NCBI RefSeq assembly: GCF_900105185.1
Contig: NZ_FNTJ01000002.1
Coordinates: 248,001-312,000 of the forward strand
DNA: 64,000 nucleotides
Source: Pseudomonas saponiphila
Lineage (GTDB): Bacteria > Pseudomonadota > Gammaproteobacteria > Pseudomonadales > Pseudomonadaceae
Reading direction: 5' to 3'
The position numbers and the translations under genes were made by a program. This document shows positions 1 through 64,000 of this stretch, piece by piece (the first letter of the stretch is position 1; the number at the start of each line of letters is the position of its first letter). Below the pieces are notes generated by a model that was not told where the DNA came from, searched no databases, and saw only the letters and a list, made by a program, of their open reading frames with translations.

Positions 1-402
1 GCTGCCCTAGGCAGTCGCTGGCCACTGACCGCGGTGCTCGATGCCCTGCCCTGGAACAGCGACGGCCTGATCGCCGCCATCGCCCAGCAACACGACAGCG
101 GCGAGGTGCTGATGCTGGCCTGGATGAACCGCCGGGCCCTGGCCGAAACCCTGGCCAGCGGCCAGGTCTGCTACTGGTCGCGCTCGCGCCAGTGCCTGTG
201 GCGCAAGGGCGAAAGCTCGGGCCACCGCCAGCGCCTGATCGAGGCGCGCCTGGACTGCGATGGCGACGCCGTACTGCTGCAGGTGGATCAGCACGGCCCG
301 GCCTGCCACACCGGCCGCCCCAACTGTTTCTACAACGCCATTCGCGATGGCGCGGTGGAAGTCATCAGTTCCCCCTTGAAGGACTCGCGCCATGATCCGT
401 AA
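1..402 (+). CDS. hisI: Phosphoribosyl-AMP cyclohydrolase paralog (second HisI), possibly 5'-partial
   Basis: HisI opens the ring of phosphoribosyl-AMP in histidine synthesis in the cytoplasm. The frame is open to the window edge. A GTG at 34 gives 122 residues, close to a usual HisI, but the true start may lie upstream. Counting from that GTG, the D-C-D-x-D metal motif is at residues 74-78 and the other two zinc-ligand cysteines are C91 and C98, so the canonical metal site is intact. The gene overlaps the carbonic anhydrase gene by 11 bp and is followed by pyrQ and thrS. This grouping is known in pseudomonads as a Zur-controlled set of backup enzymes for zinc starvation. The Zur operator would lie outside the window. 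The function call is firm; the zinc-limitation role is inferred from context. Confidence 0.85.
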   Translation, partial: AALGSRWPLTAVLDALPWNSDGLIAAIAQQHDSGEVLMLAWMNRRALAETLASGQVCYWSRSRQCLWRKGESSGHRQRLIEARLDCDGDAVLLQVDQHGPACHTGRPNCFYNAIRDGAVEVISSPLKDSRHDP

Positions 403-952
403 AAACCCTTCCGGCGACCTGCCGGTGATCGCTGAATCCGCCTACGTCGACAAGACCGCCATCATCTGCGGCAAGGTGGTGATCGGCGAAAACGTGTTCG
501 TCGGCCCCTACGCGGTGATCCGCGCCGATGAAGTGGACGCCAGCGGCCAGATGCAGGCCATCACCATCGGTGCCAACTCGAACATCCAGGACGGCGTGGT
601 GATCCACTCCAAATCCGGCGCGGCGGTGACCATCGGCCAGCACACCTCCATCGCCCACCGCTCAATCGTCCACGGCCCCTGCGTGGTCGGCGACCGGGTA
701 TTCATCGGCTTCAACAGCGTGCTGTTCAACTGCGAGGTGGGCGACGGCAGCGTGGTCCGGCACAACTCGGTGGTGGACGGTCGCGACCTGCCGCCGGGCT
801 TCTATGTGCCCTCCACCACCCGCATCGGCCCCAAGACCGACCTGGCGCAGTTCCCTCCGGTGAGCATCAGTGCTGCGGAGTTTTCCGAAGACGTGGCCCG
901 CACCAACATCGATCTGGTGCGCGGCTACAAGGCCCTGCAGAACGAGTTCTGA
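392..952 (+). CDS. Gamma-class carbonic anhydrase-like hexapeptide-repeat protein
   Basis: This is a left-handed beta-helix protein of 186 residues with repeated isoleucine/valine-rich hexapeptides, as in gamma-carbonic anhydrases, which hydrate CO2 as cytoplasmic trimers. The three metal-ligand histidines are visible as H72, H89 and H94, with the typical five-residue spacing of the last two. The conserved Arg and Asp of the active site lie near residues 44-46. The ATG overlaps the end of hisI by 11 bp, and pyrQ starts 2 bp after the stop, so it is translated within the same operon. The family can use iron or cobalt as well as zinc, which suits a zinc-sparing backup of the zinc-dependent beta-class enzyme. 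That role is inferred from the neighbourhood. It corresponds to the carbonic anhydrase gene next to pyrQ in P. aeruginosa. Confidence 0.85.
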   Translation: MIRKNPSGDLPVIAESAYVDKTAIICGKVVIGENVFVGPYAVIRADEVDASGQMQAITIGANSNIQDGVVIHSKSGAAVTIGQHTSIAHRSIVHGPCVVGDRVFIGFNSVLFNCEVGDGSVVRHNSVVDGRDLPPGFYVPSTTRIGPKTDLAQFPPVSISAAEFSEDVARTNIDLVRGYKALQNEF

Positions 953-954
953 CC

Positions 955-2289
955 ATGAGCCGAATCCTTATCCGCAATGCCCGACTGGTGAACGAAGGTC
1001 GCGAGTTCGACGCCGACCTGCTGGTCAGCCATGGGCGCATCGACACCATCGGCAGCCTCGACCACCTCAGCGCCGACCTGGAAATCGACGCCCAGGGCCA
1101 GTGGCTGCTGCCGGGCATGATCGACGACCAGGTGCACTTTCGCGATCCCGGGGCCCCGGAAAAAGGCAGCATCCATAGCGAGTCGCGCGCCGCCGTGGCC
1201 GGTGGCATCACCAGCTTCATGGACATGCCCAACACCTCGCCGGCAACCTTGACCCTGGCCGCCCTGGCCGACAAGAAACGCCGCGCAGCGGTGGCCTCGG
1301 TGGCCAACTACGGCTTTCACTTCGGCGTCAGCAACGACAACCTGGACACCGTCGCCGCTCTGGACCCGACCCAGGTCGCCGGGGTCAAGGTGTTCATGGG
1401 GGCCTCCACCGGCAACCTGCTGGTGGACGATCCCGAGGTGCTGGACCGCCTGTTTCGCCAGGTGCCCACCCTGCTCCTGGCCCACTGCGAACACACCCCG
1501 AGCATCCAGCTCGCGCAACAACGCTGGCAGCAACTCTACGGCGAACAGATTCCCGCCGCCGCCCACCCGCGCATTCGCGACGCCGAGGCCTGCTACCGCT
1601 CCTCGTCCCTGGCGGTAGCCCTGGCGAAGAAACACGGCACCCGCCTGCACGTGCTGCACTTGACCAGCGCCCGGGAACTGGCCCTGTTCGAGGACCGGCC
1701 CCTGGCGCAAAAGCGCATCACCGCCGAAGTCTGCCTGCACCACCTGCTGTTCGATGACCGCGACTATCCGCGCCTCGGCCACCTGATCAAATGCAACCCG
1801 GCGATCAAGACCCAGGCCGATCGCGACGCCTTGCGCCAGGCCCTGAACAGCCAGCGCCTGGACGTCATCGGCAGCGACCACGCGCCTCACACCTGGGAGC
1901 AGAAGCAGCAGCCCTACACCCGCGCGCCGGCGGGCCTGCCGCTGGTGCAACACGCACTACCCGCACTGCTGGAGCTGGTGGCGGACCGAGTCCTGCCGCT
2001 GACCACCCTGGTGGAAAAGACCAGCCACCGGGTGGCCGATCTGTTCGCCATTCCCGACCGCGGCTACCTGCGCGAAGGCTACTGGGCCGATCTGGTGCTG
2101 ATCCGTCCCGAGCCCGAAGGGCTGGCCGTGGACCGCCAGCCGATCCTGGCCCAATGCGGCTGGACGCCGTTCGCCGGCCGGCGCTTTCGCCATAGCGTCG
2201 CCACCACCCTGGTGTCCGGCCAGCTCGCCTGGCACCAGGGTCGCCTGTACGACCACTGTCAGGGCCTGCCCCTGCGCTTCGATCGCTGA
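955..2289 (+). CDS. pyrQ: Dihydroorotase paralog PyrQ (zinc-limitation cluster)
   Basis: This amidohydrolase of 444 residues is of the dihydroorotase type, which interconverts carbamoyl-aspartate and dihydroorotate in pyrimidine synthesis. The usual D-x-H-x-H metal motif near the N terminus reads D57-D58-Q59-V60-H61, so the first ligand histidine is a glutamine. The remaining metal residues appear in place: lysine K145 (normally carboxylated), H177, H232 or H235, and D308 in a SDHAPH motif. The gene follows the carbonic anhydrase gene by 2 bp and ends 17 bp before an IS21 element; without the element it would be about 35 bp from thrS. In P. aeruginosa the equivalent gene is pyrQ. The Q-for-H change recurs, as far as I recall, in other DHOase branches and may alter metal preference. 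Confidence 0.85.
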   Translation: MSRILIRNARLVNEGREFDADLLVSHGRIDTIGSLDHLSADLEIDAQGQWLLPGMIDDQVHFRDPGAPEKGSIHSESRAAVAGGITSFMDMPNTSPATLTLAALADKKRRAAVASVANYGFHFGVSNDNLDTVAALDPTQVAGVKVFMGASTGNLLVDDPEVLDRLFRQVPTLLLAHCEHTPSIQLAQQRWQQLYGEQIPAAAHPRIRDAEACYRSSSLAVALAKKHGTRLHVLHLTSARELALFEDRPLAQKRITAEVCLHHLLFDDRDYPRLGHLIKCNPAIKTQADRDALRQALNSQRLDVIGSDHAPHTWEQKQQPYTRAPAGLPLVQHALPALLELVADRVLPLTTLVEKTSHRVADLFAIPDRGYLREGYWADLVLIRPEPEGLAVDRQPILAQCGWTPFAGRRFRHSVATTLVSGQLAWHQGRLYDHCQGLPLRFDR

Positions 2290-2306
2290 TCCCCCAGCCA
2301 GCCCAA

Positions 2307-2456
2307 TGCGGATTTCGGAGCACCGTGACCGGCCGTTTCGGTTGATCGTGACCGGTCATTTCGCTAACGCGTGACCGCTCATTTCGGTAGCAACGTGACC
2401 GATTTTCCGCCTGTTCCGAAACAGGTGGTCACGGCTTACCGAAATCGCCGGTCACG
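2307..2456. repeat. Left end of IS21 copy 1: multiple 23-bp terminal repeats
   Basis: The motif GTGACC occurs at 2325, 2348, 2371 and 2395, spaced 23, 23 and 24 bp, each followed by a TTTCG- or TTTTCC-like stretch. Two inverted copies (GGTCAC) follow at 2427 and 2450, again 23 bp apart. A perfect small hairpin (CCTGTT/AACAGG) lies between the two sets at about 2410-2425. IS21-family ends are known to carry several transposase-binding repeats; the inner inverted pair and hairpin precede istA by about 75 bp and could regulate it. Confidence 0.8.
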
Positions 2457-2531
2457 ACTTAGCGAAAGCCTTCCCCTTCGTTGCGCATGACCTGATGCGC
2501 CGCCATCCTCGACCGATTTCGGGAGAGGAAG

Positions 2532-4217
2532 ATGGCGGCGCCGCGAGTAGCCATGCGAAACATCAAAGAATGTCTGCGCCTCAAGTTTGAGGCCGGCTTG
2601 TCCCACGAGAAGATTGCCCGTGCCTTGCAGCTGTCCAAGGGCGTGGTTAGCAAGTACATCGCGGCGGCGCGGGTGGCCGGGCTGGACTGGCCGGCGCTGG
2701 TGGCCATGGACGAGGCCGCGCTGGCGGCCGCCTTGTTTGCACCGACGTCGACGAACAAGCCGCGCGGTGAGCGAGTGCTGCCCGATGTGCTGAGCATCCA
2801 CCGCGAGTTGCGACGCAAGGGCGTGACCTTGCAGCTGCTGTGGGAGGAATATCTCGCCGCGCATGCGGGCCAGCCGACCTACCGCTACACCCAGTTCGTC
2901 GAGCACTACCGGCGCTACGCCCAGACGCTCAAACGTTCGATGCGTCAGCTGCACCGTGCGGGCGAGAAGCTATTCATCGACTATGCCGGGCCGACGCTGC
3001 CGGTGGTCGACCCGGCCACCGGCGAAGTGCGCCGGGCGCACATCTTCGTCGCCGCCCTGGGCGCCTCGAATTACACCTATGCCTGCGCGACGCCAGGCGA
3101 AACCCAGGTGGACTGGCTGACCTCGCTGGGCCAGGCTCTGACCTACTTTGGCGGCGTGCCGGAAATGGTTGTGCCGGACAATCCGCGCGCCCTGGTCGCC
3201 CAGCCGGATCGCTACGAGCCGGGCCTGAACCGGGCCACGCTGGAGTGCGCGCGTCATTACCAGACGGTGATCCTGCCGGCACGGCCACGCAAGCCTCAGG
3301 ACAAGGCCAAGGCCGAGGTGGCGGTGCAGGTGGTCGAGCGCTGGATCATGGCGCGGCTGCGCCATCGGCAGTTCTTCAGCCTGCATGCGCTTAACCAGGC
3401 CATCGCCGAGCTGCTGGAGGATCTGAATCGGCGCCCGTTCAAGCGGCTCGATGGCTGCCGGCGCGACTGGTTCGAGCGCCTGGATCGCCCGGCCTTGCGA
3501 GCGCTGCCGGTGCATCCCTACGAGGTCGCCACCTTCAAGCGCTGCAAGGTCAGCATCGACTACCACATCGAGGTCAATGGCAGCTTCTACAGCGTGCCCT
3601 CCGCCCTGGCCCGGCAGAACGTGGACGTGCGACTGACGGCACACACCCTGGAAGTGCTGCATGGCAACCGGCGGGTGGCCAGCCACCTGCTGCTGGGGCG
3701 ACGCGGCGCTTACAGTACCCAGCGCGAGCACATGCCCGCGGCGCACCAGGCGCATCGCGAATGGACGCCACAACGCCTGCTCGACTGGGGCGCGCGGATC
3801 GGCCCCTACACGCGCCAACTGATCGATCACCAACTGACCCACAAGCCGCACCCGGAGATGGGCTACCGCGCCTGCCTCGGCCTGCTCTCGCTGGCCCGGC
3901 GCTATGGCAATGCACGCCTGGAAGCCGCTGCCGAACGTGCCGTACACCTGCGCGCCTTCACCGGGCGCAGCGTGCGCAACCTGCTCCAGCAAGGCCTGGA
4001 TCAACAGCCGCTGCCCCAGCGTGCCGCCGAAACGACCTTACCCGGCGACCACGAGAACGTCCGTGGCGCCGACTACTACCAACCCCCGCAACAGGAGCTG
4101 TTCGATGATGCCGCAACACACCCTGAATCAACTGCACCAGCTACGCCTGGACGGCATGGCCCGCGCCCTGGAAGAGCAATGGACGCTGCCGGCCAGCCAC
4201 AGCCTGAGCTTCGATGA
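2532..4217 (+). CDS. istA: IS21 transposase IstA
   Basis: This is the 561-residue DDE transposase of the IS21 element, which cuts and joins the element ends. An N-terminal helix-turn-helix region (about residues 10-45) would bind the terminal repeats. The integrase core follows, with the likely catalytic triad D150 (in FIDYAG), D216 (in VPDNPRA) and E262 (in KAKAEVAV). The ATG is preceded by a GAGAGGAAG stretch. The reading frame overlaps the start of istB by 113 bp, so the two are probably translationally coupled. A copy with the same protein sequence is at 53416-55101. Confidence 0.95.
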
Positions 4218-4854
4218 ACGCCTCGGCCTACTGCTCGACCGCGAACTGGCCTGGCGTGACAACCAGCGCCTGGTACGGCTGCGCAAGAAGGCCAAGCTCA
4301 AGTACGCCAACGCCTGCCTGGAAGATCTCGACCGCCGCACCGGACGCGCCCTGGACGAGCGTCTGATCGCCACCCTGGCCAGTGGCGACTGGATCCGCCA
4401 GCAGCACAACCTGCTGCTGACCGGCCCGACCGGTGCCGGCAAAACCTGGCTGGCCTGCGCCCTGGGCAACCAGGCCTGCCGCCAGGGCTATAGCACCCTG
4501 TACCTGCGCACCCCGCGCCTGCTGGAACAACTGCGCATCGCTCATGGCGACGGCAGCTTCGGCCGTACCCTGCAACAGCTGGCAAAGGTCGACGTCCTGG
4601 TGCTGGACGACTGGGCGCTAGCCCCGCTGGAGGAAGGAGCCCGGCATGACCTGCTGGAGGTGATCGACGACCGCGCTGGCAGCCGCTCCACCATCCTGAC
4701 GAGCCAACTGCCCATCGAGCACTGGCACGGCTGGATCAACGACCCGACCCTGGCCGATGCCATCCTCGACCGCCTGGTGCACAACGCCTACCGACTGACG
4801 ATGAAAGGCGAGTCGCTGCGCCGAAAAAAAGCCGAGGAACAAGCCGCATCGTGA
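4105..4854 (+). CDS. istB: IS21 helper ATPase IstB
   Basis: IstB is a DnaC-like AAA+ ATPase that assists IstA in target selection and strand transfer. The protein has 249 residues from the ATG at 4105, which has an AGGAG 8 bases upstream; a longer open frame upstream is only read-through inside istA. Walker A is at residues 107-114 (GPTGAGKT) and the Walker B aspartates are near 168-169. The stop codon overlaps a GTG (GTGA at 4851) that opens a further 45-codon frame running across the right end of the element and over the thrS start codon. The second copy is at 52779-53528. Confidence 0.95.
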
Positions 4855-4900
4855 CCGATGCGATTACAATCCAGAACCCGCGCAACCGGGGTGGAAGCAC

Positions 4901-4947
4901 CGGTCACGTATTAGCGAAACGCTCGGTCACGTTCACCGAAATCCGCA
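4901..4947. repeat. Right end of IS21 copy 1: two 23-bp terminal repeats
   Basis: GGTCAC occurs at 4902 and 4925, spaced 23 bp and inverted relative to the left-end set, followed by the terminal CCGAAATCCGCA. These are the expected transposase-binding repeats of the right end. Confidence 0.8.
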
Positions 4948-4965
4948 GCCCAAGGACCACCGAAG

Positions 4966-6855
4966 ATGATCCGCATCACCCTGCCTGATGGCGCGTGCCG
5001 TGAGTACGACCAGCCGTTGTCCGTGTTCGAGGTGGCCGCCAGCATTGGCAGCGGCCTGGCCAAAGCCGCCGTGGCCGGACGGGTCGACGGCCGGCTGGTG
5101 GACTGTGACTACCTGTTGCACAGCGACACCCACCTGAGCATCGTCACCGCCAGCGATGCCGATGGCCTGCAAATCCTGCGTCACTCCTGCGCCCACCTGC
5201 TGGCCATGGCGGTGAAGCAGTTGTACCCCTCGGCTCAGGTCACCATCGGCCCGGTCATCGAGGACGGTTTCTTCTACGACTTCGCCTACGAGCGCCCTTT
5301 CACTCCCGAGGATCTGGACCTGATCGAGGCGCGCATGCACAGCCTGGCCGCCACCAACCACCGCCTGCACCGCCGCGAGCTGTCCCGGGAGCAGGCGCTG
5401 CAACACTTCGCCGCGCAGGGCGAGCACTACAAGGTCGAACTGATCCGCGATCTGCCTCAGGAGGCCGTGCTGTCGCTGTACCGTCAGGGCGATTTCGAAG
5501 ACCTGTGCCGCGGCCCCCACGTGCGCAGCACCGGTCAGTTACGGGCGTTCAAGCTGACCAAGGTGGCCGGGGCCTATTGGCGCGGCGACGCCAACAACGC
5601 GCCGTTGCAACGGATCTACGGCACCTGCTGGGCCACTCGCCAGGATCTGGACGCCTATCTGGTTCGCCAGGAACAGGCCGCCAAGCGCGACCACCGCAAG
5701 CTGGGCCAGCAACTGGACCTGTTCCACTTCGACGACTGCGCGCCAGGTTCAGTGTTCTGGCACGCCAAGGGCTGGACCCTGTTCCAGCAGTTGATCGGCT
5801 ACATGCGCCAGCGCCAGGAACAGGCCGGCTACCAGGAAGTGAACACCCCGGACGTGATGGACCGCAGCCTCTGGGAAACCTCCGGGCACTGGCAGAACTA
5901 CCGCGACCACATGTTCACCACCAGCACCGAGGACCAGCGCACCTTCGCCCTCAAGCCGATGAACTGCCCCGGCGCGGTGGCCATCTTCGGCCAGGGTTTG
6001 AAGAGCTACCGCGACCTGCCCCTGCGCATCGCCGAGTTCGGCAAGGTCCATCGCTACGAACCTTCGGGGGCACTGCACGGCTTGCTGCGGGTGCGCCACT
6101 TCACCCAGGACGACGCCCACATCTTCTGCACCGCGCAACAGATGCAGGACGAATGCGCCCGCACCATCGCCCTGGTGTTCGACATCTACAAGGAGTTCGG
6201 TTTCGACGAAGTGGCGGTGAAGCTGTCCACCCGCCCGGCCAATCGCATCGGCAGCGACGAGGTCTGGGATCAGCTGGAAAGCGCCCTGGTCGGCGCCCTG
6301 CAAAGCATGCGGATCGACTATCGGCTCAACCCGGGGGAAGGCGCCTTCTACGGCCCGAAACTGGAGTTCGTGCTGCGCGACGCCATCGGCCGCGACTGGC
6401 AGTGCGGCACCCTGCAAGTGGACCTCAACCTGCCCGAGCGCTTTGCCATCAGCTACGTCGACGACCACGGCGAACGCCGGCAACCGGTGATGCTGCACCG
6501 CGCGCTGTTCGGTTCCCTGGAACGCTTTATCGGCATTCTCCTTGAGCACCATGGCGGCGCCCTGCCCCTGTGGCTGGCACCGCAGCAGGTGGCGGTGCTG
6601 AACATCAGCGCGGCCCAGGCGAACCATGCCCAGGCCATCGCCGAGCGCCTGCGCCGGCATGGGCTGCGGGCCAGTGCCGACCTGCGCAACGAAAAGATCG
6701 GCTACAAGATCCGCGAGCACAGCCTGCAGAAAGTGCCTTATCTGCTGGTGATAGGGGACAAGGAGCAAGCCGGAGGCTACGTCAGCCTGCGCAGCCGCAA
6801 GGGCGAAGACCTGGGGCAGCTGACCCTGGAGCAGGCGCTGCAGCGCATGGTCTAG
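4966..6855 (+). CDS. thrS: Threonyl-tRNA synthetase, second copy
   Basis: This cytoplasmic enzyme charges tRNA-Thr. It is 629 residues, slightly shorter than the usual 640. It contains an N-terminal TGS domain (1-60), the editing domain with H73, H77, C181 and H185, the class II catalytic core and a C-terminal anticodon-binding domain. The catalytic zinc ligands C334, H385 and H511 are all present, so it is not an obviously zinc-free form. The context with hisI, the carbonic anhydrase gene and pyrQ identifies it as the zinc-limitation paralog rather than the housekeeping thrS, which in pseudomonads lies next to infC. The AAGGA ribosome site at 4952-4956 survives, although an IS21 element now ends at 4947 and separates the gene from the operon promoter. 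Confidence 0.92.
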
Positions 6856-6930
6856 CGTGGGCCCGGCTGGTCGGCCAGGACCCGGTTCCAGATGTCGGGC
6901 GGGTGTCGGCCAACCGGCTACCGGGCAGGA

Positions 6931-7455
6931 TCAGGAAGCCCGGGGCTTGACCGTGCCGCAGTCCTGGCCGAGCCACACGGCGCGGGTGTCCATGCTGCCC
7001 TTCTGCTGCAGGCCGGTGGCATTGAAAGTGCCGATCACATTGGTGGTGAACTCGCGATCACTGATGAACCTGGCTACCCCACTGCCCTGGGCCTTGGGAC
7101 AACTGAAACGAAACTTCCACTGGTTGCCGTTGCGCTCGGTGACCTGCTGCCGGCAGCCCGACTGCGGGTCCTGCAGCGGGATGGTATCGGACTTGACCTG
7201 ATCCGGCGTCAGGCACACGCGAATGCCCTTGCCGCCCATGGTCACGCCCTGTTTCTCCAGCATGGCCCGTTGCTGCGGGGTCATCTGCTGCTGCAACTGG
7301 CCGAGGATCAGCGACAGATCCGGCAGGTTCTGGTCATCGACCTTCATGTTGCTGCTGGTCAGTTCCCACAAGCCCGGTTGCAGCATCTGCGCCTGCGCCG
7401 CCAGTGGCAGCGCCATTCCCGCCGCCAACGCCCAACCCAGTAAACGAAGTTTCAT
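6931..7455 (-). CDS. Exported DUF3617 family protein
   Basis: This is a protein of 174 residues with a clear signal peptide of about 22 residues ending AAQA, so it should be periplasmic. The mature part starts with a PGLWE motif and holds paired cysteines, both typical of DUF3617 proteins, whose function is not established. It is encoded convergently to thrS, with 75 bp between the stops, and is divergent from the cardiolipin synthase gene, 132 bp away. Nothing in the sequence points to a substrate or partner. Confidence 0.75.
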   Translation of the reverse strand: MKLRLLGWALAAGMALPLAAQAQMLQPGLWELTSSNMKVDDQNLPDLSLILGQLQQQMTPQQRAMLEKQGVTMGGKGIRVCLTPDQVKSDTIPLQDPQSGCRQQVTERNGNQWKFRFSCPKAQGSGVARFISDREFTTNVIGTFNATGLQQKGSMDTRAVWLGQDCGTVKPRAS

Positions 7456-7587
7456 CGAATGACTCCTAGACAGTAGTGGCCGTTAGACTTCAAGCAAGGC
7501 ACGGCGTTGCATGCAGAATAAAATAGCGACATTCGCTGTGGAACATGGTCTGTTAGGCATTGAATTCTTCAGGAGCAAGGCTGCCCC

Positions 7588-9027
7588 ATGGATTATTTTG
7601 GCCCGCACATCTTTGGCTATCTCATCGCGCTGCTGCATTTTCTCGGGCTGATCGCCGCGATCCACGCGGTGTTCACCGTCAGGACCGCCCAAGGCGCCAT
7701 TGCCTGGGCCCTGTCACTGATGTTCATGCCCTACCTGACCCTCATCCCCTACCTGGTGTTCGGCCGCAGCACCTTCGACGCCTACATCAAGGCCCGGCGC
7801 CAGGCCAACGTGGAAATGCACAAGGCCATCAATGAGCTGAACTGGCGCCCCTGGGTCGAAGAAGCCCTGACCGCCCGGGCCTCCCAGGCCTATGCCTCGT
7901 TGCGCGCCATGCCCAAGCTCGGTCGCATGCCGTGCCTGGCCAACAATCAGCTGCGCCTGCTGGTCAATGGCGATGCCACTTTCGAAGCGATCTTCAATGC
8001 CATCCGCCGTTCCCATACGGCAGTGCTGATCCAGTTCTTCATCATTCACGACGACCAGTTGGGCCGGCGCCTGCAACGCCTGCTACTGGAAAAGGCCGCC
8101 GAAGGGGTGTCGATCCACCTGCTCTACGACGGCATCGGCAGCCATTCCCTGCCCGCCAGCTACGTGCAGACCCTGCGCGAAGCCGGGGTTCAGGTACACG
8201 CCTTCGCCACCCGCAGCGGCTGGCTCAATCGCTTTCAGGTGAACTTTCGCAACCACCGCAAGATCGTGGTGGTGGACGGCATGCTGGGGTTTGTCGGCGG
8301 ACACAACGTCGGTGACGAATACCTGGGCGAGAAACCGCCCCTGGCCCCCTGGCGCGATACCCACGTGCAGGTCAGCGGCCCGGTGGTGGCCTGCCTGCAG
8401 GAGTCCTTCGCCGAAGACTGGTTCTGGGCCGCGCGGCAGCTGCCACCGCTGATCCTGCCGGACGCCTACCCCGACGGCGGCGTGCTCTGCCAATTGCTGG
8501 CCAGCGGTCCGGCGGATGCCTACGAAACCTGCTCGCTGTTCTTCGTCGAGGCGATCCACGCCGCCAGCGAACGGGTGTGGATCACCAGCCCGTACTTCAT
8601 TCCCGACGAGGCGGTGTTCGCCGCCCTGCGCCTGGCGGTGCTGCGTGGTGTGGACGTGCGCATCCTGCTGCCGGCGCGCCCGGACCATCGCATCGTCTAC
8701 GCCGCCTCCAGTCTCTATGCCTTCGAGGCAGTGCGCGCCGGGGTCCGGGTCTTCCGTTATCAGCCGGGGTTCCTGCATCAGAAAGTGGTGTTGATCGACA
8801 ACGAGATCAGCGCCATTGGCAGCGCCAACCTGGACAACCGCTCCTTCCGCCTGAATTTCGAAGTGATGTTGCTGACCGTGGATGACGATTTCGCCACCGA
8901 GGTCGAGGACATGCTCAAGGCCGACTTCGCCAAGGCCCGGGAAATCGCCAAGGAAGAAAGCCGCCAGACCCACCGCCTGCAACAACTGGGCATGCGGGTC
9001 GCGCGGCTGATTTCACCGATTCTGTAA
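7588..9027 (+). CDS. cls: Cardiolipin synthase (ClsA type)
   Basis: This enzyme condenses two phosphatidylglycerols into cardiolipin in the inner membrane. It is 479 residues, the normal ClsA length. Two N-terminal membrane helices lie at about 5-28 and 36-58. Two phospholipase D HKD motifs follow: H223/K225/D230 and H397/K399/D404. The ATG has an AGGAGC stretch about 14 bases upstream. It stands alone on the plus strand and ends 19 bp from the convergent cyclopropane synthase gene, another membrane-lipid gene. Confidence 0.93.
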
Positions 9028-9046
9028 GTCGTCGCTCAGGGTCGGC

Positions 9047-10234
9047 CTAAGGGTGGTAGAGGTCGTCGCGGGTCCAGGGCAACTCATGGCTGCCATCGGC
9101 ATGAGCCTTGACCGCGAGGATCTGGTGCAGGTTGATCCAGCCCCTGGCGAACGCATAGGCGCAACCCGCCAGGTACAACCGCCAGATCCGTAGCGCCTGC
9201 TCGGGAACCTGTCGGGCGGCGGCCTCCAGGTTGTCTTCCAGGCGCTCACTCCAGTGGTCCAGGGTGCGGGCGTAATGCAGACGCAGGCTTTCGACATCGA
9301 CGATCTCCAGCCCGGCGTCGCTGATCTGCGCGGAGATCATCGCCAGGTGCGGCAGCTCGCCATTGGGGAACACGTAACGCTCGATGAAGTCACCGGCGCC
9401 CCGGCCCACGGGGCGTCCATCGATATGCTTGGCGGTGATCCCATGGTTCATCACCAGGCCGCCTTCGCGCACCGCGTTGAACAGGGTCCGGCAATACTGC
9501 GCCAGGTTGGCGTGGCCGACGTGTTCGAACATGCCGACGCTGACCACCTTGTCGAAGCGGCCATCCTGGGGCAGATCGCGGTAGTCCAGCAGCTGCAGTT
9601 CCACCAGATCGTCCAGGCCCTCGGCACTCACCCGCTCCCGCGCCAGGGCCAGTTGCTCCTTGCTCAGGGTGATGCCAAAGACCCTGGCGCCGAACTCGCG
9701 GGCAGCGTAGCGGGCCAGTCCGCCCCAGCCACAGCCGACGTCCAGCAGGTAGTCCCCCGGTTGCAGGCGCAGCTTGCGGCACAGATGACGGAACTTGGCT
9801 TGCTGGGCCTGCTCCAGGGACTCGCTGCCCGTCTCGAAATAGGCGCAGGAGTAGGCCATGTCACTGTCGAGCCACAGTTGGTAGAAGGCGTTGGAAAGAT
9901 CGTAGTGGTAGGAAATGGCTGCCGCGTCCGTGGCCTTGTCGTGCAGGGTGCGCACCGGCTGATTGTCGCCGTCCTCATCCAGCAGGGCCTGGCTCAGCTC
10001 GTCGCAGACCCGGATGACTTCGCTGATGGAACCTTCGAGTTCCAGCTTGCCCTCGACAAAGGCGCCCCCCAGCGCGTCAAGGCTGGGATGGGTGAATTGC
10101 GCGACCAGTTGCGGGTCCTTGACCACGATGGTGACGCTGGGCTCCGGCCCAAGATTGAACTCATGGCCATCCCAGAGCCGCAGGCGCAAGGGTAATTGCA
10201 GATTCTGTAAGGCCGGTGGAAGTTGCGCGAGCAT
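9047..10234 (-). CDS. cfa: Cyclopropane-fatty-acyl-phospholipid synthase family methyltransferase
   Basis: This SAM-dependent enzyme belongs to the family that methylenates the double bonds of membrane phospholipid acyl chains. The SAM-binding loop DVGCGWGG is at residues 165-172, followed by the family motif GMFEHVG. I chose the ATG at 10234 (395 residues) because a run of seven Gs, usable as a Shine-Dalgarno site, lies just upstream and the family alignment starts there; the frame is open to 10279. A 16-bp perfect palindrome precedes it. Pseudomonads can carry more than one cfa-like gene, so the physiological role is not certain. Confidence 0.88.
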   Translation of the reverse strand: MLAQLPPALQNLQLPLRLRLWDGHEFNLGPEPSVTIVVKDPQLVAQFTHPSLDALGGAFVEGKLELEGSISEVIRVCDELSQALLDEDGDNQPVRTLHDKATDAAAISYHYDLSNAFYQLWLDSDMAYSCAYFETGSESLEQAQQAKFRHLCRKLRLQPGDYLLDVGCGWGGLARYAAREFGARVFGITLSKEQLALARERVSAEGLDDLVELQLLDYRDLPQDGRFDKVVSVGMFEHVGHANLAQYCRTLFNAVREGGLVMNHGITAKHIDGRPVGRGAGDFIERYVFPNGELPHLAMISAQISDAGLEIVDVESLRLHYARTLDHWSERLEDNLEAAARQVPEQALRIWRLYLAGCAYAFARGWINLHQILAVKAHADGSHELPWTRDDLYHP

Positions 10235-10249
10235 GAAAAACCCCCCCTG

Positions 10250-10265
10250 TTTCAGACGTCTGAAA
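10250..10265. promoter_or_regulatory. Perfect 16-bp palindrome upstream of cfa
   Basis: TTTCAGACGTCTGAAA lies 15 bp upstream of the chosen cfa start codon and next to a run of seven Gs that would act as its Shine-Dalgarno sequence. Its position suits an operator or a translational control hairpin. No regulator is assigned. Confidence 0.4.
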
Positions 10266-10318
10266 TGAGGGTAGACCATCTTGAAAAAATAGCTGGCTAT
10301 CGAATTTCCAGGTTCTTT

Positions 10319-11107
10319 TCAGGATTCGCGGCGAACCACCAGGCCCTCTTCGACCCACTGTTTCAGCCAGGTAACCGCCTGCAGCGGGGCCCCCTCGGCA
10401 TAAGTGACGGCCAGCTCGGCGCAGAGTTCCGCGAAATTCCACTGTTGCTCGATCATGCCCCACAGCGCCGGGGCCTCTTCGGCCGACAAGCTGCGATACC
10501 GGCAGACCCGCTCCGCTCGCCAGACCAGGCACACCTGTTGCTGATCGAGTAAGGCACTGTCGGGGAAATCCACATGCTCCTTGGCCGCACGCCACTGGGC
10601 CAGGCTGTTGTAGCGACAGTCGAGCCACTGCACGCAAGGCGCCAGGCGCAGTTGCAGCTGCGGCCATTGTTCGGCATCCAGCCCGGCCATGGCGGCCACC
10701 GTCAGCACCTGGGCTTCGGCGGCGTCGAAGGCCAGGGTGAAGGCCCATTCCAGACGCGCGAGCTCCGCCAGGGGCTCGCCCTGCTCCGGCACCAGATGGC
10801 CCTGGATAAACTCGGCAAAGCCCTGCCCCAGCCAGCGCAGGCTGAAATGCCGGGACGGGCACTGGCGAATATAGGCCCCCGTCAATGCCTGGAATTCAAC
10901 ATCCCCCAGCCAGTGCCAGATGGCCGGGAAGTCGCTGCCCATCACCTCCTGCAGCCGGGCCAGGTAGGCGTTGTGATAGATCGCCAGGCCGGTCTCGACA
11001 TCCAGGGTCGGGCCACCGATCAGGCTCTCTTCCAGGGCCGCGCGCGCCTGGGCCTGTTCACCCAGCAGATAGGTTTCAAAAGCCAGTTGCCAGTCATTCA
11101 GGCGCAT
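10319..11107 (-). CDS. bufC: DUF2063 / HvfC-BufC family partner protein
   Basis: This protein of 262 residues has the N-terminal DUF2063 domain (about 1-95, with the YHNAYLARL-type segment), found beside DUF692 enzymes. In characterised MNIO systems the partner binds the precursor peptide and presents it to the enzyme. The gene starts inside the 3' end of the DUF692 gene (10-bp overlap), so the two are co-translated. The C-terminal half (about 100-262) is variable and rich in Trp and Cys. Assignment to the bufferin type rests on gene order and the Cys-rich precursor at 12010. Confidence 0.8.
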   Translation of the reverse strand: MRLNDWQLAFETYLLGEQAQARAALEESLIGGPTLDVETGLAIYHNAYLARLQEVMGSDFPAIWHWLGDVEFQALTGAYIRQCPSRHFSLRWLGQGFAEFIQGHLVPEQGEPLAELARLEWAFTLAFDAAEAQVLTVAAMAGLDAEQWPQLQLRLAPCVQWLDCRYNSLAQWRAAKEHVDFPDSALLDQQQVCLVWRAERVCRYRSLSAEEAPALWGMIEQQWNFAELCAELAVTYAEGAPLQAVTWLKQWVEEGLVVRRES

Positions 11108-11943
11108 TGCTGCCTCCCGGCCAGAGCCTGTTGCCCTAGTGCGCGGGCCTTGTGCAGTTCGCTCAGCAGCTCGTGCAGGGGTGGAAAATGATCGTCTCGC
11201 TCCAGCAAGGTCGCCACCGGTCCCAGGTGTTCAAGGGTGCGTTGATACAGGGCCCAGACCGGATCGCACACCGGATGGTCGTGGGTGTCGATCACGTAAT
11301 CGCCGTAGTCCTGGTGCCCGGCCAGATGCAGTTGTCGCACCCGCTGCGCCGGCAGCCCCTGGATGAACTGCCAGGGATCGAAACCGTGATTGCGTGAACT
11401 GACATAGACGTTGTTCACATCCAGCAACAGCTCGCAGCCGCTGAGCTGGCTCAGGGCCGCGAGAAACTCCCATTCGCTGAATTGATCGGCCGCGGCGCGC
11501 ACATAACTGGAGACGTTCTCCAGCACCAGGGGCCGCTCCAGCACCTCCTGCACCTGCCGCACCCGGCCCGCTACGTATTCCAGGCTTTCCTCGGTGTAGG
11601 GCAAGGGCAGCAGATCGTGCAGTTGATGAGCATTGCCCCGGCTCCAGCACAGGTGATCGGAAATCCAGGCAGGATCCACCCGTCGAGCCAGTTGCTTGAG
11701 TTGCTTGAGGTAGTCCAGGTCCAGGGCATGGGGACCACCAATGGACAGCGACACCCCATGCATCACGATGGGGTAACGCTCGGCAATCGCGTCCAGGTAG
11801 TAGAGGGCCTTGCCGCCCTCGACCATGAAGTTCTCGGACACCACTTCGAACCAGTCGACGTCCGGTGCTTCATCGAGAATCTGTTGGTAATAGGCGCTGC
11901 GCAAACCCAGGCCATAGCCCAGGCAGGAACAAAGGTCAGACAT
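11098..11943 (-). CDS. bufB: MNIO (DUF692) family peptide-modifying enzyme, BufB-like
   Basis: This 281-residue protein is a DUF692 TIM-barrel enzyme, now called the multinuclear non-heme iron-dependent oxidative (MNIO) family. Such enzymes modify cysteines of ribosomal peptides, for example to thiooxazoles or oxazolones. Conserved metal-site segments can be seen: SENF, MHGVSLSIGG, SDHLCWS, LENVSSY, DVNNVYVSSRNHG, HLAGHQD and DTHDHP. It sits between the Cys-rich exported peptide gene, 66 bp upstream, and bufC, which it overlaps. That A-B-C order is the one described for bufferins, which bind copper in the periplasm. Confidence 0.88.
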   Translation of the reverse strand: MSDLCSCLGYGLGLRSAYYQQILDEAPDVDWFEVVSENFMVEGGKALYYLDAIAERYPIVMHGVSLSIGGPHALDLDYLKQLKQLARRVDPAWISDHLCWSRGNAHQLHDLLPLPYTEESLEYVAGRVRQVQEVLERPLVLENVSSYVRAAADQFSEWEFLAALSQLSGCELLLDVNNVYVSSRNHGFDPWQFIQGLPAQRVRQLHLAGHQDYGDYVIDTHDHPVCDPVWALYQRTLEHLGPVATLLERDDHFPPLHELLSELHKARALGQQALAGRQQCA

Positions 11944-12009
11944 AGCGAACTCCTCGCAACGTGGCCGCAGTGGTCGTCAGCCCCCACTGCGGCAGCACGG
12001 ATTCGCCGC

Positions 12010-12261
12010 TTACTCGCCGACTTTGCCGCCGGCTTTTTCGCAGGCCGACTGGGTCATGGCCTTGAAGCCCTGGCCTTTGCAGGCGCCCATGCCTTTGCAG
12101 GCGTGGTCCTTGGTCTTGCAGTCGTTCTGGCCTTTGCAGGCGTTGACGCCGTAGCAATGCACCTGGGCATCGGCAGCAGACGCTTGAGTCACGACACCGG
12201 CAAACATAGTGGCGGCGGCGAAGGCCAGGGCAGCACCGGCAGCGGTTTTCTTCATGTTCAT
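12010..12261 (-). CDS. bufA: Cys-rich exported precursor peptide, BufA1-like (DUF2282)
   Basis: This small precursor has 83 residues, with a signal peptide (about 1-29, ending QASA) and a mature part with six cysteines at 36, 42, 48, 55, 61 and 74. Four of them occur in a repeated C-K-(G/T) pattern at near-regular spacing. This matches the DUF2282 or bufferin 1 class, whose cysteines are modified by a DUF692 enzyme and which bind copper. The ATG is preceded by GAGGA. The gene lies directly upstream of the MNIO gene on the same strand. The modified product, metal and physiological role in this organism are inferred from family knowledge. Confidence 0.85.
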   Translation of the reverse strand: MNMKKTAAGAALAFAAATMFAGVVTQASAADAQVHCYGVNACKGQNDCKTKDHACKGMGACKGQGFKAMTQSACEKAGGKVGE

Positions 12262-12335
12262 TTTTTATTCCTCAATAGTCGCAAGGGGTCGACGGGCAGC
12301 TTGTGCAATCCCGTCATAGCACTAGAGAGAGGAGG

Positions 12336-12359
12336 CATCCCGGCGTTACAGCCGGGATG
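12336..12359. repeat. Inverted repeat upstream of bufA
   Basis: A 9-bp perfect stem (CATCCCGGC/GCCGGGATG) with a 6-base loop lies between bufA and the ATPase gene. A run of A/T is on the wrong side for an intrinsic terminator of the leftward transcripts, so its role is open; a protein-binding or RNA-stability element is possible. Confidence 0.45.
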
Positions 12360-12380
12360 AAAAAAATCCGCTCAGTCGCA

Positions 12381-12405
12381 TTTCGCCGGCAAGCCGGCTC
12401 CTACA
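12381..12405. repeat. Pseudomonas REP element overlapping the ATPase stop codon
   Basis: The core GCCGGCAAGCCGGCTCCTAC is the typical REP sequence of the P. fluorescens and P. putida groups. Here its CTCCTAC tail supplies the TAG stop codon of the P-type ATPase gene. Inverted REP copies occur at 37998-38051. Confidence 0.85.
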
Positions 12406-14302
12406 GCTTGAGCAGCGGTTCCTGGAACCGCAGCAAGCGACCGGCATTGCCCAATACCAGCAAGGTGCTGAGGTTGTGCAACAGCGCGGCGATCATGGCC
12501 CCCGCCGCCCCCAGCCAGCCAAAGGCAGCAAAGGCGACGATGGCCAGGGTCCAGCCCAGGCCGATGATCACATTGACCTGCAGGGTGCGGCGGCATTCTC
12601 GACTCAGGCGCACGCAGGTGCCCAGGCGCCGCAGGTCGCTGCCGATCAGCACCACGTCCGCCGAGGCCAGGGCGATGTCCGCGCCACCGGCGCCCATGGC
12701 CACGCCCACCACCCCGGCTTTCAGCGCCAGGGAATCGTTGATGCCGTCCCCCACCACCATCGGCCGGAAGCCCGTGTCGATCTCCCCCAGCACGCGCTTG
12801 AGTTTGTCTTCTGGCAGGGCCTGGGCCTGCACATCGCTGATGCCCACCTCCAGGGCCAGGCTGTCCGCCACGCTCTGCCGGTCGCCGGTGAGCAACAACT
12901 GCCGCCCCAGCCCCAGCTCGCGCAACTCCTCCAGCGCGTGCCGAGCCTCGGGCTTGACGCTGTCGGCCAGGAGCAGCCAGCCGAGGAACTCGCCATTGAG
13001 CGCGAGCCCGGCAATCGGTCCGTCATGCTTCGGCACCGGGCTGGTAGTGATGCCCAACTGGCTGAACAGTTCCGGGCGGCCAAGGGCCGCTTCGCCCTCC
13101 CCGGTACGGGCCACCACGCCCAGGCCCTGGCGCTCATGGATGTCGCTCAGCAGCCATTGTTGTTCCTGGGGCACCAACCCGGCCAGGGCCCGGCTGACCG
13201 GGTGGCTGCTGGCCGAGCCGAGGCTGGCGGCCAGATTGAGCATGCCCTGCTGGTCTTCCCGGGGGCTGTCGATGGCCTGCAGGCGCAAGGTGCCGAAAGT
13301 CAGGGTGCCGGTCTTGTCCACCACCAGGGAAGTCAGGTCCGCCAGCTCTTCAAGAAAGGCCGAGCTGCGGATCAGGATGCCGTGGCGCGCGGCCACGGCG
13401 ATCCCGGCAATCGCCGTGGCCGGGGCCGACAGCACCAGGGCGCAAGGACAAGCCGCCACCAGCACCGCGAGCATGGCCTGGGCATCGCGGGTGATGAACC
13501 AGGTCACCGCCGCCAACAGCAGCACCAACACCAGATAACTGCCGGCATAGCGTTCCAGCAAACGGGTGATCGGCGGCTTGGCCCGTTCAGCGCTCTGCAT
13601 CAGGCCGATGACCTTGCCCAGGGTCGACTCTTCACCCGTGCGGGTCACTTGCAGACGCAACAAGCCATCCAGGTTGATCGCCCCGCCATATACCTGCATG
13701 CCCACCGTGGCCTCCAGGGGCACCGACTCGCCGGTGATCGGCGCGGTGTCCAGGCTGGCCTGACCGGACAGTACCAGGCCGTCGGCGGGCACGCGGTCGC
13801 CGGCGCGCACTTCCACCCGATCACCGGCCTTGAGGCTGGCGTTATCCACTTCCAGCACACTGCCGTCGGCCTGAACCTTGCGCGCCAGACTGCGGGTCAG
13901 GCGGCCCAGGGCATCGATGGCTTCCTGGGAGCCGATCACGCTGCGCTCCTCCAACACGTGGCCGAAGATCATGATGATCGGCAGCAAGGCGGCGGTCAGC
14001 AGATCGCCGGTGGCCCAGGCGCCGAGCATGGCCAGGGCGATCAGTTGATCGGTAATGCCGTGCAGGCTGGGATAACGCAGGCTGAACCAGGCCGAGCGCA
14101 TCACCGGCACCGCCACCAGCAAGGACGCCACACCCAGCAGCAACTGGCTCACGCCCTCCTGCTCCGGGGCCTGCCAGCGCCACAGCAGGCCCAGCCCCAA
14201 CAGCCCCAGGGCCAGCATGGCCAGGGTCAGTTGGCGCGCGGCGCTGCGTTGCTCGGCGCTGGTCAGCATGCTGGCGGGGGCCGCCTGGGTTGAAGCTGTC
14301 AT
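12401..14302 (-). CDS. P1B-type heavy-metal-transporting ATPase, no N-terminal metal-binding domain
   Basis: This 633-residue pump would move a metal cation across the inner membrane using ATP. Visible motifs are TGES (190-193), the transport-site CPC in TM6 (285-287), the phosphorylated DKTGT (329-333), the HP locus (367-368) and GDGIND (518-523). It lacks the N-terminal CxxC heavy-metal domains common in CopA and ZntA. The last membrane segment reads HNLST, where ZntA-like zinc pumps have an acidic residue and CopA-like pumps have Met/Ser, so the ion cannot be assigned. It is the last gene of a four-gene operon with three SPFH proteins, each overlapping the next by 4 bp. The stop codon lies in a REP element. 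Confidence 0.9.
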   Translation of the reverse strand: MTASTQAAPASMLTSAEQRSAARQLTLAMLALGLLGLGLLWRWQAPEQEGVSQLLLGVASLLVAVPVMRSAWFSLRYPSLHGITDQLIALAMLGAWATGDLLTAALLPIIMIFGHVLEERSVIGSQEAIDALGRLTRSLARKVQADGSVLEVDNASLKAGDRVEVRAGDRVPADGLVLSGQASLDTAPITGESVPLEATVGMQVYGGAINLDGLLRLQVTRTGEESTLGKVIGLMQSAERAKPPITRLLERYAGSYLVLVLLLAAVTWFITRDAQAMLAVLVAACPCALVLSAPATAIAGIAVAARHGILIRSSAFLEELADLTSLVVDKTGTLTFGTLRLQAIDSPREDQQGMLNLAASLGSASSHPVSRALAGLVPQEQQWLLSDIHERQGLGVVARTGEGEAALGRPELFSQLGITTSPVPKHDGPIAGLALNGEFLGWLLLADSVKPEARHALEELRELGLGRQLLLTGDRQSVADSLALEVGISDVQAQALPEDKLKRVLGEIDTGFRPMVVGDGINDSLALKAGVVGVAMGAGGADIALASADVVLIGSDLRRLGTCVRLSRECRRTLQVNVIIGLGWTLAIVAFAAFGWLGAAGAMIAALLHNLSTLLVLGNAGRLLRFQEPLLKL

Positions 14303-15357
14303 TGTTCGGCTCCCTGAATGATCAGGCGGGAATCGTCTTTGGGGTTGACCGTGGTCAGCGAGCCGGCCTGCCCAAGAATCTTCGGCAGGCGCTCGCGGTA
14401 GATGCGCAGGAGCATTTGCGGATCGGTGCCATCGCGTTGTGCCTGGGCCAGGCTCTGCACCGTGGCGGTCTGGGCCCGGGCCAGGGCCAGGCGTTCGCTG
14501 GCCTGGGCATGGGCCACCTGCAGGCTGTGATCGGCTTGCTGGTTGGCGTTCTGGGTTAGCTTCTCGGCCTCGGTGCGGGCATTGGCCACCGCCTTGTCGG
14601 CCTGCTGGCTGGCGGTCAGCACCGCGTTGAAAGCACTTACCGCCGGTTGCGGCAGGCTCGACTGCACGTCCACTCGCGTCACCTCCAGGCCAATGCCCTG
14701 GCCGCTGGCGCTCAGTTGCGCCAGCCGCTGGTTGATGCTTTGCAACAGATCGCCCCGTAGCCGTTCGCGGCGTTCGGCGGCCTGATTGTCAGGGCCCATC
14801 AACTCCGGACGCGCCACCAGGATGGTGTCCAGATCACGGGCGGCGGTCAGGGCCAAGGCGCTGCGGGTCACCAGGCGATCCAGGGCCGGCAGCACATGTT
14901 CGCCCTGCAGCACGTAGGCAAAAGGGTCACTGACCTTGTAGAAGACCCGCACATCCAGTTGCACCACCCCGGCATCGCCGGTGAGTAGATACCCCGAACC
15001 GGCCAGGGCGTCGTTCAAGGGCGTGGCCAGACTCGCCACCCGGTCCCCTTCCAGCGCAGCCTCGGAACGCAGCAAGCCTTCGACCCGCCGCTCCAGCACC
15101 CGGTCGGCGGCGGGCAACAACACCACCTGCTCGAAGGGCTGCGGCCAGGCCAGGAGCAAACCGGCGTTCTGCACCCGCTGCAGCGCGCCAAAGTGCATCA
15201 CCAGGGCCCGGTCCTGCGGGTCGATCTGCCGCACATTGGAGATCGCCCAGGCCACCGCCGCCAGCACCGTGACCACGTACAGCGCGATAAACGCCAGACG
15301 ACCGGCCTGAATCCACGGGCTGCTCAGTTCATTTGTTCCACGTGGAACCTTGCTCAT
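14299..15357 (-). CDS. SPFH-domain protein, HflC-like
   Basis: This 352-residue protein has one N-terminal membrane helix (about 18-38), an SPFH/band-7 domain (about 45-230), and an Ala/Gln/Glu-rich coiled-coil tail. It resembles HflC, the stomatin-like modulator of FtsH, but is not the canonical hflC, which belongs to the hfq-hflX-hflKC locus. It overlaps the ATPase gene and the upstream SPFH gene by 4 bp each. Codons 4-9 contain a perfect parS sequence. SPFH proteins form ring-like membrane assemblies; a scaffold around the ATPase is a plausible but untested role. Confidence 0.82.
   Translation of the reverse strand: MSKVPRGTNELSSPWIQAGRLAFIALYVVTVLAAVAWAISNVRQIDPQDRALVMHFGALQRVQNAGLLLAWPQPFEQVVLLPAADRVLERRVEGLLRSEAALEGDRVASLATPLNDALAGSGYLLTGDAGVVQLDVRVFYKVSDPFAYVLQGEHVLPALDRLVTRSALALTAARDLDTILVARPELMGPDNQAAERRERLRGDLLQSINQRLAQLSASGQGIGLEVTRVDVQSSLPQPAVSAFNAVLTASQQADKAVANARTEAEKLTQNANQQADHSLQVAHAQASERLALARAQTATVQSLAQAQRDGTDPQMLLRIYRERLPKILGQAGSLTTVNPKDDSRLIIQGAEQ
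15334..15349. promoter_or_regulatory. parS: parS centromere site bound by ParB
   Basis: TGTTCCACGTGGAACC matches the Pseudomonas parS consensus in full and includes the 14-bp perfect palindrome GTTCCACGTGGAAC. It lies inside codons 4-9 of the HflC-like gene, about 47 kb from dnaA, in the region where origin-proximal parS sites are expected. parA and parB are in the same window. I saw no second full match here. Confidence 0.9.
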
Positions 15358-16394
15358 GGCTGCGATCCGGAGGCTTTGTTCGGCAGGCTCGGCGGACCGT
15401 CCACCAGCACCCGGAACGGTGCGGCATCGGTACGCAGAATCAGCTTGGTGCCCGGTGTCACCACGGTGCCCAGGGTGTCCAGGGAGCGCAGCAGGTTGTA
15501 CAGCTGTGGCGAACTGGCGTAGGCGCGACCATAAATCTGCGCCGCTTCCACCCGCGACTGGGCTTCGATATTCGCCGCTTGCACCGTGGCATCGGCCTGG
15601 ACAATCCGCGCATCGCGCTCGGCGGCAGAGCGGATCTGCGCCGCCTCGCGCTTGCCGATGGCGGTGCGCTCGGTGGCGATGGTTTCCCGCTCGGCGCGCA
15701 TGCGATCCACGGTGGCGGTGAGGGTCACCGACGGCAGGGTCAGGCGCTCGATGCCCACCTGCACCACCTGCACACCATATGTAGCCAGCAGTTGCTGATC
15801 GATCTGCTTGCGTAATTGCGCTTCAAAGTCAGCGATCCGCACCTGGCCGGCATCGGTGTTCACCAGATTGGCCAGATCGAAACTGCTGGCGGTGGTTTCC
15901 AATGCGGAGCCGACGAAGGTGCGGATCTGCCGCGCCGCTTCATCGGGCTGGTTCTGCACGGCACGCATGAAGCGCTGCACGTTGTCCGGGTCGCCCTGCA
16001 CTCGCCACGCTACATAGGCCTGGACGATGATGCGCAAACCGTCGCGGGTGCCCACATCCTGCATACCGCTGGAGGTGGTGCGCAGACGCAGATCCACCGG
16101 GATCGCCGCTTCGAAGGGTGCCGGCCAGCGCCAGCTCAGGCCCGGATCCAGCAGCACCCGCGCCGGGTTGCCGAAACGGGTGATCACCGTGGCCTCGCCG
16201 GAGCGCACCTGCACCAGGCTCGCGGCGGCGACGGCGAACAGCACCAGCAGCAGCGCCCAGCTCATGCGCCGCCAGGGGAAGGGCCCGGCCTCGGCTGGCG
16301 CGCCGTGATGATGGTGGTGATGACCGTGATGGTGATGATGGCCGTGCCCATGGTCATGAGCGGCGTGATCGTGAGAGTGGGCAGACTGGCTCAA
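15354..16394 (-). CDS. SPFH-domain protein with histidine-rich N terminus, HflK-like
   Basis: This is a 346-residue SPFH protein with a striking N-terminal tail: 17 of residues 6-30 are histidine, mixed with Asp and Gly. A single membrane helix (about 45-65) and the SPFH domain follow, then a coiled-coil region near 215-280. The His tail should face the cytoplasm if the topology is that of a simple N-in protein, where it could bind or buffer Ni, Zn, Cu or Co; this is inference. The operon partner is a P1B ATPase without its own metal-binding domain, so the tail could feed metal to the pump. It overlaps both neighbours by 4 bp. Confidence 0.82.
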   Translation of the reverse strand: MSQSAHSHDHAAHDHGHGHHHHHGHHHHHHGAPAEAGPFPWRRMSWALLLVLFAVAAASLVQVRSGEATVITRFGNPARVLLDPGLSWRWPAPFEAAIPVDLRLRTTSSGMQDVGTRDGLRIIVQAYVAWRVQGDPDNVQRFMRAVQNQPDEAARQIRTFVGSALETTASSFDLANLVNTDAGQVRIADFEAQLRKQIDQQLLATYGVQVVQVGIERLTLPSVTLTATVDRMRAERETIATERTAIGKREAAQIRSAAERDARIVQADATVQAANIEAQSRVEAAQIYGRAYASSPQLYNLLRSLDTLGTVVTPGTKLILRTDAAPFRVLVDGPPSLPNKASGSQP

Positions 16395-18328
16395 TGGACG
16401 GCTCCTGGCTGAGCGGCTTTGCCCCGCGCCACAGGGTCGGCGGGCGGGGTGAATGTACGCAGATCGAGGGTCGGCGCGCTGTCGCCCCCCAGACGATGAT
16501 CGAGAATCAGCAGCCGGGCCTGGCTCAGCCCCCGGCTCAGTTGGCTCAGGTACTGCTCAAGAACAAAGGCCTGCCCGGCGCTGGCATAGGCTTGTCGATC
16601 GGCGCCAAAGCGCAGGTCGGCGGCCTGGGCCGTGGCCTGGACCTCGCGAGCATCGGCCCGGGCCTGGTCATTCGCCATACTGGCCTGCAATTGCGCCTGA
16701 TTGGTCTGCTCGGCGGCGGCGCCGCGCTCCCGGGAGATCAGCGCCTGGGCCGCAATCTGCGCCGCTTGCACGCCGTGATAGGCATTGGCGGCACCGGCCG
16801 GTGGATGGATGGCCTCGACCACGGTGGCGAGGATCTCCACGCCGCTGTCCAGCTTGTTCAGATCGGCCTGCACCGCCTTGCCGATGTCGTCCGCCAGCCC
16901 GGTACGGTCTTCGCCCAGCAGGCCGTCGAGGGTACGCGACGCGAAGTCGTGCACCAGCACCCGGCTGGCGGTGCTGCGGATCAAGGTCGGCACATCGCTG
17001 CTGTTATAGGTCGCGGCCAGCGCCGCCCTGTCGTCCAGGCCGATGCGGTAGACGAAGCGCACGTCCATGTTGACGATCTGAAAGCTCTGTTGCTGGCCGC
17101 TGCCACTGGCGATGACCTGGGATTTGTCATTCACATGGCTGGCGTCCCACAGGCGGTTGGCAATCGCCGGTGCCGGGCCTTCGGCCGGGGCCAGCTGGAC
17201 TGGCTGCGGGCTGTCGCCAACGCTGGTGGCCAGCTCGTGGACCACGCCGTTTTCCACCCTGATGACCCGGCCCAGCGGCCAGGGCAGGCCCACATGCAGG
17301 CCTGGGCCGAAGACTTGTAGCGGCTTGCCAAAACGCTCATAAATGCCGCGATTCTGCAGCGAAAGCTCATGAACGCCGGTCAACAGCCAAGCAATCGCCA
17401 GCACCACCGCCAGCACCGGCAACAACGCCCGGCGCATGTAGGTAAACGCCCAGATCTGCCGCAGATCGATGCCGAACCTGTTGTGCAACTCGTGCTGCAG
17501 GCTGAGCAGCGGTTGCGGCGGCCAGCGCAGCATGTCGGCGATCACGCTGTGGGCCAGCAAGCGCGGTTCAAGCTGTTCACGCTGCGGACTGAACAGCGAC
17601 AACAGCGCCCGCAGCAGCAACTCCCCGGCCACCAGAGCCGGCAGCAGCCCGATCAGCACCGCCAGGCGCACCGGCCACAGCGCCGCGTCGCTGCTGAACA
17701 GCAGGCACAGGGCACTGACCAGCAGACACAGGATCGACACCCGCAACAGTTGCGCCAGGGCGCCGGCCTCCGGCCATTCCAGGACCGGCTCCTGGGCCAG
17801 TTGGCGCTCCAGCACCAGCAGGGCGAAGGCCAGCAGCAACGCCAGCACCGCGGCGACACTGGCACTCAGGCCCAGGGCCGTGGCGGGCAAACTCAGGTTG
17901 AACACCCGCGACAGGCTATACAGGATCAGCAGCGACCAGCCGGCGAGCCACAAGGTCGGGGCGCCGATCTGCCGCAACAGCCGTCGCCAGCGCAGCGCCA
18001 GGGTCGCCGAGAGGCCGGTGCGCAGCGGCTCCTCGGGCAGCGCCAGCGGCGCAGGGTTGATCGCCTCTTCCCGCCAGCGACTGAGCCAACAGGCCGACTG
18101 CAAACCCGCCACCGCCACCAGCAAGGCGCAGGACAAGTTGACCAGCAGCGCCGGCCAGATCGTCTGCGCGGCGAACAGGTCGACAAACACCGCCGACACC
18201 AAACCCAGCACCGCCAGCCCGAGCAGGACCGCGCCCCAACGCTGCAAACGCGCGGCATGAACCGCCGCCCGCTGAAACCGTGGCAAGGCGGCCACTTCGG
18301 CGCCCTGTGTCTGAAGATCGACTTGCAT
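16391..18328 (-). CDS. Large SPFH protein with multi-pass N-terminal membrane domain, HflK-like
   Basis: This is the first gene of the SPFH/ATPase operon, 645 residues. Unlike ordinary HflK, it has about six hydrophobic segments in the first 265 residues, then a further helix at about 295-315, followed by the SPFH domain (about 325-520) and an Ala/Gln-rich coiled coil. This is roughly twice the length of stomatin-like proteins. The start at 18328 is preceded by a G-rich stretch. A 245-bp gap separates it from the divergent phospholipid cluster and should hold both promoters. The function is not known; with the two smaller SPFH proteins it may build a hetero-oligomeric ring. Confidence 0.8.
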   Translation of the reverse strand: MQVDLQTQGAEVAALPRFQRAAVHAARLQRWGAVLLGLAVLGLVSAVFVDLFAAQTIWPALLVNLSCALLVAVAGLQSACWLSRWREEAINPAPLALPEEPLRTGLSATLALRWRRLLRQIGAPTLWLAGWSLLILYSLSRVFNLSLPATALGLSASVAAVLALLLAFALLVLERQLAQEPVLEWPEAGALAQLLRVSILCLLVSALCLLFSSDAALWPVRLAVLIGLLPALVAGELLLRALLSLFSPQREQLEPRLLAHSVIADMLRWPPQPLLSLQHELHNRFGIDLRQIWAFTYMRRALLPVLAVVLAIAWLLTGVHELSLQNRGIYERFGKPLQVFGPGLHVGLPWPLGRVIRVENGVVHELATSVGDSPQPVQLAPAEGPAPAIANRLWDASHVNDKSQVIASGSGQQQSFQIVNMDVRFVYRIGLDDRAALAATYNSSDVPTLIRSTASRVLVHDFASRTLDGLLGEDRTGLADDIGKAVQADLNKLDSGVEILATVVEAIHPPAGAANAYHGVQAAQIAAQALISRERGAAAEQTNQAQLQASMANDQARADAREVQATAQAADLRFGADRQAYASAGQAFVLEQYLSQLSRGLSQARLLILDHRLGGDSAPTLDLRTFTPPADPVARGKAAQPGAVH

Positions 18329-18573
18329 ACCACCCCGCCGCTCTGGCCCGGCCCTGTGGATAAATCCCGAGCCGAATAAAGTTGAAACAATTCGTTACTG
18401 TATAACCCATCGAGTGAAATTTTTGTCGCACGTCATGTCTTTTCATCCATGGCGTGCGTCGAAGACACAACTGGCAGCCATTTGCTCGTGCAGAAACTTC
18501 TGATGTCAGCCCCCTGGCATTTGTGGCAATAATCCAGCCCTGCTCACCGCGTGCGACAAGGAACCGTCCCATC

Positions 18574-19197
18574 ATGCTCTCGATTTACCAGCTCAAACCG
18601 CGCTTTCAGAACCTGCTGCGGCCGTTGGTGCAGCGCTTGTACGACAACGGCACCACCGCCAACCAGATCACCGTCCTGGCCGCCGTCATCTCACTCCTGG
18701 TCGGCACCGTCATTGCCCTGTTCGCCAGCCACGCCTGGCTGTTCGCCCTGATTCCGTTGTGGATGATCCTGCGCATGGCGCTCAATGCCATCGACGGCAT
18801 GCTGGCTCGGGAGTTCGGCCAGCAGTCGCGCCTGGGCGCCTACCTCAACGAACTGTGCGACGTGGTCGCCGACAGCGCGCTGATCCTGCCCTTCGCCCTG
18901 CTCCCGGGGGTCAGCCTGCTGCTGGTGCTGGCCGTGACCCTGCTGGCACTGTTCAGCGAATACGCCGGGGTGCTCGGGCCGATGGTCGGCGCCTCACGCC
19001 GCTACGACGGCCCCATGGGCAAGAGCGACCGGGCCTTCATCCTCGGCGTGCTGGCCACCGGCATCGCCCTGGGCTGGCTCGGCGCCCTGTGGATCAACGG
19101 CGTGCTGGCACTGGTTGCCGCTTTGCTGGTCTACACCCTGATCAACCGGGTCCGCCAGGGCCTCAAAGAAGTTCAGCACAACGCTCCCTCTGCATAA
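18574..19197 (+). CDS. ynbA: CDP-alcohol phosphatidyltransferase family protein, YnbA-like
   Basis: This integral membrane enzyme of 207 residues belongs to the family that swaps CMP of CDP-diacylglycerol for an alcohol. The signature is recognisable (DG-x2-AR at 74-79, G88, D96), but two of the four metal-binding aspartates are asparagines (N71 and N92). As I recall, E. coli YnbA has the same changes. The ATG at 18574 has AAGGAA about 10 bases upstream; the open frame further upstream is not supported. It is the first gene of a six-gene plus-strand cluster with YnbC-, YnbD- and YnbB-like proteins. The alcohol substrate is unknown. Confidence 0.85.
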   Translation: MLSIYQLKPRFQNLLRPLVQRLYDNGTTANQITVLAAVISLLVGTVIALFASHAWLFALIPLWMILRMALNAIDGMLAREFGQQSRLGAYLNELCDVVADSALILPFALLPGVSLLLVLAVTLLALFSEYAGVLGPMVGASRRYDGPMGKSDRAFILGVLATGIALGWLGALWINGVLALVAALLVYTLINRVRQGLKEVQHNAPSA

Positions 19198-19207
19198 GGA
19201 AATGGCA

Positions 19208-20965
19208 ATGCGCGACGCTCAACACCAGACGTTTCGGACCCATGACGGCGTCGAACTGTTTTACCGCCACTGGCCGGCCACCGAAGTGGCCCCCGGCGAA
19301 CCGCGGCAAGCGGTGCTGCTGTTCCATCGCGGCCACGAACACTCCGGGCGCATCGCCCATCTGGTGGACGAACTGAACCTGCCGCAGGTCGACTTCTTCG
19401 CCTGGGACGCCCGTGGCCACGGCCAATCCCCGGGTGCCCGGGGCGACAGCCCGAGCTTCGCCACCAGCGTGCGCGACGTGCAGACCTTCTGCGACCACCT
19501 GGGCAGCGCCCACGGCATCGACGAAGAAAACATCGCCGTGGTGGCCCAGAGCGTCGGCGCGGTGATCGTGTCCACCTGGGTCCACGACTACGCGCCGCGC
19601 ATCCGTTCCCTGGTGCTGGCCTCGCCGGCGTTCAAGGTCAAGCTGTACGTGCCCTTCGCCCGTCCTGGCCTGGCGTTGATGCGGCGTTTTCGCGGCAACT
19701 TCTTCGTCAACAGCTACGTCAAGGCGCGCTTCCTGAGCCACGACCCGGAACGGGTGCGCAGCTACGACGCCGACCCGCTGATCACCAAGGCGATCTCGGT
19801 CAACGTGCTGCTGGGCCTGTATGAAGCCGCGGACCGGGTGGTGGCCGACGCCCAGGCGATCCAGGTGCCGACCCAGCTGCTGATTTCCGGTGCCGACTTC
19901 GTGGTGCACCGCAAGCCCCAGGAGCAGTTCTTCGAGCGGCTGGGCAGCCTGCACAAGGAAAAGCACATCCTTCCCGGCTTCTTCCACGACACCCTGGGGG
20001 AAAAGAACCGCGCCCCGGCCATGGCCAGCATCCGCCGCTTCATCCTGCAGAACTTCGCCCGCCCGCTGAACCGCCCTGCCCTGCTGGACGCCGACCGCCT
20101 GGGCGTCACCTGCGCCGAGTCCGAAGCCCTGGCCGCGCCGCTGCCGCACAACTCCCTGCGCGACCTGTACTGGCGCGCCACCCGCGCCAGCATGCGCCTG
20201 GGCAGCCAGCTGTCGGCGGGGGTCAAGCTGGGCTTCGACACCGGCTTCGACTCCGGCAGCACCCTGGACTACGTCTACCGCAACCAGCCCACCGGGCATT
20301 CCGCCCTGGGCCGGCTGATCGACCAGAACTACCTGAACTCCATCGGCTGGCGCGGCATCCGCCAACGCAAGCTGCACGTGGAGGAGCTGCTGCGCCTGGC
20401 CATGGAAAAACTCCGTGAGCAGAACAGCGAAGTGCGCATCGTCGACATCGCCGCCGGCCACGGCCGCTACATCCTCGAAGCCCTGCAAGGGGTCAGCCCG
20501 CTGCCGGAATCGATCCTGCTGCGCGACTACAGCGACATCAACGTGCGCGACGGCAGCGCATTGATCCAGGAAAAGGGCCTGGGCGAGATCGCGCGCTTCG
20601 TCAAGGGCAACGCCTTCGACCGCGAGGACCTGGCGGCCCTCGATCCCAAGCCGACCCTGGCGGTGGTGTCCGGGTTGTACGAGTTGTTCGCCGACAACCA
20701 GATGGTCGGCGGCTCCCTGGCCGGCCTGGCCAGCGCCGTGGAACCCGGCGGCTACCTGGTGTACACCGGCCAGCCGTGGCACCCGCAGCTGGAACTGATC
20801 GCCCGCGCCCTGACCAGCCACCGCGAAGGCCAGGCCTGGGTCATGCGCCGCCGTACCCAGGCGGAAATGGATCAATTGGTGGAGGCGGCAGGCTTTCGCA
20901 AGATCACCATGCGCGTGGATGAATGGGGGATCTTCAGCGTGTCCCTGGCGCAACGGGTGCAATGA
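19208..20965 (+). CDS. ynbC: Bifunctional alpha/beta hydrolase / SAM methyltransferase, YnbC-like
   Basis: This is a two-domain protein of 585 residues. The N-terminal half (about 10-300) is a monoglyceride-lipase-like alpha/beta hydrolase with an RGHEHSGR-type segment, a DARGHGQS motif and a nucleophile elbow reading AQSVG rather than GxSxG. The C-terminal half has a class I methyltransferase fold with the SAM-binding stretch VDIAAGHGRY. The ATG at 19208 has AAGGA 7 bases upstream; the in-frame ATG at 19202 would be too close. The stop overlaps the next start (ATGATG at 20962). Co-occurrence with lipid genes suggests a phospholipid head-group or acyl modification. Confidence 0.85.
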   Translation: MRDAQHQTFRTHDGVELFYRHWPATEVAPGEPRQAVLLFHRGHEHSGRIAHLVDELNLPQVDFFAWDARGHGQSPGARGDSPSFATSVRDVQTFCDHLGSAHGIDEENIAVVAQSVGAVIVSTWVHDYAPRIRSLVLASPAFKVKLYVPFARPGLALMRRFRGNFFVNSYVKARFLSHDPERVRSYDADPLITKAISVNVLLGLYEAADRVVADAQAIQVPTQLLISGADFVVHRKPQEQFFERLGSLHKEKHILPGFFHDTLGEKNRAPAMASIRRFILQNFARPLNRPALLDADRLGVTCAESEALAAPLPHNSLRDLYWRATRASMRLGSQLSAGVKLGFDTGFDSGSTLDYVYRNQPTGHSALGRLIDQNYLNSIGWRGIRQRKLHVEELLRLAMEKLREQNSEVRIVDIAAGHGRYILEALQGVSPLPESILLRDYSDINVRDGSALIQEKGLGEIARFVKGNAFDREDLAALDPKPTLAVVSGLYELFADNQMVGGSLAGLASAVEPGGYLVYTGQPWHPQLELIARALTSHREGQAWVMRRRTQAEMDQLVEAAGFRKITMRVDEWGIFSVSLAQRVQ

Positions 20966-22311
20966 TGGCCGCAGGCGTCTTGCCGGCGCGGGAGCCGGGC
21001 CTGCTGAAACCGGCGGTGCTCTGGCTGCTGCTCCTGGCGCCGCTGTTCTTCAGCACCTACGGTTTCGCCACCTGGGTCAGCGCCCAGCGCGACGACGTCG
21101 CCAGCCTGGTCTTCGACTGGGAGCGGCACATGCCGTTCTGGGCCTGGACCATCGTCCCCTACTGGTCCATCGACCTGCTCTACGGCTTCTCCCTGCTGCT
21201 GCCACGCAGCCGGGATGAGCTCAAGCGCCACGCCCTGCGCCTGCTGAGCGCCCAGGTGATCGCGGTCAGTTGCTTTCTGCTCTGGCCGCTGCGCTTCACC
21301 TTTGCCCGGCCGGAGCTGGACGGGGTGTTCGGCTGGCTGTTCGAGGTGCTGGCCGGCTTCGACAAGCCCTTCAACCAGGCGCCGTCGCTGCACATCGCCC
21401 TGCTGGTGGTGCTGTGGGTCTGCTACGCCCGGCATAGCCAGGGCTTCTGGCGCTGGCTGGTGCATGGCTGGTTCGGCTTGATCGGGGTGTCGGTGCTGAC
21501 CACTTATCAACACCACTTTGTCGATGTGCCCACTGGCGCCCTGGCCGGCTGGCTGTGCGTCTGGCTGTGGCCGCTGGATCGCCCCAGCCCGCTGTTCAGC
21601 GGACAACCGACGCGCGACCCGCGGCGGCGCCAGCTGGCCTGGCGCTACGGCCTGGGTGCGGCGCTAATGGCGGTGGCCGCCTTCACTTGGGGCGGCACCG
21701 GGCTGTGGTTGATCTGGCCCGCCGTGGCCCTGCTGCTGGTGGCCCTGAACTACGCCCTGCTCGGCGTCGCAGGGTTTCAGAAACGCGAGGACGGCCGCCT
21801 GAGCCCGGCCGCCCGCTGGCTGCTGGCACCCTATCTGGCAGCGGCCTGGATCAACTCGCGGCTGTGGACAAAAAACCATCCACAGCCGGATCAGGTTGTG
21901 GATAACGTCTGGCTGGGCCGTCTGCCGACTCCGGCGCAGTTGCAGGACAGCCCGTTTGTCGCGGTGCTCGACCTGTGCGCCGAACTGTCCCTGGACAGCC
22001 GTGGCTTGCAGGCCTACCAGAGCCTGCCGCTGCTCGATCTGTGCGCACCGAGCCCGGAGCAGTGCCTGGCCGCGGCGCAAGCCATTGAACGCCTGCGTCA
22101 GCAAGGCCCGCTGCTGGTGTGCTGCGCTCTGGGTTATTCGCGCAGCGCCACGGCGATTGCCGCCTGGCTGCTGCACAGCGGGCGCGCCGCCACGGTGGAC
22201 GCAGCCGTGGTGCAGATCCAGCGGGCACGCCCGCAGATCGTCCTGCAAGCGGCCCACCGGCAGGCGCTGCAGACCCTGGTCCACGCCAAGAGTCCGGCCC
22301 ATGTCCAGTGA
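20962..22311 (+). CDS. ynbD: PAP2 phosphatase / dual-specificity phosphatase fusion, YnbD-like
   Basis: This 449-residue membrane protein has an N-terminal PAP2-type lipid phosphatase part with its histidines in the SLHIAL and HHFVDVPTG segments, several membrane helices, then a C-terminal cysteine-phosphatase domain (about 310-445). The catalytic loop reads CALGYSR (C-x5-R), but the residue before the nucleophile is Cys instead of the usual His. The start overlaps the ynbC stop, and the end overlaps the next gene by 11 bp. In E. coli the equivalent is YnbD. Likely substrate: a phosphorylated lipid made or remodelled by the cluster. Confidence 0.83.
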   Translation: MMAAGVLPAREPGLLKPAVLWLLLLAPLFFSTYGFATWVSAQRDDVASLVFDWERHMPFWAWTIVPYWSIDLLYGFSLLLPRSRDELKRHALRLLSAQVIAVSCFLLWPLRFTFARPELDGVFGWLFEVLAGFDKPFNQAPSLHIALLVVLWVCYARHSQGFWRWLVHGWFGLIGVSVLTTYQHHFVDVPTGALAGWLCVWLWPLDRPSPLFSGQPTRDPRRRQLAWRYGLGAALMAVAAFTWGGTGLWLIWPAVALLLVALNYALLGVAGFQKREDGRLSPAARWLLAPYLAAAWINSRLWTKNHPQPDQVVDNVWLGRLPTPAQLQDSPFVAVLDLCAELSLDSRGLQAYQSLPLLDLCAPSPEQCLAAAQAIERLRQQGPLLVCCALGYSRSATAIAAWLLHSGRAATVDAAVVQIQRARPQIVLQAAHRQALQTLVHAKSPAHVQ

Positions 22312-22756
22312 GATGCAGTTGTACAGCGTCGCCAGCCTGCTGCGCCGGGGCCGGGCCCTGGATCAGTTATCCACAGGCCTGACCCTGCTCGGTGCCCTGT
22401 ATGGCCTGGCTCAGTACCTGCTGGCCAGCGTCACTCTGGGTGGGTTGATCGTCAGCCTGGCCCTGGTACTGCTGGGGCTGGTGGAAAAGTACCTGGCGCT
22501 GCGGGTGGCCTTCGACGCCGACCTGTTTCAGCGCGTGGCCGATAGCCCCACGTCCCTCGAACACAGCACCCAGGCCCTGGATCAGGCCCTGGGCGCCCTC
22601 GGCCTGCAGCCCGCGGAAAAAGGCGGCCGGCCCTGGGACCAACGCAGCCGCGGAGCCCTTGGCCTGCTACGCCGCCAGGCGTTGCTGCTGGCGGCCCAGG
22701 TGTTGACGCTGTTGAGCTTGATCCTGGCCAGCCCCTGGCTGACCTTCGCCGGATAA
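22301..22756 (+). CDS. Small membrane protein of the lipid cluster, unknown function
   Basis: I do not recognise this protein of 151 residues. It has two hydrophobic helices at about 25-65 separated by a short turn, a polar middle part, and a further helix at the C terminus (about 125-148), suggesting an inner-membrane protein. It starts 11 bp inside ynbD and ends just before the acyltransferase gene, so it belongs to the operon. Its position suggests an accessory role for the phospholipid enzymes. Confidence 0.65.
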   Translation: MSSEMQLYSVASLLRRGRALDQLSTGLTLLGALYGLAQYLLASVTLGGLIVSLALVLLGLVEKYLALRVAFDADLFQRVADSPTSLEHSTQALDQALGALGLQPAEKGGRPWDQRSRGALGLLRRQALLLAAQVLTLLSLILASPWLTFAG

Positions 22757-22765
22757 GGAATGCCC

Positions 22766-23389
22766 ATGTTCGAACCCCTGGTTGCCAATCTCATCACCTC
22801 CGCCGCCCGCAGCATCACCGGGGCCCGCAGCCTGTGGCTGGGCTCCGCGCCGCAACCGGTGCAGCGGATCTACTTCGCCAACCACAGCAGCCACGGCGAC
22901 TTCGTGCTGCTCTGGGCTTCGCTGCCGCCGGCCCTGCGCAAGCTGACCCGGCCCGTGGCCGGTGCCGACTACTGGCAGAAAAGCGCCCTGCGCCGCTACA
23001 TCATCAACCAGGTATTCAACGGAGTGCTGATCGACCGCGAGCGCAAGGAGGCTGTGGATAACAATCCGCTGCAGCCGATGCTCGATGCCCTGGACCAGGG
23101 CGACTCGCTGATCATCTTTCCGGAAGGCACGCGCAACCCGGAAGACGGCCTGCTGCCGTTCAAGAGCGGGATCTACCACCTGGCCAAACGTTATCCACAG
23201 GTGGAGGTGATTCCGGTGTGGATCGCCAACCTCAACCGGGTCATGCCCAAGGGCCGCTTCCTGCCCCTGCCCCTGCTGTGCACCACCAGCTTCGGTGCAC
23301 CGCTGGCCCTGGAAGAAGACGAAAGCAAGGAACACTTCCTCGAACGCAGCCGCGCCGCGCTGCTGGCCCTGGCTCCGGAGCACAGCTGA
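22766..23389 (+). CDS. 1-acyl-glycerol-3-phosphate acyltransferase family protein (PlsC-like)
   Basis: This 207-residue acyltransferase has the family motifs H-x4-D (in NHSSHGD, near residue 40) and FPEGTR (near 117). Such enzymes transfer an acyl chain to lysophosphatidic acid or a related acceptor at the membrane. The ATG at 22766 has AAGGA about 7 bases upstream, better spaced than the ATG at 22760. The next gene starts 1 bp after the stop. It is shorter than housekeeping PlsC and probably acts with the cluster. Confidence 0.85.
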   Translation: MFEPLVANLITSAARSITGARSLWLGSAPQPVQRIYFANHSSHGDFVLLWASLPPALRKLTRPVAGADYWQKSALRRYIINQVFNGVLIDRERKEAVDNNPLQPMLDALDQGDSLIIFPEGTRNPEDGLLPFKSGIYHLAKRYPQVEVIPVWIANLNRVMPKGRFLPLPLLCTTSFGAPLALEEDESKEHFLERSRAALLALAPEHS

Positions 23390-23390
23390 G

Positions 23391-24323
23391 ATGGATAAGC
23401 AGACCCTGATGTTGTTCGGCGGCATCGGCGCCATTCTGGTGCTGGCCTCGCTGATCGGTTTCATCCTGCAGTGGCGCACCCGTGGCACGCCCAACCCGGT
23501 GATCGACAACCTCAATGCGCGGATCAACGCCTGGTGGGTGATGGTGCTGGTGATCGGCGTCGCCTTCTGGCTCGGCACCGCGGCGGTGATCCTGCTGTTC
23601 TATGCGGTGTCGTTCTACGCCCTGCGCGAGTTCCTCACCCTGACCCCGACCCGGCGCAGCGACTATCCGGCCCTGGTGGCGGCCTTCTACCTGGCCCTGC
23701 CCCTGCAGTACCTGCTGATCTACTCCGACTGGTACGGATTGTTCTCGATCTTCATCCCGGTCTACGTGTTCCTGCTGCTGCCGATCCTGGCGTCCCTGGG
23801 CGGCGACAGCACGCACTTCCTGGAACGCGCCTCCAAGGTCCAGTGGGGCCTGATGATCGCGGTGTTCTGCGTGTCCTTCGTGCCGGCCCTGCTGACCCTG
23901 GACATCGCCGGCTACGAAGGCCGCAACCTGCTGCTGATCGCCTATCTGGTGATCGTGGTGCAGCTCTCGGATGTGCTGCAGTACGTCTGTGGAAAACTGT
24001 TCGGCAAGCGCAAGATCGCTCCCAACCTGTCACCGTCCAAGACCGTCGAAGGCTTCGTCGGCGGTATCTTGCTGGCATCCTTGATCGGCGGCGCGCTGTT
24101 CTGGATCACCCCGTTCAATGTCTGGCAGTCGTTCCTCATCGCCCTGCTGATCAACCTGCTGGGCTTTGCCGGCGGCATCGTCATGTCGGCGATCAAGCGC
24201 GACCGCGGGGTCAAGGACTGGGGGCACATGATCGAAGGCCACGGCGGCATGCTCGATCGCCTGGATTCGGTGTGCTTCGCCGCGCCGATATTCTTCCACC
24301 TGGTGCGCTACTGGTGGACCTGA
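23391..24323 (+). CDS. ynbB: Phosphatidate cytidylyltransferase family protein, YnbB/CdsA-like
   Basis: This polytopic membrane protein of 310 residues makes CDP-diacylglycerol from phosphatidate and CTP in characterised relatives. The C-terminal family signature is clear: S-A-I-K-R-D-R-G-x-K-D followed by GHGGxLDRxDS. It is not the housekeeping cdsA, which sits in the dxr-bamA region. With the YnbA-like transferase it would supply the activated lipid for head-group exchange. It is the last gene of the cluster; a strong hairpin with a T run follows at 24344-24370. Confidence 0.87.
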   Translation: MDKQTLMLFGGIGAILVLASLIGFILQWRTRGTPNPVIDNLNARINAWWVMVLVIGVAFWLGTAAVILLFYAVSFYALREFLTLTPTRRSDYPALVAAFYLALPLQYLLIYSDWYGLFSIFIPVYVFLLLPILASLGGDSTHFLERASKVQWGLMIAVFCVSFVPALLTLDIAGYEGRNLLLIAYLVIVVQLSDVLQYVCGKLFGKRKIAPNLSPSKTVEGFVGGILLASLIGGALFWITPFNVWQSFLIALLINLLGFAGGIVMSAIKRDRGVKDWGHMIEGHGGMLDRLDSVCFAAPIFFHLVRYWWT

Positions 24324-24328
24324 GCCCT

Positions 24329-24802
24329 TCAGCTCGGTAGATGCCCCAGGGGCAAGGGCCCTGGGGTTTTCACCGTATGAATGGCGAAGTTGCTGCGGAT
24401 GTCGCTGACCCCGGGGATCTTCAGCAAATGGCCGGTCAGGAAGCGGTCGTAGCCCCGCAGGTCCGGGACCACCACCTGCAGCAGGAAATCCGATTCGCCG
24501 GATACCAGGAACGCCGAGATCACTTCCGGCAACTGCAACACCGCCTGGCGGAAGGCTTCGGCCTCGGCGTCGTTGTGCCGTTCCACCTTGACCCCGACGA
24601 ACACCGTCAGCCCCAGCCCCACTTCGTCGCGGTCCAGGGTCGCCTGGTAACCGCGGATCACCCCGGCCTCTTCCAGCATGCGTACCCGGCGCAGGCAGGG
24701 CGACGGTGACAGGCCGATCTCCTCGGCCAGTTGCACATTGCTCAGGCGGCCATCGCGCTGCAGCGCGGCGAGAATCTTGCGGTCGTAGGCATCGAGTTTC
24801 AT
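24329..24802 (-). CDS. Lrp/AsnC family transcriptional regulator
   Basis: This 157-residue regulator has an N-terminal winged helix-turn-helix (about 5-60) and a C-terminal ligand-binding RAM domain (about 65-145). Proteins of this kind bind amino acids and control their transport or catabolism. I prefer the ATG at 24802 over 24811 because the purine-rich GGAT upstream is better placed. It is divergent from a LysE-type exporter gene with 145 bp between them, the classic layout in which the regulator senses the exported amino acid. Confidence 0.85.
   Translation of the reverse strand: MKLDAYDRKILAALQRDGRLSNVQLAEEIGLSPSPCLRRVRMLEEAGVIRGYQATLDRDEVGLGLTVFVGVKVERHNDAEAEAFRQAVLQLPEVISAFLVSGESDFLLQVVVPDLRGYDRFLTGHLLKIPGVSDIRSNFAIHTVKTPGPLPLGHLPS
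24344..24370 (+). terminator. Intrinsic terminator of the lipid cluster
   Basis: The sequence CCCCAGGG ... CCCTGGGG followed by TTTT lies 20 bp after the ynbB-like stop. It is inside the 3' end of the convergent Lrp gene, whose last codons encode the Gly/Pro/Leu-rich tail. Confidence 0.7.
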
Positions 24803-24947
24803 GTTTGGCATATCCAGATGGCCATGGCGGTGAAAGCTGGAATATTATGCCAATTTTTGCCGCATTGCTGGCTGATTACGCAAGCACCTGCTCACCCCTC
24901 TGGCCCTAAACTGGGCGCACCGATTCGACAACGAAGGGGGGTGCAAG

Positions 24948-25577
24948 GTGGCGCAACTGTGGATGTATTTCCTGGCTCTGGCGGTGGTCTACCTGCTGCC
25001 CGGCCCCGACATGATCCTGCTGCTGCAGACCGGCGCCCGCCAGGGCAAGGCCCAGGCGCTGGCCACTGCCCTGGGGCTGGCGATCTCCCGCGGCTGCCAC
25101 GTGGCCCTGGCCGCCCTGGGCCTGGCGGCGCTGTTCAAGGCCGCGCCCTGGACCTTCGATGTGGTGCGCCTGGCGGGCGCCGCCTACCTGCTGTGGATCG
25201 GCATCCAGTGCCTGCGCGCCAACCTGCTGCCCAACCTCGATAGCGCCGGCGCGGCGGCCACGCCCCTGCGCTGGCGCCAGGCGATCCAACGCGGCCTGCT
25301 GACCAACCTGCTGAACCCCAAGGCGCTGTTGTTCTGCTCGGTGCTGTTGCCGCAGTTCATCGATCCCCAGGCTGGGGCGGTGGTCCCGCAGTTCGTCACC
25401 CTGGGGGTGCTACTGGTGGCAGTGGGCGCTTTGTTCGACGCCTGCTACGCCCTGGCCGGGGCCGGGCTGGGTCGCTGGATGCAACGCAGCCCTTCGGCGC
25501 AACGCTTGCAGCAATGGCTGTTCGGCAGCCTGCTGATCGGTTTCGCCCTGCGCCTGACCTTTGTCCAGCAGGCCTGA
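24948..25577 (+). CDS. LysE/RhtB family amino-acid exporter
   Basis: This inner-membrane exporter of 209 residues has about five or six hydrophobic helices and the family's N-terminal YLLPGPDM motif (residues 15-22). It starts with GTG, preceded by a strong AAGGGGGG stretch. It lies divergent to an Lrp-type regulator, which probably controls it. The exported amino acid cannot be named from the sequence. Confidence 0.85.
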   Translation: MAQLWMYFLALAVVYLLPGPDMILLLQTGARQGKAQALATALGLAISRGCHVALAALGLAALFKAAPWTFDVVRLAGAAYLLWIGIQCLRANLLPNLDSAGAAATPLRWRQAIQRGLLTNLLNPKALLFCSVLLPQFIDPQAGAVVPQFVTLGVLLVAVGALFDACYALAGAGLGRWMQRSPSAQRLQQWLFGSLLIGFALRLTFVQQA

Positions 25578-25628
25578 GCCCCGCCCCACCTCAGTGGCGA
25601 ACAGACGTCACTGCAAGCCCCCGGTTCA

Positions 25629-27761
25629 TCAGGCCGTTCGGCGCCGGCGCCACAGCAGATAGGCGCCAGCCAGCAGCACGCCAGCGCCACCGGCCGCTGC
25701 CAGCTTGTGCTGCATCAGGGCTGAACGGGAGCCGTCCAGCCACTGGGTCAGGTAACGCTTGTTGGCGCTGCCGAAGTCCGGCTCCTGGCAGTTCATGCCG
25801 AAGTTGCCGGCCCATTCCACGAAGGGCCCGTTTTCCACGTAGCGCCGGTAGTACTCGATCTCGGCATCGCTGCCCCGGGTCCAGCGCGCCGCCTTGCACA
25901 GCACCGCGGCATAGGCCTGGCTGGTATGGGGCAGGAAATCCGCCGCCCGGTTGCCCAGTTCCCCGGCCACGTAGCGGTAGTGGTAGCGCACATCGGGCTC
26001 GGCGGTGGTGGCTTGCTGACGCTGCACTTCGTCGGCACTGATGAAGGGCCCGGCCTGCACCGGCGGGATCTCCAGGCTGTAGCTGCCCCAGAGGCTGTGA
26101 TAGTCCGGGCCCATTTCGTAACCCAGGATCTCCATCCCCGACGCCCGGGCCAGCTTGCCGGCCTGGTAATAGGCCTCGGCCCGGCGCGTAGGCAGCCAGG
26201 CCGACTCGGCACGGCGTCGGTTCTCGCCGTAGGCCTTGGCGATGGCCTGGCGTTCCGGGCTGTCGAAATAGCCCCAGCCTTCTTCGTAACGCCCTTCACG
26301 CAACAGGCGTCGGCCCAGCAGTTCGCGAATCTGGGCGGCGATCGGCAGGCTTTCGTAATAGGCATCCGGCTGCTTGGGAGTCGGCGCTGGCGCCGGCACC
26401 TGGGTGTCGATGAACTGCTTGAGTTCATCCAGGGTCAGCACCCGCTCGGCTACGGTGGCCGCGTCGTGCCAGTAGATGTCGCCACTGCGGTAGAGCAGCT
26501 CGAAGGCTTGCAGGTAGTCACCGCGATCCAGGGCCAGCAAGGCGCTTTCGCCTTCTACCCGGCAGCCCGGCTTGAGGTCTTCGTAATTGCCGTCGTAATC
26601 GCCGCGAAAGCCCCAGCTCTCGTCTCGGGGGAAGGCGGCCGACGCCTTGGCGTAAGCCGCGGCGGCAGCCACCTTGTCGCCATCACGCAGGGCCATCTTG
26701 GCCCGCAGCCACCAGGCCAGGCCGCCGTCGCCGGCATGCTCCAGCAACTGCCGGGTGGTGGCGAAATCGCCATTCTGATAATTCAGCGCCGCCAGCCGGT
26801 CGGCATTGTCGAAGCTGCCGGCGGTGCCCTGGCTCAGCAGCTTGATCAGTTTTACCTCCGACTCCGGCCGCTCACCGAAGGACCAGCCCTGATGCGAGAT
26901 CAACGAGGCGGTGAGCAAGCGGGCTACGGAAGGCTGCTTGAGCTGTTCCAGCAATTGCGCGTCCGGCAGGCCGCTCAGCTCGCCCACCACCTGTTTCAGG
27001 GAGCTGTAGCCGACCTCTGAACCCAGCTGGTTCTGCACGGCATACAGATCGATGGCCTGGCTCCAGTCGTTCTGATCCTTGAGGATCCGCGCCTCCTCCC
27101 CCAGGCTTGCAACGCCCAGGCTCAGGGGGTCGCTGAAGGCGTCGATGCTCAGCTGCCGGGTCTGGGCGAACGCCTGGCGCGCCGACTGCCGCATGTCACG
27201 CCGGCCCTGATCGTCCAGTTCGTTGGCTTGCTCGCTGATAAAGGACAGGGCCCGCCCCAGGGAATAGGCGGCCCAGGTACTGCGCAGGGCGCGCTGCTCG
27301 GCGGGCAGCGCCAGCACCTTGCGGAAATACTCCGCCGCCAACTCATGATCGCCGGCGCTGAAGGCCACGGCGCCCGCGGTGTAGAGCTTGATCTCCGGCG
27401 GCAGGCCGGCCCCTTGCTGCTCCGCCTCGCGTGCGTCATTGAGCTTGCGCAACTGGCCGACCAGGGTTTGCTGGGCCTGATCCAGCCCTTGTAGTTCGGC
27501 CCAGTTGCGCTCTTGCACCGAGTAGCTCTCAGGCAGGCTGTAATCGACACTGAAGCCGTTGTTGGCGACCGGCATCAGCCCGACGATGGGCTGACCCAGA
27601 CGGCTGATCTCGAACTTGAAACTGCCTTCGGGCAGCTGCGCCAGCGTCTGTGGGCGATCGTCCAGCAGGCGCATGGGGAAAGTCGGCCCGCAGGCCATGG
27701 CCGGAGCCAGGGGCAGGCACAGGCTCAGGCACAGCAGGTGACGGGATCTAGGGACGAACAT
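25629..27761 (-). CDS. Large exported protein with C-terminal membrane anchor, unknown function
   Basis: This 710-residue protein is of no family I can name with confidence. It has a signal peptide (about 1-23, ending APAMA before a Cys), a long helical middle part rich in Ala, Leu and Gln that looks like tetratricopeptide-type repeats (about 110-480), a Pro-rich stretch near 445, and a C-terminal helix followed by four arginines, which would anchor it with the bulk in the periplasm. The ATG at 27761 has AAGGAG 8 bases upstream; the upstream frame is not supported. It begins 14 bp inside the end of the DUF3142 gene, so they form a unit. Confidence 0.7.
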   Translation of the reverse strand: MFVPRSRHLLCLSLCLPLAPAMACGPTFPMRLLDDRPQTLAQLPEGSFKFEISRLGQPIVGLMPVANNGFSVDYSLPESYSVQERNWAELQGLDQAQQTLVGQLRKLNDAREAEQQGAGLPPEIKLYTAGAVAFSAGDHELAAEYFRKVLALPAEQRALRSTWAAYSLGRALSFISEQANELDDQGRRDMRQSARQAFAQTRQLSIDAFSDPLSLGVASLGEEARILKDQNDWSQAIDLYAVQNQLGSEVGYSSLKQVVGELSGLPDAQLLEQLKQPSVARLLTASLISHQGWSFGERPESEVKLIKLLSQGTAGSFDNADRLAALNYQNGDFATTRQLLEHAGDGGLAWWLRAKMALRDGDKVAAAAAYAKASAAFPRDESWGFRGDYDGNYEDLKPGCRVEGESALLALDRGDYLQAFELLYRSGDIYWHDAATVAERVLTLDELKQFIDTQVPAPAPTPKQPDAYYESLPIAAQIRELLGRRLLREGRYEEGWGYFDSPERQAIAKAYGENRRRAESAWLPTRRAEAYYQAGKLARASGMEILGYEMGPDYHSLWGSYSLEIPPVQAGPFISADEVQRQQATTAEPDVRYHYRYVAGELGNRAADFLPHTSQAYAAVLCKAARWTRGSDAEIEYYRRYVENGPFVEWAGNFGMNCQEPDFGSANKRYLTQWLDGSRSALMQHKLAAAGGAGVLLAGAYLLWRRRRTA

Positions 27762-28950
27762 GCGCAGCTCCTTGGTCAATTTTTGTACAGCGGGCCCAGC
27801 CCACGGCGCGGCTGGCGCCTGCGGCCAGACGGCCGCTGCGTTGCCGGGTCAACAGCAGTTGGCCGTCGCGCAGCTCGGCGGAATAACCGCCCAGCCCGTC
27901 GAATCCGTCGCATTGGGCAACGGCCAGGGTCAGTTGTTCAGGCAAGGGCCGATCGAGGTTGCCCGAATTATCCAGACGAATATCGAACAGGCCGTCCTGT
28001 TCCTCCAGGCGGATGCCCAGTTCAGCGCTCAGGGCATCACCCCGGGCCACCGCCTTCAGAGTCTCCAGGCTCCAGGCCCGCACATCGCCCTTGAGCGGCA
28101 GGCGAAACCAGATCAGACCGGCCAGATGGGGCGGCGGATCAGCCCGCAGGGCGCGGCCCAGCTGGCTCAGTTGCTCGGGATCGGCCATCAGTTCCCGACG
28201 CTCTCCAGCCCGCCGTAGCGGCGCCTCGCTTTCCACCAGCGGCGCGCCTTCGGCCCCGGGGAGCAAGGCGACACCGTAGGCGGGCAAGGCCAGATAGAAG
28301 GGCTTGGCACTGATCCGCGCCCACCGCCGGGCCCACTGCTCGGCTTGCCGTGGATCGAACAGGCCGCGCCGTGGATCGCTCACCGCGTGCACCTGGAGCA
28401 CGCTGCTGTCGACCCTGGCCAGCAGGCCCGGCAACTCGCGACTGTCGAGCCAGGCCGGCAAGGCGGTGATGCTCAGGGCCAGGTGACTGGGCAGCGCCGC
28501 TCGCAAGCGCTCCAGCAGCCTGGCATAGGCGGGCAAGCGCGCGCTGCCGGCATCGTGGTCGATCTCGACCCCGGCCAGGGTCAGGCCCTGCTCCTGCCAA
28601 TCCGCCAGCAATTGCCGGACCTGACGGATGATCTCGTCCTGATCCAGGGACGGCAGTTGACCGTCGAGGCGCACCACCGCGATCAACGGCCGGGCGTCCT
28701 GCTTGAGCAAGGCGGCGTCGATCCGCGCACGGCTCCAGCCAGCCTGTGGAAAAGCTTGCAGGGCCAGGACCCGGACTGTGGAAAAGTCGGCCCGCGAGCC
28801 TGCCAGGGCGTCGACGTGGGCCGCGGTCCACTGGCGTTGCCAGATATAGAGTTGCTGGTCCAGCGCCGGCTGCTGGTCATTGCCGCAGGCGCTGAGCAGC
28901 AGGGCGCTGAGCAACAGGGCAGAGAAACGGAGAACGGCCCGGGGGCGCAT
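27748..28950 (-). CDS. DUF3142 lipoprotein
   Basis: This 400-residue protein has a lipoprotein signal peptide (lipobox LSAC about residues 18-21), so it is probably anchored to a membrane on the periplasmic side. The sequence matches the DUF3142 type: a TIM-barrel-like glycosidase-related fold with a VEIDHDAGSARL segment. I chose the ATG at 28950 because the signal peptide begins there. It overlaps the following large exported protein gene by 14 bp, so the two are co-expressed. Function unknown. Confidence 0.75.
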   Translation of the reverse strand: MRPRAVLRFSALLLSALLLSACGNDQQPALDQQLYIWQRQWTAAHVDALAGSRADFSTVRVLALQAFPQAGWSRARIDAALLKQDARPLIAVVRLDGQLPSLDQDEIIRQVRQLLADWQEQGLTLAGVEIDHDAGSARLPAYARLLERLRAALPSHLALSITALPAWLDSRELPGLLARVDSSVLQVHAVSDPRRGLFDPRQAEQWARRWARISAKPFYLALPAYGVALLPGAEGAPLVESEAPLRRAGERRELMADPEQLSQLGRALRADPPPHLAGLIWFRLPLKGDVRAWSLETLKAVARGDALSAELGIRLEEQDGLFDIRLDNSGNLDRPLPEQLTLAVAQCDGFDGLGGYSAELRDGQLLLTRQRSGRLAAGASRAVGWARCTKIDQGAAHVRP

Positions 28951-29085
28951 GAATCGTTGATTCCCTTTAACGCGAAAAAGACCCTGGAGGGCCGGCTGCG
29001 AGGCCAATGCCCGGCCTTGAGATCGCGCCAGCCTACGCAGGGCCGGGGCCGGCGGCAATCGCTGGCGAGGAGTTTTTTTGCCCTG

Positions 29086-31125
29086 CTACAGGTCGAGGAT
29101 CAAAGGCGCGGCGTCTTTATCCACAGCCGCCGGAACGGCGCAGCAAATCAGCACCTGGCCGGGCTCGGGGAGCTGCGGTGGCACCTGTGGATAACTGACC
29201 TGGCCGCTGACCAGCCGGGTCTGGCAGGTGCCACAGGAGCCGCCCCGGCAACTGAACTCCGGGTGCAGGCCGGCGCTTTCCGCCAGTTGCAGCAGGCTGC
29301 CGCTGGCGGGCTGCCAGCTCAGTTCCCTGGCCGCCTGCTGGAAACGCACCAGCACCGTCGTGGTGGCCGCCGGCGGCTGCTCGAACGCTGGCGCCAGGGG
29401 ATCGGGCCGGCGACGCAGGGTCGAGGGGCCGAAGGTTTCGGCGTGGATCTGTTCATCGTTGATGTCCAGGTCCCGCAGGCGGTCGTACAGATCCTGAGTG
29501 AAGGCGCCGGGGCCGCAGAGCACGAAGTCGGCGCTGTCGAAGTCCAGATCCGGCTCTGCCAGTAGCTGTTGAACGTCCATGCGGCCAGCCTGATCAAAGT
29601 CGACGCCCGGCCGCGCCTGCGCTTCCGGCTGGCTGAGCAGACGCCGCACCCGCAACGATTCCCCGGCCTGCGCCTGCAGGGCTTGCAGCTCGGCGGCAAA
29701 GGGTTGCTCGGCGAGACTGCGCGAGCTCTGGATCAGCCAGCAGGGACGCCTGCTACGGGTGCGCAGGCCCTGATACACCACCTCCCGCAGCATCGATAGC
29801 AAAGGGGTGATCCCCACTCCGGCCGCCAGCAGCACCAACGGCCGCGTTGCCAAAGGATCGGCGCTGAAGCGGCCCTGGGGCGAGCGCGCCTCCAGCAGGT
29901 CGCCCACCTCAAGTTGCCGGTGCATATGGCTGGAGAAGCGCCCTTCGCGCTTGACGCTGATCCGCAGGAAAGCATCGGAAGGCGCACTGGACAGGCTGTA
30001 GGTCCGGATCAGCGGCTGGCCGTCGATCGTCAACCGCAACGGCAGGTGCTGGCCCGCCAGGAAGCCCGGCGCTGCGGCAGAGTCGGCCGGCTCCAGGTAG
30101 AACGAACGAATGCTGCGGCTCTCGTCCTCGATGCGCGTCACCCGCAAGGGCCGCCATTGCTGACCCAGGGCCGCCGCCCGCAGACGGGCCTCGGCCTGGG
30201 GCCAGTTGCCGGTCAGCAGGCTGTTGGGGGAAAAGCCCTGCAGCTCCCCGCGCAGGGACAGGGCGCCCGGTCGACGGACCATCTGTTCCGGATAAAAGCG
30301 CCATACCCGTTCCGCGCCCTGAAAAGCGGCGATCAGCGGCCCGTCGAGAATGAGCTCGGTGCGCCCGCTGAGCTGCAGCAGCTCGCCACTGCGAAAATCG
30401 ATGAACAACAAGCCCGCCCGCGGATTGAGCAGCAGGTTGCCCAGGGTGTTGAAGTGCAGGTTGCCGGCAAAGTCGGGAATGGTCAGGCAGTTGCCCTCGA
30501 CCCGGACAAACCCCGCCTGCCCGCCGCGGTGCGATACATCCACCGAGCGCTGGCCATCAAGGTCGACGTAGCTGGCCACGAAGAAGGTGTCGGCAGCAGC
30601 GATCAGCGCCCGGGCCGCCGGGTCCAGCTCCTGGCGACGCTGGGCCGGGCGACTGGCGGGGTCGCTCAGGGCCCCCTGCTGCAGCTCGCGCAGCTGGATG
30701 TACTGCGGGCAATTGCCAAAGGATTGCTCCACGTTGACGCTGAAACCGTCACGGTCCAGGGTGCCGATCCGGCCATTGAGGCGGTTGCGCCGCCGGGTAT
30801 GCAGCTCGATCCCCAGCAAGCCCACCGCCGCCCCCTCGTGCAAGACCAGCGGATCGTCGGCGGCGGGCAGGCTGTCCAGGCGCAACAGAGTGGCCTGGGG
30901 CGCCTGGGCAAAACCGGGCGGGCCTTCCAGCACGCTCGCCCAGGGATCCCCCTGGTCATCCACCGCTCCCACCAGGATCAACGGCAGTTGCTGGTAGAAC
31001 TGCCGGTGCTGGTCGGGCATCGCCGTGCGGATGACCTTGGCGCCGAAGGCTTGCATGCGCTCGGCCACCCCGGTCAGGGTCTGAAGCTGCCGTTCGCCGG
31101 CATGCCAGGGAGATTGGGTGTTCAT
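29086..31125 (-). CDS. PNPOx-like / FAD-NAD(P) reductase / 2Fe-2S ferredoxin fusion protein
   Basis: This is a three-module redox protein of 679 residues. The N-terminal part (about 30-330) resembles the split-barrel flavin-binding fold of pyridoxamine phosphate oxidase-like proteins. A ferredoxin-reductase module (about 350-580) follows, with the FAD motif RTYSLSS and the nicotinamide-binding LLAAGVGITP. The C terminus is a plant-type 2Fe-2S domain with CxxxxCxxC and a fourth cysteine in the final CCAVPA stretch. Electrons should flow NAD(P)H to FAD to the iron-sulfur cluster. The ATG at 31125 has GGAGG upstream. A glutathione transferase gene ends 25 bp upstream, implying an operon. The substrate is unknown. 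Confidence 0.85.
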   Translation of the reverse strand: MNTQSPWHAGERQLQTLTGVAERMQAFGAKVIRTAMPDQHRQFYQQLPLILVGAVDDQGDPWASVLEGPPGFAQAPQATLLRLDSLPAADDPLVLHEGAAVGLLGIELHTRRRNRLNGRIGTLDRDGFSVNVEQSFGNCPQYIQLRELQQGALSDPASRPAQRRQELDPAARALIAAADTFFVASYVDLDGQRSVDVSHRGGQAGFVRVEGNCLTIPDFAGNLHFNTLGNLLLNPRAGLLFIDFRSGELLQLSGRTELILDGPLIAAFQGAERVWRFYPEQMVRRPGALSLRGELQGFSPNSLLTGNWPQAEARLRAAALGQQWRPLRVTRIEDESRSIRSFYLEPADSAAAPGFLAGQHLPLRLTIDGQPLIRTYSLSSAPSDAFLRISVKREGRFSSHMHRQLEVGDLLEARSPQGRFSADPLATRPLVLLAAGVGITPLLSMLREVVYQGLRTRSRRPCWLIQSSRSLAEQPFAAELQALQAQAGESLRVRRLLSQPEAQARPGVDFDQAGRMDVQQLLAEPDLDFDSADFVLCGPGAFTQDLYDRLRDLDINDEQIHAETFGPSTLRRRPDPLAPAFEQPPAATTTVLVRFQQAARELSWQPASGSLLQLAESAGLHPEFSCRGGSCGTCQTRLVSGQVSYPQVPPQLPEPGQVLICCAVPAAVDKDAAPLILDL

Positions 31126-31150
31126 GGGCAAGCCTCCACCGGTTCCGCCG

Positions 31151-31780
31151 TCAGGCGCTTTTCAAACCCGCCGCAGTGGACGGCATCGGCACAAAACCGG
31201 GCAGCGCCTCGATCCGCGCCAGCCAGGCCCGTACATGGGGGTAGGGCTCCAGTGACACGTTGCCTTCAGGGGCGTGGGCGATGTAGCTGTAGCCCGCGAC
31301 ATCGGCAATGGTTGCCTCCTGCCCTACCAGGAAGGGCCGGCTCGCCAGCTCCTGGTCCATGATCTTGAGCAGGGCATGGGCCCGGGCGATGACTTCCTCG
31401 GCATTGAACGAGGCGCCAAACACCGTGATCAGCCGCGCCGCCGCCGGTCCAAAGGCAATCGGCCCCGCCGCCACCGACAGCCAGCGCTGCACCTGGGCCG
31501 CGCCCACGGGATCGCTGGGCAACCAGCGGCCCTGGCCATAACGCTGGGCCAGATACACCAGGATGGCGTTGGAATCGGCCAGCACCACGCCCTGGTCATC
31601 GATCACCGGCACCTGGCCAAAGACGTTGAGGGCGAGGAAGTCGGCCTGCTTATGGGCGCCCTTGGCCAGGTCGACAAAGATGGTTTCGCTGGGCAGGTCC
31701 AACAGGGACAGCATCAGTTCGACCCGATGGGCATGCCCGGAACGGGGAAAGTTGTAGAACTTGATGGGTGGCTGAGACAT
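31151..31780 (-). CDS. Glutathione S-transferase family protein
   Basis: This 209-residue protein has an N-terminal thioredoxin-like glutathione-binding domain (about 1-80, with the cis-proline in QVPVI and the DSNAI motif) and an all-helical C-terminal domain. Such cytoplasmic enzymes conjugate glutathione to electrophiles or act in stress defence. The gene is 25 bp upstream of the redox fusion gene on the same strand, and a LysR regulator gene lies upstream. The substrate is not evident. Confidence 0.87.
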
Positions 31781-31905
31781 GGTCGACTCCGCAAACGAGG
31801 CGCGGTCGAAGTGCCGCGCTGGGAGCCCTATCTTGGTCCTCGGAGAAAAACAACAGAATCACCAGAAATCGCAATCCATCATTTCATCCAGCGCAATAAA
31901 GCCGA

Positions 31906-32808
31906 TCAGGGATTGAGCGATGGGTGTTGCCGCAGGGTCTGTACGGCGAAGTCGACAAAGCTGCGCACCCGCGCCGGCGCCTTGCGCCCGCCCTGGTACA
32001 CCACGTGGATCGGCAAGGGCGCCAGCTCGAAGGCCTCAAGAACGATTTCCAACTGGCCCGCCGCCACCTTGTCGGCGACCTGATAGGACAGCACCCGGGT
32101 CAGCCCCAAGCCCAGGCAGGCGGCGCTGATGGCCGCCTGATTGGCGCTGACCAGCAACCGCGGGTCGGGGCGCACGCTCAGTACCCGGCCGTTGTCATTG
32201 AACTGCCAGTTGCGGGCCTGACCAATGGACGAAGGCGCGATCACCGGTGCCTGGCGCAGCTCATCGGGATGTTGCGGACGCCCATGGGCCTCCAGGAACT
32301 GCGGCGCGGCGCACACCACCCGGCGCACCTCCCCGACACGGATGCTGTGCTGACCGCTGTCGGCCAGCTCGCCGATGCGCACCGCCACATCGATGCCCTC
32401 CTCCACCATGTTCGCCACCCGGTCCAGCAGCAGGGCGTTGACGCTCACCTGTGGATAACGTTGCAGGTAGCGCACCAGCAAAGGCGTGACGAACAGATCG
32501 CCGAACAGCACCGGCGCCGTCAGGGTCAACTGGCCACGGGGCTGGGCATGGATACCGGCGGCCGAGGCCTCGGCATCCTGGACCTCGGCCAGAATGCGCC
32601 GGCAATCCTCCAGGTAGCGTTGCCCGGCATCGCTCAGGTGCACACGGCGGGTGCTGCGGATCAGCAACTGAGTGCCGATGCGCTGCTCCAGCGCGGCCAC
32701 GGCCCGGGTCACGCTGGCGGCCGACAGGTTCAACCGCCGGGCCGCAGCGGCGAAGCCCTGCTCCTGGGCGACGCACACGAATACCTGCATTTCCTGGAAC
32801 CTGTCCAT
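31906..32808 (-). CDS. LysR family transcriptional regulator
   Basis: This 300-residue regulator has an N-terminal winged helix-turn-helix (about 1-60) and a substrate-binding domain (about 90-295). It is in the same orientation as the GST and redox fusion genes, with 125 bp between it and GST, so it may control them or be independent. LysR proteins usually regulate adjacent genes in response to a small ligand, which is unknown here. Confidence 0.88.
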   Translation of the reverse strand: MDRFQEMQVFVCVAQEQGFAAAARRLNLSAASVTRAVAALEQRIGTQLLIRSTRRVHLSDAGQRYLEDCRRILAEVQDAEASAAGIHAQPRGQLTLTAPVLFGDLFVTPLLVRYLQRYPQVSVNALLLDRVANMVEEGIDVAVRIGELADSGQHSIRVGEVRRVVCAAPQFLEAHGRPQHPDELRQAPVIAPSSIGQARNWQFNDNGRVLSVRPDPRLLVSANQAAISAACLGLGLTRVLSYQVADKVAAGQLEIVLEAFELAPLPIHVVYQGGRKAPARVRSFVDFAVQTLRQHPSLNP

Positions 32809-32878
32809 GCCCTACCTCAGCTGCCGGCGCCTACCCGGTGGGCGTCGCGAGCCCGCAGCATAATCCAGGGCCCTGGCT

Positions 32879-33199
32879 TCAGGGGATACACCAGGTGCCG
32901 ACATCGTGCCTGTCGAATCCCGGGCACGAGTTGTTCTTGGCAATCAGCCGGTAAGGCTGATCTTCGGCGTAGGAAAAATAGAAGTAGTAGTGCCGGTCTT
33001 CCCCATACAGCCAATAGGAAGCAGCACCCTGGTTGATCCGTGTTGGCTCGAAGGTCCAGATGGACGATTCGGCGGGAATGAAGTTGGCCCGATCCATCAA
33101 CAGCAAGAGGCTGTTGGACAGCACTGGGGTCAGGGCTCCCAGCATCAGGACAGCCACCATCAGCAGGAGCATCCATCCATGAATCAGGCGAAGTTTCAT
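32879..33199 (-). CDS. Small membrane-anchored or exported protein, unknown function
   Basis: This protein of 106 residues starts with one strong hydrophobic helix (about 8-38), which could be a signal anchor. The remainder is rich in Tyr, Phe and Trp, with two C-terminal cysteines. The ATG at 33199 has a GGAAAA stretch upstream. It is encoded 260 bp from the T6SS effector gene in the opposite direction. I see no resemblance to the Eag chaperones that usually accompany such effectors. Confidence 0.55.
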   Translation of the reverse strand: MKLRLIHGWMLLLMVAVLMLGALTPVLSNSLLLLMDRANFIPAESSIWTFEPTRINQGAASYWLYGEDRHYYFYFSYAEDQPYRLIAKNNSCPGFDRHDVGTWCIP

Positions 33200-33459
33200 T
33201 GGTTTTCCATTAGCAGGATAAAAATCCAGACCTGTGCACAAGTCGGGATTCCTCGGGCCATCCACTGACATTCGTCGCGGACTCGGAGAATGCAAAACTG
33301 TCGCACAAAAATAACCTTGCGCGTGAAGCTCCCGTCCTCCTTCGCTGCAGACCGCCTTTTTTGGCCTTGCCCCTTCCCTGGCTACTCTTTGATAATCCGC
33401 GCCTCGGGCCAACCTGGCCCCAGGGAAGATGCTTGTCGTATCGGAGGCGCAATCTCAGC

Positions 33460-34686
33460 ATGGATGTACAGGCCGCAGCACGTTTGGGCGATGAAATCGC
33501 CCATGGATTCGGAGTTGCAGCCATGCTCGCCGGCGCGGTGGCAGGCGCTCTCATTGGCGCGGCCATCATCGCCGCGACCGCGGCAACGGGTGGCCTGGCG
33601 GCAGTGATCCTGGCGGGTTCGGTCGCCGCCGGTGGCCTGTCGATGTTCCAGTTGGTGAAGGGACTGTCGACCATCTTCGATCTGCCCGAACCCGCTACCG
33701 GTGCACTCATAAGGGGCAGTCCCAACGTCTTGGTCAACCTGCGCAATGCCATGCGGGCCGGCGAAGACGTGTCCAGTTCCTGCAGCGGCTTTCCCGTCGC
33801 GCATCCGCCCTGGCCCTTCCCGATCACCATCGCCGAAGGCAGCGCCACGGTGTACATCAACGGCAAGCCGGCGGCGCGACTGAGCAGCAAGATGACTTGC
33901 GGTGCGCATATCAAGTCCGGCAGCCATAACACCTTTATCGGCGGTCCGACGCTGCAGGTGGAGTTCGTGCTGGATATCGAGGGCTGGCTGCACACGGGCC
34001 TTGAGGCGCTGGGCCTGGTCGCCGCCGCCGGTGCACTGGTGCTGGCCGCCATGGCCGGCCTGGCGGCCCTGCTGACCACTGTGGCGGTGGGCGCCGCGAT
34101 CTATGGCGGCATGGAATTGCTCGGGCAGCTCGGCGACCGGCTCGGCCCGGGCTACCGTGACCTGCTGCAAGGCATGGCCGGCCTGGCGCTGCTCGGCGCC
34201 GGGCCGAAAATGGCCAAGGTCAGCGCCGAACGCAATGCGGCGCGATTGGCCAACCAGTCGCAAGTGCTAGAGGTGCGAACGGCCGCGCAGGTCAACGAGG
34301 CGATGATCGCCGAGGGCAACTTGCCGGCGTGGTTGGAAGGCACCCAGGTCAAGACCGAGATAGTGCCGCCGGGACGGCAATACCAGATGGTCGTCGCCAA
34401 GGGCCAGGCCGAGGCCATCATGCAGGGCAAGCCAGCCTTCGGCGGTTTCGCCGCCCCCGAGCCAATTCCCAGCCAGGCCTATGCGCGGGATAAACTGGTG
34501 ATCCTCGATCGGTTCAAGACAGATGTGTCCCATGTGATCACCGTCGAAACCACGGCACCGCAAAAGATTCACAGTGGCCTCACCGGTCCGCTGGAGAACT
34601 ACAAGGGCGGCGTGCAGCAGGTGGAGTTCGTCGGTGACAGGAATCTGAAAATTGTCGGCACGCCTAGTTTGCTGCCTGTGGAGTGA
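33460..34686 (+). CDS. Type VI secretion effector with prePAAR, PAAR and Tse6-like architecture
   Basis: This 408-residue effector tips the T6SS needle. The prePAAR motif AARLGDEIAH (6-15) matches AARxxDxxxH. A membrane region (about 17-65), the PAAR domain (about 80-170, with C108, H115, C147 and H150), a second membrane region (about 180-250) and a C-terminal toxin (about 260-408) follow. Two membrane regions define the class II prePAAR type. The first 250 residues closely resemble Tse6 of P. aeruginosa as I remember it. The toxin end shares a pattern (YKGG-x-QQ) with Tse6, an NAD(P) glycohydrolase, so NADase activity is possible but not certain. The ATG at 33460 is preceded by CGGAGG. The next gene overlaps the stop. 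Confidence 0.88.
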   Translation: MDVQAAARLGDEIAHGFGVAAMLAGAVAGALIGAAIIAATAATGGLAAVILAGSVAAGGLSMFQLVKGLSTIFDLPEPATGALIRGSPNVLVNLRNAMRAGEDVSSSCSGFPVAHPPWPFPITIAEGSATVYINGKPAARLSSKMTCGAHIKSGSHNTFIGGPTLQVEFVLDIEGWLHTGLEALGLVAAAGALVLAAMAGLAALLTTVAVGAAIYGGMELLGQLGDRLGPGYRDLLQGMAGLALLGAGPKMAKVSAERNAARLANQSQVLEVRTAAQVNEAMIAEGNLPAWLEGTQVKTEIVPPGRQYQMVVAKGQAEAIMQGKPAFGGFAAPEPIPSQAYARDKLVILDRFKTDVSHVITVETTAPQKIHSGLTGPLENYKGGVQQVEFVGDRNLKIVGTPSLLPVE

Positions 34687-35153
34687 AAGTTGTGATTAGT
34701 GATTTCGAGCGGATCCGCGAAGACGGCAAGGTCATCGACGAACACATGACAGTGGACCAGATGATCGCTCTGGGCTGGGCTCCCTGCCGAGTCGTCGAAG
34801 CTTGCTGGCGCTGGCAGGATCAGCCCCTGAGCGTGGTCAACAGCCGCGGCCTGCTGGCGATCGTGGTGCCGGATCGGCAGCACCTCGCCATCCTGTGGAA
34901 CGATGATGACTCCGGCGTGGCAGCGACCCTTTACGTGGTTTCCGGCGACCGCCAGCAACAGATCAGAATTGCCGACCAGTTGCTGATCAATGGCCAGCTT
35001 GAGGCAGGTGTCTACAGCTGGTTCGAACAATTTCCGCACGATTCGCCCAGCATCTTTACCTGCATGTTCAGCCGTCAGCGTGACCAGGCGATGTTCAGGG
35101 TGGATATCGACGCATCGACTGGCGACATTGTTTCGGTACAGCATTCGCGCTGA
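34683..35153 (+). CDS. Putative immunity protein for the T6SS effector
   Basis: This protein of 156 residues has no signal peptide and no recognised family. Its GTG start overlaps the effector stop (GTGA), the usual tight linkage of effector and immunity genes. A cytoplasmic location would fit protection against a toxin that acts on cytoplasmic NAD. It is acidic and rich in Gln and Asp. Immunity is inferred from position and size. A terminator at 35221-35253 ends the unit. Confidence 0.7.
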   Translation: MKVVISDFERIREDGKVIDEHMTVDQMIALGWAPCRVVEACWRWQDQPLSVVNSRGLLAIVVPDRQHLAILWNDDDSGVAATLYVVSGDRQQQIRIADQLLINGQLEAGVYSWFEQFPHDSPSIFTCMFSRQRDQAMFRVDIDASTGDIVSVQHSR

Positions 35154-35220
35154 AGGCCATGCCGTCCGCCAGCCAGGCTGCCGGACACGACGAGCGCAGC
35201 CGGAAGGTCAAGGCGCATGC

Positions 35221-35253
35221 AAAAAGGGGAGCCTGGACAGGCTCCCCTTTTTT
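35221..35253. terminator. Bidirectional intrinsic terminator between the immunity gene and glmS
   Basis: An eight-pair stem GGGGAGCC/GGCTCCCC with a six-base loop is flanked by five As on the left and a run of Ts on the right, so it can stop transcription from both converging units. Confidence 0.9.
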
Positions 35254-35274
35254 GTTTGCGGTTGCGGTTATCCA

Positions 35275-35340
35275 AAGCCAGGCACTGCCCGACTGTGGAT
35301 AACTCACTCCACGGTGACTGACTTGGCCAGGTTGCGCGGC
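35275..35340. other. attTn7: attTn7 region at the end of glmS
   Basis: The last glmS codons (encoding NLAKSVTVE) are the conserved recognition sequence for Tn7-type TnsD. Insertion occurs about 25 bp past the stop, near 35279 here. No Tn7-like transposon is present. A T6SS effector pair lies immediately beyond the site, and a perfect DnaA box is at 35294-35302. Confidence 0.7.
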
Positions 35341-37136
35341 TGGTCGACGTCGGTGCCCTTGAGTACGGCAACGTAGTAGGACAGCAGCTGCAGCGGGATG
35401 GTGTAGAGAATCGGCGAGAGGATGTCGTGGATGTGCGGCATCTGGATCACGTGGGTGCCTTCGCCATTGGTCATGCCGGCTTGTTCGTCGGCAAACACGA
35501 TCAGCTCGCCGCCTCGGGCACGCACTTCCTGCAGGTTGGATTTGAGTTTTTCCAACAGCTCGTTGTTCGGCGCCACGGTGACCACCGGCATGTCGTTATC
35601 CACAAGGGCCAGCGGACCGTGCTTGAGCTCACCGGCCGGGTAGGCTTCGGCGTGGATGTAGGAAATCTCCTTGAGCTTGAGGGAGCCTTCCATTGCCACC
35701 GGGTACTGGGCACCACGACCGAGGAACAGGGTGTGGTGCTTGTCGGCAAACAGCTCGGCGGTCTTTTCCACCACACCGTCCATGGCCAGGGCTTCGCCCA
35801 GGCGGATCGGCAGGCGGCGCAACTCTTCCACCAGTTCGGCTTCGACGCCGGCGGCCAGGGTGCCACGCACCTGGCCCAGGGACAGGGTCAGCAGCAACAG
35901 GCCCACCAGCTGGGTGGTGAAGGCCTTGGTGGAGGCCACACCGATTTCGCGCCCGGCCTGGGTCAGCAGGGTCAGGTCGGATTCACGCACCAGGGAGCTG
36001 ATGCCGACGTTGCAGATCGCCAGGCTGGCGAGGAAGCCCAGCTCTTTGGCATTGCGCAAAGCCGCCAGGGTGTCGGCGGTTTCGCCGGACTGGGAGATGG
36101 TCACGAACAGGGTGTCGGGCTGCACCACCACCTTGCGATAGCGGAACTCGCTGGCAACTTCCACCTGGCACGGAATGCCGGCCAGTTCTTCCAGCCAGTA
36201 ACGGGCCACCATGCCGGCGTGGTAGCTGGTGCCGCAGGCGACGATCTGCACGTTGCGCACCTTGGCGAACAGCTCGGCGGCTTGCGGACCAAAGGCCTGG
36301 ACCAGCACCTGATTGGCGCTCAGGCGGCCTTCCAGGGTGCGTTGCACCACGGACGGTTGTTCGTGGATTTCCTTGAGCATGAAGTGACGGAACTCGCCCT
36401 TCTCCGCCGCTTCGGCGCCATCGCGATACTGCACCGCCTCACGCTCCACGGCCTGGCCGTCGATGTCCCAGATCTGCACGCCGTCGCGGCGGATCTCGGC
36501 GATATCGCCTTCTTCCAGGTACATGAAGCGGTCGGTGACCTGGCGCAGGGCCAACTGGTCGGAGGCGAGGAAGTTTTCTCCCAGGCCCAGGCCGATCACC
36601 AGCGGGCTGCCGCTGCGAGCCGCCACCAGGCGGTCCGGCTGGCTGGCGCTGATCACGGCCAGGCCATAGGCGCCATGCAGTTCCTTGACGGTGGCCTTCA
36701 GCGCCACAGTGAGGTCGCCCAGGTCCTTGAGCTTGTGGTCCAGCAGGTGGGCGATGACTTCGGTGTCGGTGTCCGAGGTGAACGCGTAACCCAGTGCGCT
36801 GAGTTGCGCGCGCAGGGCTTCGTGGTTCTCGATGATGCCGTTGTGCACGATCGCCAGGTCACCGGAGAAATGCGGATGAGCATTACGCTCGCACGGCGCG
36901 CCATGGGTGGCCCAGCGGGTGTGGGCGATACCCAGGCGGCCCACCAGCGGCTCGCCGGCCAGGGCCTGTTCCAGTTCGCTGACCTTGCCCGGGCGACGCA
37001 TGCGCTCAAGCTTGCCGGCGTTGGTGTAGACCGCGACACCGGCGCTGTCGTAGCCGCGGTATTCGAGGCGCTTGAGGCCTTCCAGCAAAATGGCGGTGAT
37101 ATTGCGTTCAGCAACGGCGCCAACAATTCCACACAT
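35304..37136 (-). CDS. glmS: Glutamine-fructose-6-phosphate aminotransferase (GlmS)
   Basis: GlmS makes glucosamine 6-phosphate from fructose 6-phosphate and glutamine, the first step of UDP-GlcNAc and cell-wall synthesis. The protein is 610 residues. The N-terminal glutaminase has the catalytic Cys2 after the initiator Met; two SIS isomerase domains follow (about 285-610), and the C terminus is NLAKSVTVE. glmR lies 10 bp upstream on the same strand and glmU further up, the normal Pseudomonas order. No glmS ribozyme is visible. Confidence 0.97.
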
Positions 37137-37146
37137 GGTTTCTCTC

Positions 37147-37914
37147 CTAGCTGACAGCCGCGCAAATCAGAGTTATGCCGCGGGCCTGGATTTGGTCGCG
37201 GACCTCTAAGGGCAGGCGATCATCGGTAATAAGGGTATGGACGCTGCTCCATGGCAGTTCCAGGTTGGGAATCTTGCGGCCGATCTTGTCGGATTCGACC
37301 ATCACCACCACTTCACGCGCCACTTCGGCCATGACCCGGCTCAGCCCCAGCAGTTCGTTGAAGGTGGTGGTGCCGCGGGCCAGGTCGATGCCATCGGCAC
37401 CGATAAACAGCTGGTCGAAGTCGTATGAGCGTAGAACCTGTTCGGCCACTTGGCCCTGGAAGGACTCGGAATGCGGGTCCCAGGTGCCACCGGTCATCAG
37501 TAGCACCGGCTCGTGCTCCAGCTCGCTCAGGGCATTGGCCACATTCAGCGAGTTGGTCATGACCACCAGGCCTGGCTGCAGGCCCAGTTCGGGGATCATC
37601 GCGGCGGTGGTGCTGCCACTGTCGATGATGATCCGCGCGTGTTCGCGGATGCGCTGCACCGCGGCGCGGGCAATGGCTTGCTTGTAGAGCGACACAGGCT
37701 GGCCGAGGTCGCTGACCAGCTCCTGGGGCATGGTGATGGCGCCACCGTAGCGACGCAGCAACAGGCCATTGCTCTCCAGGGCGGCCAGATCCTTTCGAAT
37801 CGTAACTTCAGAGGTTTCGAAGCGCTTGGCCAGGGCGTCCACGCTCACTTCGCCCAGTTCGTTGAGCAAGGCAAGGATGTTGTGGCGGCGTTGGGGAGTG
37901 TTGCGTTTCGACAT
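37147..37914 (-). CDS. glmR: DeoR family regulator GlmR
   Basis: This 255-residue regulator has an N-terminal DeoR helix-turn-helix (about 5-60) and a C-terminal sugar-phosphate sensor domain (about 75-250). In pseudomonads this gene between glmU and glmS is called glmR and is thought to control amino-sugar metabolism. It ends 10 bp before glmS and so is probably co-transcribed with it. Confidence 0.85.
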
Positions 37915-37997
37915 GGCGACTTAAATTTCGATTCGAAAGATAACAGGCGCAATAAAAACCCATGATCGAAACTTCGTCAAGCGGGGGAGCGAAAAAA

Positions 37998-38051
37998 TTC
38001 GCCGGCAAGCCGGCTCCTACCGATCGGTGTGGGAGCTGGTTTGTCGGCGAA
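37998..38051. repeat. Inverted pair of REP elements (REPIN) between glmR and glmU
   Basis: A REP core (GCCGGCAAGCCGGCTCCTAC) is followed after about 8 bp by a diverged inverted copy (GTGGGAGC ... TCGGCGAAC). Together they can form a long hairpin. Such pairs are mobilised by RAYT transposases; no RAYT gene is in the window. Confidence 0.8.
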
Positions 38052-38076
38052 CGGGGTACCACGGTTGTGGATAACC

Positions 38077-39444
38077 TCAGTCCTTCTTGATCTTCTCCGG
38101 CCGCTTCCAGCCGTCGATGTTCTTCTGCCGCGCTCGCCCCACCGCCAGCTGGGCTGGCGCCACGTTCTGGGTAATGGTGGAACCGGCTGCGGTGGTGGCA
38201 CCAGACAAGATATCCACAGGCGCCACCAGGGAGTTGTTGGAACCGATGAACACGTCTTCGCCCAGCACCGTCTTGTGCTTGTTCACCCCGTCGTAGTTGC
38301 AGGTGATGGTGCCGGCGCCGATGTTGGTGCGGGCACCGATCACCGCGTCGCCCAGGTAGGTCAGGTGACCGGCCTTGGCGCCCTGGCCCAGGTGGGCATT
38401 CTTCAGTTCGACGAAGTTACCCACATGGGCACGGGCCTCCAGCACGGTGCCGGGGCGCAGGCGGGCGAACGGACCGGCATCGCTGCCCTCGCCCAGTACC
38501 GCGCCATCGAGGTGGCTGTTGGCCTTGATCACCGCGCCCTTGCCCAGGGTGCAGTCCTTGATCACGCAGTTGGGCCCGATCACCACGTCGTCCTCGATCA
38601 CCACCCGGCCTTCGAGAATCACGTTGATATCGATCAGCACGTCGCGGCCGACGGTGACTTCGCCACGCACGTCGAAACGTGCGGGGTCGCGCAAGGTCAC
38701 GCCCTGGGCCATCAACCGGCGCGCGGCGCGCAGCTGGTAGTGGCGCTCCAGCTCGGCCAGTTGCTTGCGGTCGTTGGCGCCCTGCACTTCCATGGCGTCG
38801 TCCGGCTGTTCGGTGGCAACGATCAGGCCATCGCTGACCGCCATGGCGATCACGTCGGTGAGGTAGTACTCGCCCTGGGCGTTGTTGTTGGACAGCCGGC
38901 CAGTCCAGTCGCCGAGGCGTTTGCCAGGCACCGCGAGAATCCCGGTGTTGCCTTCGGTGATCGCGCGCTGGGCCTCGTCGGCATCCTTCTGCTCGACGAT
39001 GGCGGTGACCTTGCCACTGGCGTCACGAACGATGCGCCCGTAGCCGGTCGGGTCATCCAGCTCGACGGTGAGCAGGCCCAGTTGCTCCGGCCCCGCCTGC
39101 TTGAGCAGACGCTGCAGAGTCTCGACTTCGATCAGCGGCACATCGCCGTAGAGGATCAGCACGGTGTCGGCCGTGATGAAAGGCACGGCCTGGGCGACGG
39201 CATGACCGGTGCCCAGCTGCTTGTCCTGCAACACGAAATTCAAATCATCGGCCGCCAGGCGCTCGCGCACCGCATCCGCTCCGTGGCCGATCACCACGTG
39301 AATGCGCTGTGGATCAAGTTGCCGGGCGCTGTGGATAACATGCCCGAGCATGGAGTTGCCGGCGATCGGGTGCAGCACCTTGGGCAGCGCCGAACGCATG
39401 CGAGTGCCTTGACCCGCGGCGAGGATAACGATTTCGAGAGACAT
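38077..39444 (-). CDS. glmU: Bifunctional GlcNAc-1-P uridyltransferase / glucosamine-1-P acetyltransferase (GlmU)
   Basis: GlmU acetylates glucosamine 1-phosphate and then couples it to UTP to give UDP-GlcNAc. It has 455 residues, the usual size. The N-terminal nucleotidyltransferase begins with LAAGQGTRM (8-16), and the C-terminal half (about 250-455) is a left-handed beta helix with hexapeptide repeats carrying the acetyltransferase. It follows the atp operon terminator and precedes glmR and glmS; a perfect DnaA box lies just beyond its stop and another inside it at 39330. Confidence 0.97.
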
Positions 39445-39505
39445 GACTGGCTACCAATCCTGGGGGGTCGGCGACTGCGACCAAGGGGGGGTGAATGGCG
39501 GAAAA

Positions 39506-39535
39506 TAAAAAGGGTAGCCGAGGCTACCCTTTTTA
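39506..39535 (-). terminator. Intrinsic terminator of the ATP synthase operon
   Basis: The stem AGGGTAGCC/GGCTACCCT with a 2-base loop is followed on the minus strand by a run of Ts. It lies 26 bp past the atpC stop and 67 bp before the glmU start. Confidence 0.85.
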
Positions 39536-39560
39536 AGCAATCACACAGAAAGCCTGCGAC

Positions 39561-39986
39561 TTAGCCGCCGAACTTCTTGCGGATCTGCTGGACGGTACGC
39601 AGCTGAGCTGCGGCCTCGGCCAGACGTGCAGCAGCAGAACCGTAGTCGAAATCTGCGCCTTTTTCATTCAGGGCCTTCTCAGCAGCCTTGACGGCTTCCT
39701 GAGCGGAGGCTTCGTCCAGGTCGGCAGCACGTTGCACGGTGTCGGCAAGAACCTTGACCATGTTCGGCTGAACCTCGAGGAAACCACCGGAGATGTAGAA
39801 CACCTCGGTTTCCCCGCCCTGCTTGATCAAGCGGATCGGACCTGGCTTCAGGTTGGTGATCAGCGGTGCGTGACCCAGAGCGATACCAAGATCACCCAGT
39901 TCACCGTGCGCAACCACCATCTCCACCAGACCGGAGAAGATTTCCCCTTCCGCGCTGACGATATCGCAATGGACTGTCATAGCCAT
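39561..39986 (-). CDS. atpC: ATP synthase epsilon subunit
   Basis: This is the 141-residue epsilon subunit of the F1 rotor stalk, which couples and inhibits the enzyme. The N-terminal beta sandwich and C-terminal helix pair (from about residue 90) are recognisable. It is the last gene of the atpIBEFHAGDC operon, 45 bp after atpD, and is followed by the operon terminator. Confidence 0.97.
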
Positions 39987-40031
39987 CTGCTTGCCTCAAC
40001 CTAAATTAGCGCCCGTTGCCGGGCGCCGGGA

Positions 40032-41435
<1,404 letters not shown>

Positions 41436-42296
41436 TTAAACCGCGGCAGCGCCGCCGACGATTTCCGAGATCTCTTGGGTGATCGCAGCCTGACGCGCCT
41501 TGTTGTAGATCAGCTGCAAATCGCTGATCAAGTCACCGGCGTTGTCGGTAGCGTTCTTCATTGCGATCATCCGCGCGGCTTGTTCAGCTGCGTTGTTCTC
41601 GACCACCGCCTGGTAGACCTGCGACTCCACGTAACGGACCATCAAGCCGTCCAGCAGCTCCTTGGCGTCCGGTTCGTAGAGATAGTCCCAGTGGTGCTTG
41701 AGTTCTTGATCCGGGGTTGCCTCCAGTGGAATCAACTGCTCCACGGTCGGCTGCTGAGTCATGGTGTTGATGAACTTGTTGGATACCACGGACAGGCGGT
41801 CAATCCGGCCTTCCAGGTACGCATCCAGCATCACCTTGACGCTGCCGATCAGATCGTTGATCGACGGCTCTTCACCCAGATGGCTGATAGCTGCAACGAC
41901 GTTACCGCCGAAGTTGCGGAAGAAGGCCGCACCCTTGCTACCGACCACACACAGATCGATCTCGACGCCTTGTTCGCGGTTTACCGCCATGTCCTTGACC
42001 AGGGCCTTGAACAGGTTGGTGTTCAAGCCACCACACAGACCACGGTCACTGCTCACCACGATATAACCGACGCGCTTGATAGCACGGTCGATCATGAACG
42101 GGTGACGATATTCCGGGTTGGCGTTGGCCAGATGACCAATAACCTGGCGGATGCGCTCCGCATAAGGACGGCTAGCAGCCATGCGCATTTGTGCCTTGCG
42201 CATTTTGCTGACCGCCACTTTTTCCATGGCGCTGGTAATTTTTTGCGTGCTTTTGATGCTCGCAATCTTACTGCGAATCTCTTTTGCGCCTGCCAT
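41436..42296 (-). CDS. atpG: ATP synthase gamma subunit
   Basis: This 286-residue central shaft of F1 has the long N- and C-terminal helices typical of the gamma subunit ([11 protein letters not shown] at the start). It rotates inside the alpha3-beta3 ring. It lies between atpA and atpD in the operon. Confidence 0.97.
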
Positions 42297-42346
42297 GTAA
42301 CACCTATCAGGTTAGCAAGCGGGAGCCTTGCGGCTCCCGCTGCGGC

Positions 42347-43891
<1,545 letters not shown>

Positions 43892-43912
43892 TGCTCTGCT
43901 GCCCCTTCAAAC

Positions 43913-44449
43913 TCAAGATTTCAATGCTTCGGCAAGGTTCGCGAGTTTGCCGCGAATCGAGCCATCGATAACCAGGTCGCCGGCGCGGATTACGACGCCA
44001 CCAATAAGGCTGGCATCCTCCGCAGCGTGCAGTCGCACTTCCCGGCCGAGCCGTGCACTGAGAACCTTGGCGAGTTTGTCTTGCTGTTCTTGGTTCAATG
44101 CGAACGCACTGGTCACATCCACATCCACCGATTTCTCTTGCTCGGCCTTGTACAGGTCGAACAGAGCGGAGATCTCCGGCAACAGCAGGAGACGGTCGTT
44201 TTCGGCGGCAACGTGAATGAAATTCTGTGCCTGTGCATCAAACTTGTCGCCACACACTTCGATAAAAGTGCTGGCCTTTTCTGCGCTCGTCAGTCGCGGG
44301 GCCTTAAGCACGCGCTGCATGGTGTCATCTTGTGACACCGCTGCAGCCAGGCCGAGCATGGCTGACCAAGAGGCCAGCTGCTGGTGGGCCTGAGCGTGCT
44401 CGAAGGCCGCCTTAGCGTAAGGTCGGGCCAACGTGGTCAGTTCTGCCAT
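43913..44449 (-). CDS. atpH: ATP synthase delta subunit
   Basis: This 178-residue subunit links the peripheral b stalk to the top of F1. The N-terminal helical bundle (about 1-110) and C-terminal domain are as usual for the family. It starts 12 bp after atpF. Confidence 0.96.
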
Positions 44450-44461
44450 GATCGCCCTCGC

Positions 44462-44932
44462 TTAAATTTCAGCAGCCAGTTTGTTAACCAGCTCTGCGTG
44501 CGCGTTTTGATCGATTGTGGCACCCAGGATCTTCTCTGCGCCGTTGACTGCCAGGCTGCCCAGTTGGGCACGCAGCGCGTCTTTGACACCGTTCAGTTCC
44601 TGTTCGATCTCGGCCTGAGCCTGAGCCTTCACGCGTTCAGCTTCGACACGAGCCTGTTCACGGGCTTCGTCGACGATCTGAGAACCGCGCTTCTTGGCTT
44701 GCTCGATGATTTCAGCTGCCTGAGCTTTAGCTTCGCGCAGTTGCTGACCCGCTTTATCTTGGGCCAGTTCCAGGTCACGAGCTGCTCGGCTGGCAGCGTC
44801 CAGTCCATCCGCGATCTTCTTTTGACGTTCGTGCAAAGCAGCAATGACCGGAGGCCAAATGAACTTCATGCAGAACAATACAAAAATTAAGAACGCAACG
44901 GACTGGCCAATCAGGGTTGCATTAATGTTCAC
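44462..44932 (-). CDS. atpF: ATP synthase b subunit
   Basis: This 156-residue peripheral-stalk subunit has one N-terminal membrane helix (about 5-25) followed by a long charged coiled coil (about 30-140). It dimerises and holds F1 to Fo. It starts 57 bp after atpE. Confidence 0.97.
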
Positions 44933-44989
44933 GCCAACACCTCGCTCGTTCGTTGTCCGTCACACCAATCAACTCGAATACTCGAGTGA

Positions 44990-45262
<273 letters not shown>

Positions 45263-45379
45263 TTACGTCGTATGGTTTAGGTTTTTTAGATTAAAGCGGT
45301 AAAACAAATCGTTTCATTGACCCGAGACGGGCCCCCTCTCGCCGCAACGAGAGGGACATCAGACTGGTCGAAACCGGTC

Positions 45380-46676
<1,297 letters not shown>

Positions 46677-46710
46677 CGCTCTTGCTCCTCAAGGGTCGGC
46701 TGCCAGAATT

Positions 46711-46739
46711 CAATAACTTGGCATAATTTGTGCCGACAA
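46711..46739 (-). promoter_or_regulatory. Candidate promoter of the atp operon
   Basis: On the minus strand, TTGTCG (46739-46734) and TTATTG (46716-46711) are separated by 17 bp, about 35 bp upstream of the atpI start. The -10 match is weak, so this is only a candidate. Confidence 0.3.
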
Positions 46740-46824
46740 AATGCGCGCAGAGTATAGGGGCGGTTCAGCCCCTATTCAACTGCCGGGTAGTGATTTCCGA
46801 CTGCACGCTACATAAGGAAATGTT

Positions 46825-47697
46825 TCAGCGGATGTGGGCAAGGACGCCTTGCAGCTCGTCCAGGGAGTTGTAGCCGATCACCAACTGTCCCTTGCCCTTC
46901 TTTCCGTGGCGGATCTGCACCGCAGAGCCTAGGCGCTCGGCCAGGCGTTGCTCGAGACGGGCGATGTCCGGGTCTGGCTTGACCGGTTCAGCAGGCTCCT
47001 GTTTGCTACTCAGCCACTGGCGAACCAGGGCCTCGGTCTGGCGTACGGTGAGGCCGCGTGCGACAACGTGTCGCGCCCCTTCAACCTGTTGATTTTCCGG
47101 CAATCCGAGCAAGGCACGGGCATGCCCCATTTCTAGGTCGCCGTGGGACAGCATGGTCTTGATCACCTCAGGCAAGGCAATCAGGCGCAGCAGGTTGGCC
47201 ACGCTGACGCGGGACTTGCCCACCGCTTCGGCGACCTGTTGCTGAGTCAGCTGGAACTCCTGCTGCAGGCGCTGCAGGGCCACGGCTTCCTCGATGGGAT
47301 TGAGGTCTTCGCGCTGGATGTTCTCGATCAACGCCATGGCGATGGCGGTTTCATCCGGCACATCGCGAACCATCGCCGGGATGGTTTCCTGGCCAGCCTG
47401 CTGGCTGGCACGCCAGCGGCGCTCGCCGGCAATGATCTCGAAACGCCCCCCACCGATAGGGCGCACCACGATCGGCTGCATCACGCCCTGGGTCTTGATG
47501 GAGTTCGCCAGTTCTTCCAGCGCCTGAGGGTCCATGTCCCGGCGCGGCTGGTACTTGCCACGCTGGATCAGGTCCAGGGGCAGGTGCTGCAACTCGCGCT
47601 GGTCGGCCTGCACCGCTTGTTCTTCAAGGGCACTGACAGTCGGACCACTCAACAGTGCATCCAGTCCACGTCCGAGACCACGTTTCTTGACGGCCAT
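46825..47697 (-). CDS. parB: Chromosome partitioning protein ParB
   Basis: This 290-residue CTP-dependent DNA clamp loads at parS and spreads, organising the origin for segregation. The N-terminal ParB/Srx domain (about 35-130) contains the GERRWRA nucleotide motif. A helix-turn-helix region (about 140-210) reads parS, and a C-terminal dimerisation domain follows. parA is 9 bp upstream of it on the same strand. One perfect parS site is in this window at 15334-15349. Confidence 0.97.
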   Translation of the reverse strand: MAVKKRGLGRGLDALLSGPTVSALEEQAVQADQRELQHLPLDLIQRGKYQPRRDMDPQALEELANSIKTQGVMQPIVVRPIGGGRFEIIAGERRWRASQQAGQETIPAMVRDVPDETAIAMALIENIQREDLNPIEEAVALQRLQQEFQLTQQQVAEAVGKSRVSVANLLRLIALPEVIKTMLSHGDLEMGHARALLGLPENQQVEGARHVVARGLTVRQTEALVRQWLSSKQEPAEPVKPDPDIARLEQRLAERLGSAVQIRHGKKGKGQLVIGYNSLDELQGVLAHIR

Positions 47698-47706
47698 GGG
47701 GATTCC

Positions 47707-48504
47707 TTAAGTTGGCTGGGCGGCTGCGGCGCGGGATTGTTTACGTTGCCGGCGAACCATCTCGCCCGCCAGGGCCAGATAGGCCAGCGCGCCACGGGAT
47801 TGTTTGTCGTACGCCAATGCCGGCATGCCGTAGCTCGGCGCCTCGGCCAAACGGATGTTGCGCGGAATCACGGTGTCGTATAGCTGATCACCGAAGTGTT
47901 CCTTGAGCTGTGCGGAAACATCGTTCATCAGGCTCAGCCGAGGATCGAACATGGTCCGCAGCAAGCCTTCGATCTTGAGTTGCGGATTGAGCAGTTCAGC
48001 GATGCGCTTGATGTTATCCACAAGGTCGCTCAAGCCTTCCAGCGCGTAGTACTCGCACTGCATGGGGATAATGACCCCATCGGCGGCCACCAGCGCATTG
48101 AGGGTGAGCATCGACAGCGACGGCGGGCAGTCGATCAGAATGTAGTCGTAGTTCTCGCGGATCGGCGCCAGGGCGCTGCGCAGACGGCTTTCCTTCATCT
48201 GCATTTCCAGCAGAACCACTTCCGCGGCGGTCAGGTCGCGGTTGGCCGGCAGCAGTTGGTAACCGCCGTGCTCGGAGAAGTGCATGGCCTGGGCCAGATC
48301 GCATTCGCCGATCAGCAGGTCATAGACCGAGTTTTCCAAACCATGTTTATCCACACCGCTACCCATGGTGGCGTTGCCCTGTGGATCAAGATCGATCAAC
48401 AGCACCCGGCGCTTGGTCGCGACCAGGGATGCTGCGAGGTTGATGCAGGTGGTGGTCTTGCCCACGCCACCTTTCTGGTTCGCAATCGCGAATACCTTAG
48501 CCAT
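47707..48504 (-). CDS. parA: Chromosome partitioning ATPase ParA
   Basis: This 265-residue ParA/Soj ATPase works with ParB to move origins. The deviant Walker A KGGVGKTT is at 11-18. I chose the ATG at 48504, where the conserved MAKVFAIANQ start lies; the frame extends to 48522. It sits between rsmG and parB, the normal order. Confidence 0.97.
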   Translation of the reverse strand: MAKVFAIANQKGGVGKTTTCINLAASLVATKRRVLLIDLDPQGNATMGSGVDKHGLENSVYDLLIGECDLAQAMHFSEHGGYQLLPANRDLTAAEVVLLEMQMKESRLRSALAPIRENYDYILIDCPPSLSMLTLNALVAADGVIIPMQCEYYALEGLSDLVDNIKRIAELLNPQLKIEGLLRTMFDPRLSLMNDVSAQLKEHFGDQLYDTVIPRNIRLAEAPSYGMPALAYDKQSRGALAYLALAGEMVRRQRKQSRAAAAQPT

Positions 48505-48522
48505 TCTTGCTTGTGTTCCCAA

Positions 48523-49158
48523 TCATGCCGTGCGGCGCAGTATCAGCAGATGGCGTTGGCCTTGGCAACCGGGTACGGCCAAGGCGTGTTCGCTATCGAG
48601 GTGGAAGTCTGCCGGCAATGCTAACAGCTCATCCGAGGGATGGACGCCCTTCATTGCCAGCCAGCGTGTATCGCGGTCGCCCAGGTGGCGGGTCCAGTTG
48701 GTGAAGTTCTCCATGCTGCTGAATGCCCGGGAAATGATCCCGTTGAACGGCAGTTCAGGAGTGAAGGCTTCAACCCGGCTGTGGATAACTTGCAGGTTAT
48801 CCAGCTTGAGTTCGAGTTTGACCTGAGTCAGGAAGCGGGTTTTCTTGCCGTTGCTGTCCAGACAGGTGACTTGCGACTCAGGAAACAGGATCGCCAGAGG
48901 GATACCAGGCATCCCGCCGCCGCTACCGACGTCCAGCCAGCGACCGTTCTCAATGAACGACATCACGCTCAGGCTATCGAGCAGATGGCGGGAAACCATT
49001 TCGTCGGGATCGCGCACCGCGGTCAGGTTGTAGGCCTTGTTCCACTTGATCAACAGGGCCAGGTAACCCAGCAGCAGGTCGTGCTGGGTTGCGCTCAGAT
49101 TGACACCGAGCTGGCGTGCACCTGTGGATAACTCGTCCGCATGTTGTGGGGTGACCAT
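48523..49158 (-). CDS. rsmG: 16S rRNA (guanine527-N7)-methyltransferase RsmG
   Basis: This 211-residue SAM-dependent methyltransferase modifies G527 of 16S rRNA. The SAM-binding motif [15 protein letters not shown] lies near residues 74-88. The ATG at 49158 is preferred; the frame is open from a TTG at 49167 that overlaps the mnmG stop. It lies between mnmG and parA, and a perfect DnaA box occurs inside it at 48780. Confidence 0.96.
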
Positions 49159-49163
49159 AGAAC

Positions 49164-51059
49164 TCAAGCGCTTTGCTCCAACTGACGGCCGGCGCCGCGT
49201 TTCTTCAGGTGAATCATCAACAGGGAAATGGCCGCCGGGGTTACGCCCGGAATCCGCGACGCCTGGCCCAGGGTTTCGGGACGGGTCGCGCCGAGCTTGA
49301 TCTGGATTTCCTTCGACAGTCCGGAAATGCCGGTGTAATCGATATCCACAGGCAGTTTGGTGTCTTCACTGGCACGCAGACGGGCAATTTCGTCCTGCTG
49401 ACGATCGATGTAGCCGGCGTACTTGGTCTTGATTTCGACCTGTTCGGCCACTTGTGGATCTTCAGCGCCCTGCCCGGTCACTTCGACCAGACCAGCGTAG
49501 TCGATTTCCGGACGGCTCAGCAGATTCAACAGGTTGTACTCATGGGTCAGCGGCGTGCCGAATTTCTGGGCAATGGCATCGCCCTGTTCGGTGCCCGGAC
49601 GGACCCAAGTGGACTTCAGGCGTTGCTCTTCCTGGGCAATGCCCTCGCGTTTCTTACAGAACGCCGCCCAGCGCACGTCATCCACCAGCCCCAGTTCGCG
49701 CCCCTTTTCGGTCAGGCGCAGATCGGCGTTGTCTTCCCGCAGAATCAGGCGGTATTCGGCCCGTGACGTGAACATCCGGTACGGTTCCTGGGTCCCCAGG
49801 GTAATCAGGTCGTCTACCAGCACACCGATATAGGCCTCATCGCGACGCGGGCACCAGCTGTCTTTGCCCTTGGCGCGCAAGGCGGCGTTGGCCCCGGCCA
49901 GCAGACCCTGGGCGCCGGCCTCTTCGTAACCGGTGGTGCCATTGATCTGGCCGGCGAAGAACAGACCGCCGATCACCTTGGTTTCCAGGCTGTACTTGAG
50001 GTCGCGGGGATCGAAGTAGTCGTACTCGATGGCGTAGCCGGGACGCACGATATGGGCATTTTCCATGCCGCGGATCGATTGCACGATCTGCAGCTGCACG
50101 TCGAACGGCAGGGATGTGGATATCCCGTTCGGGTACAGCTCATGGGTGGTCAGGCCTTCAGGTTCGATAAACACCTGATGGCTTTCCTTGTCGGCAAAAC
50201 GATGGATCTTGTCTTCGATCGACGGGCAGTAACGCGGCCCAATGCCTTCGATCACCCCGGAATACATCGGCGAACGATCGAGGTTCGAGGCGATGATCTC
50301 GTGGGTGCGGGCATTGGTGTGGGTAATCCAGCAGCTGACCTGTTGCGGATGCTGTTCTTTGGAACCCAGGAACGACATCACCGGAATGGGTGTATCCCCA
50401 GGTTGCTCGGTCATGACCGAGAAATCCACAGAACGGCCATCGATGCGTGGCGGAGTACCGGTTTTCAGGCGGCCCACCCGCAGTGGCAACTCCCGCAGAC
50501 GTTGTGCGAGAGCGATAGAGGGCGGATCACCTGCGCGACCGCCGGAGTAGTTCTGCATGCCAATGTGGATAAGTCCGCCGAGGAAGGTGCCGGTGGTCAG
50601 CACCACCGACTCGGCGAAGAACCGCAGTCCCATCTGGGTGACCACGCCCCGCACCTGATCCTGTTCCACGATCAAGTCATCAGCGGCTTGTTGAAATATC
50701 CACAGGTTGGGCTGGTTCTCGAGAATCTCGCGTACCGCGGCCTTGTATAGAACACGGTCGGCCTGGGCGCGGGTAGCACGCACGGCTGGGCCTTTGCGGC
50801 TGTTCAACACACGAAACTGAATACCACCTTTATCGGTCGCCATGGCCATCGCGCCGCCGAGGGCATCTATCTCCTTGACCAGATGGCTTTTGCCAATACC
50901 GCCGATCGCGGGATTGCAACTCATGGCACCGAGGGTTTCCACGTTATGCGTCAGCAACAGGGTTTTGGCCCCCATGCGTGCTGATGCAAGTGCTGCCTCG
51001 GTACCGGCATGACCGCCGCCGATGACGATCACTTCAAAACGGGAAGGGAAATCCACCAC
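49164..51059 (-). CDS. mnmG: tRNA uridine-5-carboxymethylaminomethyl enzyme MnmG (GidA)
   Basis: This 631-residue FAD enzyme acts with MnmE to add carboxymethylaminomethyl to wobble uridine 34 of certain tRNAs. The dinucleotide-binding motif GGGHAG is at 14-19, and the family's CNPAIGG segment follows near 48-54. The gene starts next to a DnaA-box-rich non-coding region. In many pseudomonads mnmE is nearby; here a 7-kb accessory stretch separates the two. Confidence 0.97.
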
Positions 51060-51590
51060 GCACCTCGTGCCTGCTTCAAGTAGGAGTAATTAGGAGTAGT
51101 TGTCGGGTTGGTTTTTGGACCAAGGCGGCAAGTATAGGGACTTAGCCCTTCCTAAAGAACCCTTTGCACAAAATTTAACCAGCTGTGGATGACTGACGGA
51201 CAATAGAAATTAAAAGAGAGAAATTTATTAAATCCTTGTTTTTATGTTTATTCTTATACACATGCCTTTCTGTGGATAAATCTCTACAGGCCTTTATATT
51301 CAATATGTACAGAGGTTTTAAACTCTGTGATTAGGTAGCCAGGAGGCCCTTGGATAAGCGGTTTAAACCTGTGGATGAATGGGGTGGTTATCCACAGAGG
51401 TGGTTTTCCTCAGTTTTGAGGCCCGGTTATCAACTGAGCTGAAGGGCAGTTATTCACAGGGCTTAATCCACAGAAAAAAGCCGTGCCCGGGATAATCCGG
51501 GGACACGACTCTGGCTTGCAGCGCATTCAGTGGTTATCAGAGAGAGAGGAAACAGACAGGCCGCAGGAGCCTGTCTGTGGATAAGCAGTA
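51060..51590. other. DnaA-box-rich, AT-rich non-coding region next to mnmG (secondary origin-like)
   Basis: This 531-bp stretch has no supported gene. It contains three perfect DnaA boxes (51271-51279 minus, 51388-51396 plus, 51576-51584 minus), two TTATNCACA boxes (51254-51262, 51450-51458), and near-matches at 51184, 51370 and 51464. An AT-rich part spans about 51200-51330. Pseudomonads are known to have two autonomously replicating origin fragments, of which only the dnaA-proximal one acts in the chromosome; whether this is the second one is inference. Confidence 0.6.
51474..51512 (-). terminator. Probable terminator of the small gene at 51591
   Basis: On the minus strand, an imperfect stem (GTG-CCC-GG with one bulge and one mismatch against CC-GGG-CAC) is followed by CGGC and six Ts. 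It lies about 80 bp past the stop of the small membrane protein gene. Confidence 0.6.
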
Positions 51591-51899
51591 TTACTCGGGC
51601 TGTTTGACCAAGCGCCCCTGGACCCACCAGCTCAGCCCGAGCAGCACAACCACCAGCAGTGCCCAATACTGCTTGGTGTTGTTTGGCGTCGCTTCGCTCA
51701 CCGGTGCAGCTGCTTCTCTATCAGCGGACACCGGCTCCGCTGTCGCTATTCCAGCATTGAGAGGGGCAACTTCAGCTTCCGCGGAGACAGACGTGGCCAC
51801 CTGCTCTGGCGCTGGTGCCTGATTCGAAGAAAGCTGAGCCCAGGTGCCTTGGCAGACAAGGCTCAGACCGAGTACCGCAAGATAGCTAAAAAAGCGCAT
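51591..51899 (-). CDS. Small exported protein with C-terminal membrane helix, unknown function
   Basis: This protein of 102 residues has a signal peptide (about 1-22, ending TWA), an Ala/Pro/Glu-rich linker and a C-terminal hydrophobic helix (about 77-95) with a short charged tail. The ATG at 51899 has a good GGAAGG site; the longer open frame upstream is not supported. It lies between the disrupted phyH gene and the DnaA-box-rich region. No family is recognised. Confidence 0.65.
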   Translation of the reverse strand: MRFFSYLAVLGLSLVCQGTWAQLSSNQAPAPEQVATSVSAEAEVAPLNAGIATAEPVSADREAAAPVSEATPNNTKQYWALLVVVLLGLSWWVQGRLVKQPE

Positions 51900-52778
51900 A
51901 AACACCTTCCATCCATTTGAGGCTGCGATCACGCATGCTGGTCGGGCTCTGGTTGTATGCCTATCAGCTGATTCCGATTCTGCCGCGGACCACAAGTGCC
52001 TAAAACCGGGGCTGCTCCGTCCACAGGCAAGGAAAGAGTTCATGTTCCATTGGCGCCCCAGCCGGCAGTTGCGAGGCCAGGCCTGGAAACTCCGGAGACG
52101 TCCGCCAGGGCCTGGGGGCATGCCGCATATCTTCCCCCAGAAAGCGCAGGGAGAAGGCGCGCCGTCGCCTATCTCCACCGACGCCACCGGCTGCATGCAA
52201 GGTCAGCATGTGGAAAAACACCGCATCCCCGGGCTGCAGATCCCAGCCAAGAATGTTCCATGCGTCTCGATCGGCCTCGATATCCGGAAGATCCGTGAGA
52301 CTGCCTTCGGGGAACCATTTGGCCTGGTTATCCAGGAAGGTACGGGGCATCAGCCAGGGCCCCAGGTGCGAACCGGCGACAAACTCCAGGGTCGACTCCC
52401 GCGCAACCGGATCCACAGGCATCCACATGCTGCAGTTCTGTCGCCCCTCGACGTTGTAGTAAGGCTGGTCCTGATGCCAGGGAGTGCGCTGCCGGGTATT
52501 GGGCTCCTTGACCAGCAGATGGTCGTGATACAACCGAACCTGTGCACAACCCATCAACTGCGCGGCTACATGGCCGACCCGGCTATCGAAGATAAAGCGT
52601 CGATAATCAGGGTTCTCCTGCCAATTGCAGAAGTCCTCGAAAAACCAGCCGGGATCGTCGGGCAGGCTGGCGACCTTGGCCCGCTTGCGGATTTCGGTGA
52701 ACGTGACCGAGCGTTTCGCTAATACGTGACCGGTGCTTCCACCCCGGTTGCGCGGGTTCTGGATTGTAATCGCATCGG

Positions 52779-53528
52779 TCACGATGCGGCTTGTTCCTCG
52801 GCTTTTTTTCGGCGCAGCGACTCGCCTTTCATCGTCAGTCGGTAGGCGTTGTGCACCAGGCGGTCGAGGATGGCATCGGCCAGGGTCGGGTCGTTGATCC
52901 AGCCGTGCCAGTGCTCGATGGGCAGTTGGCTCGTCAGGATGGTGGAGCGGCTGCCAGCGCGGTCGTCGATCACCTCCAGCAGGTCATGCCGGGCTCCTTC
53001 CTCCAGCGGGGCTAGCGCCCAGTCGTCCAGCACCAGGACGTCGACCTTTGCCAGCTGTTGCAGGGTACGGCCGAAGCTGCCGTCGCCATGAGCGATGCGC
53101 AGTTGTTCCAGCAGGCGCGGGGTGCGCAGGTACAGGGTGCTATAGCCCTGGCGGCAGGCCTGGTTGCCCAGGGCGCAGGCCAGCCAGGTTTTGCCGGCAC
53201 CGGTCGGGCCGGTCAGCAGCAGGTTGTGCTGCTGGCGGATCCAGTCGCCACTGGCCAGGGTGGCGATCAGACGCTCGTCCAGGGCGCGTCCGGTGCGGCG
53301 GTCGAGATCTTCCAGGCAGGCGTTGGCGTACTTGAGCTTGGCCTTCTTGCGCAGCCGTACCAGGCGCTGGTTGTCACGCCAGGCCAGTTCGCGGTCGAGC
53401 AGTAGGCCGAGGCGTTCATCGAAGCTCAGGCTGTGGCTGGCCGGCAGCGTCCATTGCTCTTCCAGGGCGCGGGCCATGCCGTCCAGGCGTAGCTGGTGCA
53501 GTTGATTCAGGGTGTGTTGCGGCATCAT
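52779..53528 (-). CDS. istB: IS21 helper ATPase IstB (copy 2)
   Basis: This is identical in protein sequence to the copy at 4105-4854: a 249-residue AAA+ ATPase with GPTGAGKT at 107-114. A GTG overlapping its stop (52782) opens a frame that crosses the IS end and continues in-frame into the catalytic part of the disrupted PhyH gene, adding 32 IS-encoded codons. Confidence 0.95.
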
Positions 53529-55101
53529 CGAACAGCTCCTGTTGCGGGGGTTGGTAGTAGTCGGCGCCACGGACGTTCTCGTGGTCGCCGGGTAAGGTCG
53601 TTTCGGCGGCACGCTGGGGCAGCGGCTGTTGATCCAGGCCTTGCTGGAGCAGGTTGCGCACGCTGCGCCCGGTGAAGGCGCGCAGGTGTACGGCACGTTC
53701 GGCAGCGGCTTCCAGGCGTGCATTGCCATAGCGCCGGGCCAGCGAGAGCAGGCCGAGGCAGGCGCGGTAGCCCATCTCCGGGTGCGGCTTGTGGGTCAGT
53801 TGGTGATCGATCAGTTGGCGCGTGTAGGGGCCGATCCGCGCGCCCCAGTCGAGCAGGCGTTGTGGCGTCCATTCGCGATGCGCCTGGTGCGCCGCGGGCA
53901 TGTGCTCGCGCTGGGTACTGTAAGCGCCGCGTCGCCCCAGCAGCAGGTGGCTGGCCACCCGCCGGTTGCCATGCAGCACTTCCAGGGTGTGTGCCGTCAG
54001 TCGCACGTCCACGTTCTGCCGGGCCAGGGCGGAGGGCACGCTGTAGAAGCTGCCATTGACCTCGATGTGGTAGTCGATGCTGACCTTGCAGCGCTTGAAG
54101 GTGGCGACCTCGTAGGGATGCACCGGCAGCGCTCGCAAGGCCGGGCGATCCAGGCGCTCGAACCAGTCGCGCCGGCAGCCATCGAGCCGCTTGAACGGGC
54201 GCCGATTCAGATCCTCCAGCAGCTCGGCGATGGCCTGGTTAAGCGCATGCAGGCTGAAGAACTGCCGATGGCGCAGCCGCGCCATGATCCAGCGCTCGAC
54301 CACCTGCACCGCCACCTCGGCCTTGGCCTTGTCCTGAGGCTTGCGTGGCCGTGCCGGCAGGATCACCGTCTGGTAATGACGCGCGCACTCCAGCGTGGCC
54401 CGGTTCAGGCCCGGCTCGTAGCGATCCGGCTGGGCGACCAGGGCGCGCGGATTGTCCGGCACAACCATTTCCGGCACGCCGCCAAAGTAGGTCAGAGCCT
54501 GGCCCAGCGAGGTCAGCCAGTCCACCTGGGTTTCGCCTGGCGTCGCGCAGGCATAGGTGTAATTCGAGGCGCCCAGGGCGGCGACGAAGATGTGCGCCCG
54601 GCGCACTTCGCCGGTGGCCGGGTCGACCACCGGCAGCGTCGGCCCGGCATAGTCGATGAATAGCTTCTCGCCCGCACGGTGCAGCTGACGCATCGAACGT
54701 TTGAGCGTCTGGGCGTAGCGCCGGTAGTGCTCGACGAACTGGGTGTAGCGGTAGGTCGGCTGGCCCGCATGCGCGGCGAGATATTCCTCCCACAGCAGCT
54801 GCAAGGTCACGCCCTTGCGTCGCAACTCGCGGTGGATGCTCAGCACATCGGGCAGCACTCGCTCACCGCGCGGCTTGTTCGTCGACGTCGGTGCAAACAA
54901 GGCGGCCGCCAGCGCGGCCTCGTCCATGGCCACCAGCGCCGGCCAGTCCAGCCCGGCCACCCGCGCCGCCGCGATGTACTTGCTAACCACGCCCTTGGAC
55001 AGCTGCAAGGCACGGGCAATCTTCTCGTGGGACAAGCCGGCCTCAAACTTGAGGCGCAGACATTCTTTGATGTTTCGCATGGCTACTCGCGGCGCCGCCA
55101 T
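53416..55101 (-). CDS. istA: IS21 transposase IstA (copy 2)
   Basis: This is identical in protein sequence to the copy at 2532-4217: 561 residues, with putative triad D150, D216, E262. It overlaps istB by 113 bp. The intact frame means this copy is potentially active. Confidence 0.95.
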
Positions 55102-55482
55102 CTTCCTCTCCCGAAATCGGTCGAGGATGGCGGCGCATCAGGTCATGCGCAACGAAGGGGAAGGCTTTCGCTAAGTCGTGACCGGCGATTTCGGTAAGCC
55201 GTGACCACCTGTTTCGGAACAGGCGGAAAATCGGTCACGTTGCTACCGAAATGAGCGGTCACGCGTTAGCGAAATGACCGGTCACGATCAACCGAAACGG
55301 CCGGTCACGGTGCTCCGAAATCCGCAGCCCGCTCACTGGGTTGCGCCAGATTGTGTTCGATACCCTGCTCCAGCAGCGCCACTTCATCTGCGCTGAACAA
55401 CTGGCGAATGCACACCGCTCCATCACGCTGAAATGCTTCTACAGTGGCGGGCGGCAACTCGAATGTTCGCATGGACATATCC

Positions 55483-56889
55483 CTATTCATGAGTTTCAAG
55501 ACCGGGCTCGGTCACAACCCCGTGTACAGCGGCCGGTCTGATCCAGATCCAGTAGGCCAGAGACAGCAGTGCCAGCCAGCCCACTCCCACATACAGTGCC
55601 AGGCGTGTGTCGGCAAAAGCCCCCAGCACGGCAAAGATGAACAGCATGAAAACCACGGCGCAGGCCTGGCCGGCAATTCCCAGGGGCACCGGAAACTGCA
55701 GCTCGTGGACTTCCCGAGTTGTCAGGCCACGACGCATTGCGATCTGCGACAGCAGGATCATCAGCCAGACCCACACCACGGAAAACGTCACCAGGGAAGC
55801 GAAGACCAGGAACAGTCGTTCCGGCACCCAGTAATTGAGAAGCACGCCCAGCAGCAGCGCCACCGACATCACCAGCACCGTCATCCAGGGCACGCCGAAG
55901 CGTGAGGTTCTGGCAAACACCGCCGGTGCCTGGCCGATGGCGGCCATGCCGTACATCATGCGGCCGGCACTGAAGATATCGCTGTTGATGGCGGACACCA
56001 CGGCCGAAATCACCACGATGTTCAGCACCGTGGCCGCCGAATCTATCCCCAGGCTGCTGAAGATCTGCACGAACGGGCTGCCCTGGCTGCCGATGCTCGA
56101 CCAGGGAGCCAGCGTCAACAGGATCAGCAAGGTGAAAACATAGAAGATCAGGATCCGCAGTGGCACCGAGTTGATGGCCTTGGGAATCATGCGTTGCGGA
56201 TCCTTGGCCTCGCCGGCAGTGATGCCTATAACTTCGATTCCGCCAAAAGCGAACATGACAATGGTGAAGGAGGCGATCATGCCCTCGACGCCATTCGGGA
56301 AAAAACCGCCGTATTCCCAGAGATTGCCCAGCCCCCCACGGCTTTGTTCGTCTCCGAGCTGGATGCCGAAGAACAGCAAGGTAAAGCCGCCGACGATCAT
56401 GGCCACGATGGCGCCAACCTTGAGCATCGACAGCCAGAACTCCAGCTCGCCGAATACCCGGACGCTGCACAGGTTCAAGGCGCCGATCCCCAGGACGATG
56501 CTCAGTACCCAGATCCACCTGGGGGTTTCGGGAAACCACAGGCCCATGTAGACGCCAAAGGCGGTGACGTCCGCCAGGCACACCATGAGCATCGAAAAGG
56601 CGTAGCTCCAGCCGGTCAGGAACCCCGGGAAACGCCCCAGGTAGGTGCTGGCGTATTGTCCGAAGGAGCCGGAAACCGGTGTCCTCACCGCCATTTCCCC
56701 CAGCGCGCGCATGGTCAGGTAGATGGCCGCACCGCCAATCAGGTACGCCAGCAGAACCGAAGGGCCGGCCCGTTGGATCGCCGCCGCTGAACCGTAGAAC
56801 AGGCCCGTGCCGATGGCAGAACCCAACGCAATGAAGCGGATATGCCGGGTACTCAAGCCACGGTGCAATGCAGAATTCGCGCTAGCCAT
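55483..56889 (-). CDS. Amino-acid permease, APC superfamily
   Basis: This 468-residue inner-membrane transporter has about twelve hydrophobic helices and the family's N-terminal signature [16 protein letters not shown] (about 17-32), which lines the substrate site. It should import an amino acid with protons. The ATG at 56889 has AAGGAA upstream. Its stop lies at the start of the disrupted phyH gene, so both were one operon. An AraC/GyrI regulator gene is divergent, 292 bp away; that gap should contain the promoters and holds no gene that I can see. Confidence 0.88.
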
Positions 56890-57181
56890 TTCTATTCCTT
56901 GAATGCCGGACTGTTTCCTCAGGTGTACAAACCTGTCCATCCACCAGGATGCAAATCAGGTACCACTTGGGAAAACCAATAAAAAGCCGCGAAAAACCTG
57001 ATTTTTCGGGAAAAACAAGGAGAAATGGCCCTTCTTCGAAAGAGGGTTGTTACTCAAGACCGCAGCTTTATCAGCTGTCGTGCGGGAGGGGGGTAAAGGT
57101 AACGTCGCTCTCCCCTGGGCCGGTAAAAATCGCAAAATCTGCAAATCTGCCGTCGCTACAGTGGAGTGCCAAGGAGCCCTT

Positions 57182-58015
57182 ATGAAACCCGCAACCCGAA
57201 TCCATTACGGCCAGCGCATGGAGCCGGTGCTGCGTTGGCTGGCAAGCCATCCACACAGCGATCCGGACCTGTACCACCTGGCGGACCTGGCCTGTATGTC
57301 GGCTTACCACTTTCACCGCATTTACCGCGCGATGATGGGAGAAACGCTGAATGCCACGGTGCAACGGATGCGCATGCATCTGGCTGCCGCGGCACTGGCA
57401 GGTACGCAAGAGGACCTGGCCGAGGTGGCCTTGCGTGCCGGGTATGAATCGGGAGCTGCCTTCAACCGGGCATTCTCTGGCGTTTTCGGGGTGCCACCAG
57501 GGCGGTATCGCGCAACCCGTTCCCGTCCTTTCGACCCAAAGGAGTCAAATATGTACCCCATTACCATTGAACATTTCCCTGGCGTTGTCCTGGCGGCATT
57601 GCCTCATCAGGGTTCCTATCAGGAAATCGGTCCGGTGTTCACCCGTGTTTTCATGCTGGCTGCCAGCCAGGGGCTCATGCACCCGACCGCCTGCGGGTTT
57701 GGTGTGTACTTAAATGACCCCGAGCAGGTTCCGACCGAACAGTTGCGTTCCCTGGCCGGAGTCTCGGTCGCGCCTGATGCGGATCTGGGTGAAAAGCTGG
57801 AAAGGTTCGAAATCCCTCAAGGGCGCTACGCAATACTGAATTACGTTGGCCCCTACAACGAGATGGGCAAAGCCTATGCCTGGATGTTCTCCGAGTGGCT
57901 GCCCGAGAGTGGCCTGACGCCGGGGAATTTTCCGATGTTCGAACAGTATGTAAACGATCCGCGCTCCACCCCGCCTGCACAGCTGCAGACACGAATCTAC
58001 CTGTCAGTGGAGTAA
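57182..58015 (+). CDS. AraC family regulator with GyrI-like ligand-binding domain
   Basis: This 277-residue regulator has an N-terminal AraC double helix-turn-helix (about 8-108) and a C-terminal GyrI/SbmC-like small-molecule binding domain (about 124-277), the same arrangement as Rob of E. coli. Such proteins respond to hydrophobic compounds or drugs. The ATG at 57182 has AAGGAG upstream; the longer upstream frame is not supported. It is divergent from the permease gene and may control it. Confidence 0.88.
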   Translation: MKPATRIHYGQRMEPVLRWLASHPHSDPDLYHLADLACMSAYHFHRIYRAMMGETLNATVQRMRMHLAAAALAGTQEDLAEVALRAGYESGAAFNRAFSGVFGVPPGRYRATRSRPFDPKESNMYPITIEHFPGVVLAALPHQGSYQEIGPVFTRVFMLAASQGLMHPTACGFGVYLNDPEQVPTEQLRSLAGVSVAPDADLGEKLERFEIPQGRYAILNYVGPYNEMGKAYAWMFSEWLPESGLTPGNFPMFEQYVNDPRSTPPAQLQTRIYLSVE

Positions 58016-58074
58016 AACCGAGCGCTACCGGCAGGGCTGTGGATAACCTTTGCCGGAGCCCATCGGGGGCGAAT

Positions 58075-59445
58075 CTACTTGCCGATGCAGAAACTGGAGA
58101 AGATCCGCCCCAGCAGATCATCGGAACTGAAAGCCCCGGTAATTTCCCCCAGGGACTGCTGGGCCTGGCGCAGATCCTCGGCCAGCAGTTCGCCGGCACC
58201 GGCCAGGGTCAGCTGGGCACGGCCATGCTCCAGCGCGGCACTGGCGTAGCGCAGGGCCTCGAGGTGTCGGCGGCGGGCACTGAAGCTGCTTTCCGACGTC
58301 TGTTCATAACCCATGCAAGCCTTGAGATGCTCACGCAGCAAATCCAGGCCGACGCCTGCAGACATCGCACTTAGACTGATGGTTACGTGGCCATCATCAC
58401 AGGTTTCCAGGGCAATGGGCTCGCCGGTCAAGTCGGCCTTGTTGCGAATCAGCGTAACCTTGGCCGGATCCGGCCGCTGTTGCAGGAATTCGGGCCACAA
58501 AGCGAAAGGATCCGCGGCCTCGGCTGCAGTGGCATCCACCACCAGCAACACCCGATCCGCTTCACTGATGGCTTTGAGTGCCCGTTCGACACCGATCTTT
58601 TCCACCTGGTCTTCGGTATTTCGTAGCCCGGCGGTGTCCACCACGTGCAACGGCATGCCATCGATGTGGATATGTTCCTTGAGGATGTCCCGGGTGGTGC
58701 CGGCGATATCGGTGACGATGGCTGCCTCGCGCCCGGCCAGGGCATTGAGCAGGCTGGATTTGCCGGCATTGGGACGACCGGCGATCACCACGGTCATGCC
58801 ATCACGCAGCAAGGCACCCTGCCCGGCTTCACGCAGTACTGTGGATAACTCATCGCGCACTGCATCGAGCATGCTGAGGACATGACCATCGGCGAGGAAG
58901 TCGATTTCTTCCTCGGGAAAATCAATCGCCGCTTCGACGTAGATCCGCAGGGCGATCAGTTGCTCGGTCAAGTTATGCACACGCTGGGAGAACGCCCCCT
59001 GCAACGAACGCAAGGCGTTGCGCGCAGCCTGTGCCGAGCTGGCTTCGATCAGGTCGGCAATGGCTTCGGCCTGTGCCAGGTCTAGTTTGTCATTGAGGAA
59101 CGCACGTTCACTGAATTCCCCCGGCCGGGCCAGGCGGCAGCCCAGTTCCAGGCAACGCTGCAGCAGCATGTCGAGAACAATCGGCCCGCCATGGCCCTGA
59201 AGTTCCAGGACGTCTTCCCCGGTAAAGGAGTTCGGCCCCGGGAAATACAGGGCGATGCCTTCGTCCAGGACCTCAGCCTGCGAACTGAGAAATGGCCCGT
59301 AATGGGCAAAACGCGGCTTCAGTTCACGACCACTGATGGCCTTGGCCGCCGCGCCCGCCAGGGGCCCGGAAATCCGTACGATGCCCACGCCGCCGCGCCC
59401 TTGGGCGGTGGCGATGGCGGCGATGGTTTCACGAGGGACATTCAT
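58075..59445 (-). CDS. mnmE: tRNA modification GTPase MnmE (TrmE)
   Basis: This 456-residue GTPase works with MnmG on wobble uridines. The N-terminal folate-binding domain begins [14 protein letters not shown]. The inserted G domain has GRPNAGKSS (about 222-230) and DTAGL. The C terminus ends with the catalytic CIGK. I chose the ATG at 59445 by the family alignment. A perfect DnaA box lies inside at 58840 and another just past the stop at 58038. Confidence 0.97.
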
Positions 59446-59475
59446 AACCCGACATCCAGACAAAAGTGACAGATA

Positions 59476-59500
59476 GCAAAACGCCCCACTAGGGGGCGTC
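59476..59500 (-). terminator. Intrinsic terminator of the rpmH-rnpA-yidD-yidC unit
   Basis: On the minus strand a stem ACGCCCCC/GGGGCGT with a short loop is followed by TTTT. It lies between the yidC stop and the mnmE start; a perfect DnaA box (59509-59517) is next to it. Confidence 0.8.
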
Positions 59501-59524
59501 TTGTGTGGTTATCCACAGCGTAGG

Positions 59525-61225
59525 TCAGGCAGCCGCTTTCTTGGTGGCCGCTTCGATCTTACGAGTGATGTACCACTGTTGAGCGATCGACAGGCAGTTG
59601 TTCACTACCCAGTACAGCACCAGACCGGCCGGGAACCACAGGAAGAAGAAGGTGAAGATGATTGGCATCATTTTCATCACCTTGGCCTGCATCGGATCCG
59701 GAGGCGTCGGGTTCAACTGCTGCTGGATGAACATGGTGGCGCCCATGATGATCGGCAGGATGAAGAACGGATCCTTGATCGACAGGTCGGTAATCCACAG
59801 CATGAACGGCGCCTGGCGCATTTCAACGCTTTCCAGGAGAACCCAGTACAAGGACAGGAAGACCGGCATCTGCACCAGGATCGGCAAGCAGCCGCCCAGC
59901 GGATTGATCTTCTCTTTCTTGTACAGCTCCATCATCGCCTGGGACATTTTCTGACGATCGTCGCCGAATTTTTCCTTCAGCGCGGCCAGTTTCGGAGCTA
60001 CGGCACGCATACGCGCCATCGATTTGTAGCTGGCAGCCGACAGTGGGAAGAAGATCCCCTTGATCAGCATGGTCAGGAAGATGATCGACCAGCCCCAGTT
60101 ACCCACCAGGCTGTGGATATGTTGCAGCAGCCAGAAGATCGGCTGGGCGATGAACCACAGGAAGCCGTAGTCGACGGTCAGTTCCAGACCTGGGGACAAC
60201 TCTTTCAGCACGGCCTGGCTTTTCGGACCGGCGTACAGAGTGGCGCTGGTTTCGGCCTTGGCACCTGGAGCGACGGTCATCGAAGGGCCGGTGTAGCCAA
60301 TGATGTAGTTACCCTTGCTGTCCTTGCGCGCCAGAACCTGATTGTTCTCGCCTTTTGGCGGAATCCAGGCGGTCACGAAGTAGTGTTGCAGCCAGGCTAC
60401 CCAGCCACCCTGAACGTTTTCAGTGATTGGGGCCTTGGTTTTATCCTCGTTCACCTTGTCCATGTCTTTCATGGACACTTTTTTGTACGGCTCGGAACTT
60501 GTCCACAGGGCGGCGCCCAGGTAAGTCGCAGTGCCGGTGGCGGTGCTGGAGGATGGATCGGAACTGGCGTCACGCTTGAGCTGGGCAAACATTGCACCGG
60601 TCCAAGGTTGTGCGCTTTCGTTGTCGATCAGGTAGGAAACGGTAATGTCATACAGGCCACGTTTCAGGGTGAAACGCTTGATGTAGTGGACGCCGTCCTT
60701 GCTGAACTTCAGGTCGACCACCAGTTGGTCCTGACCGTCAGCCAGTTGATAACTTTTCTTTTCCGAGGAGTAGATCGGACGACCAGCCGGGCTTGCGTCC
60801 GGGCCATTGCTGCCAATCAGGCCGCTTTGTGCCAGGTAAGTCCGCTCATTGCCGTTATCGAACAACTGGAACGGGATTTCCGGGTGGTCTTGACGACGTG
60901 GATACAGTGGCAAACGCAGTTGCGCGATATCCCCACCTTGTGGATCGACAGCCAGGTCGAGCACATCCGTTTTGATCTGAATGAGATCTTTGCTTGCAGC
61001 AACGGGCGCTTCAGCCGGTGCAGTGGTGTCGCTTGCTGCGCGCGGAATGTCGTCGTTGGCAGCGGAAGTGCCATTTGGCGTGTCCGGCAAGCCCGGAGTG
61101 GTCGTGCTGGAAGCAACATTCTGAGTCGGCAGGGCAGCCTGGCCATAATCCTGGTTCCATTTAAGAACCATGACATAGGACACGATTGCCAGGGCGACGA
61201 TCAGGATCGTGCGTTTGATATCCAT
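59525..61225 (-). CDS. yidC: Membrane protein insertase YidC
   Basis: This 566-residue insertase puts proteins such as the ATP synthase c subunit into the inner membrane. It has an N-terminal membrane helix (about 4-22), a Ser/Thr/Ala-rich linker, the large periplasmic P1 domain (about 80-345), and five C-terminal membrane helices with the conserved NPLGGCLP segment. It lies 2 bp after yidD. Confidence 0.97.
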   Translation of the reverse strand: MDIKRTILIVALAIVSYVMVLKWNQDYGQAALPTQNVASSTTTPGLPDTPNGTSAANDDIPRAASDTTAPAEAPVAASKDLIQIKTDVLDLAVDPQGGDIAQLRLPLYPRRQDHPEIPFQLFDNGNERTYLAQSGLIGSNGPDASPAGRPIYSSEKKSYQLADGQDQLVVDLKFSKDGVHYIKRFTLKRGLYDITVSYLIDNESAQPWTGAMFAQLKRDASSDPSSSTATGTATYLGAALWTSSEPYKKVSMKDMDKVNEDKTKAPITENVQGGWVAWLQHYFVTAWIPPKGENNQVLARKDSKGNYIIGYTGPSMTVAPGAKAETSATLYAGPKSQAVLKELSPGLELTVDYGFLWFIAQPIFWLLQHIHSLVGNWGWSIIFLTMLIKGIFFPLSAASYKSMARMRAVAPKLAALKEKFGDDRQKMSQAMMELYKKEKINPLGGCLPILVQMPVFLSLYWVLLESVEMRQAPFMLWITDLSIKDPFFILPIIMGATMFIQQQLNPTPPDPMQAKVMKMMPIIFTFFFLWFPAGLVLYWVVNNCLSIAQQWYITRKIEAATKKAAA

Positions 61226-61227
61226 GA

Positions 61228-61473
61228 TTACTCGGCCATCGAAGAAGAACGGGAGGTAGGGATAGGTGGAACCGGGTCATAACCACCGGGATTCCACGGA
61301 TGACAGCGACCTAAACGACGAAAGGTCAGCCAGCCACCGCGCAGAAGGCCATGATTTTCGATGGCTTCTAACGCGTAGCAGGAACAACTGGGGTAGAAAC
61401 GACAGTGATTGGCCATCAGAGGACTAATGGCATAGCGGTAAAACTGGATCGGAACGAGTGCCAGTTTACGCAT
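61228..61473 (-). CDS. yidD: Membrane protein insertion efficiency factor YidD
   Basis: This 81-residue membrane-associated protein assists YidC. It has the family's [10 protein letters not shown] cysteine motif (about 24-33) and the [12 protein letters not shown] segment near the C terminus. It overlaps the rnpA stop by 8 bp and precedes yidC by 2 bp. Confidence 0.95.
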
Positions 61474-61867
61474 CGGGACTGTCTACCCCTACAGTTTCGG
61501 ATTTGACTGCTGGTTCCGGCTTGCTGCGCGCCAGACGTTTCCAGAGTTTGCCGAAATGCTGAATCAATTCGGGGTTTTCTACATCGCCCAAACCTTTGCG
61601 CGCGACGATAACGATATCCCATCCGACCAGTGAATCCTGGTGGAGACGAAACGATTCGCGCATCAGACGCTTGAGGCGATTGCGCTCAACGGAGAGCTTT
61701 ACGCTCTTTTTCCCGATCACGAGCCCCAGACGGGGATGATCCAGGTCGTTGTTGCGCGCAAGGAGCAGGAGATTTTTCCCCGGAACCTTGCCGGTAGGGG
61801 AGTCAAAGACCGCCTTGAAGTGCCGGGGTGTAAGCAGACGCTTTTCCCGACTGAAGTCCTGACTCAC
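61466..61867 (-). CDS. rnpA: Ribonuclease P protein component
   Basis: This 133-residue protein subunit of RNase P matures tRNA 5' ends. The basic RNR motif lies in [16 protein letters not shown] place the start at the GTG at 61867 (mature start [10 protein letters not shown]), as in related pseudomonads, although the frame is open to 61963. It is 16 bp downstream of rpmH, the usual tight arrangement. Confidence 0.93.
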
Positions 61868-61883
61868 CTCCAGTGCCGGATTA

Positions 61884-62018
61884 TCAAACTGCCAGACGCG
61901 CACGACCTTTGGCGCGACGACGCGACAGGACGGCACGACCGTTCTTGGTAGCCATGCGAGCACGGAAACCGTGGGTACGAGCGCGTTTGATAGTGCTTGG
62001 TTGGAAAGTACGTTTCAT
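61884..62018 (-). CDS. rpmH: 50S ribosomal protein L34
   Basis: This 44-residue, very basic ribosomal protein begins [10 protein letters not shown], contains [14 protein letters not shown] and ends RLAV. It is the first gene left of oriC and starts the rpmH-rnpA-yidD-yidC unit. Confidence 0.97.
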
Positions 62019-62584
62019 GTCGTGTTACCTGGTTCGTCCACAACGGGCCGGAATGGCCCCCGTTTTAAGAGATCGGCGATTCTAGAGAAAGCAAGCCTCT
62101 AGGTCAATTTCCAACCAGCTTTTCCTTTATCTATGTATGTCCGGGGACGGGGTTGTGAGCCAGGGTCAGGTAGATATAAAAATAAAGAAGGAAAGTATTT
62201 AAAGCTTTTCTGTAAAGCTTATAAAGGCTAGGGACGGCGCCTTCTGTGGGTAACTGGCTTTAGCCCTTATATTCCGTACTGTACAGAGAATGACAACACG
62301 GTTGAGAAACGGTGTCCTCCCTGTGCTGCGCTATCGGAAAACCTGTGCGTGGAACGAGCAGTTATCCACAAGCGACTTACCCACAGCGTTTCGACCCGAG
62401 TTGTGCAACGACCTCAAGCGGGGTTATCCACAGAGCTTATGCACATACCGCTGGTCGTGTTTATTCGGGGTAAGACGTTGATTCTTAGTGTCCTGAGGGC
62501 ACGCTACATGTGGATAAGTGGGCGGCTGATCGCTACAATGGCCGCTTGTTTTTGCCTCACCGGCTTTCAACTTAGGGGATATCC
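62019..62584. other. oriC: Chromosomal replication origin oriC (rpmH-dnaA intergenic region)
   Basis: This 566-bp stretch has no supported gene. Perfect DnaA boxes are at 62362-62370 and 62424-62432 (plus) and 62509-62517 (minus), with a TTATGCACA box at 62437-62445 and TTACCCACA variants at 62377-62385 (plus) and 62245-62253 (minus). The AT-rich part at about 62162-62227 is the likely unwinding element. Pseudomonas oriC is known to lie between rpmH and dnaA. Confidence 0.9.
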
Positions 62585-64000
62585 GTGTCAGTGGAACTTT
62601 GGCAGCAGTGCGTGGAGCTTCTGCGTGATGAGCTGCCTGCCCAGCAATTCAACACTTGGATCCGTCCGCTACAGGTCGAAGCCGAAGGCGACGAGTTGCG
62701 TGTTTACGCACCGAATCGTTTTGTTCTCGATTGGGTCAACGAAAAGTACCTGGGGCGCGTGCTCGAGCTGCTGGATGAACACGGCAACGGCAGTGCGCCG
62801 GTTCTTTCCTTATTAATAGGCAGCAAACGCAGTTCGGCGCCTCGCGCTGCACCTAATGCGCCACTGGCCGCCGCAGCCTCGCAAGCGCTGCAAGCGGCAG
62901 CGGCCAATGCCACCCCGGCGGCGGCTCCTGCGCCAACTCCGGCACCCACTTCCGCTCCGGCCAAGAAAGCCGCGGCGCAGAAGAGTGCCGAAGTCAGCGA
63001 AGAACCCTCTCGTGACAGCTTCGACCCGATGGCGGGCGCCAGCTCGCAGCAGGCACCGGTACGCGCCGAGCAGCGTACTGTCCAGGTAGAAGGCGCGCTC
63101 AAGCACACCAGCTATCTGAACCGCACCTTCACCTTTGAGAATTTTGTCGAGGGCAAGTCCAACCAGCTGGCCCGCGCGGCGGCCTGGCAGGTGGCGGACA
63201 ACCCCAAGCATGGCTACAACCCGCTGTTCCTGTATGGCGGCGTCGGTTTGGGTAAAACCCACTTGATGCACGCAGTGGGTAACCACCTATTAAAGAAGAA
63301 CCCGAATGCCAAGGTCGTGTACCTGCATTCCGAGCGCTTCGTGGCGGACATGGTCAAGGCGTTGCAGCTCAATGCCATCAACGAATTCAAGCGCTTCTAC
63401 CGTTCGGTCGATGCGCTGCTGATCGATGACATTCAGTTCTTCGCCCGCAAGGAGCGTTCCCAGGAAGAGTTTTTCCATACCTTCAACGCCCTCCTTGAAG
63501 GCGGCCAGCAGGTGATCCTCACCAGCGACCGCTATCCCAAGGAGATCGAGGGCCTGGAAGAGCGCCTCAAGTCGCGCTTCGGCTGGGGCCTGACGGTGGC
63601 GGTCGAGCCTCCGGAACTGGAAACCCGGGTCGCGATCCTGATGAAGAAGGCCGACCAGGCCAAGGTCGAACTGCCTCACGATGCGGCGTTCTTCATTGCC
63701 CAGCGGATCCGCTCCAACGTCCGTGAACTGGAAGGCGCGCTCAAGCGGGTCATTGCCCACTCGCACTTCATGGGCCGCGACATCACCATCGAGCTGATTC
63801 GCGAATCCCTGAAGGACCTGTTGGCCCTTCAGGACAAGCTGGTGTCTGTGGATAACATCCAGCGCACCGTCGCCGAGTACTACAAGATCAAGATTTCCGA
63901 TCTGCTGTCCAAGCGACGTTCGCGTTCGGTGGCCCGTCCGCGTCAGGTGGCCATGGCCCTGTCCAAGGAACTGACCAACCACAGCCTGCCGGAAATCGGC
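62585..64000 (+). CDS. dnaA: Chromosomal replication initiator DnaA (3' end outside window)
   Basis: DnaA binds DnaA boxes at oriC and opens the duplex. The GTG at 62585 has AGGGG 7 bases upstream. 472 codons are present: domain I (1-85), a long Ala/Pro-rich domain II linker (about 88-165), the AAA+ domain with Walker A GGVGLGKT (about 218-225) and Walker [10 protein letters not shown], and the beginning of DNA-binding domain IV ([16 protein letters not shown]). The gene continues past the window edge. A perfect DnaA box lies inside it at 63847-63855. Confidence 0.98.

Follow-up and report, generated by a model that had tools for sequence, protein, structure and literature searches.

Does a metal pump encoded directly behind three SPFH proteins work alone, or as part of a larger membrane assembly? 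The question is raised by a locus of Pseudomonas saponiphila within the window analysed here, a stretch of 64,000 nucleotides in which a sequence-only reading had recognised an operon for three SPFH proteins and a P1B-ATPase, possibly forming a membrane metal-pump assembly. That reading did not recognise that this is a known operon with a known pump, HmtA; a physical complex of the four proteins, and metal delivery by a His-rich tail, are what we infer.

Gene organization and protein families

All four ORFs of the proposed operon are present on the minus strand at 12401..18328 (Table 1), and the claimed 4-bp overlaps occur at every junction. Pfam searches detected Band_7 in all three SPFH proteins (aa 325-537 in SPFH1) and the E1-E2_ATPase and hydrolase domains in the pump, in which no HMA-type domain was found by Pfam, in agreement with the earlier statement that the pump lacks a metal-binding domain.

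Table 1. Features of the operon and its upstream region (window coordinates)
Feature	Position	Strand	Remarks
Zur-box-like palindrome GTTATACAGTAAC	18394..18406	-	1 mismatch to GTTATANNATAAC
SPFH1	16391..18328	-	645 aa ORF
SPFH1 CDF/SLC30-like membrane domain	17579..18277	-	aa 18-250; fold of model only
SPFH1 SPFH/Band_7 domain	16718..17356	-	Pfam
Overlap SPFH1/SPFH2	16391..16394	-	4 bp, TTGA
SPFH2	15354..16394	-	346 aa ORF, TTG start
SPFH2 His-rich N-terminal tail	16287..16394	-	17 His; pLDDT 35-44; predicted cytosolic and disordered
Overlap SPFH2/SPFH3	15354..15357	-	4 bp, ATGA
SPFH3	14299..15357	-	352 aa ORF
Overlap SPFH3/P1B-ATPase	14299..14302	-	4 bp, ATGA
P1B-ATPase, HmtA-type, without N-terminal metal-binding domain	12401..14302	-	633 aa ORF
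CPC metal motif of pump	13442..13450	-	aa 285-287; motif reading
HNLST motif in last membrane helix	12464..12478	-	aa 609-613; P1B6-like signature; motif reading

In a phylogenetic tree SPFH2 clusters with HflC (support 92/86), SPFH1 is located on the HflK side (97/92) and SPFH3 is HflK-type, giving each operon one HflC-type and two HflK-type SPFH proteins. As in HflK and HflC, the SPFH/Band_7 domain follows a membrane anchor according to Pfam, hydropathy and structure models. Since the proteins are HflK/C-type, a periplasmic location would be expected for their rings. Confidence is low for the SPFH half of either structure model.

The multi-pass membrane domain ascribed to the largest protein, SPFH1, was borne out by 6 hydropathy segments and by the AF2 model, whose 7 helices of membrane length include a broken one. 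The N-terminus forms a 6-helix membrane domain, with one more helix ahead of the SPFH domain. Residues 18-250 are modelled with a fold like that of CDF/SLC30 zinc transporters such as YiiP and ZnT, from which the domain differs by its fusion to an SPFH domain and in sequence. The CDF claim concerns fold only, because no CDF homology was found by sequence: searches with three SPFH1 N-domains gave no PF01545 hit at E values up to 10, and HHalign of the N-domain against a thin profile of four CDFs from this genome gave a probability of 0.3%. Metal ligands of CDF proteins (D/H) are situated in helices 2 and 5. Across residues 58-90 and 185-212 of SPFH1, a D, E or H is present in at least 10 of 21 rows at a single position, E187, where helix 5 begins, and helix 2 of the CDF-like domain has no conserved D, E or H.

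The His-rich tail noted earlier belongs to SPFH2 and holds 17 His in 41 residues; its position can now be specified as N-terminal and, by prediction, cytosolic. All 98 Pseudomonas rows read share this richness, with 8-18 His per tail. Pumps of the P. aeruginosa group carry a His-rich tail of their own, and none is found on the pump described here. A trade-off between the His counts of pump and SPFH2 tails was considered as a sign of interaction (raw Spearman -0.61 over the 98 rows), and proved weak after correction. Because r falls to -0.22 on phylogenetic contrasts (p 0.03; rank p 0.075), which excluded three loci where the pump is cut by a contig end (L065, L079, L162), and there is a single state change on the tree, it is not used as interaction evidence.

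The pump is 81% identical over 619 amino acids to the P. aeruginosa-group protein P0215, which, judged from the operon layout, is probably PA2435. This high identity, the P-type core with CPC and the position of the gene after three HflK/C-family genes identify it as HmtA-type. The P1B6-like signature as used for CtpC (PMC9374683) combines a CPC motif in helix 4 with an HN motif in the final helix, and by these motifs the pump classes as P1B6-like. HN and CPC occur together in 95 of 99 HmtA-type pumps, the other four being unreadable, whereas HN was found in 0 of 37 readable other P1B pumps.

Conservation and distribution

The suggested survey of gene order confirmed that the four genes stay together. 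They are adjacent in all 80 close loci (79 fetched Pseudomonas loci and the window), with the pump cut by a contig end in two, and contiguous in 18/18 further Pseudomonas loci; one locus, L012, where the contig ends after SPFH1, was left out of the four-gene counts. Outside the genus they are contiguous in all seven loci, namely in G705 and G733, in two loci each of families f207 and f227, and in one of another class. The 4-bp overlaps are kept at all three junctions in 72 of the 80 close loci, which is more than chance. The first junction is a 12-bp gap in seven others, and the SPFH3 frame is interrupted in one (L017). The SPFH2 frame is interrupted in G1158 and the pump frame stops early in L074.

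That the genes behave as one unit is also seen in 249 Pseudomonas genomes, where SPFH1 and the pump occur in the identical 151 (151/151) and are both absent from the other 98 (98/98), with no pump lacking SPFH1 and no SPFH1 lacking the pump; co-inheritance of the operon inflates this co-occurrence. For other P1B pumps, an SPFH gene within about 1.5 kb was found in 0/48 loci. HmtA-type pumps were detected in 1/369 class, 10/390 order and 11/364 phylum genomes (the samples share genomes), and a single-sequence search with the SPFH1 N-domain hit 1/369 class genomes, which was its own.

Predicted control by zinc starvation

The metal role proposed earlier stands and may be put more exactly as zinc starvation, from a Zur-type site and published P. 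aeruginosa data. The far end of the Zur-box-like palindrome lies 78 bp ahead of the SPFH1 start codon; it was compared with GTTATANNATAAC, which we take to be the Zur-box consensus, and the site matches at 10 or 11 of 11 positions in 80/81 loci. This predicted Zur box at the promoter would place the operon in the Zur regulon. A genome-wide search for the 13-mer with one mismatch gave no enrichment (12 strand hits vs 14 for the reversed control); the site is supported by its position and conservation. Elsewhere in this genome the pattern adjoins genes read as dksA2, folE2, PA4063-like and rpmE2. A convincing Zur box is absent from both f207 copies and from the other-class copy, and promoter and terminator scans covering 18200-18700 and 12150-12550 gave no hits.

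In a P. aeruginosa znuA mutant, PA2437-2439 are upregulated 9- to 14-fold and hmtA 5.6-fold. Zur binds the PA2439 promoter in EMSA, binding being published for the P. aeruginosa operon only, and the proteins of that operon are higher under zinc depletion, some without significance. Two reports count against the explanation preferred below: in one study hmtA mRNA did not decrease on zinc addition, and a review citing that study excepts hmtA from Zur binding.

Proposed function and alternatives

We propose that the HmtA-type pump and the three HflK/C-type SPFH proteins likely form one zinc-starvation complex (probability about 0.55). When zinc is scarce, Zur would release the operon, and the 4-bp overlaps would couple synthesis of the four proteins. 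SPFH2 may alternate with SPFH1 and SPFH3 to build a ring that encircles the pump much as HflK/C encircles FtsH; the ring is predicted on the periplasmic side of the pump. The CDF-like domain of SPFH1 could act within the membrane in docking or stabilisation, while the SPFH2 N-tail would hold zinc at the cytoplasmic face of the pump. Such disordered His tails, joined in many species by one that the pump carries, would buffer zinc passing the pump.

The direction of transport is a separate matter. HmtA was reported as a Zn/Cu importer (Lewinson 2009, as cited in reviews), and one review wants this direction confirmed. Import is, by a modest preference, the direction we favour. Export by the assembly is a possible though less probable reading, in which copper, cobalt or cadmium leaking through co-induced zinc importers would be removed in a CtpC-PacL1-like manner and the pump would be supplied by the cytosolic His tails. 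The CPC and HN signature is common to the pump and the zinc exporter CtpC, and the predicted cytosolic side of the tails is an exporter's entry side; moreover, the reported import derives from HmtA overexpression, according to a review. Zur regulation together with uptake genes argues against export, as does the rise in cell metal upon HmtA overexpression, in so far as the reviews describe it.

It is rather unlikely that the SPFH proteins are zinc-starvation versions of HflK and HflC which adjust the zinc protease FtsH, with the pump as a mere operon neighbour. Their HflK/C homology, the published nature of FtsH as a zinc protease and two papers that relate these SPFH proteins to FtsH fit such a role. 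However, they score below the NCBIfam equivalog cut-offs (SPFH1 57.2 and SPFH3 82.4 bits vs 159.4 for hflK; SPFH2 100.7 bits vs 134.4 for hflC), SPFH1 co-varies with HmtA over the 249 genomes, and the genome possesses a separate hflK-hflC pair, whose frames show neither His tail nor extra membrane domain.

An equally improbable view is that the genes are merely co-regulated and their products act separately. Interaction data were not found, and in a 2026 study, under conditions that did not evidently include zinc limitation, deletion of the three SPFH genes from P. aeruginosa had mild effects and left growth in rich medium normal. The conserved overlaps, the intact unit in other families and another class, and the constant pairing of pump and SPFH1 speak against separate action. 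A copper-handling role with the genes for bufferin, a copper-chelating peptide (bufA2-bufB-bufC, directly downstream on the same strand), is very improbable and was discarded as the principal context, since only 29/77 loci reaching far enough contain bufB, vs 77/77 for cfaB.

Comparison with known systems

HmtA is a claimed P1B importer, which is an unusual direction. If it works inside the SPFH assembly proposed here, pump-alone assays need redoing, and the direction can be tested with the four genes; the zinc-starvation SPFH proteins of Pseudomonas would gain a function other than FtsH control. If HN-type pumps have another scaffold, unrelated to that of CtpC, this would point to a general need for scaffolds in the pump class. 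Quite tentatively, the operon may specify a new membrane metal machine: an HflC-/HflK-type SPFH cage, with one subunit fused to a degenerate CDF domain, would enclose and stabilise a P1B6-like pump, and zinc would be passed along arrays of His tails. Such a machine would have arisen independently of the mycobacterial PacL platforms, and HN-type P1B pumps would therefore depend on scaffolds as a rule; HmtA 'import' would reflect a pump overproduced without its cage.

The closest known system is the PA2439-PA2435 (hmtA) operon of P. aeruginosa, the SPFH genes of which are also named paFlo5-7. It has the same order of three HflK/C-family genes followed by the P1B-ATPase, and its Zur-bound promoter corresponds to the Zur-like site here. 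It differs in that an extra locus number, PA2436, separates SPFH3 from the pump, and by the pump's own His-rich tail. The HflK-HflC cage around FtsH likewise combines K- and C-types, but has two subunits instead of three; the extra membrane domain, the His tail, the adjoining P1B pump gene and Zur-type control are particular to the locus described here. In Mycobacterium tuberculosis, the PacL1-CtpC efflux platform (effluxosome) also has a CPC and HN pump, and CtpC needs a membrane scaffold with a zinc-binding tail (PMC9374683). That scaffold is a DUF1490 protein, a domain that Pfam detected neither in the four proteins nor in five scanned neighbours, whereas SPFH proteins would take its place here, and the role there is zinc resistance rather than zinc starvation. 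The operon would thus resemble the PacL-CtpC platform, at most, in its way of working.

Operon organization and conservation

The three SPFH genes and the following gene for an HmtA-type P1B-ATPase (the pump) overlap by 4 bp at every junction, as the sequence-only reading had claimed, since the sequences there are TTGA, ATGA and ATGA in gene order. Pfam matched Band_7 in SPFH1, SPFH2 and SPFH3; in the pump it matched only the E1-E2 ATPase and hydrolase domains, which confirms that the pump has no N-terminal metal-binding domain. All 80 close-set rows (the window, 16394, and 79 Pseudomonas loci from L001-L080) have a TTG start for SPFH2 when the candidate nearest to a 4-bp overlap is taken, and it overlaps the SPFH1 stop codon in 73 of them.

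Features of the SPFH/pump operon and its neighbour in the window
Feature	Position	Strand	Remark
Zur-box-like GTTATACAGTAAC	18394-18406		far end 78 bp before SPFH1 start codon
SPFH1	18328-16391	minus	ORF
SPFH2	16394-15354	minus	ORF
SPFH3	15357-14299	minus	ORF
P1B-ATPase (pump)	14302-12401	minus	ORF
bufA2-bufB-bufC	12261-10319	minus	bufferin operon (MNIO RiPP)

SPFH1 (E <1e-150) and the HmtA-type pump (E <1e-240) occur in the same 151 of 249 Pseudomonas genomes and are both absent from the other 98; ten low-scoring hits to SPFH1 (E 2e-9 to 8e-4) were scored absent, and 68 SPFH1-negative genomes were assigned by exclusion from the matches listed. Conservation of gene order, proposed as a check in the sequence-only reading, was found more widely. 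The pump is present in 10/390 genomes of the order survey, each time with SPFH3 directly upstream, and the complete set keeps its order at all four non-Pseudomonas loci (G705, G733, G859 and G879), with an additional ORF ahead of the pump in G733. In the phylum survey (pump in 11/364 genomes) the three new genomes, two of family f227 (enterobacterial in our reading of the neighbour genes) and G1078 of another class, all carry the four genes. In the ~1.5 kb flanking other P1B pumps on either side (a shorter stretch in L136 and L197), no SPFH match was found at 48/48 loci. Locus L206 has a small extra ORF (7142-7594) with a signal-like N-terminus between SPFH3 and the pump, which possibly resembles PA2436. 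The frame is interrupted for SPFH2 in G1158 (L224), one of the three new genomes of the phylum survey, and for SPFH3 in L017, and the pump of L074 has an early stop; these cases may reflect either sequencing error or decay.

The bufferin operon lies immediately downstream of the pump, and bufB is found in 29/77 loci. Loss of these genes is suggested in L011, L018 and L020, because only bufC fragments remain there between the pump and cfaB.

SPFH subunits and histidine-rich tails

The genome has seven Band_7 matches: SPFH1-3, a separate pair read as hflK-hflC, and two others. In a maximum-likelihood tree of 30 Band_7 proteins SPFH1, SPFH2 and SPFH3 each form a single clade, SPFH2 joining HflC (92/86) and SPFH1 and SPFH3 joining HflK (97/92), with their exact placing unsure because the housekeeping proteins sit on long branches. 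One HflC-type and two HflK-type proteins suggest a ring like that of alternating HflC and HflK, in which SPFH2 may occupy every other place and SPFH1 or SPFH3 the places between.

The His-rich tail earlier ascribed to one SPFH protein does exist as a His-rich stretch, its place being the N-terminus of SPFH2. It holds 8-18 His in 98 Pseudomonas rows, 9-18 in four more and 8-10 in the last three, and is predicted with low confidence (pLDDT 35-44). The pump lacks a His tail in 71/80 close-set rows and has one in 9/80; 15 of the 17 Pseudomonas loci fetched outside this set have one (4-13 His; L168 has 2 His and L169 none), and the two pumps from f227 carry 1 and 2 His. The inverse relation between His in the two tails is weak once corrected for relatedness.

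Probable zinc-dependent regulation

Of 81 rows, 80 (the window and 79 of the 80 fetched loci) have a 13-mer that matches the Zur box at ≥10/11 positions and starts 39-88 bp upstream of SPFH1; L059 alone has none. Sixteen of 18 further Pseudomonas loci match at ≥9/11, and the two f227 genomes match at 11/11 and 10/11, 61 bp upstream. Genome-wide, with one mismatch, the pattern shows no enrichment relative to the reversed pattern (12 vs 14 strand hits). Five of the six sites with a locus adjoin dksA2, folE2, a PA4063-like gene, rpmE2 and the SPFH/pump operon (names from ORF reading); the sixth, in L092, was given no gene, and three more sites have no locus.

Reading of the ORFs points to a zinc-starvation island (L094, G000:C2:236000-252000, and window 1-2289), its near end ~10 kb away from the pump gene. 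It has two perfect Zur-box palindromes, and the genes read there are two for COG0523-like GTPases, dksA2, amiA, folE2, znuCBA, hisI-like, gamma-carbonic anhydrase and pyrC-like genes. An IS21-like IstA/IstB pair separates it from a paralog of threonyl-tRNA synthetase, possibly also part of the island (window 2532-4854 and 4966-6855; names are our reading).

The pump is 81% identical (619 residues) to a protein of the P. aeruginosa group, and the layout agrees with PA2439-PA2438-PA2437-PA2435 (HmtA) as described in PMC4542158, which reports upregulation in a znuA mutant of PA2437 (14.4x), PA2438 (10.6x), PA2439 (9.0x) and hmtA (5.6x). Purified Zur shifted the PA2439 promoter in EMSA, and in the same report zinc addition did not lower hmtA mRNA (PMC8531726). 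A review calls hmtA an exception to Zur binding (PMC10393844), in contrast to this shift of the promoter of the first gene of the hmtA locus. By proteomics, zinc depletion raises the operon proteins, with p <0.05 for PA2438 (DDA) alone among the four in the table concerned (PMC11761036).

Pump class and proposed function

Every readable HmtA-type pump (95/99; 4 unreadable) carries CPC within helix 4 and, in its final helix, HN(L/F/M)ST; among other P1B loci the HN motif is missing from all 37 that were readable (11 more were unreadable by the pattern used). In alignment with ZntA, W and H stand where ZntA has K and D. CtpC, which has CPC and HN, has been termed 'P1B6-like' (PMC9374683). In a literature search, mostly of titles and abstract openings and with few subscription papers, we found no paper assigning HmtA to this class, tying SPFH1-3 to pump function or describing SPFH proteins with a CDF-like domain.

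We propose that a drop in zinc would make Zur release the operon, upon which the four proteins would be made in a coupled manner. The HflK/C-type SPFH proteins might then encircle the pump, the CDF-like domain of SPFH1 might dock in the membrane, and His tails on the cytosolic face could hold zinc exiting (or entering) the pump. The evidence covers regulation and gene linkage; the remaining steps we infer. For the SPFH part, the main rival is the published reading of these proteins as FtsH modulators. A 2026 P. aeruginosa study names the genes paFlo5-7 and regards them as one operon, which it suggests was transferred horizontally as a whole (PMC13086221); it reports the operon in only 2/10 other Pseudomonas species and conserved operon organization as absent, and its main text contains neither 'hmtA' nor 'P-type'. 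As to direction, the CtpC-type motifs and the side on which the His tail lies speak for export. Co-regulation with uptake genes and the reported Zn/Cu import by HmtA (Lewinson 2009, as cited in reviews including PMC10393844) speak for import, which we rate as slightly more likely.

Among known systems, DUF6110 proteins are described as typical gene partners of P1B6 pumps, and the zinc exporter CtpC requires PacL1, a membrane scaffold whose tail binds zinc (PMC9374683); assemblies of this type have been named 'effluxosomes' (PMC13043812). By a parallel that is our own, the zinc-tail scaffold of CtpC may be likened to an SPFH scaffold with a His tail in the present operon.
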